From assembly GCA_027451445.1 (NCBI GenBank), contig DAIDJG010000062.1, forward strand, positions 1 to 49,942: DNA of 49,942 bases, written 5' to 3'. The stretch is from Singulisphaera sp. Its GTDB lineage: Bacteria > Planctomycetota > Planctomycetia > Isosphaerales > Isosphaeraceae. The position numbers were made by a program, and so were the translations under genes. The notes beneath the pieces are model-generated. The model was not told the DNA's origin and did no database searches. It worked only from the letters and a program-made list of their open reading frames with translations. Positions 1 through 49,942 of the stretch are shown here, one piece after another; the stretch's first letter is position 1, and each line of letters opens with the position of its first letter.

Positions 1-366
1 GCTCACGCTCCGCGTGAGTGCTCCGGTAACCGGCAACGACAAAACCTCGCGCTAGGGCGAAACGCCGTCGCAGCCAGGCGTCATGATGGAAACCTTCGTT
101 GTCCTCGGACCGAGCGTACGCGAAAGGCCACGTCGATTCCGAACGAAGGAAGCGCTTGCGGAGGCAAAGCAATGAACCGATGGCGGCGCTTTAGGCCCAC
201 CCCCCCTACCCCCCCTTCCCAAGGGGGGGAGTTATATGATTCGCCGTTGCGGCGATGGTGGGCGTAGCGTTAAGTTAACGCACAAACCATCCCAAGCGGG
301 GGTAGTTAATCTGTCCCTCCCTCGCGACGGGGAGAAGCACGCGCGTTGATCTAACGCCGAGCCGCC
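1..366. other. Intergenic region with short repeats, no gene seen
   Basis: No convincing reading frame is seen. The left edge (2-18) holds a small hairpin, CTCACG with loop CTCCG and CGTGAG, which shares stem core and loop type with the larger hairpin at 28752-28780. Positions 198-231 are C tracts followed by a G tract (CCCCCC ... AAGGGGGGG), which could fold back. It lies downstream of the HPr-like gene, so it may carry that transcript's 3' end, but no T-tailed terminator is obvious. Confidence 0.4.
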
Positions 367-684
367 TCAACCGCCCACCACGTGCGCAGCCTGTGGCCGA
401 GGAGATTCCGACTCCTCGGCGAATCCGGACTCGATGAGCTGCGTGAGCGCCGCGAGTGCCTCGTGGCAGTCGGGACCGCAGATATGAATCTCTACGCGCG
501 TTCCTTGCGCTGCGGCGAGGCAGGCGAGGTCGAGAATGCTTTTTCCGTTGGCCGTGTTGCCGGCGTTTGACAGAGATATCGAAGAAACGAACGTCCGGGC
601 CAGGCGGACGAACCGTTCCGCAGCGCGCAGGTGAAGGCCCAGCACGTTGGTGATCTCGACCTCGCGTCCGCAGACTAACGACAT
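367..684 (-). CDS. HPr-family phosphocarrier protein
   Basis: A 105-residue protein of the HPr family, the small phosphocarrier of the phosphotransferase system. The sequence shows the GLHLRAA motif with the expected phospho-histidine at H18 (family pattern GLHxRPA). It also shows GKSILDL around S49, matching the regulatory serine site of HPr. The C-terminus has about 20 extra residues that look disordered. The start is supported by AGGAG about 8 bases upstream. The BON-domain gene lies 76 bases upstream on the same strand, so the two may be co-transcribed. No EI or EII gene is in the window. A regulatory role, as for NPr or Crh, is therefore as likely as sugar uptake; this last point is inference. 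Confidence 0.85.
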   Translation of the reverse strand: MSLVCGREVEITNVLGLHLRAAERFVRLARTFVSSISLSNAGNTANGKSILDLACLAAAQGTRVEIHICGPDCHEALAALTQLIESGFAEESESPRPQAAHVVGG

Positions 685-760
685 CGACGCAACTCCTGGG
701 GGGATCTAATGACCTTGTTCGCGATTCCTAATTCCACACCGTTCCCGCGTGCGTCGTCCA

Positions 761-1036
761 TCAAAGCCGAGGCGCCGGTCGAGACGCGGAAGGGACCTCG
801 ATTTGATTGCTGATCTTGTCGACGCCGTGCAGGGAGCCGACGAGCTGCTGGGCAACTTGTTTGAGGTAGTGGGTCGCCACGGTCCCCCGCAGGATCAACA
901 CGCCGTCGTCGCAATCGCAGACGACCTCGCGCAGCGCCGAATAACGGCTGTCCCGAAGTGTCGATTCGGCGACCTGCCTCAGGTCGATGCTCATCAAGGC
1001 TGGCTCACTCCAAGCCTGGACATCCGGTTCCGCCAT
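761..1036 (-). CDS. Small BON-domain protein
   Basis: A 91-residue protein made of essentially one BON domain. The typical pattern is visible: a helix (residues about 18-35), a strand with the DGVLILRGTV core (about 44-53), then the hydrophobic helix and VDKISNQIEV strand at the end. BON domains bind phospholipid or act as small scaffolds in periplasmic or envelope proteins. This one has no signal peptide, so its location is unclear. It is the first gene of a probable pair with the HPr-like gene. The AT-rich stretch just upstream (about 1110-1190) is the likely promoter zone. Function beyond the domain is unknown. Confidence 0.75.
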   Translation of the reverse strand: MAEPDVQAWSEPALMSIDLRQVAESTLRDSRYSALREVVCDCDDGVLILRGTVATHYLKQVAQQLVGSLHGVDKISNQIEVPSASRPAPRL

Positions 1037-1109
1037 CTCGTACGTCTCCCCCGTTCACCGAGATCTGGTCCTTCGTGCATGAGAGTCCCATCCCCACGCA
1101 CACCGCAAT

Positions 1110-1190
1110 TCTGGTGCAATTCAAATGCCATACACAATAAAACAAATAAGGATTAACACTAAAAAGATAAGAGCATCTCAATGAATCAAA
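1110..1190 (-). promoter_or_regulatory. AT-rich probable promoter zone for the BON/HPr pair
   Basis: This stretch is far richer in A and T than the surrounding DNA (runs such as AATAAAACAAATAAGG and ACTAAAAAGATAAG). It lies 75-150 bases upstream of the BON gene start. AT-rich DNA in a high-GC genome at this position suggests a promoter or regulator-binding zone. No confident -35/-10 pair was assigned. Confidence 0.35.
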
Positions 1191-1678
1191 GTTCAACGAG
1201 AAAAGGCCCAGGAACGAGTCTTCCCGATAAGGGGAAGCGGGCCGTCCCTGGACCTTCAAGAGTGGTGAGTCGACTCGTTCTCAGTACGGCTTGCGGAATC
1301 CCCAATGAGGCTTCTGGTCAATGTGACGCCATTCAGGGGTGCTTGATAGCGTGGGCATTGGCCACCGTGAATAACCTTCGATGCTCCCTCAGATGCGGTT
1401 CAAATTTTGCCTGGCGTTACCGCAATAGCGTTCAACGAACCTTAAGCCGATGCACACAAAGGATCTGACTCCCTCCCCCTTTGTGAGCGACGGAGTGTTT
1501 ATGTTTTTGAATTCGTCAGGTTTCCGGGTATTCGAGCGGTATTGCGCCTTACCGCGGTTTCTCCATGGGGCTCCATCAAATAGAGATTCTTTCGATTCCG
1601 CTTCGCCGCGGACTCAAGAACGAGCCGGCAACAAGTTGCCGAATTCAGCGAATGTGCGTGTTTGTCTTTTCCGCTTTG

Positions 1679-1905
1679 CCCCGTACGGGGCATTTGAGAA
1701 TAGCCCAGCGTTTTAACGCTGGGTTCGACGAGACAACCACACAACAGTTTTTTCGCCCCGTAGGGGCCACGGAAACTGTCGCGGTGGACTCCACGAGCCG
1801 CACTCCCATCGTCCCTCCGGGACCGAGAATCATTTTGTGGGTGGGACGCGATCCCCGCGTTAAAACGCTGGGATATTATCAAATGTCCCTACGGGACAAA
1901 AGTAA
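1679..1905. repeat. Inverted pair of REP-like palindromic repeats
   Basis: Two copies of a composite repeat of about 50 bases face each other. Copy one runs 1679-1730: a palindrome CCCCGTACGGGG, then CATTTGAGAATA, then the stem CCCAGCGTT/AACGCTGGG (1704-1723). Copy two on the other strand (about 1856-1905) reads GTCCCGTAGGGAC, CATTTGATAATAT, CCCAGCGTTTTAACGC. Between them are two more palindromes of the same style, GCCCCGTAGGGGC (1755-1767) and GTCCCTCCGGGAC (1811-1823). This is the layout of REP/BIME-type elements. No transposase gene is nearby. Confidence 0.7.
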
Positions 1906-1993
1906 ATACGGATCATGTCTCAGGTCAAGATCGTCCACTTCGTTAACGTACTGGACATCGGGAAGTTATCCCGAGCCTGTTCCTCAGCGACGG

Positions 1994-4234
1994 TCAACAG
2001 CGCACCCCTCCTCCGTGGGTTTCCAGAAGCATTTGCAAGTCCTCGAGAGACACGGGTTTCGTCAAGTAGTGATCGAAGAGTGCGGCTTGTTCCCATTCGC
2101 GAGGGCCGCCTCGGCCGTAACCGGAGAGGGCCGCTATCGTGAGCGAGGACCCGTGCTGCTCGCGCAGCCTGCGGGCCACTTCGTATCCGTCCATTCCAGG
2201 CAAGGCCACGTCGAGCAGGACGAGATCGGGCCGTCGGTGAGTGACGGCGACGACCGCCGACGGACCGTCATGCGCGATCGCCGGCCGGTGTCCCCACGAC
2301 GTAAGCAATCGAGTAAGGCTCTGCGCCAGTTCGGGCTGATCGTCAACGACAAGAATGTCGAGCGGATGAGGGGGTGTCGCGTCGGAGCTCCTTTCGCGCG
2401 CGAGAGGCGACGTGTCGATACGTTGCCCGCCGATGGGCAAGCGAACGACAAACTCGCTTCCGAGCCCCGAGCCGTCGCTCGCCGCGGATACGGTCCCGCC
2501 GTGACGTTCGACCATTCCCTTCACGAGTGCCAGCCCCAGCCCCAGGCCGTCTGTCGACGAGCGGCCGTTGCAACCGCCCCGGACGAACGGATCGAAAATC
2601 CTCGGCAACATTTCGGCCGTGATTCCCGCGCCCGTGTCGCGCACTCGGACGATACACTCGTCGCCTTCGCGTTCGCCCGAGACTGTGATCGTCCCGCCAG
2701 GCTCCGAATACCGGCATGCGTTCCGCAGCAGATTGACCAGGATCTGCTCGAGACGAATCGAGTCAACCTCGACACGAAGGGGCTCGGCCGGCGGGACGAT
2801 CATCAGCTTGTGATCCCGCTCCTGGACCAGCGGCTGTACCGATTCGGCGGCGCGAACCAGAATCGACTCGAGGTCCACGAACTCGAGATTGAGCTCCATC
2901 CGGCCTCGTCCCAGGCACGAGTTGTCGACGAGGTCGCTGGTCAACCGCGACATGGTCTGGGCCTGGTGCACGATGAGGTCGCGGACCTCCAGAAGTGCGG
3001 GATAGTCGCCCAGGACGTCCGAACCCAGCGTCTGTGCGGCGCTCAGGATCACGCTCAGCGGGTTGCGTAGCTCGTGCGCCAGGGTGGCGAGTGCGTTGTC
3101 CTTGGCCTGGTTGGCCTCGCGCAGCTCGCGGGTCAGCCGGGCGTACTCCACGAAGTCGGCGGCTTGCCGCACGAACGCCTCGACGAGCCGGGCCTGCCGG
3201 TGCGACGGTTGGTGCGGCTCGTGGAAATAGGCGGCGATCGTGCCGAGCAGGGCGCCGCTTCGACTCATGAGGAGCGCCGAGTACTGGGAGCGGTATCCAC
3301 CGGCTCGCGCCGCTTCCCGTTCGGGAGACCCAGTTGGACCGGCCGGCACGTCCTCGAAGACGAGCGCTCCAGACGTGGGATGGCGGGCGGAAACGCGACG
3401 ATAGCGATCGAGATAGGATTCGGGCAATCCGACGCTCGCAACGATTTCGAGTTCTTCGCGCTCGGTATCGAGCAGACGGGCATCTCCCATTTCCGCGCCC
3501 AGAATCGCCAGCGTGGCAATGAGGGTTTCTTCGAGCAGCGGCTCGAGCTCGACAGTGGACCAGAGGCGGCGGCTTAAATCATGGAGGTACGCGAGGTCGT
3601 CCAGTTGCGTGGCGATGTCGCGGCGGGCGGCGTACAAACGCCGCTCCAGCTTCTTGCGCCGGCCGATCTTCCACAGCACGCCGCGGATCACCGAGACGCG
3701 TCCGGAGTGGTCGCGATCGGGTCGCAACGACTGGCGGACCCAGAGGAATCCGCCGTCCGCGCCGGCGATGCGGTATTCGAACTCCTTGCGGCTTCCGTCC
3801 CGGGCGCACTGGGTAAAGCTGCGCTCGGCCTCGATGCGGTCGTCGGGATGAGCGATCTCTAGCCAGAAACCGGGAGAGGAGAGCCAACGGTCCTCGGGGT
3901 AGCCGAAGAATTCGGTAGCCCGGCGATTGATGAAGCGAATCCGCCCGTTCGGATCGGATTCCCAGACGACGGCATCGAGCCCGTCGATCAATTCGCGAAG
4001 GGTGGCCGAGGACGGGACGTCATTGTCTGAGTCACTCGGCCCCCCTCCCCACTCAGCCTCCCTGCGCGCAGTGGCTCCTACTCGACTTACCTGAATCAGA
4101 GCAGACATGAGAACCGCGGCCAGTCCGGCCGTCGACTCCTCCGTGGGCGTTTTTGACTTGGTGGCGTGCTGCAATACCCCCGGCGCCGCGTGGAGGAAGT
4201 CGTTGTCGCGAATCTCGGGCGCATCGGGTTTCAT
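1994..4234 (-). CDS. Hybrid sensor histidine kinase (PAS-GAF-HisKA-HATPase-REC)
   Basis: A 746-residue soluble hybrid kinase. In order: a PAS domain with PAC (about 80-205; WESDPNGRIRFINRRATEFFGY), a GAF-like domain (about 215-365), and a HisKA domain whose phosphoacceptor histidine is in LATLAHELRNPL. The HATPase follows, with N box (LVNLLRNACRYSEPGG), VRDTGAGI and the DGLGLGLALVKG box. A C-terminal receiver has ILVVDDQ at its start and the aspartate in LLLDVALPG. It should autophosphorylate in response to a cytoplasmic signal and pass phosphate to its own receiver. No membrane segment is seen. The start has AAGGA 8 bases upstream. It lies downstream of the NarL-type operon on the same strand but is separated by 527 bases, so it probably has its own promoter. 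Confidence 0.93.
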   Translation of the reverse strand: MKPDAPEIRDNDFLHAAPGVLQHATKSKTPTEESTAGLAAVLMSALIQVSRVGATARREAEWGGGPSDSDNDVPSSATLRELIDGLDAVVWESDPNGRIRFINRRATEFFGYPEDRWLSSPGFWLEIAHPDDRIEAERSFTQCARDGSRKEFEYRIAGADGGFLWVRQSLRPDRDHSGRVSVIRGVLWKIGRRKKLERRLYAARRDIATQLDDLAYLHDLSRRLWSTVELEPLLEETLIATLAILGAEMGDARLLDTEREELEIVASVGLPESYLDRYRRVSARHPTSGALVFEDVPAGPTGSPEREAARAGGYRSQYSALLMSRSGALLGTIAAYFHEPHQPSHRQARLVEAFVRQAADFVEYARLTRELREANQAKDNALATLAHELRNPLSVILSAAQTLGSDVLGDYPALLEVRDLIVHQAQTMSRLTSDLVDNSCLGRGRMELNLEFVDLESILVRAAESVQPLVQERDHKLMIVPPAEPLRVEVDSIRLEQILVNLLRNACRYSEPGGTITVSGEREGDECIVRVRDTGAGITAEMLPRIFDPFVRGGCNGRSSTDGLGLGLALVKGMVERHGGTVSAASDGSGLGSEFVVRLPIGGQRIDTSPLARERSSDATPPHPLDILVVDDQPELAQSLTRLLTSWGHRPAIAHDGPSAVVAVTHRRPDLVLLDVALPGMDGYEVARRLREQHGSSLTIAALSGYGRGGPREWEQAALFDHYLTKPVSLEDLQMLLETHGGGVRC

Positions 4235-4761
4235 AAAGGTGTTCCTTGACTTGGTTCACCCTGAAAATGGGGTGCGGCGGCCTTGCAGACTCTTAGGTGT
4301 TTAAGCGACTTGATGAGTCATCAGAGCGGCTGGTCGCTGGCGCCTCGACCCTGACGCCGGCGTTGAGGAAAGCCCCCGCCTCTTATGCTCAACAAGGTAC
4401 GAATCGTTAGGACGTCCTTGAAACTACAGGCCGTGACGCGGGCCTGTCATTAGAGCAAAAGGGAAATCCGAATAGGGGTTTTCCCTAGTGGGGGGGGAAA
4501 ACGCGAAATGCTAAGGATGGAGGAAAGGAACGGAGGGCGGTGTTTCGGTGGAGGTGGCCCGGCGTCCATGCATTCGGGGTCGGGGGACGCACGCCCAGCG
4601 ACCGATGGTCGTTGACCCGCTTACGAGTTGCCGCGTTTTGGGAGCGGCTCCGAATATAACAATATCCTAATTATGCACGCTACAGAATCAACTGATGGCT
4701 ACTGGCTGGCCTGCGTTCGTCGGCCGATCGGAGCCAACATGTCCCTCCCGCTCGACGCTCC
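4235..4761. promoter_or_regulatory. Intergenic region with G3A3/T3C3 inverted repeats, possible regulator site
   Basis: No gene is seen here. At 4460-4502 three related half-sites lie close together: AGGGAAA (4460-4466), TTTTCCC (4479-4485) and GGGAAAAC (4495-4502). AGGGAAA/TTTCCCT and GTTTTCCC/GGGAAAAC each form perfect inverted repeats. The site is about 225 bases upstream of the hybrid kinase start and downstream of the NarL-type regulator. A binding site for that regulator is plausible but is inference. AT-rich DNA at about 4655-4675 could be a second promoter element. Confidence 0.35.
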
Positions 4762-5412
4762 TCACGGGGTCTGGAGCCACCCCTGGTGCAGCGCATACTG
4801 AACCAGGTCCGCGCGGCTGTGCAGTCCCAGCTTTTCCAGGGCTCGAGCCTTGTGCACCTCGATCGTCTTGATGCTGAGATCGAGCTGGTCAGCGATCTCG
4901 CGATTGATGAAGCCGCGGGCCAGCAGCTTGACAATCTCGACTTCCCGCTCCGTCAACTCGCTCGTGCCGCTTCCTTCCGAGGGTGTGGTACCGATGAACC
5001 CTGCGACGACCTGGCCGGACATGTGAGGGTCGAGATAGACCCGGCCGTGAGCCACTTCGCGGATCGCGCGCAACAGCTCCTCGCCGACCGCGCGCTTTAG
5101 CACATAACCGCTTGCCCCGGCTTCGAGCACCCGGCGGAGATAGCCTCCGAGCTCGTGGACCGTGAGCACCAGGATGCGCACTTCCGGACATTCGCGGCGG
5201 ATCCGTTCGGCGGCCTGGACGCCGCTCAGGCCGGGCATCGAGATGTCCATCACGACAATGTCCGGGCGCAGGTCGAGCGCGAGCCTACAGGTCGCGTTTC
5301 CCTCCTCGGCCTCGCCGACGACTTCCATGTCCGGCTGTGCATTCACGAGGACCTTGAGGCCCTCGCGGACCACAGCGTGATCGTCAGCCAGCAGGACACG
5401 CAGTTTGGTCAT
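4762..5412 (-). CDS. NarL/FixJ-family response regulator
   Basis: A 216-residue two-component regulator. The receiver domain starts with LRVLLADDHAVVREG, with the phosphoacceptor aspartate in DIVVMDISMPG and a conserved lysine in YVLKRAVG. The C-terminal LuxR-type helix-turn-helix begins at LTEREVEIVKLLARG and includes NREIADQLDLSIKTIEVHKARALEKL. It should bind DNA as a dimer when phosphorylated. The start chosen is the ATG at 5412 (MTKLRVLL), giving the usual family length. An upstream in-frame extension would add 14 residues without support. It overlaps the 3' end of the partner kinase gene by 29 bases, so the two are translationally linked. The genes form the operon CheB - kinase - regulator. 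Confidence 0.95.
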   Translation of the reverse strand: MTKLRVLLADDHAVVREGLKVLVNAQPDMEVVGEAEEGNATCRLALDLRPDIVVMDISMPGLSGVQAAERIRRECPEVRILVLTVHELGGYLRRVLEAGASGYVLKRAVGEELLRAIREVAHGRVYLDPHMSGQVVAGFIGTTPSEGSGTSELTEREVEIVKLLARGFINREIADQLDLSIKTIEVHKARALEKLGLHSRADLVQYALHQGWLQTP

Positions 5413-6526
5413 GGGGGAGTTTCTCCCGCGATTCGGAACAGGGAATGCGCGCACGGATCGTCGTGCCAGCGTCAGGGCTTGATTCCACGTGCAGAGTGCC
5501 GCCCACCAGGAACACGCGCTCGCTCATTCCCGCGAGTCCAAGACGCCCTATCACCTCGTGCGATTCGCGGCAAAAACCGACGCCGTCGTCTTCGACGATA
5601 GCGACAAGCTGCCCTTCGCTGTACTCGACGATAACGCTCGCATGCGACGCTCGGGCGTGCTTGGCAACGTTGGTCAGCGCCTCCTGGACGATGCGGAAGA
5701 CCGTCATCTCGACATCGGGCGTGCATTTCAACGTCTTGGCGGCAAAGTGGTAGTCGACCGAGACGCCAATCCGCTCCGACCACTGTCGCACTAGCATTTC
5801 CAGTGCCGCGCCGAGACCCAGGTCGCTCAAAATCGTGGGGTGGAGCTCTAAAGCGAGCGCGTGGCTCTGCCGGCTGAGCCGGTCGACGGTCTCCTGCAAC
5901 AGTCGCAGACGCTGCCGCGCCGGGCTTTCTGCGGGAAGCTCGCTATCCAGCGCATTGAGTCCGAGGGTCAGAGTAGTCAACTCCTGGCCGAGGTGATCGT
6001 GAAGCTCGCGCGCGATGCGCCGGCGCTCGTCGTCCTGGCTCGAGCCGAGTCGGCGCAGCAGGTCGACCCGCGCGGCCTCGGCGCGGCGACGCTCGGTCAC
6101 GTCACGAATCAGCCAGAGGCTGGTAATTGAATTCGATTCGCCGGGGAGCCCGAAGCAAACGCGAACCTCGACGTCCCGTACGGAATCACGGCGCTGGACA
6201 CGCGCTTCGAATTCGTCCGAGCCTCCGGTCGACCCGTAGCGCGCGAGCGATTCGTAGAAGCGACTCTTGTGTCCATTGCGCATCAACAGGCCCAACGGTT
6301 TGCCGATCAGGAAGTCTTTGGCGCATCGGAAGAGCTGGCTGGCGGCGTGGTTGGCTTCGAGTATGATGCCATGACCATCGGTCACGATCAGGCTGTCCGG
6401 GCCGAGCTCGAACCACTGCTGATAGCGCATGCGGTGGACGTCATTGGAGATGGCGCTCGAAGCCCCGGCGTCCCCCTGCGGCGACGTACCCGGGTCCTCG
6501 AAGCTGCTCGAAGGGTCGGTACTCAT
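5384..6526 (-). CDS. PAS-domain sensor kinase of the NarX/DegS (HisKA_3) type
   Basis: A 380-residue kinase without membrane segments. A PAS domain fills residues about 30-145 (LIVTDGHGIILEANHAAS). The HisKA_3 dimerisation domain follows, with the phosphohistidine in RRRIARELHDHLGQEL (about 170-185). A NarX-type HATPase follows, with IVQEALTNVAKHARA and VEDDGVGF. Such kinases phosphorylate LuxR-type regulators, and one is encoded immediately downstream. The ATG at 6526 overlaps the stop of the CheB-type gene by one base (TGATG), which indicates coupled translation. The PAS domain suggests sensing of a cytoplasmic ligand, redox state or oxygen. No haem- or flavin-binding residue could be assigned. 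Confidence 0.93.
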   Translation of the reverse strand: MSTDPSSSFEDPGTSPQGDAGASSAISNDVHRMRYQQWFELGPDSLIVTDGHGIILEANHAASQLFRCAKDFLIGKPLGLLMRNGHKSRFYESLARYGSTGGSDEFEARVQRRDSVRDVEVRVCFGLPGESNSITSLWLIRDVTERRRAEAARVDLLRRLGSSQDDERRRIARELHDHLGQELTTLTLGLNALDSELPAESPARQRLRLLQETVDRLSRQSHALALELHPTILSDLGLGAALEMLVRQWSERIGVSVDYHFAAKTLKCTPDVEMTVFRIVQEALTNVAKHARASHASVIVEYSEGQLVAIVEDDGVGFCRESHEVIGRLGLAGMSERVFLVGGTLHVESSPDAGTTIRARIPCSESREKLPHDQTACPAG

Positions 6527-7596
6527 CAACGAACTTCCGTCACGTTGTCCAGTCTCACAGGACTTCGAAATCGAATCACGGACGAACTTTCGCGAGGTGT
6601 CCAGGCCGTGTCTCCGTTGACGAGGAACTCGTGGATGACGCTGCCGTACCGTTCCGCTTGCCCGGCGACTTCATCATAACGTTCCGCAGCCGTGGGGTTC
6701 CCCAGTTTCCGTTCTCTCTCGGCCATTTGCCGGGCCAGGACCGCCTTCTCCCGGAAAGTGCGGATTGACGTCCAGAGGGCCGCCTCCAGCGCTTCAGATT
6801 GCTCGGAAAGGAGGATTTCCCCATCATACGCGTGGCCGACGTGACAACGAAACCGGATCAGCGTAGCGTCGTCGACCTGCCAAAGCGATCCCCCGCAGTC
6901 GGGACATGTGAAGACCGACACCATGCCCCGACGCTCGTTCCGGACTTGCTCGCCCATGTCCCGATTCCGCGTCTCCGGTATGTGTTCGATGGGATCCACG
7001 TCACCACCTCTCCGTTCTTTGATGTCATAATCATGTAGCAACTTAACCAAAAGATGTGCCATCGCGTCCGCAGGTGCTACGTGGTCGGCGCCGGCGATCT
7101 GCGCAGCGTGCTCGGGCATGGCGGCCAGCAGGGCATCGCTCGGGTCCTGCACGACCGCAACTCCGCCTGCGGCGCGGATGGCCATGAGGCCCGCCGTGCC
7201 GTCGTGGAGCGAGCCGCTCAAGATCACTCCGATGACCCTTGGACCGTAATGACGGGCGGCGGATCGGAACAAGGGGTCCGCCGAGGGACGGTGGTGGTTT
7301 TCACGCGCTTCGCGGCTGAGCCGCATGTGCCCGTCGGGTGCAAGTAACAGGTGAAGGTCGGGGGGGGCGACATAAATGTGGCCCGGGTAGAACCGTTCGC
7401 CGTCGGCCGCGTGGGTCGCGAGGAGTGGTCCCGCGCGGCTCAGGATCTCCGGAAGCATGCTTCGGAACCCCGCCGGGCAGTGGCAGACGATGAACATCGT
7501 GGCAGGAAATGCGGCGGGAAGTCCTCGAACGACGTGCGAGAGAGTCTCGACACCACCGGCTGAGGTTCCGACCACGATCAGATCACGGACCGACAT
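6526..7596 (-). CDS. CheB-type protein-glutamate methylesterase with C-terminal zinc ribbon
   Basis: A 356-residue protein with a CheB catalytic domain but no receiver domain. The catalytic triad is visible: S12 in GTSAGG, H39 in HCPAGF, and D132 in LSGSLHDG. After residue 220 comes a small domain with CPDC (C231, C234) and CHVGH (C251, H255), which looks like a zinc ribbon. CheB enzymes remove methyl groups from glutamates of chemoreceptors, but no receptor is in the window. The gene is first in an operon with a NarX-type kinase and NarL-type regulator, so it may act on that pathway. The ATG at 7596 is preferred over an upstream TTG because GAGG lies 6 bases before it. Confidence 0.9.
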   Translation of the reverse strand: MSVRDLIVVGTSAGGVETLSHVVRGLPAAFPATMFIVCHCPAGFRSMLPEILSRAGPLLATHAADGERFYPGHIYVAPPDLHLLLAPDGHMRLSREARENHHRPSADPLFRSAARHYGPRVIGVILSGSLHDGTAGLMAIRAAGGVAVVQDPSDALLAAMPEHAAQIAGADHVAPADAMAHLLVKLLHDYDIKERRGGDVDPIEHIPETRNRDMGEQVRNERRGMVSVFTCPDCGGSLWQVDDATLIRFRCHVGHAYDGEILLSEQSEALEAALWTSIRTFREKAVLARQMAERERKLGNPTAAERYDEVAGQAERYGSVIHEFLVNGDTAWTPRESSSVIRFRSPVRLDNVTEVR

Positions 7597-7928
7597 GATG
7601 CACCTCACCCTTTCGCTCAACCGTGCCCGACCGCTCGCGATCAGACGCTGTCCGGAAACATCGCAGCAGGGTGGGCACGGCCCACCTTTCTTTCGCGGGT
7701 CGACCGTGGGTGCGTGAAGATGGGAAAGGTTGGGTGGCCGAGTTCGACCTCAGCCACCCTCAGTCGGCTGACTTCTCCGACGTGAACGAGGCGCACCTAG
7801 GTATCGCCGCTGACCATTCTCGGAGAATCGGCGGGCCGTGCCCACCGTACGAGTGCTTTTCCGGAAGCTGTTTCAGAGGCGCTTGGGTGTTCCGAACGCG
7901 AGGCGGCGCCCCGCGCCGTCCTGTTGCG
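7597..7928. repeat. Intergenic region with an inverted pair of GGTGGGC hairpins
   Basis: No gene is seen. A hairpin at 7670-7686 (GGTGGGC, loop ACG, GCCCACC) has a near-identical inverted partner at about 7831-7847 (GCGGGCCGTGCCCACC), roughly 145 bases away. Related GGGTGGGCA sequence occurs in the longer hairpin at 12280-12344, so this is probably a dispersed repeat family. The promoter of the CheB-type operon should also be in this region. Confidence 0.5.
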
Positions 7929-10532
7929 TCATGAGCCCTCCTCTCGCGGTGTGAGCTTCAGATTCAATTGCCGGCGGATGGAATCGATGTCCACGAGCAC
8001 GATCGACGCTCCGTCGATCTTATTGTCCATGGTCACATAAGGTCTTATGCGAAGCGAGTACCAACGGCCCGCGAGGTCTTTCACTTCGCCCTCGTAAGCG
8101 ATCAGCGTGTCGATCACGTTACCAATCAAATCCGTGAAGTTTGGAACGTCCAGGTTCGGCTTGATATCGCTGATCGGCCGGCCCACGTCCGACTGGATGA
8201 GGTTGAAGGTTTTCTCGGCCAGCGGCGTGAACCGCCGCACGCGCAAGTCGCGGCTGACCATAACGATCGGAATGTTTACGCCGATCAGCAAGTTCACCAG
8301 GTCATCGTTGACCCGCGCGAGCTCGATGTTGCGGTGGCGCAGCTCATCGTTGACGGTGTTCAACTCCTCGTTGGCCGACTGCGCCTCCTCCTTGGCGGTC
8401 TGCAACTCCTCGTTGGTCGATTGCAGCTCTTCATTGGCCGAGAGAATCTCTTCGTTCGCGGACTTGAGCTCCTCGTTCGTGCTTTCTTGTTCTTCGATCA
8501 CTGACTGGAGGTAGTCACGGAGTGCGCCGATCTCTTCCTGAAGCTGGCTCAGTTGCTCGTCGGTGGCAGGCCCGCGCGCACTGGGTGCGGACGCCTGTGG
8601 GAGACGCTCGGCCGCGGGGGATTCCTGGAACAGGACGAGAAAGAACCGCATACCGGAGGGGGGGACCTTGAACGGGATCACGTCGAGGCGGACGAGCCGC
8701 AGGGTATCGCCCTCGGCGACCCGAATCCCGTCGCGCGTGACCACGACGTTCTCAGCCTTGGCCTGGGCGGTAGCCGACCGCACCTCGGCGAGCAAGCCCT
8801 CCCGGAGCATGCGGAACAGGTCGAGGCTAGCCATGCCCGGAGCTGGCTCCAGGAACGGCGCCGTGCGCCCGCGGAACTGAAGGACGGTCATCGACTCGTC
8901 GACGACGACCCCCACGGGGGCGTACCGCGACAGGAGAACCCGGTCGGCTTCCTTCTGAACGTCGAGCGCGTTCCAGAGCGGAGCCGTCTCGTCGCGTCCG
9001 GGAACGCGAAGGTGTGCGCTGGGGGATACCGCCGCGCCGAAATCGATCAGGACATTGCCCGCGATCCTCGAACGCGCGAAGATCCGGTGCCGGGGGTCGA
9101 CCATTTCAAACAGGTCGCCGGAACCGCTGACGTTCTCCGAGGAACCGAGGAACAGGAATCCGCCGGCGTTGAGCGCGTAGTGCAAGAGCGGGATCACACG
9201 CTTTTGAAGCGCGGAGTCCATGTAGATCAAGACGTTTCGGCAACTGATCAGGTCGAGACGGCTGAACGGTGGATCGTTCATCATATTGTGGCGCGAGAAG
9301 ACGCACAGTTCGCGGATCGATTTGCAAATCTGGTAGTGGCCGTCCTGCCGGACGAAGAACCTGCGCAGCCGCGTCGGCGAGACGTCGACCTCGATGTTGT
9401 CGAGGTAAACGCCTGCGCGCGCCCGTTCGAGGGCCAATTCGTTGAGGTCGGTCGCGAGAATCTTGATCGAGACGTTCTCAGGCCGGCCCTCGAGGTATTC
9501 GAGCAGGCAAATGGCGAGCGAATACACCTCCTCGCCGGTCGAGCATCCCGCCACCCAGATCCGGATGACGGACCCTGCGGCTCTTCCATTGACGATCGCG
9601 GGGAAAACCCTGTCCTTGAGCGCCTCGAACGCGTCGGAGTCGCGGAAGAACTGGGTGACGCGGATCAGAAAGTCCTGGTACAGGTGCTGAATTTCGACGT
9701 GGTCCTCCCTGAGGAGCGCCAAGTATTCGCGCGGCGTGTGCATGTTACGCAAGGCCATGCGGCGGAGGATTCTCCGGCGAATCGTCGATTGCTTGTAGTG
9801 AGTAAAGTCGACGGCCGTACGGAGCCGCAGCAAGTTGATGATTTCGCGAATGTCGTTCTCGTCGTCGACAGGGGCTTCCTTTGCTGCCGCCTCGGTCTCG
9901 CGCGTGTAGGGGTGGATCGCGATCGCCTGGAGCTCCTGCGCAATCGCGCTCGGGCGCATCACGTGATCGACGTTCCCATCAAGCGCCGCGGCCCTCGGCA
10001 TGTGCGGAAAACGGGCCGTCGCTTCATCTTGTGCGAAGGTTACCCCGCCCGCGGCCTTGATGCTCTGCAATGCGATCACGCCGTCGGAGCCGTTGCCGGA
10101 CAGAATGACGCCTACGGATCGACTCTTTTGAATGGAGGAAAGCGATCGAAAGAGGTGGTCGATGGGCATGTGGGGAACCGGTCGAGGCGGTCTCGGCGAT
10201 AACGTCAGATGCCCGTCCGACATCGCCATGTTCGTGCCCGGCGGGATGACGTAAACCTTGTCGACCTCTACGGCCATCCCCTCCGTGACCTCGAGGACCG
10301 GCATCTGGCAGACGCGCGAGAGGATCGGTGCCAGGTGGCTCTTCTGATCGGGATCGAGATGGCTGACCAGTAGGAGTGCCAGTCCCGGATTCTTGGGCAA
10401 CGCTTCAAGCAACTCTGTATAGGCCTCCAGCCCGCCGGCCGAAGCGCCGACGCCGACAACCAAGAATGGCAGCCCGTCCGTTTCTTCGGCGAGTGGGGGC
10501 GGAGGTGATGAATCCGCGGCAACATCTGACAT
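7929..10532 (-). CDS. CheB-CheR fusion with coiled coil and C-terminal PAS domain
   Basis: An 867-residue fusion. Residues about 20-210 are a CheB methylesterase domain (S31 in VGASAGG; ILSGNGSDG carries the aspartate). Residues about 230-490 are a CheR methyltransferase, with a helical part (TIRRRILRRMALRN) and the SAM-binding motif IRIWVAGCSTGEE. A long heptad-like coiled coil follows (repeats of STNEELKSANEE type), then a PAS domain (FTPLAEKTFNLIQSD) at the C-terminus. It has no kinase domain and no receiver. Such fusions adjust methylation of receptor-like partners. The same protein would carry both opposing activities. The start has AGGGGG four bases upstream. It lies upstream of, and points at, the CheB-kinase-regulator operon. 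Confidence 0.92.
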   Translation of the reverse strand: MSDVAADSSPPPPLAEETDGLPFLVVGVGASAGGLEAYTELLEALPKNPGLALLLVSHLDPDQKSHLAPILSRVCQMPVLEVTEGMAVEVDKVYVIPPGTNMAMSDGHLTLSPRPPRPVPHMPIDHLFRSLSSIQKSRSVGVILSGNGSDGVIALQSIKAAGGVTFAQDEATARFPHMPRAAALDGNVDHVMRPSAIAQELQAIAIHPYTRETEAAAKEAPVDDENDIREIINLLRLRTAVDFTHYKQSTIRRRILRRMALRNMHTPREYLALLREDHVEIQHLYQDFLIRVTQFFRDSDAFEALKDRVFPAIVNGRAAGSVIRIWVAGCSTGEEVYSLAICLLEYLEGRPENVSIKILATDLNELALERARAGVYLDNIEVDVSPTRLRRFFVRQDGHYQICKSIRELCVFSRHNMMNDPPFSRLDLISCRNVLIYMDSALQKRVIPLLHYALNAGGFLFLGSSENVSGSGDLFEMVDPRHRIFARSRIAGNVLIDFGAAVSPSAHLRVPGRDETAPLWNALDVQKEADRVLLSRYAPVGVVVDESMTVLQFRGRTAPFLEPAPGMASLDLFRMLREGLLAEVRSATAQAKAENVVVTRDGIRVAEGDTLRLVRLDVIPFKVPPSGMRFFLVLFQESPAAERLPQASAPSARGPATDEQLSQLQEEIGALRDYLQSVIEEQESTNEELKSANEEILSANEELQSTNEELQTAKEEAQSANEELNTVNDELRHRNIELARVNDDLVNLLIGVNIPIVMVSRDLRVRRFTPLAEKTFNLIQSDVGRPISDIKPNLDVPNFTDLIGNVIDTLIAYEGEVKDLAGRWYSLRIRPYVTMDNKIDGASIVLVDIDSIRRQLNLKLTPREEGS

Positions 10533-10828
10533 AAAGCCCCCTAAATCCGCAAGGCTCGTGCTTCCGGAGATTTAGCGAAAGGAATACCATTGGCGCACTT
10601 CATCGCCGACGGGATGCCGCTTGATCGCCGTCGCTTCGCCGTGGCTTCCGGGATTGTAACGCCGGGGGATTGCTTACGCACCGATGTCGTTTCGGAAATC
10701 GGGGTAAGGGCGGCGCCGAAGTGCGCGCGATTGTGCGAGCAGCGTGGCGAAATGCATTCGAGCGGTCGATGCCGATGTCGCGTGCAGTCGGGGGACGGCT
10801 GGCACAGGTCCGCGGCAGACCTGTTAGC

Positions 10829-11323
10829 CTATCGTCGTCGTTTCCGGCGAGACTTTGAAACGTGAGTTTCAGTGAACCCGTAAGGAGGAGCGTTTCGGAG
10901 TCGTATCGTGAAATGCCGCTGCGGACCGTCAAACGTCACTCGAAAGTGATCGAGGAAGTGGGCGTGTCCCCAGAGTGAACCCTGCGTTCGATCTTTGGAG
11001 AAGCCGACGATGGCGGTCCACCGCCATTCCACGTTATCGAGACGAATCCCCAGACGCACCTGCCCGTAAGTGACTTCATGGCGTTCGCCTCCGAATCCGA
11101 TGAGGAATTCCTTGCCGGGAATCCAGACCGGCGCAACGACCTCTGACACCTCAAACGGCAAAAGGCACTCGACCGCACCTGTGTCGAGGGTTCCCAGGCA
11201 ATCGAGGGCCGCCTCGGTATTCTGTACGCTGCTGACGTGGACGGCCAACTCCGGCACGTAGATCCGTTGCGAGCGCTCTGCGGGCGATGGCTTTACCCAT
11301 TGAGGGCTATAGGCAAATCGCAT
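10829..11323 (-). CDS. Retropepsin-like aspartic protease domain protein
   Basis: A 164-residue protein with a single retropepsin-like (clan AA) half. The catalytic motif DTG sits in LGTLDTGAVECLLP near residue 47. The second conserved part, LWGHAHFLDHFRVTFDG, lies near residues 118-134 and matches the (I/L)LG-type motif and following strand of the family. Such proteins need to dimerise to form an active protease. The ATG starts two bases after the stop of the upstream DUF5678-like gene, so the two form a tight pair. A second copy of this pair is at 46077-46543, where the protease is cut short. Substrate and role are unknown. Confidence 0.75.
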   Translation of the reverse strand: MRFAYSPQWVKPSPAERSQRIYVPELAVHVSSVQNTEAALDCLGTLDTGAVECLLPFEVSEVVAPVWIPGKEFLIGFGGERHEVTYGQVRLGIRLDNVEWRWTAIVGFSKDRTQGSLWGHAHFLDHFRVTFDGPQRHFTIRLRNAPPYGFTETHVSKSRRKRRR

Positions 11324-11325
11324 TG

Positions 11326-11583
11326 CTAATGGGTCTGCGTCGGTTCAAGTTCTCGAAGAAACTGAAAGGTGACTTCCCTCAGTCCCCGACTCTCGACGAA
11401 ATTCTTAAGCTCGATCAAAGATTCATTCGCGGCGATGATTTGATGGTCTTTTCCCCAGGCCACCCACTTGCCCGCGAGTTCAATCGGTGGCGCCGGGTAC
11501 GCGGGGACGCGTGTCTTTAGGCGACCAGCCTTCAGGTTCCGCACTCGTCTCGCGGTCGAACCGATTCGCAGCGGTTTCGGCAT
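11326..11583 (-). CDS. Small DUF5678-like protein paired with a retropepsin
   Basis: An 85-residue basic protein. The centre reads ELAGKWVAWGKDHQIIAANESL (key residues G-K-W-V-A-W), followed by a helix (LIELKNFVESRG) and a strand (REVTFQFL). This is the pattern I associate with DUF5678-type proteins; the family name is from memory and moderately certain. The first 30 residues are rich in Arg and Lys. AGGGA lies six bases before the ATG. It is translated just ahead of the retropepsin gene (2-base gap). The equivalent protein at 46077-46397 shares LAGKWxAW and also precedes a retropepsin, which supports a functional pair. Confidence 0.65.
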   Translation of the reverse strand: MPKPLRIGSTARRVRNLKAGRLKTRVPAYPAPPIELAGKWVAWGKDHQIIAANESLIELKNFVESRGLREVTFQFLRELEPTQTH

Positions 11584-11931
11584 AATTCGTCCCTTACCTT
11601 GTAAGCCGTGGGCTTCGCCTTCTGTCGGTTTGAATCAAGGGCTAGCCCCGGACCAACGATCTGACGCGCTGGGGCACCAAGTGTGAGGTGCTAACTGCCA
11701 AGACTTCACCTGGCATTGTACTGGCGACCAGTCCAGAAAAACACAGTGCGCCGAGCGTGCGAGAGGTATGGAAGCGAGGAGGAACAAGCGATCGCCCGAC
11801 CCACACTGAACCCCGTTTTCGGGAGTGAGACGGGTCCGATCGTGTCCCAAAGTCGAAAGATTGAGGCATTGGGCGCGATCTGCGCGGATGAGATGCCGAG
11901 GCCCTTCGGTATCAGTTTAACTCGGTCAGAA
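11584..11931. other. Intergenic region between the DUF5678-like gene and tRNA-Ser
   Basis: About 350 bases with no supported gene. Short frames on both strands show no signature. The promoter for the DUF5678-like/retropepsin pair should lie at its left side. The right end immediately follows the 3' end of tRNA-Ser (which is transcribed leftwards); no clear T-rich terminator hairpin is visible. Confidence 0.4.
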
Positions 11932-12020
11932 CGGAGAGGGGGGGATTCGAACCCCCGAAGGGCTGTGACACCCTTAACGGTTTAGCAAACCGCCGCTTTC
12001 GACCACTCAGCCACCTCTCC
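11932..12020 (-). tRNA. tRNA-Ser (anticodon GCT)
   Basis: The minus strand folds as a class II tRNA. The acceptor stem is GGAGAGG/CCTCTCC, and the D arm includes GGCTGAGTGGTCGAAAG. The anticodon arm GCGGT-TTGCTAA-ACCGT carries GCT, which reads AGC and AGT serine codons. A long variable arm (TTAAGGGTGTCACAGCCCTTC) is as expected for serine tRNAs, and the T arm is GGGGG-TTCGAAT-CCCCC. The discriminator base is G. CCA is not encoded in the DNA. Confidence 0.95.
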
Positions 12021-12395
12021 TGTGGTCGCCGAGATGTGGAGCACATCGTGGACCAGAAAAGCTACCACAAGGTCGAATTGTCGTCAATCGGTCGCGAGAA
12101 GTGTTGAGGCATCGGTCCGAACCAGAATTCGTTGTCGTGAAATCAAAATCGGACCATTGGCTGATCGATGGGACGGGGTTACGTAAGGACCAAGTGGGAT
12201 TGACCGCATGCCAAGGGTCGCTATTTTGACGCGACTTCGACAATCGGGATCGTAGAGGCTGTGCCGAACGTCGCTGGGACAATTGTAGGGTGGGCACCCC
12301 ACTGTTGGGATTTCTGGACCGGTGGGCTGCCCACCCTACAATTGGCTTTCGGGAGCACCGCTTGGGAATCCGGGACGCCATTCGAGACGATCGCG
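12021..12395. other. Intergenic region between tRNA-Ser and the phosphatase gene
   Basis: No gene is supported. It contains the promoter region of tRNA-Ser at its left side and the hairpin repeat 12280-12344 at its right side. An open frame reading through the hairpin into the phosphatase gene is treated as chance because the repeat cannot be part of the protein family. Confidence 0.45.
12280..12344. repeat. Perfect 17-bp inverted repeat (hairpin element)
   Basis: The left arm CAATTGTAGGGTGGGCA (12280-12296) and right arm TGCCCACCCTACAATTG (12328-12344) are perfect reverse complements around a 31-base loop. The loop itself has CCCCAC and GTGGG segments that could extend pairing. The core GGGTGGGCA recurs in the hairpins at 7670-7847. 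It lies about 50 bases upstream of the phosphatase start and looks like a small dispersed element (MITE- or REP-like). Confidence 0.75.
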
Positions 12396-13154
12396 ATGAA
12401 TCGAGCCGCACAATTCGAGGGTCGCGCCACGATGCAGGAGAGTCCGCCGGCTTCCGGCGTGGCTCGAAGGCGCCGCTGGCTCATGATTGGGGTGGCGCTG
12501 GCGGCAGCGTTGGTGTGGTGCGGGATTGAGTTCCGGCGGCCCCTGTTCTACTCCAACTTCGACGTCGTTGATCCGGGAAAAGTCTACCGATCCGCGCAAC
12601 CGACGACCCAGCTCCGCGATTGGGTGGCGACCTATCACCTGGCGTCAATCGTCAACCTTCGAGGCGGGTGGAAAGGCGACGCGTTCTACGCCCGGGAGAT
12701 GGACGTGTCCGAGCAGATGGGGGTCGACTTCTACGACCTCGCGCTCGATGCCCAGAGGCGGCCTTCAAGGAAGGAACTGCTCACCATTCTCAACCTGCTT
12801 GAAGATTGCAGGTACCCGCTCCTGATCCACTGCAAGTCCGGATCCGATCGCACAGGGCTCGTTTGCGGACTTTATCGCCTCGCCGTGCTCGACCAGCCGC
12901 CGGGTCGAGCGATCGAAGCGTTTTCCATGCAGCACGGGCATATTCCGTTGGGCGGGGCCGAGCGGTTGCACGAGCCGTTCAATGAATACGAATCATGGCT
13001 CCAAACCCAAAAGGCCACGCATTCTCCCCAGGTTTTCCGGGAATGGGTCGAACGCGTCTACTCACCCGCAGAGTCGAACAACGGCCCGGCTCCTCGGCTG
13101 CGACCAGGACCTCGGCCGCAAGTGCCGGTGAGACCGCCATCGGTCACGCGCTAA
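12396..13154 (+). CDS. Membrane-anchored protein tyrosine/dual-specificity phosphatase-like protein
   Basis: A 252-residue protein. One N-terminal membrane segment (about residues 26-42, WLMIGVALAAALVWCG) is preceded by an Arg-rich stretch, so the enzyme domain should lie outside the cytoplasm. The domain starts with VYRSAQPTTQLRD and contains the CX5R active site HCKSGSDRTGL with C146 and R152. The general-acid region is probably near YDLALDAQRRP. This resembles Siw14/DSP-type phosphatases. The C-terminal 30 residues are Pro/Arg-rich. The start is uncertain: ATG 12396 is chosen, but ATG 12432 is possible. Upstream in-frame extension runs through a hairpin repeat and is rejected. The 3' end overlaps a small convergent gene by 11 bases. 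Confidence 0.8.
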   Translation: MNRAAQFEGRATMQESPPASGVARRRRWLMIGVALAAALVWCGIEFRRPLFYSNFDVVDPGKVYRSAQPTTQLRDWVATYHLASIVNLRGGWKGDAFYAREMDVSEQMGVDFYDLALDAQRRPSRKELLTILNLLEDCRYPLLIHCKSGSDRTGLVCGLYRLAVLDQPPGRAIEAFSMQHGHIPLGGAERLHEPFNEYESWLQTQKATHSPQVFREWVERVYSPAESNNGPAPRLRPGPRPQVPVRPPSVTR

Positions 13155-13302
13155 GCCTGCGCGGGCACGACTCGTCCAGCGTGTCGACGACCAGCGAAGC
13201 CACTAGCCACATCAAGGGCACGCCCAGCTCCGAAGCCTCGGCACTCAGGCGATTGTAGAGCTCTGGACTCAGCGTCACGGCCACTTCCGACTTGGTGTTC
13301 AT
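13144..13302 (-). CDS. Small ribbon-helix-helix-like protein
   Basis: A 52-residue protein. It starts MNTKSEVAVTLSPELYNRL, with an alternating strand (EVAVTL) followed by a helix (SPELYNRLSAEASELG), a turn, and a second helix (PLMWLVASLVVDTLDE). That is the layout of RHH/CopG-type DNA-binding proteins, often antitoxins or repressors. A good ribosome site (AAAGGA) lies 8 bases upstream of the ATG. No toxin gene adjoins it. Its 3' end overlaps the convergent phosphatase gene by 11 bases. The call rests on pattern and ribosome site, and its DNA target is unknown. Confidence 0.6.
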   Translation of the reverse strand: MNTKSEVAVTLSPELYNRLSAEASELGVPLMWLVASLVVDTLDESCPRRLSA

Positions 13303-13887
13303 CGTTCCGATCCTTTGTCTCGTTGTTACACCCTGGTTGAACGCATCTGCTCACTCAATCACGGCATTTGCACCCACAAAATGCCGTTCAGGCTCCGCCC
13401 CATGCTCGCTTGACCAGTATGTCAGGCGTCTCACAAATCCTTGACTCAAGTAGATTACGTTGGCACCAGGGTATTCGGGACACTCGTTCCAATCTTGGGT
13501 TCACCCGCCGGGGGTGGTTACCCCCAGCATCATGCAAACCGGATACCGAGGGGGAGATCTCCGGCTCGTGCGAGCGACCTATCATCCTCATCCTTATCCT
13601 CATCCGACTGGCAAAGCCAAAGCGGGATTAGGATGAAGATGAGGATGAAGATGAGGATGAAGATGAGGATGAGGATGAGGATGAGGATTAAGATTAGGAA
13701 TCGAGGCGAATTCCGTATCCTCCGTCCTGGTCCTCATCCCAATCCTCCTGTTTCATGCCCCGCCGTACCAAGGCAGCCCCAACGGCTTAACTCGCGATGT
13801 CAGCCTGTTGCGTCCGTGGTAAACTGCTCGTTGCTCCCGGTCATGCCGCGGATTGGGCTTCCCTTCCTCTTTGAAGGAACAGGATCG
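13303..13887. other. Divergent intergenic region with simple-sequence repeats
   Basis: This lies between the small RHH-like gene (minus) and the transglutaminase gene (plus). A plus-strand open frame that runs through here into the transglutaminase gene includes a Met-Lys-Met-Arg repeat and is not believed. The region contains the simple repeat at 13577-13700 and presumably the promoters of both flanking genes. Confidence 0.45.
13577..13700. repeat. Simple-sequence repeat (GATGAR)n with a facing CATCCT tract
   Basis: From about 13629 to 13689 the sequence is built of GATGAAGATGAG units (about three), then GATGAG units (about three), ending in GATTAAGATTAG. About 30 bases before it (13580-13606) lies a tract of the complementary type (TCATCCTCATCCTTATCC). 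The two tracts could pair as a long imperfect hairpin. Repeats of this kind change length by replication slippage. Confidence 0.8.
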
Positions 13888-15402
13888 ATGAGACCGTTCA
13901 ACTTCCCCGCGCGTATCCTTATGGCCGGCTTGGCGTTTGGCGGCCTGCTCTCGTTCGTTGCCAGCACGGCATACTCCAAGGACGTCAAACAGGAGTCGTG
14001 GGACGCCGTCTACCTGGCCGGGTCCAAGATCGGTCACATCCACATCTTCGTTGAGCCCGTCAGCGATAAGAAGAAGGATTACCTGCGGGTGCGCGTGGAC
14101 ACCGTCCTGAACTTTCGCCGTGGCAAGGACCTGGTGAAGACCGAGCTGATCTACGGCACGATCGAGACCCTCGACGGATCCGTGCTGAAACTCGATACGA
14201 GGACGCTTGCCGCGGAGCAGGAGCTGCGCGTGCACGGCAACGTGATCGACAACAAGATGAAGCTGATCATTGAAGGCGGTGGTCAGTCGCAGGAAAAGAT
14301 CATCGACTGGGGTCCCGAGGTGCGTGGTCCGTACGCCGCGGAGCAGAGCCTGGAACGCAAACCGATGCAGGCGGGGGAAACGCGCGAACTGAAAATGTTC
14401 ATGCCCGACCTGAACAAGATTTGCGACGTTACCCTGACCGCGAAGCAGCAGGAAGACGTTCAGCTCGGCGACGGCGCGAGTCATCGCCTGCTGCGGATCG
14501 ACCAGACCACGACGCTCGACGGCAAGCCGCGCAAGGAGTTCGACGTCCGGCTCTGGACCGACTCTGAGGGCCAGGTGCTCAAGAGCTCCATGGATGTCAT
14601 GGGCGGTATGGTCTACTACCGCACGACCAAAGACGGAGCGCTCGGGCCGGACACCGGGATGAGCGTTGACCGGATCGCGCACTCGGCGATCACTGTCAAG
14701 AAACGCATTGCGAACTCGACGGAAAGACGCGACATCCGCTACCGCGTTTCACTCCCGAACGACGACCTCGTCGAGGTACTACCGGCCGATCGTAGGCAAG
14801 TTGTGGCGCCCGAAGGCAAAGACAAGTCGACCGTGATCCTGGAGGTCAAGACTGCTGGGCCGAGCGCCGGTTCGCCGAACAAGGAGGAGGCGGGGCCGGA
14901 GTTCCTGCGTGCCAACGCCCTGGTGAGCAGTCAGGACAGCCGCGTGAAACAGCTCGCGGAAAAGGCGACCGGTGGGGCGACTGATCCCTGGGAGAAGGCC
15001 TGCCGTATCGCAAAATGGGTCTTCAAGAATGTCGATAACAAGAATTTCCAAACAACCTTTGCCCCGGCAAGCGAAGTCGCGCGCAACCTCTCCGGAGATT
15101 GCACCGAGCACAGCGTCCTGACCGCGGCGATGTGTCGCGCAGTCTCTATCCCCTCGCGCGTCGCCATCGGACTGGTCTACGAGGCCGAATCACTCAAGGG
15201 TTTCGGGTATCATATGTGGACCGAGGTCTATGTGAACGGGCGCTGGGTCGCAATCGATTCGACATGGGATCAAACGGATGTCGACGCGACCCACATCAAG
15301 CTCTCGGACTCGAGCCTCGACGGGGTCGCACCGTTCGAAGCGTTCCTGCCGGTCGCCCGGGTGCTGGGTAAGATGTCCATCGAGCCGATCGAAGTGCGCT
15401 GA
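13888..15402 (+). CDS. Secreted transglutaminase-like cysteine protease family protein
   Basis: A 504-residue protein with an N-terminal signal sequence (residues 1 to about 30, ending AYSKD). A long beta-rich region (about 35-330) has no clear family. The transglutaminase-like core is at about 380-465. The catalytic triad is visible: C405 in SGDCTEHSVL, H442 in GYHMWTEV and D457 in AIDSTWD. Bacterial members are usually proteases or amidases rather than cross-linkers. The start ATG has GAAGGA nine bases upstream and leaves a proper signal peptide. The longer open frame upstream reads through simple repeats and is not used. Two large hairpins lie just after the stop codon. Confidence 0.88.
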   Translation: MRPFNFPARILMAGLAFGGLLSFVASTAYSKDVKQESWDAVYLAGSKIGHIHIFVEPVSDKKKDYLRVRVDTVLNFRRGKDLVKTELIYGTIETLDGSVLKLDTRTLAAEQELRVHGNVIDNKMKLIIEGGGQSQEKIIDWGPEVRGPYAAEQSLERKPMQAGETRELKMFMPDLNKICDVTLTAKQQEDVQLGDGASHRLLRIDQTTTLDGKPRKEFDVRLWTDSEGQVLKSSMDVMGGMVYYRTTKDGALGPDTGMSVDRIAHSAITVKKRIANSTERRDIRYRVSLPNDDLVEVLPADRRQVVAPEGKDKSTVILEVKTAGPSAGSPNKEEAGPEFLRANALVSSQDSRVKQLAEKATGGATDPWEKACRIAKWVFKNVDNKNFQTTFAPASEVARNLSGDCTEHSVLTAAMCRAVSIPSRVAIGLVYEAESLKGFGYHMWTEVYVNGRWVAIDSTWDQTDVDATHIKLSDSSLDGVAPFEAFLPVARVLGKMSIEPIEVR

Positions 15403-15741
15403 GAGTCTGTCCCGGAAGTGGAGCGGAGCCGGAAAAGGGGGACTGGCTCCGAGTCTTCGAGGTGCCTGTCCCCTTTTCTGGCGGAGCGGGCGTGGAAATG
15501 GGGACTGGCACCGTCCGAAGACGGCCGGAGCCAGTCCCCATTTCCACGCTCCCCGGACTTGTGCGAGAGACTCCGAGTTTCGCCAGCGCATGGACGTATT
15601 TCGGGCGCGCTGCGGCCAACTTGGAGAATCGGTTTGCGCATGCTTGTCGATCCAAGCAAGCAGGCGTAAACTGCCGGAAGACGGGCGCGCCTCGAAAGAC
15701 CCCCCGGGCCACAGCCCGCCTGCCCAGGAGGGTTTGCTTCC
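15403..15741. other. Intergenic region dominated by two hairpins
   Basis: This lies between the transglutaminase and multi-BON genes, with no gene seen. Almost half is taken up by the hairpin repeats at 15433-15549. The rest leads into the ribosome site AGGAGG of the next gene and may hold its promoter. Confidence 0.45.
15433..15549. repeat. Tandem hairpin repeats, one with perfect 20-bp arms
   Basis: The first hairpin (15433-15477) pairs AAAAGGGGGACTGGCTCC imperfectly with GGTGCCTGTCCCCTTTT. The second (15490-15549) has perfect 20-base arms, GCGTGGAAATGGGGACTGGC and its reverse complement, around an inner stem CCGTC-CGAA-GACGG. Both share the core GGGGACTGGC. They start about 30 bases after the transglutaminase stop. 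They may act as a transcript end or barrier, but the lack of a T run argues against a simple terminator. Confidence 0.8.
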
Positions 15742-17130
15742 ATGTCGCGGCAACATGTCTTCCTCTTCGGTCTCGTAATGGGTTTCGGAGCCTCGGCGAT
15801 TCCTGCTGGGGCTCAAGTATTGCGCAATGGCTCGTCGAGCTCGACGGCCGATGCCGTGCGACCTGAGGTCACGCTGATCCAGGCACTCCAGTCGCACCCC
15901 GTCACGGCGCCTTATCGTTTCACCGCCGCCTGGCGCGACGGCAAGCTCGCGCTCAGTGGCCGGGTCGGATCGAAACAGGTGCACGATGTTGCCGTGCGGA
16001 TCGCGATCGCACTCAACCTGCCGATTCGTGACGACCTCGTGATCGACACCGCCGAGGCGCATCGCGCTGCGGCCGCGGCTACGGCCACGACACCTGTGGC
16101 CACGCCGCGGGGCACTCCCTCGCTTGGTGCAATGCCCTACACGATGGGGGCCCTGCCCTATGTCTATCCACCGCCGTTGTTCGGCATGCTTGACGATCCG
16201 TTCTTCGGATTTGAGCCGCCGCTGCTGAGCTATCCCCCATGGTGGCGGGGCGTCGCGGCGCGTGACGGCGGAGCGAGCACGTCAGTCGCGGCGCAGCCTG
16301 TGGCGGTCGCCAATCCGGCCGGCAACGCCGGCGTGCCTGTTGATTCCAACATTGCGGCTCAGCCGGCTCCGGGTCCCGGTGAGGGCACCGTTGAGATGAC
16401 TCTGGACCAGCGCGGCGTTGCCACGCTTCGAGGGACGGTGGGCACGTTGGCCGATCGGATCGCCGTCGGCCAGCGGATCGCTCAGTCGCCCGGCATCGTC
16501 GAGGTCATCAACCTGATCAACGTGAGCGATAACGCTCAAGGCGCACCGAACGGGTTGGCGCCTCCCCCGCCTCCTCCTCAGCCGGCATTGGTGCCGGCGG
16601 TCAAGCCCGTGGGCGAGGCTCGGCCGGCCGGTCAGCCGATTGCCGCCGATGCCAGACCTGCGCTCGCTGTCGATGCCGGAAACCTTACGCGACGGATCGC
16701 CGACGCGTTTAGCCGCCGCCCAGCCCTCGCGGACTTGCCGCTCAAGGTGACCGTGCGCGATGGAATCGCCACCCTCTCGGGACGGGCGCCCACCGTGTTC
16801 GAAGCGATGCAAACCTTCCGCTTGGTCCAGCAGACGCCGGGTGTCGCACAGATCATCGACCGCCTCGAGTTCACCGTTCCCGACGGCGAGAAAAGGAACC
16901 CACTCATCGCCAAGGGGCGGCCCGAGGATGTCGAGCCGTACCTCGCGGCCCAGCTTGCCCGGCAGGTGGGCGACCTGGCTCATATCGACCAGGTACGTAT
17001 GCGAGGCGATATCCTGGAGATCAAAGGAACGCTTGCGCAGGCGGATGACCGCGCGCGACTCGACGCGATCCTGCGGTCGACACCCATTCTGCGCGGGTTC
17101 CGGCTCGAGCCCGACTTTGTAGTGGACTGA
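15742..17130 (+). CDS. Secreted multi-BON-domain protein
   Basis: A 462-residue protein with a signal peptide (MSRQHVFLFGLVMGFGASAIPAGAQ). It contains four BON-like units, each with a D-G-x-(A/L)-x-L-x-G core. They are around residue 70 (WRDGKLALSGRVG), 225 (LDQRGVATLRGTVG), 340 (VRDGIATLSGRAP) and the C-terminus (MRGDILEIKGTLAQ). Linkers are rich in Ala, Pro and Val, with a PPPLFG-LLSYPPWW stretch at about 145-175. BON repeats generally bind membranes or stabilise the envelope. AGGAGG lies about ten bases before the ATG. Its neighbours (transglutaminase, CHAD) do not define a pathway. It probably works in the periplasm or outer envelope. Confidence 0.8.
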   Translation: MSRQHVFLFGLVMGFGASAIPAGAQVLRNGSSSSTADAVRPEVTLIQALQSHPVTAPYRFTAAWRDGKLALSGRVGSKQVHDVAVRIAIALNLPIRDDLVIDTAEAHRAAAAATATTPVATPRGTPSLGAMPYTMGALPYVYPPPLFGMLDDPFFGFEPPLLSYPPWWRGVAARDGGASTSVAAQPVAVANPAGNAGVPVDSNIAAQPAPGPGEGTVEMTLDQRGVATLRGTVGTLADRIAVGQRIAQSPGIVEVINLINVSDNAQGAPNGLAPPPPPPQPALVPAVKPVGEARPAGQPIAADARPALAVDAGNLTRRIADAFSRRPALADLPLKVTVRDGIATLSGRAPTVFEAMQTFRLVQQTPGVAQIIDRLEFTVPDGEKRNPLIAKGRPEDVEPYLAAQLARQVGDLAHIDQVRMRGDILEIKGTLAQADDRARLDAILRSTPILRGFRLEPDFVVD

Positions 17131-17206
17131 AACCGGCGGTCACATCTTGGGATCCACGGGGGCCGGCCGGTGACCGGCCCTCGCGGCGACCAGGAACGCC
17201 TTGCCG

Positions 17207-18190
17207 TTAGACCTTGAGCCAGCGCCGGAGCTTCTTGTCGTCAAGCTTCGCCCAGATCTTGAAGAACCGTGAGCGCGCGTTACGGGCGGATTCTTCCTGA
17301 CGAGCGATCATTTTGGACGCGGCCCGATGGAACGGGTGATCCTCGTCGAACTGATCGGCGAGGTTTGCGATCTCCTGTCGGGCGATCGTCGCGTCCTGGT
17401 GGGTACCGAGAATGTCCTGAACTTTGCGCGCCTTTTTGGCGAATCGCGTGGCCTCACGTCCCGCGTGAGGACCGAGCGCATTCGCCACGGCTTCTGACGC
17501 GTAGCGCACGTGCTTGGCCCGCTTGCGGACCTCGTGGAACTCCTCATCGTGATCGTTGCGAGACAGGTCGCGAGCTCGCCCTTTCAGGCGCTGCCACGCG
17601 TCGCGTGCCAGAGGCGGTAAGGCCGTTCGACACGCCTCCCATGCGTCATCACGCAAGTGAGGACGGTCCGCCGCGTCGGTGAGCCGACCGCAGAGTTCTC
17701 CGAATCGGGCTCCGTCAAGCGCGGCTACGACATCCTTCCTCGCCGACTCGCGCCGGACCCGCAACCTCTCAAAGAGGGGCTCGAGGGCCGCGGTCACCCC
17801 CTCTTTTTCCGCTTCGCAAGTCAGTCGATCGAGAAGCACATCCAGGTCACGCGCACTGCCGAGGATATGCCCAACCCATTTGAGTTCCTCTTCGAGCGCA
17901 TCGGCCCAGTCGCTGTCCAGAAGTTCGGAGTAGGTCCGCAAGACGCTTCGCAAGCGGCGGGTGGACGTGCGCATCTTGTGCACACCCTCAGGGTCACCCT
18001 TCTTCGCGGCGCTCTTCACAGCGAGGAGAGCCTTGAGTCCGTGCGTGAGCGCGGTTTGCACGGCGACAGCGGCTGGTTCGTGGGGTGCGACTCGGGGCGG
18101 AGGTCCACCGGCAGGCGACTGGCGGCGCGCCTTGGCGATGGCTCCGGGGGCAGCCCGATCGAGATTCAGGAGCAAGCTCGCTTTGGCCAT
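17207..18190 (-). CDS. CHAD-domain protein
   Basis: A 327-residue helical protein with a CHAD domain over most of its length. Conserved histidines and basic residues are visible in GVHKMRTSTRRLRSVLRTY, GSARDLDVLLDRL, HEVRKRAKHVRYASEAV and LGTHQDATIAR. CHAD domains bind polyphosphate, and many occur with polyphosphate enzymes or granules. No partner gene is here. The C-terminal tail is Lys/Arg-rich. The ATG at 18190 is used; a GTG at 18217 would add nine residues and cannot be excluded. It is followed by the convergent end of the multi-BON gene. Confidence 0.88.
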   Translation of the reverse strand: MAKASLLLNLDRAAPGAIAKARRQSPAGGPPPRVAPHEPAAVAVQTALTHGLKALLAVKSAAKKGDPEGVHKMRTSTRRLRSVLRTYSELLDSDWADALEEELKWVGHILGSARDLDVLLDRLTCEAEKEGVTAALEPLFERLRVRRESARKDVVAALDGARFGELCGRLTDAADRPHLRDDAWEACRTALPPLARDAWQRLKGRARDLSRNDHDEEFHEVRKRAKHVRYASEAVANALGPHAGREATRFAKKARKVQDILGTHQDATIARQEIANLADQFDEDHPFHRAASKMIARQEESARNARSRFFKIWAKLDDKKLRRWLKV

Positions 18191-18409
18191 GAATTCAACT
18201 CGGAAAGCCGCCTGCACATGGGCCTGGTGCGGCGTGGCAACGGCTCAACATGTAGGAAGGTGCCATCTCCGCTGCTGACTCCGGACTCACCAACTTAACC
18301 AGTCCTTCAAAATGACACAAGCTGGCAGTCGGAGAGATGAAGATCCTCTCGGACGTCCGTTCAAAATCAGGCCGGATGCGAGGGAGCGAATAACGCTGCG
18401 CTTGGCGCG

Positions 18410-19192
18410 TCAGGCGAGTTGTTCAATGGCGCCGATGACAAAATTAGCAAGGCGGTCGGCGGCCTCCTGGGCGTGTTCGTGGAGCGTCCAGAAGTCCTTG
18501 AGGCTGGACGGCCGGTGCCAGAGAGCGCGCAACGCCGCGCCGGCCATGTAGCTCCCCGAGCGGTTGAAAAGCGCGGCGACTTCGGGCGGGAGGTCTCGGT
18601 TGGCGTCGTCGCTGATCACGCGCACGGAGAGGAAGCGGACACCACGCGCGCTGCAAACCTCGGCCACGCCCAGGGTTTCCATATCGACGACATCGACATC
18701 AAACTGTCGCCGCAGTTCGGCCTTCTCGGCTGCGGTGCGGATAATTGCGTCCACGGTGAGAAGCCGGCCGGTGACGATCGCCCCGTTGGTCCCCTGCGCG
18801 GGTACGTTGACGTCAATCGCGAAACGTTTTCCCGATCGATCGAGCACTTCGGTGGCGAGCACGATCTGGTTGCGTTGATACGACGGATTCAGGGCACCGC
18901 CGAATCCGACCGACAACACCCAACGGGGATGGTGACCCGCCAGCAACAGCTCCGTACCGAGCCGGGCGGAGTCGCACCCGGTGCCCGCCACGATGACGGC
19001 CACGAGCTTCCCCGCGCACTCGCCTTCGATGATCGAATGCTTGGCCCCGGCGTATTTCCGCACTTTGCGGAGCTTGTCCGTCAAAAACCCGATCTCGATC
19101 GGCAACGCGGCGACAATGCCCACGTCGGCGGGAACGGGAGCGGGTGCAGGCTGACTCGGAGCGCGCTCGGGGGCCGATTGGCGACTACTCAT
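18410..19192 (-). CDS. hpnG: HpnG, hopanoid-associated nucleoside phosphorylase-like enzyme
   Basis: A 260-residue member of the purine nucleoside phosphorylase/MTA nucleosidase superfamily. Motifs seen are VGIVAALPIE at the start of the domain, VLSVGFGGALNP, and the ligand-binding VDMETLGVAEVCSARG followed by VRVISDDAN. HpnG removes adenine from adenosylhopane in the synthesis of side-chain-extended hopanoids. The assignment to HpnG depends on the gene being 21 bases downstream of hpnH, because the fold alone is shared with other nucleosidases. The N-terminal 23 residues are Pro/Ala-rich and probably disordered. It is the last gene of the shc-hpnH-hpnG operon. Confidence 0.85.
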   Translation of the reverse strand: MSSRQSAPERAPSQPAPAPVPADVGIVAALPIEIGFLTDKLRKVRKYAGAKHSIIEGECAGKLVAVIVAGTGCDSARLGTELLLAGHHPRWVLSVGFGGALNPSYQRNQIVLATEVLDRSGKRFAIDVNVPAQGTNGAIVTGRLLTVDAIIRTAAEKAELRRQFDVDVVDMETLGVAEVCSARGVRFLSVRVISDDANRDLPPEVAALFNRSGSYMAGAALRALWHRPSSLKDFWTLHEHAQEAADRLANFVIGAIEQLA

Positions 19193-19213
19193 GGCGCTCC
19201 GTATCGTCGAAGG

Positions 19214-20215
19214 TCAGGTGAACTGCCACTTGATCATCTTGAGCGTGTCGCCGAGCTTCGCGTTCACGCCCAGGGCGGCCGAGGCTTCGTACCCCGAGTG
19301 GACCATGCAGTCCTGGCAACGGGGATCCTTACCGTAACCGTACTTCTCCCACGGTGTCTTGTTCAAGAGGTCATCGAACGTCGCGTGATGCGTGTCGGTA
19401 ATCAGATAGCACGGACCCTTCCACCCTTTGACGTTCCGGGTCGGATTGCCCCACGCCGTGCACGACATTTCGCGCTTGCCCTGGAGGAACTCCAGGTAGA
19501 TCGGCGATGTGTTGAACTTGTACTTCCGGAACATCGCCTCCGCCGCGCGGAACTTGGCGCGGATGTCGTCGCGCGACATGAAGATCTCCTTGGAGTCGAC
19601 CGCCGCGTAACTGTACCCCGGCGCGATCATGAAACCGTCCACGCCGAGCTCCGTCAGAAACGCGAAGAGCTGGTCGAGTTCGGCCATGTCGGTTTCTTTG
19701 TAAACCGTCGTGTTCGAGCAGACGAGGAAGCCCTTCTCCTTGGCCGCCTTGATTCCATCGATCGCCGCGTCAAACACCCCGTCACGCTCGACGGCGATAT
19801 CGTGGTTCTTTCGCAGGCCATCGAGGTGGATGTTGAAGAAGAAGCGGTTCGACGGCTTGAATTCGTCGAGCTTCTTGCGGGTGAACATCCCGTTGGTGCA
19901 AAGGTAAACGCTCTTCTTGCGCTCGAGGATCTTCGCCGTGAGCTCGCCAATCCCCGGATAGATCATGGGCTCGCCGCCACAGATCGACACAACGGGAGCA
20001 CCACATTCATCGACGGCGGCCAGGCACTCGTCGATCGTCAGCTTTTGCTTAATCGTTGACTCGTACTCCCGAATGCGCCCGCAACCCGTGCAGGTCAGAT
20101 TGCAGGCGTGGAGCGGTTCGAGCATGAGGACCATGGGGAACCGGGCCGTGCGCTCCATCTTTTTCTTGAGCATGTAGCCGGCAATGCGCGTGGTCATCGC
20201 GAGTGGAAAGCGCAT
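19214..20215 (-). CDS. hpnH: HpnH, radical SAM adenosyl-hopene transferase
   Basis: A 333-residue radical SAM enzyme. The CX3CX2C motif is CNLTCTGC (C38, C42, C45) in LEPLHACNLTCTGCGRI, which is nearly diagnostic for HpnH. ICGGEPMIYP follows, and a SPASM-like cysteine region lies near the end (PRCQDC). HpnH joins the 5'-deoxyadenosyl group to diploptene, giving adenosylhopane. The start MRFPLAMTTR resembles known HpnH N-termini. It lies between the squalene-hopene cyclase (131 bases upstream) and HpnG (21 bases downstream), in the order of the pathway. Confidence 0.95.
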   Translation of the reverse strand: MRFPLAMTTRIAGYMLKKKMERTARFPMVLMLEPLHACNLTCTGCGRIREYESTIKQKLTIDECLAAVDECGAPVVSICGGEPMIYPGIGELTAKILERKKSVYLCTNGMFTRKKLDEFKPSNRFFFNIHLDGLRKNHDIAVERDGVFDAAIDGIKAAKEKGFLVCSNTTVYKETDMAELDQLFAFLTELGVDGFMIAPGYSYAAVDSKEIFMSRDDIRAKFRAAEAMFRKYKFNTSPIYLEFLQGKREMSCTAWGNPTRNVKGWKGPCYLITDTHHATFDDLLNKTPWEKYGYGKDPRCQDCMVHSGYEASAALGVNAKLGDTLKMIKWQFT

Positions 20216-20346
20216 GAGGCGAAGCCTCCTCGAATCTTGCCCGGACGCAGGTTTTTGCGTCCATCCGTGTCAGGAATCAATCCGTTCGGTGCGTTCTAGG
20301 CACTGGCAGGATCACGTCTGTTTCAACAGCGGACAGCGAAATCCGC

Positions 20347-22377
20347 TCAAACCTCAAGCGGCCTGGGCTGCGCAGGAATACGACTCGCAAGGGCGCCGGG
20401 GGGCTCCGAAGGCAGTGTGACCGCCGCCGCCTTGTACCTCGAGAGTGCCATCAACGGGAAGTAGTTCCGGTAGAGATGATACTTCAAGTAAAAGACCCTG
20501 GGGAAACCCGTTCCTGTGAACGCGGCCTCTTCCCAGGTGCCATCCGGACACTGAGTGGCAGTGAGGTAGTGAATCCCGCGCGAGACTGCCGGTGAATCGG
20601 CCCGTCCCGCGGCGATCAGCCCGAGCAACGCCCAGGCAGTCTGCGATGCGGTGACCTCTCCCCGCCCCTTCCATTCGGGGTCATCGTAGCTGCGGCACGA
20701 CTCGCCCCAGCCGCCGGATGCTTGCTGCACCGACTCCAGCCAGTCGGCCGCCTTTTGGATCCGCGGATCGTCCATCGGGAACCGCATGGCCTTCAGGCCT
20801 TGCAGCACCTGCCACGTGCCGTAAATGTAGTTAACACCCCAGCGTCCGTACCAGCAACCCTCCGGTTCCTGCGTACGGAAGAGGTAGTCGAGGGCTCGCA
20901 CCACCGCCGGGTGTTCGAGCGGATAACCGAGCGCACCGAGCATTTCGAGGATCCGGGCCGAAATATCGGCACAGCTCGGATCGAGCATCGCGTTATGATC
21001 GGCGAAGGGAACCTTCGTGAGCACTTCGTTGTCGATGTCGACGTCGAACGCCGCCCAGCCGCCGTCGCGGTTCTGCATCGCAAGCAGCCAGTCCACGCCG
21101 CGCCGGGTGGCTTCCTTGACTTCGGGCGAATCTGCGAGCGCCGTCCTCTGGAGCGCGAGAATCACCATCGCGGTGTCGTCGATGTCGGGGTAGAACTCGT
21201 TATTGAACTGGAAGTGCCAGCCGGAAGGCTCGACGCCGGGGCGCCTGAGCGACCAGTCGCCCTTCACGCGGACTTCCTTCTCGAGCAGCCAGCGCACCGA
21301 GCGGAGCAGGCTCGGATGAAACGCCGGCAACCCGGCGTCCGCGAGGGCGATCGTGGCGATGGCGGTGTCCCAGATGGGGGACACACAGGGCTGGAGCCGG
21401 ACCTTGCCATCTTCCTCGATAATCAGATCTTCAAGCTGGCGCAGTGCCCATTCCACAGGGGCGGAATCGAGCTCGTAACCGAGGCTTTTCAGGGCCACGA
21501 TCGAATAGATCATGGGCGGGAAAATGGCCCCGAGCCCGTCGGTGTTCTCGAAATGATCGAGCATCCACCGGTGGGCCGCACGGATCCCGGGTTGCCGCCA
21601 GGAGGTCGGAACCCACCGATCGGCCGCCTTCAACAGCCGGTCCACCCCGAAGAAGAAGTTGCGCCAGGAGAAGAAACGCGCCGTGCGCCAGGGGGCGCGG
21701 GACAGATCGTTGCGGTAGAGTTCGGAGATGCCGCGTTCCGGTTCGAGCGTGCGAACCGGCTTGAACGCCGACAGAATCGTCAACGGAACGACGATCGTCC
21801 GCGTCCACGAGGACATGGCCGCCAGGCTGAAATTGAGGCGATGCGGGATCAGCAGCAGTTCAGGAGGGACGCATGGGGTTTCGTCGTATGAGATTTGCCC
21901 CAGCAGCGCCAGATAGAAGCGGGTGAAGCTATTGCAGGCCTGGGCGCCGCCGGCTTCGAGGATCGACGTGCGAGCGCGGACCATCGGCGGGTCGTCGGTG
22001 GGGATTCCCACCAGTTTCATCGCGAAATAGGCTTTGACCGTTGTGCTGAGGTCACTTGGGCCGCCAGGGTAGTTGGCCCAGCCGCCATCGGGTTGCTGGT
22101 GATCGAGCAGGTATCGGCAGGCCTGAACGCAGACTGGATCCCCTTCGCGGCCGAGGAAGGCCATCAAGAGGACGTACTCCGATTCCAGGATCGTGTCGCC
22201 CTGGAGCTCGCCGACCCAGTATCCCTCGGGCGCTTGCTGGCCAAGTAACCACTGCGATGTGGAGTCGATGGCCCTAGACAGGGGCGGAAGGGTGTGACTT
22301 AAGCCCGAAGTGCCCATCCACTTGGTGCTCAACACGGAGGATCGGATGAACGCGCCACCATCCTTGTTGGCGATCAT
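20347..22377 (-). CDS. shc: Squalene-hopene cyclase
   Basis: A 676-residue class II terpene cyclase that turns squalene into hopene. The catalytic DXDD motif is D398-I-D-D401 in YPDIDDTAMV. Many QW motifs are visible (for example QQPDGGWANY, QNRDGGWAAF, QEPEGCWYGRWG, QQASGGWGE). The length fits bacterial cyclases, which are usually 630-720 residues. Like other family members it should sit on the cytoplasmic membrane face. The residues before about 35 are variable. It heads an operon with hpnH and hpnG. Genes for squalene synthesis (hpnC, D and E) are not in the window. Confidence 0.96.
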   Translation of the reverse strand: MIANKDGGAFIRSSVLSTKWMGTSGLSHTLPPLSRAIDSTSQWLLGQQAPEGYWVGELQGDTILESEYVLLMAFLGREGDPVCVQACRYLLDHQQPDGGWANYPGGPSDLSTTVKAYFAMKLVGIPTDDPPMVRARTSILEAGGAQACNSFTRFYLALLGQISYDETPCVPPELLLIPHRLNFSLAAMSSWTRTIVVPLTILSAFKPVRTLEPERGISELYRNDLSRAPWRTARFFSWRNFFFGVDRLLKAADRWVPTSWRQPGIRAAHRWMLDHFENTDGLGAIFPPMIYSIVALKSLGYELDSAPVEWALRQLEDLIIEEDGKVRLQPCVSPIWDTAIATIALADAGLPAFHPSLLRSVRWLLEKEVRVKGDWSLRRPGVEPSGWHFQFNNEFYPDIDDTAMVILALQRTALADSPEVKEATRRGVDWLLAMQNRDGGWAAFDVDIDNEVLTKVPFADHNAMLDPSCADISARILEMLGALGYPLEHPAVVRALDYLFRTQEPEGCWYGRWGVNYIYGTWQVLQGLKAMRFPMDDPRIQKAADWLESVQQASGGWGESCRSYDDPEWKGRGEVTASQTAWALLGLIAAGRADSPAVSRGIHYLTATQCPDGTWEEAAFTGTGFPRVFYLKYHLYRNYFPLMALSRYKAAAVTLPSEPPGALASRIPAQPRPLEV

Positions 22378-22995
22378 AAGATTTGCGACCCTAGCCCATG
22401 CGGGACGGAAATACGGTAAATTCCTGACACGGCGTCAACGCGGCGACATTGATTTTGGTCCACGCTCCACCGCGCGGCGGTCATCCTAAGCACGTGTTAC
22501 TTCTTCAATCAAGGCCAAACCCCTTGCAGTTTTTGCAACTTGCAACCTTTTTCGTCACTCGTCGCCGTCAGATTTTTCCTATTTTTTGCAGTGCGCCGGA
22601 ACCGCGAATTCGGGTCTCGTGTTTTGGCGGACCGTCGCCGAATTGCATCCTCGCACGTGAAGCCGCGCCCCGATGGAATCCGAAGGGCTGGGACAACGCC
22701 ACGTGATCCAGAATGAAAGGACTCTGCCCGGCCGGACAAGTTCGCCGGGGACGGAATGCCCCGCTTTGGGAAGAGGCTTGCCGGTCCGGAGTCACTCGAC
22801 AAGAAATGCTCACGTTCGACTCTGGCGAGCCATCCAAAAACCGTATGCCACTAGCCCCTTGCTGTTGGTGCGTCAAGGCCCTAAGATGTCCGCTCCAAGG
22901 GTGACCCCCCAACCACTCGAACCGGACAAACAAGCGATTTCCCTCGGACTGCGCTCGGGTTTTGCCCGCCGGCGCCGTGTGAAGATCAGGCCAGC
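22378..22995. other. Divergent intergenic region between shc and the nuo cluster
   Basis: About 620 bases without a supported gene; short frames on both strands have no signature. It should hold the divergent promoters of shc (minus) and of the small gene plus nuo cluster (plus). A T-rich stretch at about 22515-22585 contains three TTGCA repeats (TTGCAG, TTGCAAC, TTGCAAC). This might be a regulatory site or simply an AT-rich promoter. Confidence 0.4.
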
Positions 22996-23265
22996 ATGAT
23001 TCGTAAACTGCCGCCTCCGAAATACGAAAATGGGACGCGTCTCCGCGTGATTCAGCACGTCCGCGTCGGCGACAAGTCGTGGGTCACGCGTGTCGAGGGC
23101 ATCGTCGAGCGCGAGAGCTACCGGCCTGTCGGCGGGGTCGAGATGGGCGGGAAGGCATCGTACTGCCAGCAGCCGACGATCCGCCTCCGCCGCGATGACG
23201 GTGAGGTGACGGTCGTCGCGCTTGACGATGATACCGTGGTGGAAACGGTCACGCCGGCGTCGTGA
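22996..23265 (+). CDS. Small conserved-looking unknown protein upstream of nuoA
   Basis: An 89-residue soluble protein that I do not recognise. It has a beta-rich pattern (TRLRVIQHVRVGDKSWVTRVEG, QQPTIRLRRDD, EVTVVALDDDTVVETV) that could be a small barrel. It has no signal peptide, membrane segment or cysteine cluster. CAGG lies five bases upstream of the ATG. It is 42 bases ahead of nuoA on the same strand, so it probably is the first gene of the operon. A role linked to complex I cannot be read from the sequence. Confidence 0.7.
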   Translation: MIRKLPPPKYENGTRLRVIQHVRVGDKSWVTRVEGIVERESYRPVGGVEMGGKASYCQQPTIRLRRDDGEVTVVALDDDTVVETVTPAS

Positions 23266-23307
23266 TGCAGGGAAACTCCCAATCGACTGGATTGAGGATT
23301 AAGAAAC

Positions 23308-23667
23308 ATGGTTATCAATAATTTTGCGTTCATCGGCGTACTGCTGCTCGGAGCGATCGGGTTCGCGCTGGCGCCGCTGTTGGTCGTGTTTCTGGTCGCG
23401 CCGCGGAAGAAGTCTCGCTCCAAGCTGGACACGTATGAGTGCGGAGTGTTGACCTTCGGTGAAACGTGGGTCCGGTTTCGCATCCAGTATTACATCTTCG
23501 CCCTGATGTTCGTCTTGTTCGACATCGAGACGGTCTTCCTTTACCCCTGGGCCGTCGGTTATGCAGGCTTCGGGGTGTTTGCATTGGTCGAGATGATTGT
23601 GTTTCTCGCCATCCTGTTCGTGGGGCTGCTCTACGCCTGGCTGAAGGGTGTCTTGAAGTGGGCCTGA
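23308..23667 (+). CDS. nuoA: NADH-quinone oxidoreductase subunit A
   Basis: A 119-residue membrane protein of complex I. It has three hydrophobic segments. The signature is FALMFVLFDIETVFLYPWAV, with the conserved acidic residues of NuoA, and KLDTYECGV carries the loop cysteine found in the family. It forms part of the junction between the membrane arm and the quinone site. It is the first nuo gene here, followed by nuoH, J, K and N. nuoB, nuoC and nuoD, which usually follow nuoA, are absent. Confidence 0.96.
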   Translation: MVINNFAFIGVLLLGAIGFALAPLLVVFLVAPRKKSRSKLDTYECGVLTFGETWVRFRIQYYIFALMFVLFDIETVFLYPWAVGYAGFGVFALVEMIVFLAILFVGLLYAWLKGVLKWA

Positions 23668-23725
23668 TGGCGAACCTGGGTCGACGTTCCACCGCGGGTT
23701 GAGTGATCGGTTACCGACGAGGGGA

Positions 23726-25018
23726 ATGGCTACGGTGAATATCGCGATGGTCTGGGCCGATGCGCTACTTTGGGCTCAGCAGCCGCAGATCGAGCTGAGC
23801 TGGAACACCGTCATCCGATGGGCGCTCTGGCTGGTGTTGGGTTTCTTCGGCGCGTTTCCTGGCATCGTCGCCTACATGGTGTGGGCTGAGCGGAAAGTGG
23901 CGGCACGGTTTCAGGACCGCATCGGGCCCAATCGCGTGGGGCCTCTCGGGTTGTTGCAGCCGATCGCGGACGCGATCAAGCTGATCACGAAGGAGAACAT
24001 CGTCCCGAGAACGGCCGACCAATGGGTTCACTTGCTGGCACCCGTGATCATCCTGGTGTCGGCATTCCTCGTGTTGGCGGTGGTCCCGTTCGGGATCGGG
24101 CTGACGCCGGTGAACCTGCCCTCAGGGCTCATCTATCTCGTGGCCGTTTCGAGCTTGTCGCCGCTGGGAATATTTCTGGCAGGATGGTCGAGCCGGAACA
24201 AGTATTCGCTGCTCGGCGCGATGCGGTCCGTTGCGCAGCTCGTGTCTTACGAAGTGCCACAGGTGCTGGCCACGGTCCCCGTTGTGCTCTGGGCGGGCAG
24301 CCTGAGCCTGAACACGATTTTCGACAAGCAGATGGAACACGGCTGGTTTGTGTTCTCACCGCCCGGCTTCCTCGGTTTCTTGATCCTGTTGATTGCCAGC
24401 ATCGCTGAGGTGAATCGGACGCCGTTCGACCTGCCCGAGGCCGAGTCGGAGATCATCGCGGGGTTCCACACTGAGTATTCGGGGATGCGCTTCGGTCTCT
24501 TCTTCCTCGCCGAGTACCTGAGTGTCTTCGCGATCAGCTGCATCATGACGGCGATCTACTTCGGCGGCGGCACGCTCGTGCCCTGGAGCGATTTCCCAGC
24601 GGGGACTCTCGGAGCGATCCATTCGGCCTACTTGCCTGCCTCGATCAACGCCACCTTCATTCTGGTGAATCTCGTGCTGGTGGCCGTGTTTTTCGCGAAG
24701 GTGGGGTTCTTCATCTTCCTGATGTTCTGGGTGCGTGCCACCCTGCCGCGCATGCGGGTGGACCGCTTGATGAACTATGCGTGGAAGAGCCTGGTGCCAC
24801 TCAGCATCGCCAACGTGCTCGTCGCCGCGATCTGGTATGAGCTGGTTTTGAGGCCGGGGGTGGTCTTCAAAGTCGCTGGCTGGGACGTCAGATGGTTCGT
24901 CGGCACGCTCGTCACGGCGCCCATTGTTCTCCTTTTGATCTGGCTCGTCGCTCGTTGTAACCGGCTCTCCGAAAAGGCTGAGGTCGCATCAACAACGGCG
25001 CCGGCGGCCGCTCGCTAA
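23726..25018 (+). CDS. nuoH: NADH-quinone oxidoreductase subunit H
   Basis: A 430-residue integral membrane subunit that forms much of the quinone chamber of complex I. Signatures are RIGPNRVGPLGLLQPIADAIKL and EVNRTPFDLPEAESEIIAGF followed by EYSGMRFGLFFLAEY. About eight or more hydrophobic segments are present. ATG 23726 is preferred: GAGGGGA lies directly before it, whereas the longer frame begins with a TTG. The C-terminal residues after 415 are Ala/Glu-rich. It comes 58 bases after nuoA. Confidence 0.96.
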   Translation: MATVNIAMVWADALLWAQQPQIELSWNTVIRWALWLVLGFFGAFPGIVAYMVWAERKVAARFQDRIGPNRVGPLGLLQPIADAIKLITKENIVPRTADQWVHLLAPVIILVSAFLVLAVVPFGIGLTPVNLPSGLIYLVAVSSLSPLGIFLAGWSSRNKYSLLGAMRSVAQLVSYEVPQVLATVPVVLWAGSLSLNTIFDKQMEHGWFVFSPPGFLGFLILLIASIAEVNRTPFDLPEAESEIIAGFHTEYSGMRFGLFFLAEYLSVFAISCIMTAIYFGGGTLVPWSDFPAGTLGAIHSAYLPASINATFILVNLVLVAVFFAKVGFFIFLMFWVRATLPRMRVDRLMNYAWKSLVPLSIANVLVAAIWYELVLRPGVVFKVAGWDVRWFVGTLVTAPIVLLLIWLVARCNRLSEKAEVASTTAPAAAR

Positions 25019-25071
25019 GCCTTGTTTCGGATGACTTCCAACACTGACAACATGGTTCGGAGTCGAACCTC

Positions 25072-25755
25072 GTGACTTACCTGTTCGTGTTCATTTCCGT
25101 GCTCGGACTACTGGCGGCCCTGGGAACCGTGCTGGCGCGGAACCTCGTGCACGCGGGCCTTTTTCTCGTGGCCTTTTTCTTCACGGTCGCCTGTCAATTC
25201 GTGCTGCTGGAGGCCGAATTCCTCGCGGCGGTGCAAGTGCTCGTTTACATTGGTGCGGTTGCGATCCTCTTGATGTTCGCGATCATGCTCACGCGCAACG
25301 TGCAGGGAGATATGACGACCACGACCTCCCGGACCTGGCTGCTCCCCGCACTCGTCGGCGGCCTCGGTTTGTTCTTCGTCCTCATGTTCGGCATCAACGA
25401 CCAGGTCGGACTCAAGGGCCGAATGACCTGGGCTTCCGCGTCGACCCGCCCCGAGATCCCCCGCGCCGGCGAAGGAAAGCCCGTCACGCCTCGGTCCGCA
25501 GCGATCAACGACATGGGCCGAATGGTGGGGCGGGAAATGGTAACGCGGTTCGTCGTGCCTTTCGAGGTTGCAGGGCTGCTATTGACCGCCGCGCTTGTCG
25601 GTGCCGTGGTGGTTGCTTATCGCGAAGGGGACGACGCGGAATCGCCGCGCCGAGGAATTCAACCAACCCGCCTGCACGGAGCAGTCACTGTTCAGGCCAC
25701 GAACGGTCACGCGGACGGTAGCGATTTGCCGAGCACCGCTTCCGTGACATCTTGA
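25072..25755 (+). CDS. nuoJ: NADH-quinone oxidoreductase subunit J
   Basis: A 227-residue membrane subunit of complex I. Five hydrophobic segments are visible. The typical NuoJ region is LVHAGLFLVAFFFTVACQFVLL through AVQVLVYIGAVAILLMFAIMLTRN. It is longer than many NuoJ proteins because of a loop around residues 110-160 and a tail of about 40 polar residues. The start is GTG with GGAG about nine bases upstream. It sits between nuoH and nuoK, the usual order when nuoI is not between. Confidence 0.95.
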   Translation: MTYLFVFISVLGLLAALGTVLARNLVHAGLFLVAFFFTVACQFVLLEAEFLAAVQVLVYIGAVAILLMFAIMLTRNVQGDMTTTTSRTWLLPALVGGLGLFFVLMFGINDQVGLKGRMTWASASTRPEIPRAGEGKPVTPRSAAINDMGRMVGREMVTRFVVPFEVAGLLLTAALVGAVVVAYREGDDAESPRRGIQPTRLHGAVTVQATNGHADGSDLPSTASVTS

Positions 25756-25784
25756 ACGATCCACCCAACGCCGAGATTGCCGCG

Positions 25785-26114
25785 ATGAGCCACGACATCC
25801 CGCTGAATTGGTTTCTCTATTTCGCCGCCGCATCGTTTTCGATCGGTCTGATCGGCGTGCTCGTCAGGCGCAACGCGATCGCGGTCTTGATGGCCATCGA
25901 GATCATGCTGAATGCGGCGAACATCAATTTCGTCGCGTTTTGGCGCTACGGTGAGACACCTCCCGGAGCCAGCCCGTTGAGCGGCGTGATGGTGGCGGTG
26001 TTCGTGATCACCGTCGCCGCGGCCGAAGTCGCGGTAGGCATCGGTCTGATCTTGCTGTGCTACCGCCGTTGGCACGCCGCGGACGTCGATCGTTACGACA
26101 GCCTCTCAGGATGA
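25785..26114 (+). CDS. nuoK: NADH-quinone oxidoreductase subunit K
   Basis: A 109-residue membrane subunit with three transmembrane segments. Family features are IGLIGVLVRRNAIAVLMAIEIMLNAANINFVAF, which holds the buried glutamate in MAIEIMLN, and AAAEVAVGIGLILL, with the second glutamate. Both are part of the proton channel. ATG 25785 gives the usual NuoK length; a TTG upstream (25752) would overlap nuoJ by four bases and add 11 residues. The gene is in frame with the order nuoJ-nuoK. Confidence 0.95.
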   Translation: MSHDIPLNWFLYFAAASFSIGLIGVLVRRNAIAVLMAIEIMLNAANINFVAFWRYGETPPGASPLSGVMVAVFVITVAAAEVAVGIGLILLCYRRWHAADVDRYDSLSG

Positions 26115-26181
26115 TTGGGCTAGAGTTCGCGAACCGACCTGGAAACACCCTCGTCCGACCACCGATCAGGGCCTAAAGCCG

Positions 26182-28221
26182 ATGCCTCCGACCGCCGCGT
26201 TCACGATCAACTTCCGCGACTTCTACGTGCTGGCGCCGGAGATTGTCCTGGCGCTCTGGGGTCTCGTCGTCCTCCTGTACGATGTCGGCTGGCTGCGCAA
26301 ACTCCCGAACGCCTCGCGCCAGCAGAAACTCGGATGGATCACGCTCCTGGGGGTGTTCGGCGCACTCATCGCTGCGATTCACGCGCTGATGGTGCGGTTC
26401 AACCTCTATGGCATGCAGGAACTCTTCAATCCGGCCTGGATGGATTTCGACCGCCCCGAACCCGTGATTTTCTGGGGAACGCTGGCCGGCGACCTGTTCA
26501 CTGAGACGATCAACCTGTTCCTCATTTTGATGCTTCTCGTCGCCATCCGCCTTTCGATGGCGTGGTCGTTCACCGACAGTTGGGGCGAGTACTTCGCGCT
26601 CATCCTCTGGTCGACGGTCGGCATGATGCTGCTCGCCGCGGCGGAGGAACTGCTCACGCTCTTCCTGACCCTCGAAACGATGACGATCTGCCTCTACCTC
26701 TGCACGTCGTTCGAGAAGAATAAGCGGCGCTCGGCGGAGGGCGGACTCAAATACTTCGTGTACGGCTCGGTTTCGTCTGCGCTCTTTCTCTTTGGGCTGA
26801 GCCTGCTCTACGGCCTTACTGGGACCACCGAACTCTACGCGATCAAGATGGTGTTCACCCCGGAGACGGGCGACTCGCATATTGGTCTCGCGGGGAACGT
26901 GTCCGGGATGACGGCATTGCTGCTGATGCTTGTTGGCTTCGGCTTCAAGGTTGCCGCCGTTCCGTTCCACCAGTGGGCCCCCGATGCGTACGAGGGGGCG
27001 CCGGCTCCCGTGACCGCCTGGATCGCGACTGGGTCGAAAGTCGCGAGCTTTGTCGCGCTGATGAAGGTGCTGCTCCTCGGCCTGGCTCCCTGGTCGAACC
27101 ACATGAGGGACGTCGCCACGCCGGGCTGGGTCGGTGTGGTTGCGGCCCTGGCGGCGGCTTCGATGACCTTCGGTAACCTCGCGGCGCTCGCCCAGCGCAA
27201 CTTAAAGCGCATGTTGGCGTACTCATCAATCGCGCACGCTGGTTACATGCTCGTGGGCGTCGCCGCGGCCGGTTACTCCAGCCGGCACTCCGAATCGGCG
27301 GGTTCGGTGCTTTACTATCTGATCATCTACGGGTTCACCAATCTGGGCGCGTTTGCCGTCGCCGCCTGGCTGGCTCGCGATAAGGACTCCGACGACATCA
27401 GCGATCTCAACGGCCTGGGATTCCAGTATCCCGGACTGGCCGTGTGCATCTTGCTCCTCATGCTCTCGCTCATTGGAATGCCTCCCCTCGCTGGGTTCTT
27501 CGGCAAGCTCTACATGTTCATGGAGGCGCTCAACGAAAAGAACCCCGAGGGCCGGCTGACGATGTTGTGGCTGGTCGGGCTTGGCCTGCTCAACAGCGTC
27601 GTCTCGGCGTTCTACTACGTGCGCGTGCTCAAGGCCATGTTCCTGAGACCGGCCGAAGGGACCGTCGTGGCACCTGCCGGACCGGCAATCGCGTTGCCGA
27701 TCGTGGTTGGCACCGTCGTTGCCCTCGGCTTCGGCATCTACCCCGCGCCACTCGTCGACCTGATGAAGTCCGCGGCGGTGCCGATGCTGGACGTGAGCGG
27801 CGAGTTAATTGGTTCTAGCCTTGAGCGGGCCATGTGGAACCGGGCGCGGCGCGCACCCACTGGGCCCCCGACCGACGTGAAACTCGAACTCCCTGCCTCC
27901 GTTGCTCCGCAAGCCGGATCGACTGCTCCGCAAGCCGAGTCGACTCCTCCACCTTTGCTGCCAGGAACCGGGAAGGGTCAGGGTGCCGCGAGCAAGAAGG
28001 GCGGAGGAATGGGCAAGGGCGCCGGGAAGGGAGCGGGCGCGCTCAAGAAGAAGGGGCAGGGTAAGGGCCAGGACGCCTCGAAGGATGCACCCCCTTCGGA
28101 TCAGCCGAAGACCGATTCACCCACGAAAGACGCAGAAAAGACGGAGGCGCCCAAGAAGAACGAGTCCGGGTCAGACGACTTGAAGAAGGCCGCGCCCAAA
28201 GCCGACGCGGCGAAACCCTGA
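26182..28221 (+). CDS. nuoN: NADH-quinone oxidoreductase subunit N with long charged tail
   Basis: A 679-residue protein. Residues 1 to about 540 are a normal NuoN antiporter-like proton-pumping subunit, with about 14 membrane segments. The family core is AAVPFHQWAPDAYEGAPAPVTAW, and LKRMLAYSSIAHAGYMLVG lies in the next segment. From about residue 555 onwards is a low-complexity tail of about 125 residues, rich in Lys, Ala, Pro, Gly and Gln (GKGAGKGAGALKKKGQGKGQ, then acidic/basic mixed sequence). This tail is not part of NuoN elsewhere. It is the last subunit in this group; nuoL and nuoM are missing. Confidence 0.94.
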   Translation: MPPTAAFTINFRDFYVLAPEIVLALWGLVVLLYDVGWLRKLPNASRQQKLGWITLLGVFGALIAAIHALMVRFNLYGMQELFNPAWMDFDRPEPVIFWGTLAGDLFTETINLFLILMLLVAIRLSMAWSFTDSWGEYFALILWSTVGMMLLAAAEELLTLFLTLETMTICLYLCTSFEKNKRRSAEGGLKYFVYGSVSSALFLFGLSLLYGLTGTTELYAIKMVFTPETGDSHIGLAGNVSGMTALLLMLVGFGFKVAAVPFHQWAPDAYEGAPAPVTAWIATGSKVASFVALMKVLLLGLAPWSNHMRDVATPGWVGVVAALAAASMTFGNLAALAQRNLKRMLAYSSIAHAGYMLVGVAAAGYSSRHSESAGSVLYYLIIYGFTNLGAFAVAAWLARDKDSDDISDLNGLGFQYPGLAVCILLLMLSLIGMPPLAGFFGKLYMFMEALNEKNPEGRLTMLWLVGLGLLNSVVSAFYYVRVLKAMFLRPAEGTVVAPAGPAIALPIVVGTVVALGFGIYPAPLVDLMKSAAVPMLDVSGELIGSSLERAMWNRARRAPTGPPTDVKLELPASVAPQAGSTAPQAESTPPPLLPGTGKGQGAASKKGGGMGKGAGKGAGALKKKGQGKGQDASKDAPPSDQPKTDSPTKDAEKTEAPKKNESGSDDLKKAAPKADAAKP

Positions 28222-28293
28222 GTCGAACACGTTCCTGATCCGTTCACGATCCTCCCGCGCCACGCGTTGAACCGAACGAGAGACCAACCGGCA

Positions 28294-28701
28294 ATGGCGA
28301 TTATCAACACCTTGCAGAAGTGCCTGGACAGCCCCTACCTCTTCGAGGACAAGGACGCTCCGAATCTGATCGGCGGCCTCCTCGCCAAGGCCGGCGATCG
28401 TCTCGAAGCCGCGGCGAACATCCTCAACACCGGGCAAGGCGACCTTGCTGACGTCACATTCCTGTCTTACGAGGCCATGTTCTGCTGCCTGCGCGCTCTC
28501 GTCTACAACAAGGGTTATCGCGAAGCCGGTATGCGTTGCCTGATGCTTGCGTGTGAAAATCTGTACGTGAGAACGGGCTTGCTCGATATCTCCCACATGC
28601 ACGCGTTTGAACGTGCGCAAGGTCTGAAATCATCGCCATCGGATACGTTGAATGCGGCTTCGTCGTTCGTGAAGCGAACTCTCGAGCTCCTCGCTCAGTG
28701 A
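28294..28701 (+). CDS. HEPN-like helical protein
   Basis: A 135-residue protein, all helical by pattern. The middle (SYEAMFCCLRALVYNKGYREAGMRCLMLACENLYV) recalls HEPN-type proteins, in which a four-helix bundle begins with a small-residue helix and A-x-x-L-Y/L-x-x-G-Y. The usual Rx4-6H catalytic motif of HEPN RNases is not visible, so an RNase role is unlikely from sequence. The ATG at 28294 is used instead of a TTG 27 bases before it. It follows nuoN by 72 bases on the same strand. Its stop codon lies inside a 20-base repeat also found at 36177-36196. Confidence 0.6.
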   Translation: MAIINTLQKCLDSPYLFEDKDAPNLIGGLLAKAGDRLEAAANILNTGQGDLADVTFLSYEAMFCCLRALVYNKGYREAGMRCLMLACENLYVRTGLLDISHMHAFERAQGLKSSPSDTLNAASSFVKRTLELLAQ

Positions 28702-28706
28702 GCGAA
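28687..28706. repeat. 20-base repeat copy 1 (hairpin with stop codon)
   Basis: CTCCTCGCTCAGTGAGCGAA, identical to 36177-36196. TCGCTCA/TGAGCGA forms a 7-base stem. The TGA stop of the HEPN-like gene falls inside it. Confidence 0.85.
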
Positions 28707-28751
28707 TCCCGCGGATAACCGTGGGCGACGGATTGTCGTGGCCCCATAACC

Positions 28752-28780
28752 GTAGACCTCACGCTCCACGTGAGGTCTAC
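28752..28780. repeat. Perfect 12-bp hairpin GTAGACCTCACG/CGTGAGGTCTAC
   Basis: Arms GTAGACCTCACG and CGTGAGGTCTAC surround loop CTCCA. It lies between the convergent ends of the HEPN-like gene and the acetyltransferase gene, with no T run. The hairpin at 2-18 has the same stem end (CTCACG/CGTGAG) and loop CTCCG. It may be a dispersed repeat or a bidirectional transcript end. Confidence 0.75.
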
Positions 28781-28801
28781 GCTGGGTAAGCTTCGCACGG
28801 C

Positions 28802-30076
28802 TCACGCCGTTGCGCTGTCGAGCGGGCTGCGCCAGATCGGCCGCAAGGGGAACAGGACTCGGGCGGCATCAACGGCAGTGCCGGTTGATGATTCGAAACC
28901 GTCCTCCGCGGCGGCGTGTTCGATGTCGATATGACCCATCAGCAGGCGGGTGAAAGTCGACTGGCTCAGGGTGAGATGGCGCCGGCTGAGCTTGTCGGGC
29001 TCGACCCTTGACCGTGCGCCCGTTGCCTCGATGTGGAGCAGCCAGCGGCGATCGTCGACAGTGAGACCCAACTCCAGCGGCAGTGTTGTGCCCGCGGCGA
29101 CGGCCCGGCGCGAGAGCTCGGGAAGGATGAGCGCAAGGAAGCGGTCGATGTTCGGCACGTGGTACATCGAGGCCGATCCTTCGTACTCATCCTGGTCTAC
29201 GACCTTGCCCGAGGTTCGGAAACATTCGAGCACGGGGTGTTCCGGTGGCGCATGCACGATCACCTCGGGGTAGGCTCGTTCCAGCGCTTCAGCCCGAACC
29301 CGGCCCAGCAGCGTTTTGAGCGCCTGAGGATAGTTGGGATCGGACGCGATCTCGAGCACCTTGTGATCCTTGACGAACGCGTAGCCTCGCACGGTTTCGC
29401 CCTGGCAAGCCACCCAGATCACGTGCGCGTACTTTCGCCCGATGATCCAGCGCCAGTAATCCTCGGACCGCACGACGGATCCGGTTGTATCCGCATACTG
29501 GAGTTCATAGAGCGCCATGAGGTCGTTGAGCTCAACTTGCCGCCACGGCCGGACGTGCCAGAACCCGCCTTTCCCCTCCATGATGCCGTCGCTGGCCTGA
29601 GGAAGGTTCCGGCTCAAGATCTGGCCGACCGTCTGGCGTCCGCAGATTCCCCACCCAAACGGGCGATAGAACTGAGGCATCCCCGTCGTCAATGCCTGGA
29701 CCGCCACACCCGTCTCGCGCGCTCGGTCGTCAGACAGCCGCATCAGGTTCTGGGCAAAACCGAGCCCGCGGTATTCCGGGAGCGTACCTACCCACATCAC
29801 ACCGTTCATTGGCAGGACCGAGGCGGACCCATACCGGATTTGCCGCTGTGTCAGGTGGACGTGACTGACGATCCGTCCGTCGACCTTGACGAGCAGACGT
29901 TGGTCGGGCTGATAGGCAGGGTCGCTGAGCGCACCGAGGAACGATTCACGGTCGGGTCCGTGAAAGACGTGCAGCAGGGTTTGATAGACCGCCTCGTGGT
30001 CAGCCTCGGTTCCGAGTCCATATTCGACGGAGCCGCGACGGAACGGAAGCCGGAAAACCGGCGCGGGTGCTTTCAT
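28802..30076 (-). CDS. Eis-like GNAT acetyltransferase
   Basis: A 424-residue protein. The N-terminal GNAT domain has the acetyl-CoA loop in VGTLPEYRGLGFAQNLM (about residues 96-112) and LTTGMPQFYRPFGWGICG after it. A second helix-strand region and a C-terminal sterol-carrier-like part (from about 290) give the three-part layout of Eis/YokD-type enzymes. Eis acetylates aminoglycosides or peptides; which substrate this enzyme uses cannot be told. The ATG at 30076 has AAGGTGA nine bases before it, better than the GTG at 30088. It is convergent with the HEPN-like gene. Confidence 0.8.
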   Translation of the reverse strand: MKAPAPVFRLPFRRGSVEYGLGTEADHEAVYQTLLHVFHGPDRESFLGALSDPAYQPDQRLLVKVDGRIVSHVHLTQRQIRYGSASVLPMNGVMWVGTLPEYRGLGFAQNLMRLSDDRARETGVAVQALTTGMPQFYRPFGWGICGRQTVGQILSRNLPQASDGIMEGKGGFWHVRPWRQVELNDLMALYELQYADTTGSVVRSEDYWRWIIGRKYAHVIWVACQGETVRGYAFVKDHKVLEIASDPNYPQALKTLLGRVRAEALERAYPEVIVHAPPEHPVLECFRTSGKVVDQDEYEGSASMYHVPNIDRFLALILPELSRRAVAAGTTLPLELGLTVDDRRWLLHIEATGARSRVEPDKLSRRHLTLSQSTFTRLLMGHIDIEHAAAEDGFESSTGTAVDAARVLFPLRPIWRSPLDSATA

Positions 30077-30394
30077 CGGGAACTTCACCTTGCCAACACG
30101 TCGCGGACGATTTGGACGAAGCGTTGTGCCCCAACGACGGTTGAGACGACTTCGTGAGGGGAACCACGGTGCTCACACACCTCTTCAACACCATTCTAAG
30201 GGGTCGGTTGGTCCTTCGCCGCAACTAAGTGGCCGGTTCGCGCATTTTTTTGAGAACAACGCGCCACACACCGAAAATGATGAGCTTTCGCGACCTTCGC
30301 TTCCGCACGGCTGCGTGGAAAGCGCCCAAATCGCGTATTCCGGTTGACCGGACCCGGTGGTAAAAGCCCGTCTTGGCCTTTCCCGCACGCTATG
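30077..30394. other. Intergenic region between the acetyltransferase and the 538-residue unknown
   Basis: About 320 bases with no supported gene. Both flanking genes are on the minus strand, so this should hold the promoter of the acetyltransferase gene and the 3' end of the upstream unit. No strong terminator hairpin or repeat was seen. Confidence 0.4.
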
Positions 30395-32011
30395 TCACAC
30401 ACGCGGCGCAGGTGCAATTGGTGCACCAATTTCGACGAGAGCCGACTGCAACCGTTCCTGGGAGTGCAGCACCAACGAATACTCGCGATTGCGCGCCAGG
30501 TTGTTTTGTTGAATCCCAGCCAAAATCTGCGCCCGTTGCTGGTTGAGCGACTGCTTCGACTCTTCAACCCATCGCTGGAGCAACTCATTGCAGCGCCGAA
30601 TTTCCCGAAAGCGTTCCAGCTTTTGGGGATGGGTCTCGGGATCGTGGCCAATCGCCGTCTTTTTCCGGGCGATTATGACCTCTGCTTCGGGCGCGGGTGA
30701 ACGAATCTGCCGGTCGGGGTTATACGCCACCTCACGCAGAGCCTGTTCGACCTCATGCAGTCGCGCCGACGATGCGGGATTGGTACCGAGGTTCAGCCAA
30801 AGCGTCATGGAAAGCGTGAGGTAGCCGGGCGGCTCGATTCCGAAGAAACGTCGGACGACCTCGTCGCCCAGTTCGTCATATTTCGCGCCACCGATTCCGT
30901 GAATGAACACGTCGCTGAGGAACAGCCGCGCGAACATGGTCGTTGTGAGAGCGCGTGTTCGCAGCCGTATTCCTTGCACCGGCAGTAACTGTAATTGCTC
31001 GACTGCGCAGCAGGCTTCCCGGTCGGGCGCGAGCGGCAACTCGGCGAGGGGATCGTTTTCGCCGTCGATGCGTAAGAGGAGGGTCTTCGCAAGCTGCCGG
31101 ACGAGGAGCGGACGTCGCCGAGGGGACTCGGCTCGCCAGACCCAGAAAGGCGCTTCCAGCCAGTCGTCGTGCTGACCCAGAGCCGGTACGGGGTGATGCG
31201 TGCTGCGGATCTTGTACAGTGTGCGGTAGGCGGCGAGCGCTTCGTTATGAACGCTCTGAAACCGTGCCAGGTTCGCGAGCAGATGTGATGCAAACCAGAG
31301 GAACCCCTGAGTCTCGCAGACCGCACTCAGGGGAACTTCCCAGTTGCGGATCCCCCACTGTGCTTCGACCTCCCTGCGTGCCTGTGCGAACCGTTGTCCA
31401 AGCCGTGCCGTATGCTTCCTGCGAGCAAGTGCTCGCGGCCAGAACGTGTCGAGAATCGGATCGGTCACCGACCGATCCAGCACCTGACGGACTCGATCAT
31501 GGAAGGACGCGAACGTATCCTCATTCCGAACACGCCAATCTTCGAAAGGCACTTCGCCCGACCAGTCGTCGAACTCGACGAGCTGTGTGCGGAGCTGCGT
31601 ACCGCTATGGTACGGCACTCGAATCGAAGCGGACTTGGGGATGTCGTTGTCGACAATCAGATTCAACCCGGTGAACTCATGCTCGCCGGCGAGCCGCGCA
31701 ACCGCAAAGTTCTTCACCCAGACCCCGGGGTGATATAACTCCGGCTGATGCCCGGTACAGACCACCCTCTCGAACGTCGCACCCTGACCGGGAAGATCGA
31801 GGCCACCTTGAACGTGATAGGCCCGCGCTTGTTCCAGGACCTGAGCACGTACCATAGAGCGGAGCCGTGTGAAGGTACGCCCCTGGAAGTCGTAATTCCA
31901 ACCGCTCATGCGCGTTGCATTGGCGTTGAGCAGCCCGGTGGCCGCGGAGAGTGGGGGCTCCGCGAGCATTGCGCCGTCGGCCGCGGGTGCGCGCAGGCGG
32001 TGAGGCTTCAT
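30395..32011 (-). CDS. Unrecognised 538-residue protein coupled to a glycosyltransferase
   Basis: A 538-residue soluble protein that I do not recognise with confidence. The stretch VVCTGHQPELYHPGVWVKNFAVARLA has a TGHQ sequence that recalls the TGQQ of BshC-type bacillithiol enzymes. NLIVDNDIPKSASIRVP and GIGGAKYDELGDEVVRRFFG are other landmarks. The C-terminal 90 residues look helical and coiled. The ATG at 32011 overlaps the stop of the glycosyltransferase gene by one base (TGATG), which fixes this start and shows coupling. A longer frame upstream would run inside the glycosyltransferase. No signal or membrane segment is seen. The BshC link is weak inference. Confidence 0.7.
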   Translation of the reverse strand: MKPHRLRAPAADGAMLAEPPLSAATGLLNANATRMSGWNYDFQGRTFTRLRSMVRAQVLEQARAYHVQGGLDLPGQGATFERVVCTGHQPELYHPGVWVKNFAVARLAGEHEFTGLNLIVDNDIPKSASIRVPYHSGTQLRTQLVEFDDWSGEVPFEDWRVRNEDTFASFHDRVRQVLDRSVTDPILDTFWPRALARRKHTARLGQRFAQARREVEAQWGIRNWEVPLSAVCETQGFLWFASHLLANLARFQSVHNEALAAYRTLYKIRSTHHPVPALGQHDDWLEAPFWVWRAESPRRRPLLVRQLAKTLLLRIDGENDPLAELPLAPDREACCAVEQLQLLPVQGIRLRTRALTTTMFARLFLSDVFIHGIGGAKYDELGDEVVRRFFGIEPPGYLTLSMTLWLNLGTNPASSARLHEVEQALREVAYNPDRQIRSPAPEAEVIIARKKTAIGHDPETHPQKLERFREIRRCNELLQRWVEESKQSLNQQRAQILAGIQQNNLARNREYSLVLHSQERLQSALVEIGAPIAPAPRV

Positions 32012-32727
32012 CAACAGCATCCCCCAGCGACTTCGAGCCTGGCGTGCTTCAGGGCTTCGCGAAACACCGCGCGGTAATGGTTCAGCCGATATTCCGCGTT
32101 GTCGAGCGCACCGCCGAACGCTCGTGACTCGTCCAAATAGATCAGCGGAACGGGGATCTCGACGATCGAAAGCCCATGCTCGGCCGCCTGGACCCACACT
32201 TGCAGCGGCATGGCGTACCCGTCGTCTGTGATGGATAGCTTCTGCAACGCTGACGTTCGATAGGCCTTGAACCCGCAAAAGGCATCCGTGAGATCAAAAC
32301 CCAGGCAGTCGTTCAGCCAGCGCGTCACCTCAACATTAATTTGCCTGCGCTGTTCGGGAGGTTTCTGCGAGGGGTCGAAGACTGCAAGATACCGGCTGCC
32401 GGAAACGATGTCGGCATCATCGAGCCGGGCGGCAACCGCGGGGATCATCGAGGGCTCGTGCTGGCCGTCGCAGTCCAGCGTGACCAGACCGTCATATCCC
32501 CCCTCGATCGCCCGTTCGAACGCGCTCTGTAGCCCGGCGCCGTATCCTCGATTGACGGGATGGCGGATCACCTGAACCGAAGGAAACCCGCGCAGCAGTT
32601 CGGGGGTGCGGTCCGTCGAGCCATCGTCCACGACCAGGACGTCGCCGGCGTACCGCAACACTTCCGCGAGGACGGGCTCGAGGTGAGCCTCCTCGTTGTA
32701 AACCGGAATTGCGGTCAGGAGTCTCAT
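32011..32727 (-). CDS. Family 2 glycosyltransferase
   Basis: A 238-residue GT2 enzyme of the dolichyl-phosphate mannosyltransferase/undecaprenyl type. It has AIPVYNEEAHL at the start, VVDDGSTDRT, the metal-binding DCDGQHEP, and DAFCGFKAYR. It has no membrane segments, so it is cytoplasmic. It should move a sugar from a nucleotide donor onto a lipid or other acceptor. ATG 32727 is used; an ATG six bases upstream is equally in frame. Its stop overlaps the start of the following 538-residue gene, so the two are made together. Confidence 0.9.
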   Translation of the reverse strand: MRLLTAIPVYNEEAHLEPVLAEVLRYAGDVLVVDDGSTDRTPELLRGFPSVQVIRHPVNRGYGAGLQSAFERAIEGGYDGLVTLDCDGQHEPSMIPAVAARLDDADIVSGSRYLAVFDPSQKPPEQRRQINVEVTRWLNDCLGFDLTDAFCGFKAYRTSALQKLSITDDGYAMPLQVWVQAAEHGLSIVEIPVPLIYLDESRAFGGALDNAEYRLNHYRAVFREALKHARLEVAGGCC

Positions 32728-32970
32728 GGTCATTCTCGTTCAAACAACAGGGCGTTTTGCCGAGTTTTCGCCTTGTCTTCACAGAGACTTCCGCATTCTA
32801 GGTGAGGGGAGTGGGAAGTCAACGTAGCGGGGGTTCGATGGAGAGGGGACCCCCTTGACCGCTCCCGGAGGCGACTTCTAGCATAGGATCATCTTTGGCT
32901 CCCGGTGCGCCCTGGGTACGCAACCGGCGGCCTTCCATCCTCCACCTTATTCCGAGTCGTGATCAATCAG
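32728..32970. other. Divergent intergenic region
   Basis: This separates the minus-strand glycosyltransferase unit from the plus-strand TPR membrane protein gene. It should hold divergent promoters. No gene, hairpin repeat or known motif was seen. Confidence 0.35.
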
Positions 32971-35900
32971 ATGAGCGAACCAGCATCGCCAACGATCCCC
33001 GAGCCTGAAACTGTAGCAGAACAGGCGCCGGAGCCCGAGCCGTGGACGCCAGAACGCGTCGTGGAATGGAATTCGTATTACGACCTGTTCGTCGCGGGTC
33101 TTGTTTTGGTCCTCGCGTTCTTTGTCGCCGCCAACATGATCGGCAACTCATCGATCTGGTCGCTGCTCCGCGCCGGCGAGGCGATGGCCACGGCGGGCAA
33201 GCCGATGACCGTCGATTCGTTTTCGTACACGGTCGAGGGAAAGCGGTGGGTTAACATTCCCTGGCTCTTCGAGTTATCGCAAGCCGCTCTCTATAAGTTC
33301 GCTTCAGGTTTGATCTCCTCCGATCCCACCGATCCCGGCGGTTCGATCAAGTGGGCCGAGCAAGTCGGTGCGCGCACATTGGTGGCTATTAATGCGCTGG
33401 GACGCCTGGCCACGGTGTGGCTTCTGCTCTGCATTCGAAGGCGGGGGCCGGGTTTGTGGTGGTGCGCGATTTGTGCGGCACTCGCTCTGGGCGCGTTTTA
33501 CAGTCCGCTCGGCATCATGCTCGGCGGGCTTGCCGGGCCTGGTGAAGTTTCCGCGCGGACGTGGGGGTTGCTATTGCTCGCGGCTGAACTCCTGATTCTC
33601 TACAAGACGTTCGACGGTGGGCGCCGCAACGCCATCTATGCGCTGATCCCGCTGTTTGCTCTGTGGGCCAACATCGACGATTCGTTCCTGGAGGGGTTGC
33701 TGATTCTCGCTGTCGCGGTGATCGGGTTGGTTGACCGCGGTGGGTCGAGTGTTCCGAATGCTGATGGGACTCCCGTACGTCCGGGTCCAGGTTTGGGGCG
33801 CGGGCTTGTCATCCTGGCCGCGTGCGCGGCGGCATGTCTCCTCAACCCGTCGGTCTACCACGTTTTCGGTGCGGCGGCGGCTCCGTTGCGGACGGCCTTT
33901 CAACCCAAGACCGATTCCCTGACTCTCGATCAGATCTCGTTCTTTGGACGGGAGATCAAGGAAAGCCAGCAAACGAGCCCGGTTGCTCAACTCCTGCTCG
34001 CGTATTACCTGATCGTGGTCGGCATCGGGTTGGGATCGTTCCTCGTGAACCTGCGACGATTTTCGCTGAGCCGGTTCCTTATGTACTCGCTGGCCGCTGC
34101 GCTCTGGGGTTACATGATGCGCTACAGCGGCGAGTTTGCCGTGATCTTCGCGGCAACGCTCGCGCTCAATGGTCAGGAGTGGTACCAGGACCGTTTTGGC
34201 GCCCAGGGGCGGCTCGGTCGGGGCTGGGCGGTCTGGTCGACCGGCGGGCGAGCCGTCACGATCGTCCTGCTTGCCCTCGTCTTGTTCCGCCACCTTTCCG
34301 GCTACGGCAGTCTTTACGGCGACGTCCGCAGTGGGTTCGGCTTCGACCCCGATAACTTCGATTTCGAGGCTGCCGACTACCTGAAGACCGCCCCCATCAA
34401 AGGCAGGGTCCTCAACACCTCGCGCCACCAGGGCGACGCCCTGCTCTGGCGGGCCTATCCCGCGCGCGCCTCGTTCATTGACAGCCGCCCCAACCTGTTT
34501 CCACAGAGCCTCGTGAATGAACTGCAAGCGATCCGGGTTGCGTTGAAGACCAACGAGAAGGAGAAGTGGAAGCCACTCCTCGACAAGTACAACATCAGCG
34601 TCGTGATGCTCGACGTGCCATCGTCACCCATTACTTACGAGCAATTGCGACAGAGCCCCGACTGGATTCCCTTTTACGACGACGGCAATACCTACATGTT
34701 CGGCCGGGCAGACGCCGGCGAAACCGTGGCCGAGGCCGATGTGGCGTACTTCCGGGCGAATCGCCTCGACCCTGAGGCGATGGCCTACCGCCGAACGAAA
34801 CCGATTCCGTCCGCCGATCGTCCGCCTACGGAAGTCGGCTTGATGGATGAATGGTTCGTCACCCGTCTGCGCCTCCGGCCGCAGCCGCATGACGAAGCCG
34901 CGGCACGGATGTTCCAAGGCACAAACTTCGACAGCTCCGCGCCCTCCATGCCTAGCCCCGCGCAATGCATCATGACGATCCGCGAGGCGCGCACCGCGCT
35001 CGCGCTGAAGCCGGACGACCCTGCGGCATATCGGTATCTCAATCAATGTTACCGGCTCCTCATGATTGAGGAGACAGCACTGCTTCAGGGGATCAAGCTG
35101 ACGCCGGAGAATGCCGGCCTGTTGAGCCGGCTCCCAATCAACCCGGCGGTTTTGATGCAGCGTTACCGGCAGCGCGTCACCGCCCTCAACTACGCGATCC
35201 AAACCACGCCGCCGCCTCGAACGGAGCAAGAGCGACGTATACTCCAGTCGCTCCGCCTCGAACTCGTCGAACTCTTCCTCAGCGTCAATTCCCTGGACAT
35301 GGCTCGCGACCAGCTTCAGATCGTCATGGCTGGGAAGAAACCAAAAGACTTCGCGCCCGAAGTCGAGACGCAAATGGCCAGGCAGCTCAACGAGCTCGAC
35401 AAAGTGGTCAAGGCGGTTCAGGAACAGTTGAGCGAGCTCACGATCGAAAGACAGGCGGGGCCGCTCGAACGCGCACAGGTCGCTATTCAGCAACGCCTCC
35501 ACGGGATTGCGATCCAGGAGTTGGAAGAGGCCGAACGGACCAACATCAGTCCCGCCATCGTGAAACCACAGTTGGTCGACCTCTACTGCGACACGGGTCA
35601 GCCGGACAAAGCCGCGGCACTGCTCGGTGCCGGCGGAGCCGACGACATGGCACCCGGAAGCGAGCCGGGTACCGCCACCGATCGGCAGGCTCGCGTTTAC
35701 CTCTTGCTGGGCAATTACGAGGACGCCGCGATTCTTTGGGAAAAGCGCGCCATCCCGCAGGTGCGTTACGATCGCACGTATCGCGCGCTCGTCGAGTTGC
35801 GATCGATCCTGCAGGGGGATCCCAAGGGGACGGTCAGCACCCTCTTGTCGATTCCGCCAAAAATCGGGCTTCAGGCCACCTGGGAATTTGACACAGCCAT

Positions 35901-36126
35901 GTGTCAGCTCGAATGGGGGATGCCCGAGGCCGCGGCTGAGCACTTCACCAAGGCCCTGACCCTCGCGCCTGATTCCACAAATCGGCCGCTGATTGCGTAT
36001 TATCTCGAGAAGCTCGGCAAGCCGGTTCCTCCCACGTCTGCCGAACTCGAAAAAGAGGCGGCCAAACCCGCTGAGAAGGGGCCGGAAAAGGCCGAAAAAC
36101 CCAAGGCAGACGAACCGACGAAGTGA
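32971..36126 (+). CDS. Large membrane protein with C-terminal TPR-like region
   Basis: A 1051-residue protein. A Pro/Glu-rich N-terminus of about 30 residues is followed by roughly ten or more membrane segments up to about residue 470. The extracytoplasmic part starts at about 475 (RVLNTSRHQGDALLWRAYP, then ASFIDSRPNLFPQ). This pattern is seen in membrane glycosyltransferase-like proteins of the oligosaccharyltransferase/PMT class. From about 640 it is helical with TPR-like repeats (ALKPDDPAAYRYLNQCYRL; NYEDAAILWEK; LTLAPDSTNRPL). The C-terminus is Lys/Glu/Pro-rich. The ATG at 32971 is used; an upstream GTG would add 22 residues. Function is unknown; envelope glycan work is inference. A terminator follows. 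Confidence 0.75.
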   Translation: MSEPASPTIPEPETVAEQAPEPEPWTPERVVEWNSYYDLFVAGLVLVLAFFVAANMIGNSSIWSLLRAGEAMATAGKPMTVDSFSYTVEGKRWVNIPWLFELSQAALYKFASGLISSDPTDPGGSIKWAEQVGARTLVAINALGRLATVWLLLCIRRRGPGLWWCAICAALALGAFYSPLGIMLGGLAGPGEVSARTWGLLLLAAELLILYKTFDGGRRNAIYALIPLFALWANIDDSFLEGLLILAVAVIGLVDRGGSSVPNADGTPVRPGPGLGRGLVILAACAAACLLNPSVYHVFGAAAAPLRTAFQPKTDSLTLDQISFFGREIKESQQTSPVAQLLLAYYLIVVGIGLGSFLVNLRRFSLSRFLMYSLAAALWGYMMRYSGEFAVIFAATLALNGQEWYQDRFGAQGRLGRGWAVWSTGGRAVTIVLLALVLFRHLSGYGSLYGDVRSGFGFDPDNFDFEAADYLKTAPIKGRVLNTSRHQGDALLWRAYPARASFIDSRPNLFPQSLVNELQAIRVALKTNEKEKWKPLLDKYNISVVMLDVPSSPITYEQLRQSPDWIPFYDDGNTYMFGRADAGETVAEADVAYFRANRLDPEAMAYRRTKPIPSADRPPTEVGLMDEWFVTRLRLRPQPHDEAAARMFQGTNFDSSAPSMPSPAQCIMTIREARTALALKPDDPAAYRYLNQCYRLLMIEETALLQGIKLTPENAGLLSRLPINPAVLMQRYRQRVTALNYAIQTTPPPRTEQERRILQSLRLELVELFLSVNSLDMARDQLQIVMAGKKPKDFAPEVETQMARQLNELDKVVKAVQEQLSELTIERQAGPLERAQVAIQQRLHGIAIQELEEAERTNISPAIVKPQLVDLYCDTGQPDKAAALLGAGGADDMAPGSEPGTATDRQARVYLLLGNYEDAAILWEKRAIPQVRYDRTYRALVELRSILQGDPKGTVSTLLSIPPKIGLQATWEFDTAMCQLEWGMPEAAAEHFTKALTLAPDSTNRPLIAYYLEKLGKPVPPTSAELEKEAAKPAEKGPEKAEKPKADEPTK

Positions 36127-36149
36127 TCATCAGATTTCGATCGGGAAAT

Positions 36150-36178
36150 GACCACACCTCGATCGGTGTGGTCTTTCT
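36150..36178 (+). terminator. Rho-independent terminator after the TPR membrane protein gene
   Basis: Stem GACCACACC/GGTGTGGTC (36150-36173) with loop TCGATC, followed by TTTCT. It begins 23 bases after the stop codon at 36126 and overlaps the start of the 20-base repeat. Confidence 0.75.
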
Positions 36179-36196
36179 CCTCGCTCAGTGAGCGAA
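36177..36196. repeat. 20-base repeat copy 2 (hairpin with stop codon)
   Basis: CTCCTCGCTCAGTGAGCGAA, identical to 28687-28706. The stop codon of the minus-strand isomerase-family gene (36185-36187) falls inside the hairpin, in the opposite orientation to copy 1. Confidence 0.85.
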
Positions 36197-37702
36197 AATC
36201 CGCACGCGCATCCCGAGTGACTGGCTCAGCGCGACCATTTCACCGAAGATGTCGCCGTAGGCCACCGCGATGTGGTTGCTCATGTAGTGGGCCATGATCG
36301 TTTCCATCGAACAGCCCAGATCCGCGGCCATGAACGGCCACTGCCGGGTCGTCCCGCGCCACCACTCCTCGCGCACGTTCTCCGGCAGGGCGACGGATTC
36401 GCCCCGGCCGACATCCATCACGAGTTCCCCGCGCCGATCGATCCAGAGCCGGGCCCACGTGAGCAGACCCGGCAGGCTGACTCCCGCAAAAGTTCCTCCC
36501 GGGACCGGGAAATAGCCGGCAGGCTGACGGAAACTGTGAACCCCTTTGAGGCTGGTCAAGTCGTGGTTGAACGCATACGCACCGCAGCTTCCTGAATTCA
36601 GGAGCACCCACAGCCAGCGCCCGTCGTGCCGAGCTCCCCACCGCACGTCATGGAACATCACCGTCCCGGGCTCGCCCTTCGCCTCGAGCAGACGCTTCAT
36701 CAACTCCATGGGGACAAGGTTTCCCTGGTCCGCCTCGGTGCTGGTGATCACGACATGTCCATTCCCCTCAGGACGGGCGTGCGAGTTGAGCAGCCCCTCG
36801 CAAAAATCGCTCGGCGGGAGGAGCTTCAAGAGCCCGAGTTGATACTGCCATCCGAGACAGTCCGCCTGAAACTCATCGAGCAGGTCGAGCACCGCGAGAT
36901 AACAGCGAAGCTGCGCGCGCGTTGACTCGGCGGTGAAGTCCGCAGCGTCAGCCTCTCCCCAATGGAATTGCACGCCGCGATCCACGACGAACTTGAAGGC
37001 ATCCTCCACCCGCTCGGCGCTCACGGCCTGCGAACGCTCGATGAGCCACGCCTGATCGACCTTGTGCTCGCTGAAACCGATGGGATAGAGCAGCCTCGGG
37101 CCGAGGTAACCGTTGATCATACCCATCGACGTATCGCCGAGCATCAGTGCCAGGATTCGCTTGTGCCGGATGTCGGCCAAGACCTGTTCGGCGACCTTGA
37201 CCGCCGCCGCATTCACCGCGCGGGCGGCGTGGAGCTCGCCCGACGAATAACCGATCCGGCCAGTGGTACACCACTCATCGAGCCGTTCCATGAAGTGCGC
37301 GTCGGCCGTCCAGTCCGGCGCATCGGTCCAAACGCGCGACGCAGCCCGGCCCACGCTTTCGAGCGAAGCCCCCGTGTTGAGCAGTGCGACGAGCCCCGGC
37401 CAGGTCCCCGAGAAATTGGAGGCCAGCAGGAGCGGATTTTCTTTGCCGACGACGCCATCAACCGTGTGAGGCGCATAAGTCCAGTGAACGAAAACGCCGA
37501 CCATCGGATCGTCGATCGGCCCGAGCTTCGCGATCGCCTGGTCGGGACGGGTCAAAAAACCGTCGACCACATACGGGGTGCGGCCCAACTTTCTCAGGGC
37601 TGCCAGAAGTTGCTCTGTGGTTTGTTGCGCCTGCGGCAACGCCCATTCATTCGGCTTCGCCCGGTAGTCTCCGGGCCAGAAGACAGCGACTTTTCTTGAC
37701 AT
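36185..37702 (-). CDS. L-fucose/L-arabinose isomerase family protein
   Basis: A 505-residue protein of the fucose/arabinose isomerase superfamily. Features are WALPQAQQTTEQLLAALRKLG near the start, VFVHWTYAPHTVDG, ALMLGDTSMGMINGYLGP, and LGWQYQLGLLKLLPPSDFCEG with SHARPEGNGH, where metal and substrate residues of FucI lie. ADQGNLVPMELMKRLL and TVMFHDVRWG follow. The family converts aldoses to ketoses, such as L-fucose to L-fuculose, but the exact sugar is not clear. AGGTG lies just before the ATG. It is divergent from the flavoprotein gene. A xylulokinase gene is 10 kb away. The stop codon is in the 20-base repeat. Confidence 0.85.
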   Translation of the reverse strand: MSRKVAVFWPGDYRAKPNEWALPQAQQTTEQLLAALRKLGRTPYVVDGFLTRPDQAIAKLGPIDDPMVGVFVHWTYAPHTVDGVVGKENPLLLASNFSGTWPGLVALLNTGASLESVGRAASRVWTDAPDWTADAHFMERLDEWCTTGRIGYSSGELHAARAVNAAAVKVAEQVLADIRHKRILALMLGDTSMGMINGYLGPRLLYPIGFSEHKVDQAWLIERSQAVSAERVEDAFKFVVDRGVQFHWGEADAADFTAESTRAQLRCYLAVLDLLDEFQADCLGWQYQLGLLKLLPPSDFCEGLLNSHARPEGNGHVVITSTEADQGNLVPMELMKRLLEAKGEPGTVMFHDVRWGARHDGRWLWVLLNSGSCGAYAFNHDLTSLKGVHSFRQPAGYFPVPGGTFAGVSLPGLLTWARLWIDRRGELVMDVGRGESVALPENVREEWWRGTTRQWPFMAADLGCSMETIMAHYMSNHIAVAYGDIFGEMVALSQSLGMRVRIFAH

Positions 37703-37915
37703 GTAACACCTGTTCGACCGATTTCCTACCTAACCGTACCGCCTCCGATAAGACGGCTGCCCGTCGAATCCTGTGTGACCGGACATTGATGCACGTGTGC
37801 AATTACGGTCACGAGTGGCTTGGCAATCGCACAGAGTGTATAGTGCGAATCCACCAAAGGCCATTGACCACTGGGATCGGGCCGATCTTCAATCACCTGG
37901 CGGGCAGAGTGCGTT
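37703..37915. promoter_or_regulatory. Divergent promoter region between isomerase and flavoprotein genes
   Basis: About 210 bases between two divergently transcribed genes; no gene is seen. It should hold two promoters. No named operator was recognised. Confidence 0.4.
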
Positions 37916-39406
37916 ATGTACGACCTTGCGGTGCTCGGGGGCGGATCGGGCGGCTTGAGCGTTGCGGCGGCTGCGGCACGCATCGGGGCCAGGGTCGCGT
38001 TGATTGAGAAGGAACACCTCGGCGGGGAGTGCACGTATTCGGGCGCTGTGCCCAGCAAGGCATTGGTCCAGGCGGCCCGGATCGCCCACCTGGTGCGCAC
38101 CTCGGACCGGTTCGGAGTGAAGACGCCTCCCGCGGAGATCGACTTCGCGGCGGTCATGAAGCGAGTCCGCGCGGTCGTCGCGGAATTCGCCCGCGGCGAT
38201 TCCGGCGACTCGCTTCGTGCCGAAGGCATCGATGTGTATCGCGGCCAACCCGCCTTCGCGTCCTACGATACGGTCCTTGTCGACTCCAGGACCGCCGTCG
38301 AAGCCCAGCGATTCGTGATCGCCACCGGTTCCCGCCCCGCCGTCCCGGCGATCCCAGGACTGGCGGATGTCGGTTACCTCACGAGCCAGTCGATCTGGGA
38401 ACTCGAGGAGCGTCCGGAGAGCCTCGTCATTCTCGGCGCTGGGCCGATCTGCGTCGAGTTTGCACAGACCTTTGCACGCTTGGGCACCCGGGTCAAGCTG
38501 ATCGCCGAACCCGCGCACATTCTGCCGGACGAGGATCCCGAGGTCTCGGAGACACTCGAGACCGTGCTCGGTGCCGACGGGATCGTGATCAAGACCGGAG
38601 TCGAGATAACCCGAGTCTCGTCGCGGAACGGTCAGAAGGTTCTCCAGTTCAGGGAGAGGGCGTCGAACGACGCTTTCGAGGCGGCCGGTTCCGATATTTT
38701 TGTCGGGACGGGCCGGCGACCGAACATCGAAGGCTTGAATCTGGACGCCGTGCACGTTCATGCGGATCCCGAGCATGGAATCGCCGTTGACGAGTACCTC
38801 CAGACGTCCGCGAATCGGATCTACGCCGTCGGTGACGTGCTCCAGCGCCACGAATCGTCACACTCCGCCGAGCGCGAAGCGGCCGTCGCCGTTCAGAACG
38901 CGGTGCTTCGCATTCCCAAGAAGATTGATTATTCGGCACTGCCGCGCGTCGCCTTTTTGGACCCCGAAGTCGCCTCTTGTGGGGCCAAGGAAGCCGTCGC
39001 CCGTGAATCACACGGCGACGTGTGCGTCTTTCGCACACTCTGTTCCGATCTCGATCGGGCGCGCATCGACGGTTGCACCGAGGGATTCGCCAAGGTGATC
39101 GCGACCAATGCCGGCAAGATCCTCGGTGCTTCGATCGTCGGCGACAATGCGAGCCTCGTTTTGCAAGAGTTTGTTCTGGCCATGGAGCACGGCCTCACGC
39201 TGGCCGATTTGGCGCGAACGTCTCACGCGTACCCGACCCACGCCGGCCTCGTACGCAATCTCGCGAGCCAGTTCAACGCCTCACCCCTCGATGGCGGAAT
39301 CATGCAGTCGGCGGTCAAATGGTTTCTCGGGTATCGGTCCAAGCGCGGCTCCGGATCGGAAAAATCCGCAGTAGCGTCGTCGGAGAGTCCGACTCCTGAG
39401 CATTGA
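37916..39406 (+). CDS. Class I pyridine nucleotide-disulfide oxidoreductase family flavoprotein lacking one redox cysteine
   Basis: A 496-residue flavoprotein of the dihydrolipoamide dehydrogenase/mercuric reductase group. The FAD site GGGSGGLSVAAAAARIGA is at the N-terminus. The second nucleotide-binding site has VILGAGPICVEFAQTFARLG, followed by DIFVGTGRRPN and IYAVGDV. The redox motif reads GGECTYSGAVPSK: the first cysteine (C39) is present but the second is replaced by A44. At the C-terminus the HPTxxE dyad is changed (Y439 for His, G444 for Glu). So normal dithiol chemistry seems impossible, and the protein may act as an NAD(P)H oxidase, a quinone reductase or something else. The ATG at 37916 gives a full FAD site. 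Confidence 0.85.
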   Translation: MYDLAVLGGGSGGLSVAAAAARIGARVALIEKEHLGGECTYSGAVPSKALVQAARIAHLVRTSDRFGVKTPPAEIDFAAVMKRVRAVVAEFARGDSGDSLRAEGIDVYRGQPAFASYDTVLVDSRTAVEAQRFVIATGSRPAVPAIPGLADVGYLTSQSIWELEERPESLVILGAGPICVEFAQTFARLGTRVKLIAEPAHILPDEDPEVSETLETVLGADGIVIKTGVEITRVSSRNGQKVLQFRERASNDAFEAAGSDIFVGTGRRPNIEGLNLDAVHVHADPEHGIAVDEYLQTSANRIYAVGDVLQRHESSHSAEREAAVAVQNAVLRIPKKIDYSALPRVAFLDPEVASCGAKEAVARESHGDVCVFRTLCSDLDRARIDGCTEGFAKVIATNAGKILGASIVGDNASLVLQEFVLAMEHGLTLADLARTSHAYPTHAGLVRNLASQFNASPLDGGIMQSAVKWFLGYRSKRGSGSEKSAVASSESPTPEH

Positions 39407-39437
39407 GGATCGCAAGCTGGCTCGAATCAGCCGCGAC

Positions 39438-39842
39438 TCATCGCAGTTCTCCGCGCTTCCGTCGCACCCGTTTCGCGAACCGGTCCACATCGATGACGCG
39501 ACGCCGGTGTAATCCTTTCGCGACGGGTTCGGTTCCGTCGTGCGCCTCGACTTGAAACGTGACGACTGGACCATCAACATGGATCACCCGGGATTTGCAC
39601 ACCACGGTGAACCCCTCGGGGACTGGCGCCAGGTGCTCGACCTCGATGAACGTGCCTACACTTCGTTCGTGATCTTCGAGGCACCCTGCGATCGCATCCC
39701 GCGCCGAGTATTCGAGGTAGGCGACGAGCCAAGGAGTTGCCAGCACGGCCGGCATGCGCTCATCGGCGAAAGTGATGCGATTGTTCGCCCCAACCACAAC
39801 GCGCTGCTCACCTGTCAAGCCAATTCGGGGGATCGTTTTCAT
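39438..39842 (-). CDS. FlK-like hot-dog thioesterase
   Basis: A 134-residue hot-dog fold protein of the fluoroacetyl-CoA thioesterase (FlK) family. T36, E44 and H70 have exactly the spacing of the FlK catalytic residues Thr42, Glu50 and His76 (8 and 26). They occur in VLATPWLVAYLEYSARD and GTFIEVEHLAPVPEG. Most relatives probably hydrolyse ordinary acyl-CoA esters. The C-terminus is basic (FAKRVRRKRGELR). No strong ribosome site precedes the ATG. The gene is convergent with the flavoprotein gene (31-base gap) and divergent from the ferredoxin. Confidence 0.85.
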   Translation of the reverse strand: MKTIPRIGLTGEQRVVVGANNRITFADERMPAVLATPWLVAYLEYSARDAIAGCLEDHERSVGTFIEVEHLAPVPEGFTVVCKSRVIHVDGPVVTFQVEAHDGTEPVAKGLHRRRVIDVDRFAKRVRRKRGELR

Positions 39843-40095
39843 CGCGAATTTCGGGGAATGCCCCGCCTCACGCTTGACCCTGGAGGACGAGTTTTCGATA
39901 ATGATTATTGATAGTGATGGCCAGGGGAGCTGTCTCCCAGACTGGCCGGTAAAAAAAGAGCGCTCCGCTGGTTCCCGAGCGCACCAGGATCGGCTACATT
40001 GAGGGGCCTCGCCGGGAACTTACCCACACGGAGCCTCCGTAAAGAAGACTCGGCAGAATCGGCGCGAGTCATGTTGTCTTCCCAGGACACTTTCT

Positions 40096-40467
40096 ATGGC
40101 TGCTGCTTCCCTCGCGGGCAAACCGCGAAAGGTCATCCCGAAGATCCTGGCGGTGATCCATGCCGACGGCTGCACCGGCTGTGAGGCGTGCCTCGAGGTC
40201 TGCCCAGTCGATTGCATTTACAAAGTCCCCGGTGAGGAACACGCCAGCCTGCAAACCTGGTGTGACGTTGACCTTGACCGCTGCATTGGCTGCAAGCATT
40301 GTGCACAGGTTTGCCCGTGGGATGCGATCGACATGATCGATACGATTGACGTCGCTCAGCACGTTGCCCTGAAGGGCGGCCCGCCGAGCTACGTCGATCG
40401 GCACTGGGACGATCTTATCGAGACCGCCCAGCGCAACGCGGAAGGGCTGCTCGCCAAGAAGAAGTAA
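40096..40467 (+). CDS. Ferredoxin with two [4Fe-4S] clusters
   Basis: A 123-residue protein. Two clusters are expected from CTGCEACLEVCPVDC and CIGCKHCAQVCPWD, each CX2CX2CX3CP, about 45 residues apart. The 35-residue C-terminus (VALKGGPPSYVDRHWDDLIETAQRNAEGLLAKKK, beyond the cluster domain) is charged and helical. It carries electrons in the cytoplasm. It is not NuoI, which has a longer N-terminal region and would be in the nuo cluster. The ATG opens a short N-terminus followed by AVIHADGC. The partner enzyme is unknown; the di-haem peroxidase gene is next but acts on the other side of the membrane. Confidence 0.92.
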   Translation: MAAASLAGKPRKVIPKILAVIHADGCTGCEACLEVCPVDCIYKVPGEEHASLQTWCDVDLDRCIGCKHCAQVCPWDAIDMIDTIDVAQHVALKGGPPSYVDRHWDDLIETAQRNAEGLLAKKK

Positions 40468-40644
40468 CGTCGCTTGCCATCGGATTCGCAGGCCGAACCT
40501 TAGTCCGGAAGGTCGTGCCCTCGAGACACCCACGCGCTCTCCGTCCAGTTCAGTCGTCTGGACGAGCCGTTCTGCTACGCCCTGGCGTCGTCCTACCTTG
40601 ATCAGACCGCAAATTTTTCGGTCTCTTGATGGGAGTTTCCTCGA

Positions 40645-42060
40645 ATGCGCCCAATCTTTGGATTCGCAGCTTCGTTCGCGCTGGCGACTCCTCTCCTCCT
40701 GGCTGGTTGCGGAGGTGAAGGTGACATCCCCCAGTCCCTGCCTTCGATCCCGACGACGGGTTCCCTCGCCGCCGTTGATGCGCAGGCCAAGGACGGGAAG
40801 GAAAAGCGAAAGGTTGTGACCCCTGAGACCGTGATCGACAAGAAAGGCGTTCCCAAGAACGTCAAGGAAGAGGAGAAAGGGGGCGAGGCGCTTTCCGGCC
40901 CGAGCCCAGCCGAGTACCTCTGGCAGATTTCGAACGAGAAGCTGATCAAGGATGAACCGTTCACGCCCGTTATCCCCCGAGGGCTGCAAGCCCTGACGCT
41001 CAACGTGTACGTTCCCCCCGCTAACCCCCTCACGAAGGGCAAGGTCGAACTAGGGAAACAGCTCTACTTCGAGCCTCGAATCTCTCTCGACGGCACCGTG
41101 AGCTGCGCCAGTTGCCACAACCCGGAGAAAGGATGGACCGACAACGCCCCCGTGGCGACGGGCATCGATGGTCAGAAAGGAGGCCGGAGCGCTCCGACGG
41201 TCCTGAACACGGCCTACGGTAAGACGATGTTCTGGGATGGACGCGCTCCCTCACTGGAAGGACAGTCGCAGGGTCCGCCTCAGAACCCGATTGAAATGGG
41301 CAAACAGACGTACAAGCAGATTGTGGAGCGCCTGCGCGGAATCTCCGGCTATCGCGAGCAATTCCAGAAGGTCTTTGGCACCGACGTCACGCTCGACGGC
41401 ATGGCGAAGGCCATCGCGGCGTTCGAACGGGCGACTGCTCTGTCGGGTAACTCGAAGTACGACAAGTACCAATCGGGCGACATGAACGCCCTGTCGGATA
41501 GCGAAAAGCGGGGCATGGTGCTCTTCGGTCTGCGTCTCAGCGGGGACGACGATTTCAAGACCAACGTCGTCCTCAAGAAGGCCGACTGCACCTCATGCCA
41601 CGTGGGCTTCAATTTCACAGACGAGCAGTTCCACAACCTCGGCATCGGTTGGGATCCCGAGAAGAAAGACTTCAAGGACCGCGGTCGCTGGTCCGTGACG
41701 CCCATCGGGGCACGCTGGGACAAGGAAATTGGCGCCTTCAAGACGCCGACCGTCCGCGACATCGCACGCACGGCTCCGTACATGCACGACGGCAGCCTGA
41801 AGACGCTTGAAGAGGTCGTCGAGCACTACAACAAGGGCGGCCACCCCAACCCCTACCTCGATAAGGACATCAAGAAGCTGAACCTCACCGATCAGGAAAA
41901 AGCCGACGTCGTCGCGTTCATGAAGGCATTGACCGGTGAAATCATCAAGGTGCCCCTTCCCAAGCTGCCCGCCGGCCCCGACGGTCAGACTCCCAACCCG
42001 GCATCCGCATTGACCTTCTCCGCCGCCAAGCCAGCGTTCCACCTGGTGGAATCACGTTGA
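40645..42060 (+). CDS. Di-haem cytochrome c peroxidase (CCP/MauG family) lipoprotein
   Basis: A 471-residue protein. The N-terminus MRPIFGFAASFALATPLLLAGC is a lipoprotein signal with the lipobox LAGC, so it should be anchored in the membrane facing the periplasm. Two haem-binding CXXCH motifs are present, CASCHNPEKGW (about residue 155) and CTSCHVGFNF (about 317). Family sequence includes GGRSAPTVLNTAYGKTMFWDGRAPSLEGQ and TAPYMHDGSLKTLEEVVEHYN. It removes hydrogen peroxide using electrons from cytochromes. The first 100 residues after the signal are Lys/Glu-rich and longer than in typical CCPs. GGGAG lies nine bases before the ATG. A terminator follows. Confidence 0.92.
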   Translation: MRPIFGFAASFALATPLLLAGCGGEGDIPQSLPSIPTTGSLAAVDAQAKDGKEKRKVVTPETVIDKKGVPKNVKEEEKGGEALSGPSPAEYLWQISNEKLIKDEPFTPVIPRGLQALTLNVYVPPANPLTKGKVELGKQLYFEPRISLDGTVSCASCHNPEKGWTDNAPVATGIDGQKGGRSAPTVLNTAYGKTMFWDGRAPSLEGQSQGPPQNPIEMGKQTYKQIVERLRGISGYREQFQKVFGTDVTLDGMAKAIAAFERATALSGNSKYDKYQSGDMNALSDSEKRGMVLFGLRLSGDDDFKTNVVLKKADCTSCHVGFNFTDEQFHNLGIGWDPEKKDFKDRGRWSVTPIGARWDKEIGAFKTPTVRDIARTAPYMHDGSLKTLEEVVEHYNKGGHPNPYLDKDIKKLNLTDQEKADVVAFMKALTGEIIKVPLPKLPAGPDGQTPNPASALTFSAAKPAFHLVESR

Positions 42061-42095
42061 GCGACGGGGGTTCAACCGAGTGACGAGCTTCGTTA

Positions 42096-42128
42096 GGCCC
42101 GGAGGCTTAGTCCTCCGGGCCTTTTCTT
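42096..42128 (+). terminator. Rho-independent terminator after the peroxidase gene
   Basis: A strong hairpin GGCCCGGAGG-CTTAGT-CCTCCGGGCC (42096-42121) is followed by TTTTCTTT. It starts 36 bases after the peroxidase stop and ends its transcript. Confidence 0.9.
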
Positions 42129-42253
42129 TGCGCGGGGCGGCGTTTCCAGTCGAGGATAGTGGCATGCTACGATAGAAACCCTCCTCAACGGGCGGATATC
42201 ACGATTTCGATACATCATCTCACGCCCGGCGAAGAGATGGGGGAAAGCTCTCT

Positions 42254-45200
42254 ATGCGTGATCATATTTCCAGAATCTTGATCATCTGTTGTCTGACGGT
42301 ATTAGGCCTAGCATGCTTTGAACGGGCGTTGTTCGAAGGTGAGCAATTTGGCTACCGCGACGCCGCGCACTTTTATTACCCGCTCTACCAGCGCGTCCAG
42401 GACGATTGGAATGCAGGCCGATGGCCGCTCTGGGAGCCGGAGGAGAACGGCGGGATGCCCTTGCTGGGAAACCCGACGGCGGCCGTCCTCTATCCGCTAA
42501 AGGTGATCTATGCCGCCTTCCCTTATCCGTGGGCTGCCCGTTTGTACGTGGTGGTTCACACGTTGATCGCCTTCGCCGGCACATACCGGCTGCTTCGCTA
42601 CTGGGGAACGAGCCCGACGGGTTCGGGCCTCGCCGGACTGAGTTACGCGTTCGGTGCCCCGATCTTATTTCAGTACTGCAACATCATTTATCTGGTCGGC
42701 GCCGCATGGCTCCCCTGGGGATTCCAAGCCGTCGATCGCTGGCTGCGGCTCGGTCGACGCGCGGGGCTGCTGGAGCTTGCCGTGGTCCTCGCCCTCGAAA
42801 CTCTCGGGGGCGACCCGGAAATTGCCTACGTGACGGGTCTCTGCGCGGGAGGGTACGCGATTGGCTTGACCTGGGCGCGCAAGCAACGCGACCGCGCGGT
42901 CGCATTTCGATTCGCTCCGGTCATCATGGTGGGTCTCGTCCTCCTGGTGGCCTGGGTGGTGCTGACGTTGTTTCTGGCCCACTGGCTGCCTCGCTTCCGA
43001 CCCTCGCCTCTCAGTCCACCGGTCCGAGCCCTGCCCTGGATGCGCTACGTTCCGCTCGGAGTTGCCCTGGCCTGGGGCCTGTCCGGGCTGAATATCTTTC
43101 TTCGCTGGCGACGCGGTCGCGCGGGGGTGGTTCTCTTCCCCATGCTGGTCGGTCTCGCGGCCTCGGCCGTGCTTGCGATCGGTCTGACCGCCGTCCAACT
43201 CTTTCCGGTCGTTGAGTTCACACGACAAAGCGCCCGCGCGGCTGATGTCGCCGTGCATGACATTTACCACTTCAGCCTCGAGCCGGTGCGGCTCGTGGAG
43301 TTCTTATGGCCGAACGCCTTCGGCACGCTCTTTCGCGGCAACCGAAGCTGGCTTCCCATCGTCTACACAGGGGTCGTTCGTGCGAAGATCTGGGTTCCCT
43401 CGCTCTATCTCGGCGGGCCGACGATTCTGCTCGCGCTGGCTGCATTCGCCGTCCGCAACGGGCCTCCCTGGCGCGTGTGGTTGTCGATCGTTGGCGTTCT
43501 GAGCCTCGTGCTGGCGTTCGGCGAGTACACGAGCCCGATCTGGTGGGGACGATTCAACCCCGAAGTGCGTAGCCTCGTCGGCCCCCACGATCCTGAAGAC
43601 ACCACGCCCTTGCGCCAGGACCTGAACCTCCGCGATGGTGACGGTAGTCTCTACTGGTTCCTGGCGACGATCGTGCCCGGGTTCAAGCAATTCCGCTTTC
43701 CCAGCAAGCTCTTGAGCTTCACGGCGCTCGCCGTCGCTGGATTGGCCGGGATCGGTTGGGACTCAGCCCGATCGGGGCAGACCCGTCGTGTGCTTCTGCT
43801 CGCCCTGATGCTCGCGTTGGTCAGCCTTTTCCTCGCGGGTCTCGGATTATCGCAGCAAGGCTCATTCATTCGAACACTTTCCCAAAACGGCGCGAAGCTC
43901 GCCTCATCGTTTGGGCCGTTCGATGCCGCTGGTGCTTTTCAAGAGACTGTACGGTCGCTCGTTCACTCGGCGGTCATCGCATGCGCGTTTGCCTTCGTCC
44001 TGTTTCGCCTGGGACGCGGTGGGCGAGTTCAGCGGTACGATGCGCTCATCATGATCGTGCTGACGCTGGACCTCGCGCTGGCGAATGTCCGGATCGTGCT
44101 CACGGTGCCCCAATCCGACCTGGAGGGGAAACCGGAGCTCATCAAACGGATCGAGGATGCCGAGCGTGAGAAACCCGCGGAGGGACCGTTCCGGATTCAT
44201 CGCACGCCGGTCTGGGATCCGATTGCCTGGAGGCTCGAGCCATCGTCGAACCGCGTCCGCGACCTGGTGCGTTGGGAGCGCGCGACGATCCAGCCGAAGT
44301 ACGGGCTTGGCTGGGGCGTCGAATACACGAGAACGCTCGGCGTGGCCGAGTTGTACGACTACGAATGGTTTTTCGCGGCTTTCTACCGGATTCCGAGTGA
44401 GCAACTTGCGCGTACGCTGGGTGCGCCCGTCGGCGAAAAGATGGTCGTCGCAACGCGCCGGGGTTACGACCTCTGGAATACGCGCTACTTCGTGATTCCG
44501 TATGTCGCGCGCTGGAAGGAAGAGCATCGGGGGATCGCCTCGTTTCTGCCCGACTCCGAGCGAGTCTACCCACCGCTTGACGAGTTCGAGGGGGCAACGG
44601 GTCGAGAGAAACAAATCGAGTGGTCGGAGCGAGTCGACTACCAGATCCTGCGCAACCTTGCCGCTTACCCGCGTGCCTGGGTGGTCCACAGCGTACGGAG
44701 CACGCGACCGATCGAGGGACTCGACCGCGAGTCGCGCGCCGAGCCGATGATGGACATGCTTTACCAGGGCGATGTGCTCTGGAACGAGCTGGGGCGCCAG
44801 GTGCATGACCCTCGAACCGTTGTTTGGCTCGACCAGCTCAGTGCCATCGAGCTCCGCAACTACCTTCGTGGGTCGCCCGTCCGCGAGTCCGAGACGGTCA
44901 AAGTCACGCGGCACGACTCGCAGCAAGTTGAGCTCGATGTTTCGCTCGACTCGCCCGGCGTCGTGATCCTGGCCGACATTTATTATCCGGGCTGGACCCT
45001 GACGATCGACGGTAAGCCCGCCCCCGTCTACCGCGCCAACCGCATGATGCGGGGGGCCGGTGTCCTCTCGGGAAAGCACCATCTGGTCTATACGTACCGG
45101 CCGGCATCGTTCCGAGTGGGAGGGTTCATCACAATCGCATCGCTGGTGTTTCTCGCCCTTTGCTGCGTTGCAGAAGTGTGGCGCAGGATGAAAGGGAGGG

Positions 45201-45262
45201 CCGAAGGCGGCTCTTCAACCGACACCCGTCCCTTGCCTGGGACAAACCAGGTGTTAGATTGA
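42254..45262 (+). CDS. YfhO-type large membrane protein
   Basis: A 1002-residue membrane protein of the YfhO family (GT-C fold-like). About 12 or more membrane segments cover residues 1 to about 620. AHFYYPLYQRVQDDWNAGRWPLWEP is the conserved region after the first segment, with the acidic residue of GT-C enzymes. A large outer domain follows to about 950. The typical YfhO end is ADIYYPGWTLTIDGKPAPVYRAN with a last membrane segment near 965. YfhO in Firmicutes is needed to glycosylate lipoteichoic acid, but the planctomycete substrate is unknown. GGGGGA lies nine bases upstream of the ATG. Confidence 0.88.
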   Translation: MRDHISRILIICCLTVLGLACFERALFEGEQFGYRDAAHFYYPLYQRVQDDWNAGRWPLWEPEENGGMPLLGNPTAAVLYPLKVIYAAFPYPWAARLYVVVHTLIAFAGTYRLLRYWGTSPTGSGLAGLSYAFGAPILFQYCNIIYLVGAAWLPWGFQAVDRWLRLGRRAGLLELAVVLALETLGGDPEIAYVTGLCAGGYAIGLTWARKQRDRAVAFRFAPVIMVGLVLLVAWVVLTLFLAHWLPRFRPSPLSPPVRALPWMRYVPLGVALAWGLSGLNIFLRWRRGRAGVVLFPMLVGLAASAVLAIGLTAVQLFPVVEFTRQSARAADVAVHDIYHFSLEPVRLVEFLWPNAFGTLFRGNRSWLPIVYTGVVRAKIWVPSLYLGGPTILLALAAFAVRNGPPWRVWLSIVGVLSLVLAFGEYTSPIWWGRFNPEVRSLVGPHDPEDTTPLRQDLNLRDGDGSLYWFLATIVPGFKQFRFPSKLLSFTALAVAGLAGIGWDSARSGQTRRVLLLALMLALVSLFLAGLGLSQQGSFIRTLSQNGAKLASSFGPFDAAGAFQETVRSLVHSAVIACAFAFVLFRLGRGGRVQRYDALIMIVLTLDLALANVRIVLTVPQSDLEGKPELIKRIEDAEREKPAEGPFRIHRTPVWDPIAWRLEPSSNRVRDLVRWERATIQPKYGLGWGVEYTRTLGVAELYDYEWFFAAFYRIPSEQLARTLGAPVGEKMVVATRRGYDLWNTRYFVIPYVARWKEEHRGIASFLPDSERVYPPLDEFEGATGREKQIEWSERVDYQILRNLAAYPRAWVVHSVRSTRPIEGLDRESRAEPMMDMLYQGDVLWNELGRQVHDPRTVVWLDQLSAIELRNYLRGSPVRESETVKVTRHDSQQVELDVSLDSPGVVILADIYYPGWTLTIDGKPAPVYRANRMMRGAGVLSGKHHLVYTYRPASFRVGGFITIASLVFLALCCVAEVWRRMKGRAEGGSSTDTRPLPGTNQVLD

Positions 45263-45327
45263 GGGGCCGTCAGAATTCAGGGTTTCAAGCACTGTTGACG
45301 TTCACCAACACCTGCCCGAGTCATCGC

Positions 45328-46017
45328 ATGGCACACACACCACGGATCGCGTTCGTTGCGTTCTTCCTGTTGAGCGCTAGTTCTTATGCCCAAACGCCGA
45401 AACAGCCCAAGGTGGCACCCGGTCCGATGGAGCCGAACTGGGACGTGATCTTGAAGGAACGCTATGGACTTTCGATGTTCGACGACCTGCTGAATCCCGT
45501 GAAGACCACACCCGAGGCCACGCCCGGCCTGTTCAAGAGAGCCGGTTCAGGGCCCATCACCTACACGCCCGTCATCGCCCTGGGACTGGTAACGACCACG
45601 CGCGGTGGTTGGTACACACCCGGGCCGAGCGACAAGTCGCCCAACAAGCACGACCTATGGTCGTACACCCAGCGCAACACGACCGAGGACCTTCAAACCG
45701 GCAAGAACCTCCCGCCAACGCTCGCCGAAGGATCCAAAACATCCTTCGATCCGGGTGACGCTCCGTTTGGAGTCTGGGCGGGAAACGACGGCTTTACGGA
45801 TGGCGGCGTCTACACGCAGCCCCAGGTCGTGGCTGCCGTCAACCAGCGTCTGGCAAAACAGCCGTACAAGGCCATGATCTATCCGAACAAGGATAAGGCG
45901 ACGGGGAAGATCATCCCGCATAGCTATTTGATCGGATGGGAATATTCGACAAATGATGATTTTCAGGATGTCGTTTGCCGGATTGACAATGTTGATCTCG
46001 TGGACGAATCGAAATAG
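45328..46017 (+). CDS. Secreted protein of unknown function
   Basis: A 229-residue protein with a signal peptide (MAHTPRIAFVAFFLLSASSYAQTPKQ). No family is recognised. Landmarks are ERYGLSMFDDLLNP, TYTPVIALGLVTTTRGGWYTPG, and GDAPFGVWAGNDGFTDGGVYTQP. The end, SYLIGWEYSTNDDFQDVVCRIDNVDLVDES, looks like a beta-sandwich edge, as seen in planctomycete secreted proteins. The ATG at 45328 makes a good signal peptide; the longer frame overlaps the YfhO gene and is rejected. It lies 65 bases after YfhO on the same strand and may be co-transcribed. Confidence 0.7.
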   Translation: MAHTPRIAFVAFFLLSASSYAQTPKQPKVAPGPMEPNWDVILKERYGLSMFDDLLNPVKTTPEATPGLFKRAGSGPITYTPVIALGLVTTTRGGWYTPGPSDKSPNKHDLWSYTQRNTTEDLQTGKNLPPTLAEGSKTSFDPGDAPFGVWAGNDGFTDGGVYTQPQVVAAVNQRLAKQPYKAMIYPNKDKATGKIIPHSYLIGWEYSTNDDFQDVVCRIDNVDLVDESK

Positions 46018-46076
46018 GCGTCGCTTGGGACCTTCCTGCATGATTGGTGGGAGACACTGAGTCGCCAGGAGGTCCC

Positions 46077-46397
46077 ATGTCGCATTTGTATTCAAACGCG
46101 GAGAGCAACAGTCGCCGTCTATCCCTCGAGGAGCGCTGGGAAACGCTGATGTCGCGCTTCAGGCGACGTCCGAGGCGCAAGCGAGGGAAGGCAATCGAGA
46201 TCCAACATCGTGAGTCCGTGCCCCTTGCGCTTGCTGGGAAGTGGATCGCCTGGTCGCCTGACGGACTTCGCATCGTTCTTTCAGCAAACACTCTGAAAGA
46301 GGTGTGTGCGGAGGCGAAACGCCTCGGTTACGAGGACTTGATCTACGAGGGCATACCCAGACATTTCCGCAACCGTGGGGTTGAGATAGACTCGTGA
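46077..46397 (+). CDS. DUF5678-like protein paired with a truncated retropepsin
   Basis: A 106-residue basic protein. The centre reads LALAGKWIAWSPDGLRIVLS followed by a helix (TLKEVCAEAKRLG) and IYEGIP. This matches the protein at 11326-11583 in pattern and position. The N-terminal half is Arg/Lys-rich (RFRRRPRRKRGK). AGGAGG lies four bases before ATG 46077. Its stop overlaps a GTG (GTGA, 46394-46397) that begins the retropepsin reading frame, so the two were one translational unit. Confidence 0.65.
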   Translation: MSHLYSNAESNSRRLSLEERWETLMSRFRRRPRRKRGKAIEIQHRESVPLALAGKWIAWSPDGLRIVLSANTLKEVCAEAKRLGYEDLIYEGIPRHFRNRGVEIDS

Positions 46398-46543
46398 GGC
46401 TTGATTACGCGGAATTTGACGTTTCTCCGAGTCCGGCTGATCGCTCTCATCACATTTGGCGGCCGGTCGTTCCGCTCCAGGTGTTCGGCCTGTCAGGAAA
46501 GCTCCAATTGACGGGGATCCTCGACACCGGCTCAGTGGAGTAG
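46394..46543 (+). pseudogene. Truncated retropepsin-like gene, stopped just after DTG
   Basis: A 49-codon frame starts at a GTG that overlaps the upstream stop by four bases. It reads VRLDYAEFDVSPSPADRSHH and ends LTGILDTGSVE before TAG. It aligns with the start of the 164-residue copy at 10829-11323 (MRFAYSPQW, PSPAERSQRIY, LGTLDTGAVE). The catalytic DTG is the last conserved part; everything after it, including the second motif, is missing. Downstream sequence has no resemblance to the rest of the family. A mutated or decayed gene is most likely. A small peptide made on purpose cannot be excluded. Confidence 0.7.
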
Positions 46544-46736
46544 CGGTCGGAGCTGGCATGGATCGTTCGCTTCGGATGTGCCCTGGTAACTGTCTGGGTC
46601 GTATCCTTTCTCGTTTTTTACCTGCTAATGCCCGAGACTGTACTCAGGCCTCGTCCATTGACCCCGATACCGGTGCTTCCAGCGATTCCTTCTCCAACGC
46701 ACTCATTCTCTGCGCCTCCAACACCACCCGAGAACG
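46544..46736. other. Intergenic region after the truncated retropepsin
   Basis: About 190 bases before the UlaG-like gene. One frame (same as the truncated gene) reads a hydrophobic stretch ALVTVWVVSFLVFYLLMPE then a Pro-rich run, without a credible start. It could be the remnant of another gene or chance. No terminator is seen. Confidence 0.35.
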
Positions 46737-47582
46737 ATGATCAAACCATTTCGCCCGGGCGCGCAACTCCTCGATGAGATTGGCGCAGAACGGATATCGG
46801 CAAGAAGCCTCGCCGTGTGGTGGCTCGGCCAAAGCGGCTATGTCATTAAGTCGCCACGCGCAACCCTGGTCGTCGACCCCTACCTTTCCGAACACCTCAC
46901 CCAAAAATACGCCGGCACCTCCAAGCCCCACATCCGCATGACCCCCGCCCCCTTTCGCGGGCACGAGTTGAAGGGCGTGGACCTCATCCTCGCCAGCCAC
47001 AAGCACTCCGACCACCTTGATCCCGGGACGGTCCCCGACCTCCTCGCCGCCTCGCCTGCTGCGAAGTTGGGCCTCCCCGAATCTCTCCTCGACCATGCGC
47101 TCTCCCTCGGACTTCCGGCCGATCGCCTCATTCCGCTCGATGCGGGCTCGGTATTCGAGCTTGCCGGGTTTCGGATCCGGGCGATCCCGTCCGCGCACGA
47201 AGGGCTCGACACCGATGACCGCGGACGCCATCTTTATTTGGGGTTCGTCATCGAGACCGAGGGCTTGAGGCTGTATCATAGTGGCGACAGCGTGGCCTAC
47301 GACGGCCTGGACGACTGGCTCGGCCCCGCATCCTTCGACGTGCTTTTCCTGCCGATCAATGGTCGGGATCCCGCGCGAGGAGTGCCCGGAAACATGTCGG
47401 CCGCCGAGGCGGTCGACCTAGCGAGCCGAGTCAAACCTCGTTACATTGTGCCTCATCACTACGACATGTTCACTTTCAATACTGTCCCGGTCGCCGTTTT
47501 TGAGGACGAGGCGAAGCGCCTGCCTGAGGGGGTTACACCCCGCGTCCTGAAATGCGGCGAGCGTTGGGAGATCGCATCGTGA
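46737..47582 (+). CDS. Metallo-beta-lactamase-fold hydrolase (UlaG-like)
   Basis: A 281-residue metal hydrolase of the UlaG/L-ascorbate 6-phosphate lactonase-like branch. The metal motif is SHKHSDHLDP (HxHxDH). Other metal residues are likely at SAHEG, HSGDSVAYDG and PHHYDMF. WWLGQSGYVIKSPRATLVVDPYL opens the fold. It hydrolyses a lactone or phosphoester; the exact substrate is unknown. The last codons overlap the xylulokinase GTG by four bases (GTGA), so both are in one operon, consistent with a sugar-acid or pentulose pathway (inference). Confidence 0.85.
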   Translation: MIKPFRPGAQLLDEIGAERISARSLAVWWLGQSGYVIKSPRATLVVDPYLSEHLTQKYAGTSKPHIRMTPAPFRGHELKGVDLILASHKHSDHLDPGTVPDLLAASPAAKLGLPESLLDHALSLGLPADRLIPLDAGSVFELAGFRIRAIPSAHEGLDTDDRGRHLYLGFVIETEGLRLYHSGDSVAYDGLDDWLGPASFDVLFLPINGRDPARGVPGNMSAAEAVDLASRVKPRYIVPHHYDMFTFNTVPVAVFEDEAKRLPEGVTPRVLKCGERWEIAS

Positions 47583-49117
47583 GCGTCACGCTGGGGATTG
47601 ACATCGGCACGTCTGGAACGAAGACGCTGGCCATCGACGAACGGGGTGCAATCCTCGCGTCCGCATCGGCCGAGTACCCGTGCGATCACCCACGCCCCGG
47701 CTGGTCGGAGCAGGATCCGCAACTCTGGTGGGACGCGACCGTCAAGACCGTCCAGGCAGTGCTTGTGCAAGGGCGTTTCAAAGCCGACGACGTTGCCGGT
47801 ATTGGGCTCAGCGGCCAGATGCACGGCTCGGTTTTTCTTGATGACGCCGGCCAGGTAATCCGCCCTGCTCTGCTGTGGAACGATCAACGCACGGCCGCCG
47901 AGTGCGCCGAGATCGAGGAACGCGCCGGTGGGCGCGAGGCGCTGGTGCGGATGGTTGCGAACCCGGCCTTGACCGGCTTCACGGCACCCAAACTTCTGTG
48001 GGTCCGCAAACACGAGCCAAAGGCGTGGGACCGCGTGCGCCAGGTGCTCCTTCCGAAGGATTACATCCGCTATCGGCTCACCGGCACCTACGCGACGGAA
48101 GTGAGCGACGCCTCGGGCACACTGATGCTGGACGTTGCCAATCGGCGCTGGAGCACTGAGCTGCTTGGGAAGCTGGATCTGGACCCGAAGCTCTTGCCTC
48201 CGTGCTATGAAAGCCCCGAAGTGTCGTCGCAGGTGAGCGGGCAAGGTGCCAACGCGACGGGACTCAAGCCGGGCACCCCGGTTGTGGGCGGCGGTGGCGA
48301 TCAGCCGGCTGGCGCCGTCGGTAATGGAATCGTGCGGCCGGGTGTCGTCTCGGCCACGATGGGAACCTCGGGCGTCGTTTTCGCCCATACCGCGGAGCTC
48401 GGCTTCGATCCTCTGGGCCGGCTTCAGAGAGGCTGTCACGCGGTCCCGGGCGCATTTCACGTGATGGGTGTCGTCCTCGCCGCGGGCGGTAGTCTGCAAT
48501 GGTTCCGCAACGAACTGGGCAAGGCGGAGATGGCGCTCGCGAAGGAACGGGGCATTGATCCCTATTTCATCCTGTCCGACGAGGCCGCCACGGTTGGCCC
48601 TGGTGCCGAGGGCTTGTTCTTCCTCCCCTACCTCACCGGCGAACGCACGCCCCACTTCGATCCTGACGCCAAGGGGGCCTGGATCGGGCTTACGGTTCGT
48701 CATGGACGAGGCCACTTGATCCGCAGCATCCTCGAAGGCGCGGCGTACGCGATGCGCGACAGTCTGGAGCTCATTCGCGAAATGGGCACGGCCATCCATC
48801 AAATCCGCGTCTCCGGCGGAGGGGCGCGCAACCCACTTTGGCGCCAGATTCAAGCTGATGTGTATGGGCACGACGTTCATACGTTGCAGTCGACCGAAGG
48901 CCCTGCGCTCGGCGTCGCGATCCTTGCGCAAGTGGGAACCGGCGGCTACGCGAGCGTCGCCGAGGCGTGCGATGCGATCATCCGGCTCGAGGACCGAACC
49001 AGCGTCGATCCCAAGGGAGAGATGTTCTACAATCGAGGGTATGTTCTCTATCGGCAGCTCTACCACGATCTTCGCGCGTCGTTCCAGAAGATCGGGAAGC
49101 TCGTCGGCGAGTCCTAA
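47579..49117 (+). CDS. xylB: Xylulokinase
   Basis: A 512-residue FGGY-family sugar kinase. The ATP-binding phosphate loop LGIDIGTSGTKTLAID is at the N-terminus. GLSGQMHGSVFLD and LWNDQRT define the xylulokinase branch. GGGGDQPAGAVGNGIVRPG holds the catalytic aspartate, and VSGGGARNPLWRQI closes the ATP site. It phosphorylates D-xylulose to xylulose 5-phosphate. The start is the GTG at 47579, which overlaps the stop of the UlaG-like gene by four bases; an in-frame start further upstream adds nine residues without support. The fucose/arabinose-isomerase-family gene is elsewhere (36185-37702). Confidence 0.93.
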   Translation: MSVTLGIDIGTSGTKTLAIDERGAILASASAEYPCDHPRPGWSEQDPQLWWDATVKTVQAVLVQGRFKADDVAGIGLSGQMHGSVFLDDAGQVIRPALLWNDQRTAAECAEIEERAGGREALVRMVANPALTGFTAPKLLWVRKHEPKAWDRVRQVLLPKDYIRYRLTGTYATEVSDASGTLMLDVANRRWSTELLGKLDLDPKLLPPCYESPEVSSQVSGQGANATGLKPGTPVVGGGGDQPAGAVGNGIVRPGVVSATMGTSGVVFAHTAELGFDPLGRLQRGCHAVPGAFHVMGVVLAAGGSLQWFRNELGKAEMALAKERGIDPYFILSDEAATVGPGAEGLFFLPYLTGERTPHFDPDAKGAWIGLTVRHGRGHLIRSILEGAAYAMRDSLELIREMGTAIHQIRVSGGGARNPLWRQIQADVYGHDVHTLQSTEGPALGVAILAQVGTGGYASVAEACDAIIRLEDRTSVDPKGEMFYNRGYVLYRQLYHDLRASFQKIGKLVGES

Positions 49118-49144
49118 CTCGGTGAACCCCCTGGCGAGGTAGAG

Positions 49145-49942
49145 ATGAGTCGCCGTACGAGCCCCTCCCCGGCCCGCCCCGCGGCTCAGCGTCCCGCGCC
49201 GGCCGAACCGAGACCCGAAGGTCAGCGCGCACCGTTCTGGAACCGGACGCGCGTGATCCTGGTCGTTGTGTTGCTGCTGACTCTCCATTTGACCCTGGCG
49301 GTCCGGAGTCTCGTGCGTGAGAACCCGACCATTGATGAGGTACTTCACCTGCCCGCCGGAATCACGTACTGGCAAAAAGGCACGTTTCGGCTCTACCGAC
49401 ACAACCCGCCTCTCTTCAAACTGGTGGCCGCTCTGCCGGTGCTCGGGTCAGGGCTGGTGATGGACCCCCTGTACAGGTCGCGCTACTGGCTCCATGAGCC
49501 ACCGAACAAGGCTGGCTTCGGGCATGAATTCGAGCTCATCAATTCCGCGAGTTTCTTTGAGATCTTCACCCGCGCGCGGCTCTTGATGCCGCTGTTCTCG
49601 CTGGTCGGCGCGCTGACGGTCTTTGCGTGGTCCAGGAAGCTTTACGGCGTTACTGGAGGTGTCATCAGTCTCGTTCTCTGGGTGCTTTGCCCGAACATCC
49701 TCGCGCACACTCGGTTGATCACGTCGGATGTGAGTGCCTGCTCGTTTGGCGTCCTGGCGACCTTGGGATTCTGGTTCTACCTCAAACAACCATCGTGGCG
49801 GCGAGCGGCGCTTTGCGGACTTCTTCTTGGCCTCGCGCAGCTCACCAAGTTCAGCCTGCTGCTGCTCTACGCAATCTGGCCGCTCCTCTGGCTGATCCAG
49901 GAGGTGGCCACGCCTGGCGCTGCTCGAGAACATGGACGACGG
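49145..49942 (+). CDS. GT39/PMT-like membrane glycosyltransferase (partial, continues beyond window)
   Basis: The first 266 codons of a membrane protein; no stop is met before the end of the window. A Pro/Arg-rich N-terminus (about 33 residues) is followed by a membrane segment (RVILVVVLLLTLHLTLAV). The luminal-loop motif NPTIDEVLHLPAGITYWQKG follows, with the acidic D-E pair of GT39-type enzymes. Then comes RLYRHNPPLFKLVAALPVL. Further membrane segments start at about 165, 185, 205 and 235. Such enzymes transfer sugars from a lipid carrier outside the cytoplasm. GAGGTAGAG directly precedes the ATG, and the gene starts 27 bases after xylB, so it may belong to that operon. Confidence 0.85.
   Translation, partial: MSRRTSPSPARPAAQRPAPAEPRPEGQRAPFWNRTRVILVVVLLLTLHLTLAVRSLVRENPTIDEVLHLPAGITYWQKGTFRLYRHNPPLFKLVAALPVLGSGLVMDPLYRSRYWLHEPPNKAGFGHEFELINSASFFEIFTRARLLMPLFSLVGALTVFAWSRKLYGVTGGVISLVLWVLCPNILAHTRLITSDVSACSFGVLATLGFWFYLKQPSWRRAALCGLLLGLAQLTKFSLLLLYAIWPLLWLIQEVATPGAAREHGRR

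Follow-up and report, generated by a model that had tools for sequence, protein, structure and literature searches.

Genes for small DUF5678-like proteins lie directly upstream of genes for certain single-domain retropepsins, and the two proteins are very probably functional partners. We found this arrangement in the window, the whole 49,942-nucleotide stretch of Singulisphaera DNA that was analyzed, which harbors two copies (Table 1). The initial annotation had proposed the small protein as a partner of the protease, a proposal supported by conservation of the pairing far outside the window and by natural fusions of the two proteins.

Two copies of the gene pair in the window

For copy 1, a small protein with the motif LAGKWVAW followed two bases later by a retropepsin had been annotated at 10829-11583, and both open reading frames were confirmed. 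The small gene ends with a TAG stop codon, which is separated from the protease ATG at 11323 by the dinucleotide CA (2-nt gap), and the translated protease contains the sequence LGTLDTG. The locus is not conserved, as homologues of the flanking genes elsewhere sit on contigs that lack the pair. Alignment did not reveal a clean empty site.

The same gene order had been described for copy 2 (46077-46543). There, the order and the small gene stood up to inspection, but the protease is only a remnant. In the sister species (G001:C329), an intact protease is present at the same place, ahead of the same hydrolase gene, and DNA comparison with this syntenic pair showed that about 276 bp have been lost in the window. 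The remaining reading frame starts with GTG at 46394, in a 4-nt overlap with the small-gene stop, retains LTGILDTG, and ends after about 49 codons with a TAG stop (46541-46543). Because of this truncation, only copy 1 is a complete pair; in copy 2, the small gene stands beside a dead protease.

Table 1. Location in the window of the two gene pairs and of their sequence motifs.
Feature	Position	Strand	Size or basis
Copy 1 small protein, DUF5678-like, LAGKWVAW	11326..11583	-	ORF, 85 aa
Copy 1 retropepsin-like protein	10829..11323	-	ORF, 164 aa
Copy 1 protease catalytic D47-T48-G49	11177..11185	-	D47 and G49 invariant in 17 paired proteases
Copy 1 protease second motif L117-W118-G119	10967..10975	-	G119 invariant in 17 paired proteases
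Copy 2 small gene, ribosome-binding site AGGAGG	46067..46072	+	sequence
Copy 2 small protein, DUF5678-like, intact	46077..46397	+	ORF, 106 aa
Copy 2 protease remnant, LDTG retained	46394..46543	+	DNA comparison with intact syntenic G001:C329

Identification of the protease as a retropepsin

By sequence, the copy 1 protease did not match any Pfam family, including PF13650, PF13975 and PF00077, where the curated score is a database threshold and not a biological definition of a retropepsin. The protein is homologous to the proteases on contigs C68 and C222 of the same genome, and the C68 homologue was recognized as Asp_protease_2 (PF13650) with 34.4 bits, above the cut-off. A structural model of copy 1 was of moderate quality (mean pLDDT 60). 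Its best structural matches were the proteases of FIV, EIAV, RSV and HIV (Z 5-6.7), and Foldseek alone gave no significant hit with this model.

Across 17 diverse paired proteases, three residues were invariant, namely the D and G of the catalytic motif and the G of the second motif. Variants of the catalytic triplet (DCG and DTT) occurred in two relatives, and the second motif, LWG in copy 1, was mostly LLG among relatives. The identity of the copy 1 protease as a retropepsin therefore follows from its relatives (C68), the invariant D/G/G columns, and a model that is nearest to retroviral proteases. Three hallmarks of single-domain clan AA proteases are thus present: D-[TS]-G flanked by hydrophobic residues, a hydrophobic-hydrophobic-Gly motif and, in the model, the retropepsin fold.

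Relationship of the small protein to DUF5678

The label DUF5678-like is sound with regard to homology, but not with regard to the curated cut-off of PF18929 (23.2 bits), which both copies missed (12.7 bits for copy 1, 15.5 bits for copy 2). A profile of the subfamily that includes the small proteins of the window aligned over the core with a profile of above-cut-off DUF5678 proteins (E 3.2e-6), the two profiles having zero sequences in common. Like Pfam DUF5678 members, the window proteins have a small core with a GKYVA or GKWVAW motif, and the above-cut-off members are likewise paired with retropepsins. Apart from the lower scores, the window proteins differ by a basic N-terminal extension. 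Long, variable and basic N-terminal tails precede the conserved core in several small proteins (copy 2: RFRRRPRRKRGK), and are missing from many pairs, including those of phages.

AlphaFold predicted a strand-strand-helix-strand core for the copy 2 small protein (pLDDT about 90). A fold search with this model did not return a clear known match, leaving a HicB-like fold, at which a sequence pattern had hinted, unsupported. Likewise, Pfam identified no antitoxin-type DNA-binding domain in the small proteins. In the part of the full-text literature covered, we found no paper on the function of DUF5678, and the single paper naming it was unrelated.

Conservation of the pairing in Planctomycetota

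The Singulisphaera genome contains further intact pairs on contigs C68, C222 and C455, the last of a divergent subtype, as well as lone small genes on C340 and C439. In a set of 59 relatives, a small gene was located upstream of all nine strong protease matches, directly adjacent in eight cases and at a distance of 359 bp in one. A survey of 246 Planctomycetota genomes identified DUF5678 above the cut-off in 24 places, five without a protease and 19 paired with a retropepsin. The paired places include two in-frame fusions, both in genome G094 (L061 and L071). These are single ORFs with 206-aa open frames, and both domains exceed their cut-offs (32.2 bits for DUF5678, 46.8 bits for Asp_protease_2). 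Recurrence of the pair in many genomes excludes a chance origin of the pairing. Pairwise identities of the partners were correlated as well (r 0.55, compared with a permutation maximum of 0.26), which co-inheritance of neighbors alone would also yield.

Pairing is not a general feature of retropepsins. Universal pairing was considered and rejected, as proteins of the MG-start DSGATYTLLP type are mostly solitary. Since other retropepsin subfamilies occur mostly alone, the pairing is specific for subfamilies. The two families are mostly apart when the retropepsin superfamily is considered, with 31 of 37 loci for PF13650-type single-domain retropepsins lacking a recognizable DUF5678-like neighbor, but not when the question is asked for the present subfamily (9/9) or for DUF5678 (19/24). 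Pairing thus characterizes DUF5678 and particular retropepsin subfamilies. When the genome collection was searched with the protease of the window and with a consensus DUF5678, almost no useful relatives emerged because the peptide patterns were poorly chosen, and one apparent relative (L079) was a false positive.

Several other arrangements were seen in the course of this survey. Genome G196 has at least 13 retropepsin matches, many of them beside small proteins of differing subtypes, a lineage-specific expansion. At L065 (G126:C161), the ORF downstream of a DUF5678 protein (203-aa frame) encodes 235 aa and is no retropepsin, which suggests that DUF5678 has other partners. At L229, L235 and probably also L022 and L030, retropepsins of a VDSGxxxNVLPYDIG subfamily are located behind an unrelated small protein of roughly 70-90 aa, which is apparently helical, overlaps the protease gene by 4 to 8 nt, and belongs to no Pfam family.

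Related pairs on cyanobacterial plasmids and in phages

The cyanobacterial branch was entered through weak plasmid matches that were then followed up; other than these, plasmid and phage searches with the planctomycete and phage-contig sequences found nothing. In the cyanobacterial version, the gene for a 105-aa protein has a 4-nt overlap with that of an annotated aspartyl protease, and the small gene was adjacent in 22 of 22 plasmid records with the protease. The small family was related to DUF5678 by profile comparison (E 6e-6). The pair was also found in four IMG/VR phage contigs (L154, positions 2301-2923, L155, L156 and L158) as a separate subtype with a 1-nt overlap. Its neighbors there were terminase, integrase, tail, replication-initiation and portal-like genes.

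The proposal of a mobile or selfish module is supported for the relatives by their carriage on plasmids and phage contigs. In the window, no mobile gene was identified beside either copy, and evident mobile genes are likewise missing next to most chromosomal pairs.

The plasmid search that produced the weak cyanobacterial matches also returned Rhizobium LysR matches. On Gloeothece plasmids (L162 and L163), lone small genes were found beside genes for Uma2 endonuclease, AbiEi-type antitoxin, integrase or TnpB, in a neighborhood rich in mobile and defense-type genes.

One-sided decay of the pair

The small gene was retained while the protease had decayed in copy 2 of the window, in G025 C188, in G004 C264, and on seven cyanobacterial plasmids. 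On four of these seven plasmids, the start of an N-terminal protease stub coincides exactly with the overlap. These stubs have the right position and frame, but they are short and each carries little statistical weight by itself. Among the pairs surveyed, no intact protease of the paired type was seen without a small gene. Damaged protease-side remnants lacking the small gene were present (a fragment in G024:C1 and a frameshifted gene in G105:C91).

The decay cases were partly ascertained via the small gene, which may moreover survive passively because the protease gene lies downstream and offers a larger target. Passive survival and ascertainment thus partly explain the bias. The dN/dS of the retained small genes was about 0.2, a value that is no proof of continued selection because it is pairwise and partly saturated.

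On contig C429 of the same genome, an AF2212-like gene overlaps a retropepsin gene with an in-frame TAG (L224, 694-909 and 315-707). The upstream gene scored just under the PF01954 cut-off (20.6 versus 21.6 bits). We take AF2212-like proteins (PF01954) to be an antitoxin-type family. The locus echoes the one-sided decay, with a different partner.

Comparison with known systems

RimB and RloA of Pseudomonas are characterized bacterial retropepsin-like proteases with operon partners (PMC11957791, PMC12239564). Like the paired proteases, they are single-domain clan AA aspartic proteases, and their action is governed by operon partners. However, their operons contain an ATP-grasp ligase (RimK or RloC) together with the cyclic-di-GMP phosphodiesterase RimA or the transmembrane protein RloB, and no DUF5678. 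Their roles in stress and ribosome modification are conserved, whereas the pairs described here are patchy and found on plasmids and in phages.

The layout also resembles type II toxin-antitoxin systems, with two small co-directional genes, the presumed inhibitor first, that overlap by 4 nt or 1 nt or are separated by a 2-nt spacer. Patchy distribution, multiple copies, relatives on plasmids and prophages, an alternative partner (C429), and orphan upstream genes add to the resemblance. In contrast, the role of toxin would fall to an aspartic protease, and no DNA-binding domain was found in the small proteins, unlike in many type II antitoxins. To our knowledge, no aspartic protease acts as a type II toxin. 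No paper on a retropepsin with an antitoxin, or on the DUF5678-retropepsin pair, was found in the portion of full-text literature covered.

Several paired retropepsins matched models of the PADLOC candidate defense families PDC-M08B and PDC-M52B (best E 5e-9 and 6e-7, respectively), with 5/17 and 4/17 members for these best models, and the window protease matched the candidate models weakly (E 0.0033). As none of 16 small proteins matched any PADLOC model, these candidate systems apparently have different partners. The partial literature covered contained no paper naming these candidate families.

Pepsinogen-type zymogens have an N-terminal segment ahead of a two-domain aspartic protease. The layout of the natural fusions is similar, with an N-terminal segment before an aspartic protease that it may restrain. 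In most pairs, however, the segment is a separate protein, and the protease is a single-domain retropepsin and not a two-domain pepsin.

Competing interpretations of the pairing

We see about an even chance that the small protein acts as a brake on the protease, the pair being a toxin-antitoxin-like or "split zymogen" module. The small protein could instead be an adaptor or activating subunit that recruits substrates or senses a ligand within a regulated proteolytic complex, which we regard as rather unlikely. Strong co-occurrence and correlated divergence agree with such a complex, and RimB with RimK (PMC11957791) and RloA with RloB and RloC (PMC12239564) provide examples of proteases acting with operon partners. 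The in-frame fusions of G094 suit a permanent subunit and a zymogen alike. However, the small gene has repeatedly outlasted the protease, which is hard to reconcile with a subunit that has no other job, and carriage by phages and plasmids together with an antitoxin-like alternative partner points to a toxin-antitoxin-like logic. One-sided decay and the AF2212-like replacement partner thus favor a restrained protease over an adaptor.

The one-to-one pairing and the long, variable basic tails of several small proteins could also indicate a dedicated substrate, in which a cut in the N-terminal tail frees a signal or effector. This is improbable, as conservation resides in the folded core and not in a linear cleavage motif, and the tails are variable and often absent. 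Least probable is that the genes are mere operon neighbors without functional or physical contact. Several DUF5678 genes do stand alone, for instance on C340 and C439 of the same genome, but conservation of order and overlap in two phyla and in phages, the fusions, and the correlated divergence speak against it.

Proposed mode of action

Gene order, overlap, conserved active-site motifs, co-occurrence, correlated divergence, fusions, relatives on plasmids and phages, and repeated protease loss with the small gene kept were all observed, and restraint of the protease by the small protein is inferred. In the proposed mechanism, the upstream gene would encode the small protein, built on a strand-strand-helix-strand core, and the downstream gene, with its start overlapping or touching the small-gene stop, would provide a single-domain retropepsin that is presumably a homodimer. 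Protease synthesis is probably coupled to translation of the upstream gene, and we propose that each protease would therefore be born beside its partner. The small protein would most likely bind the protease and suppress its activity, in the manner of an antitoxin or of a propeptide in trans. Some signal would then free the protease, which would be toxic and act on targets of its own.

More tentatively, the pairs may represent an undescribed and widespread toxin-antitoxin-like or phage-conflict class, in which DUF5678, as a propeptide in trans, would silence an HIV-protease-like toxin. Alternative small partners, and the occasional fusion that yields a conventional zymogen, would belong to the same class.

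Implications

With the present findings, DUF5678 gains a concrete and testable role as the usual neighbor of a subset of retropepsins from prokaryotes. Should the small protein prove to be an inhibitor, retropepsins would have a family of natural inhibitors that is genetically encoded, and the enzymes of bacterial and phage conflict would include an aspartic protease. This would also inform the use made of single-domain retropepsins beyond retroviruses.
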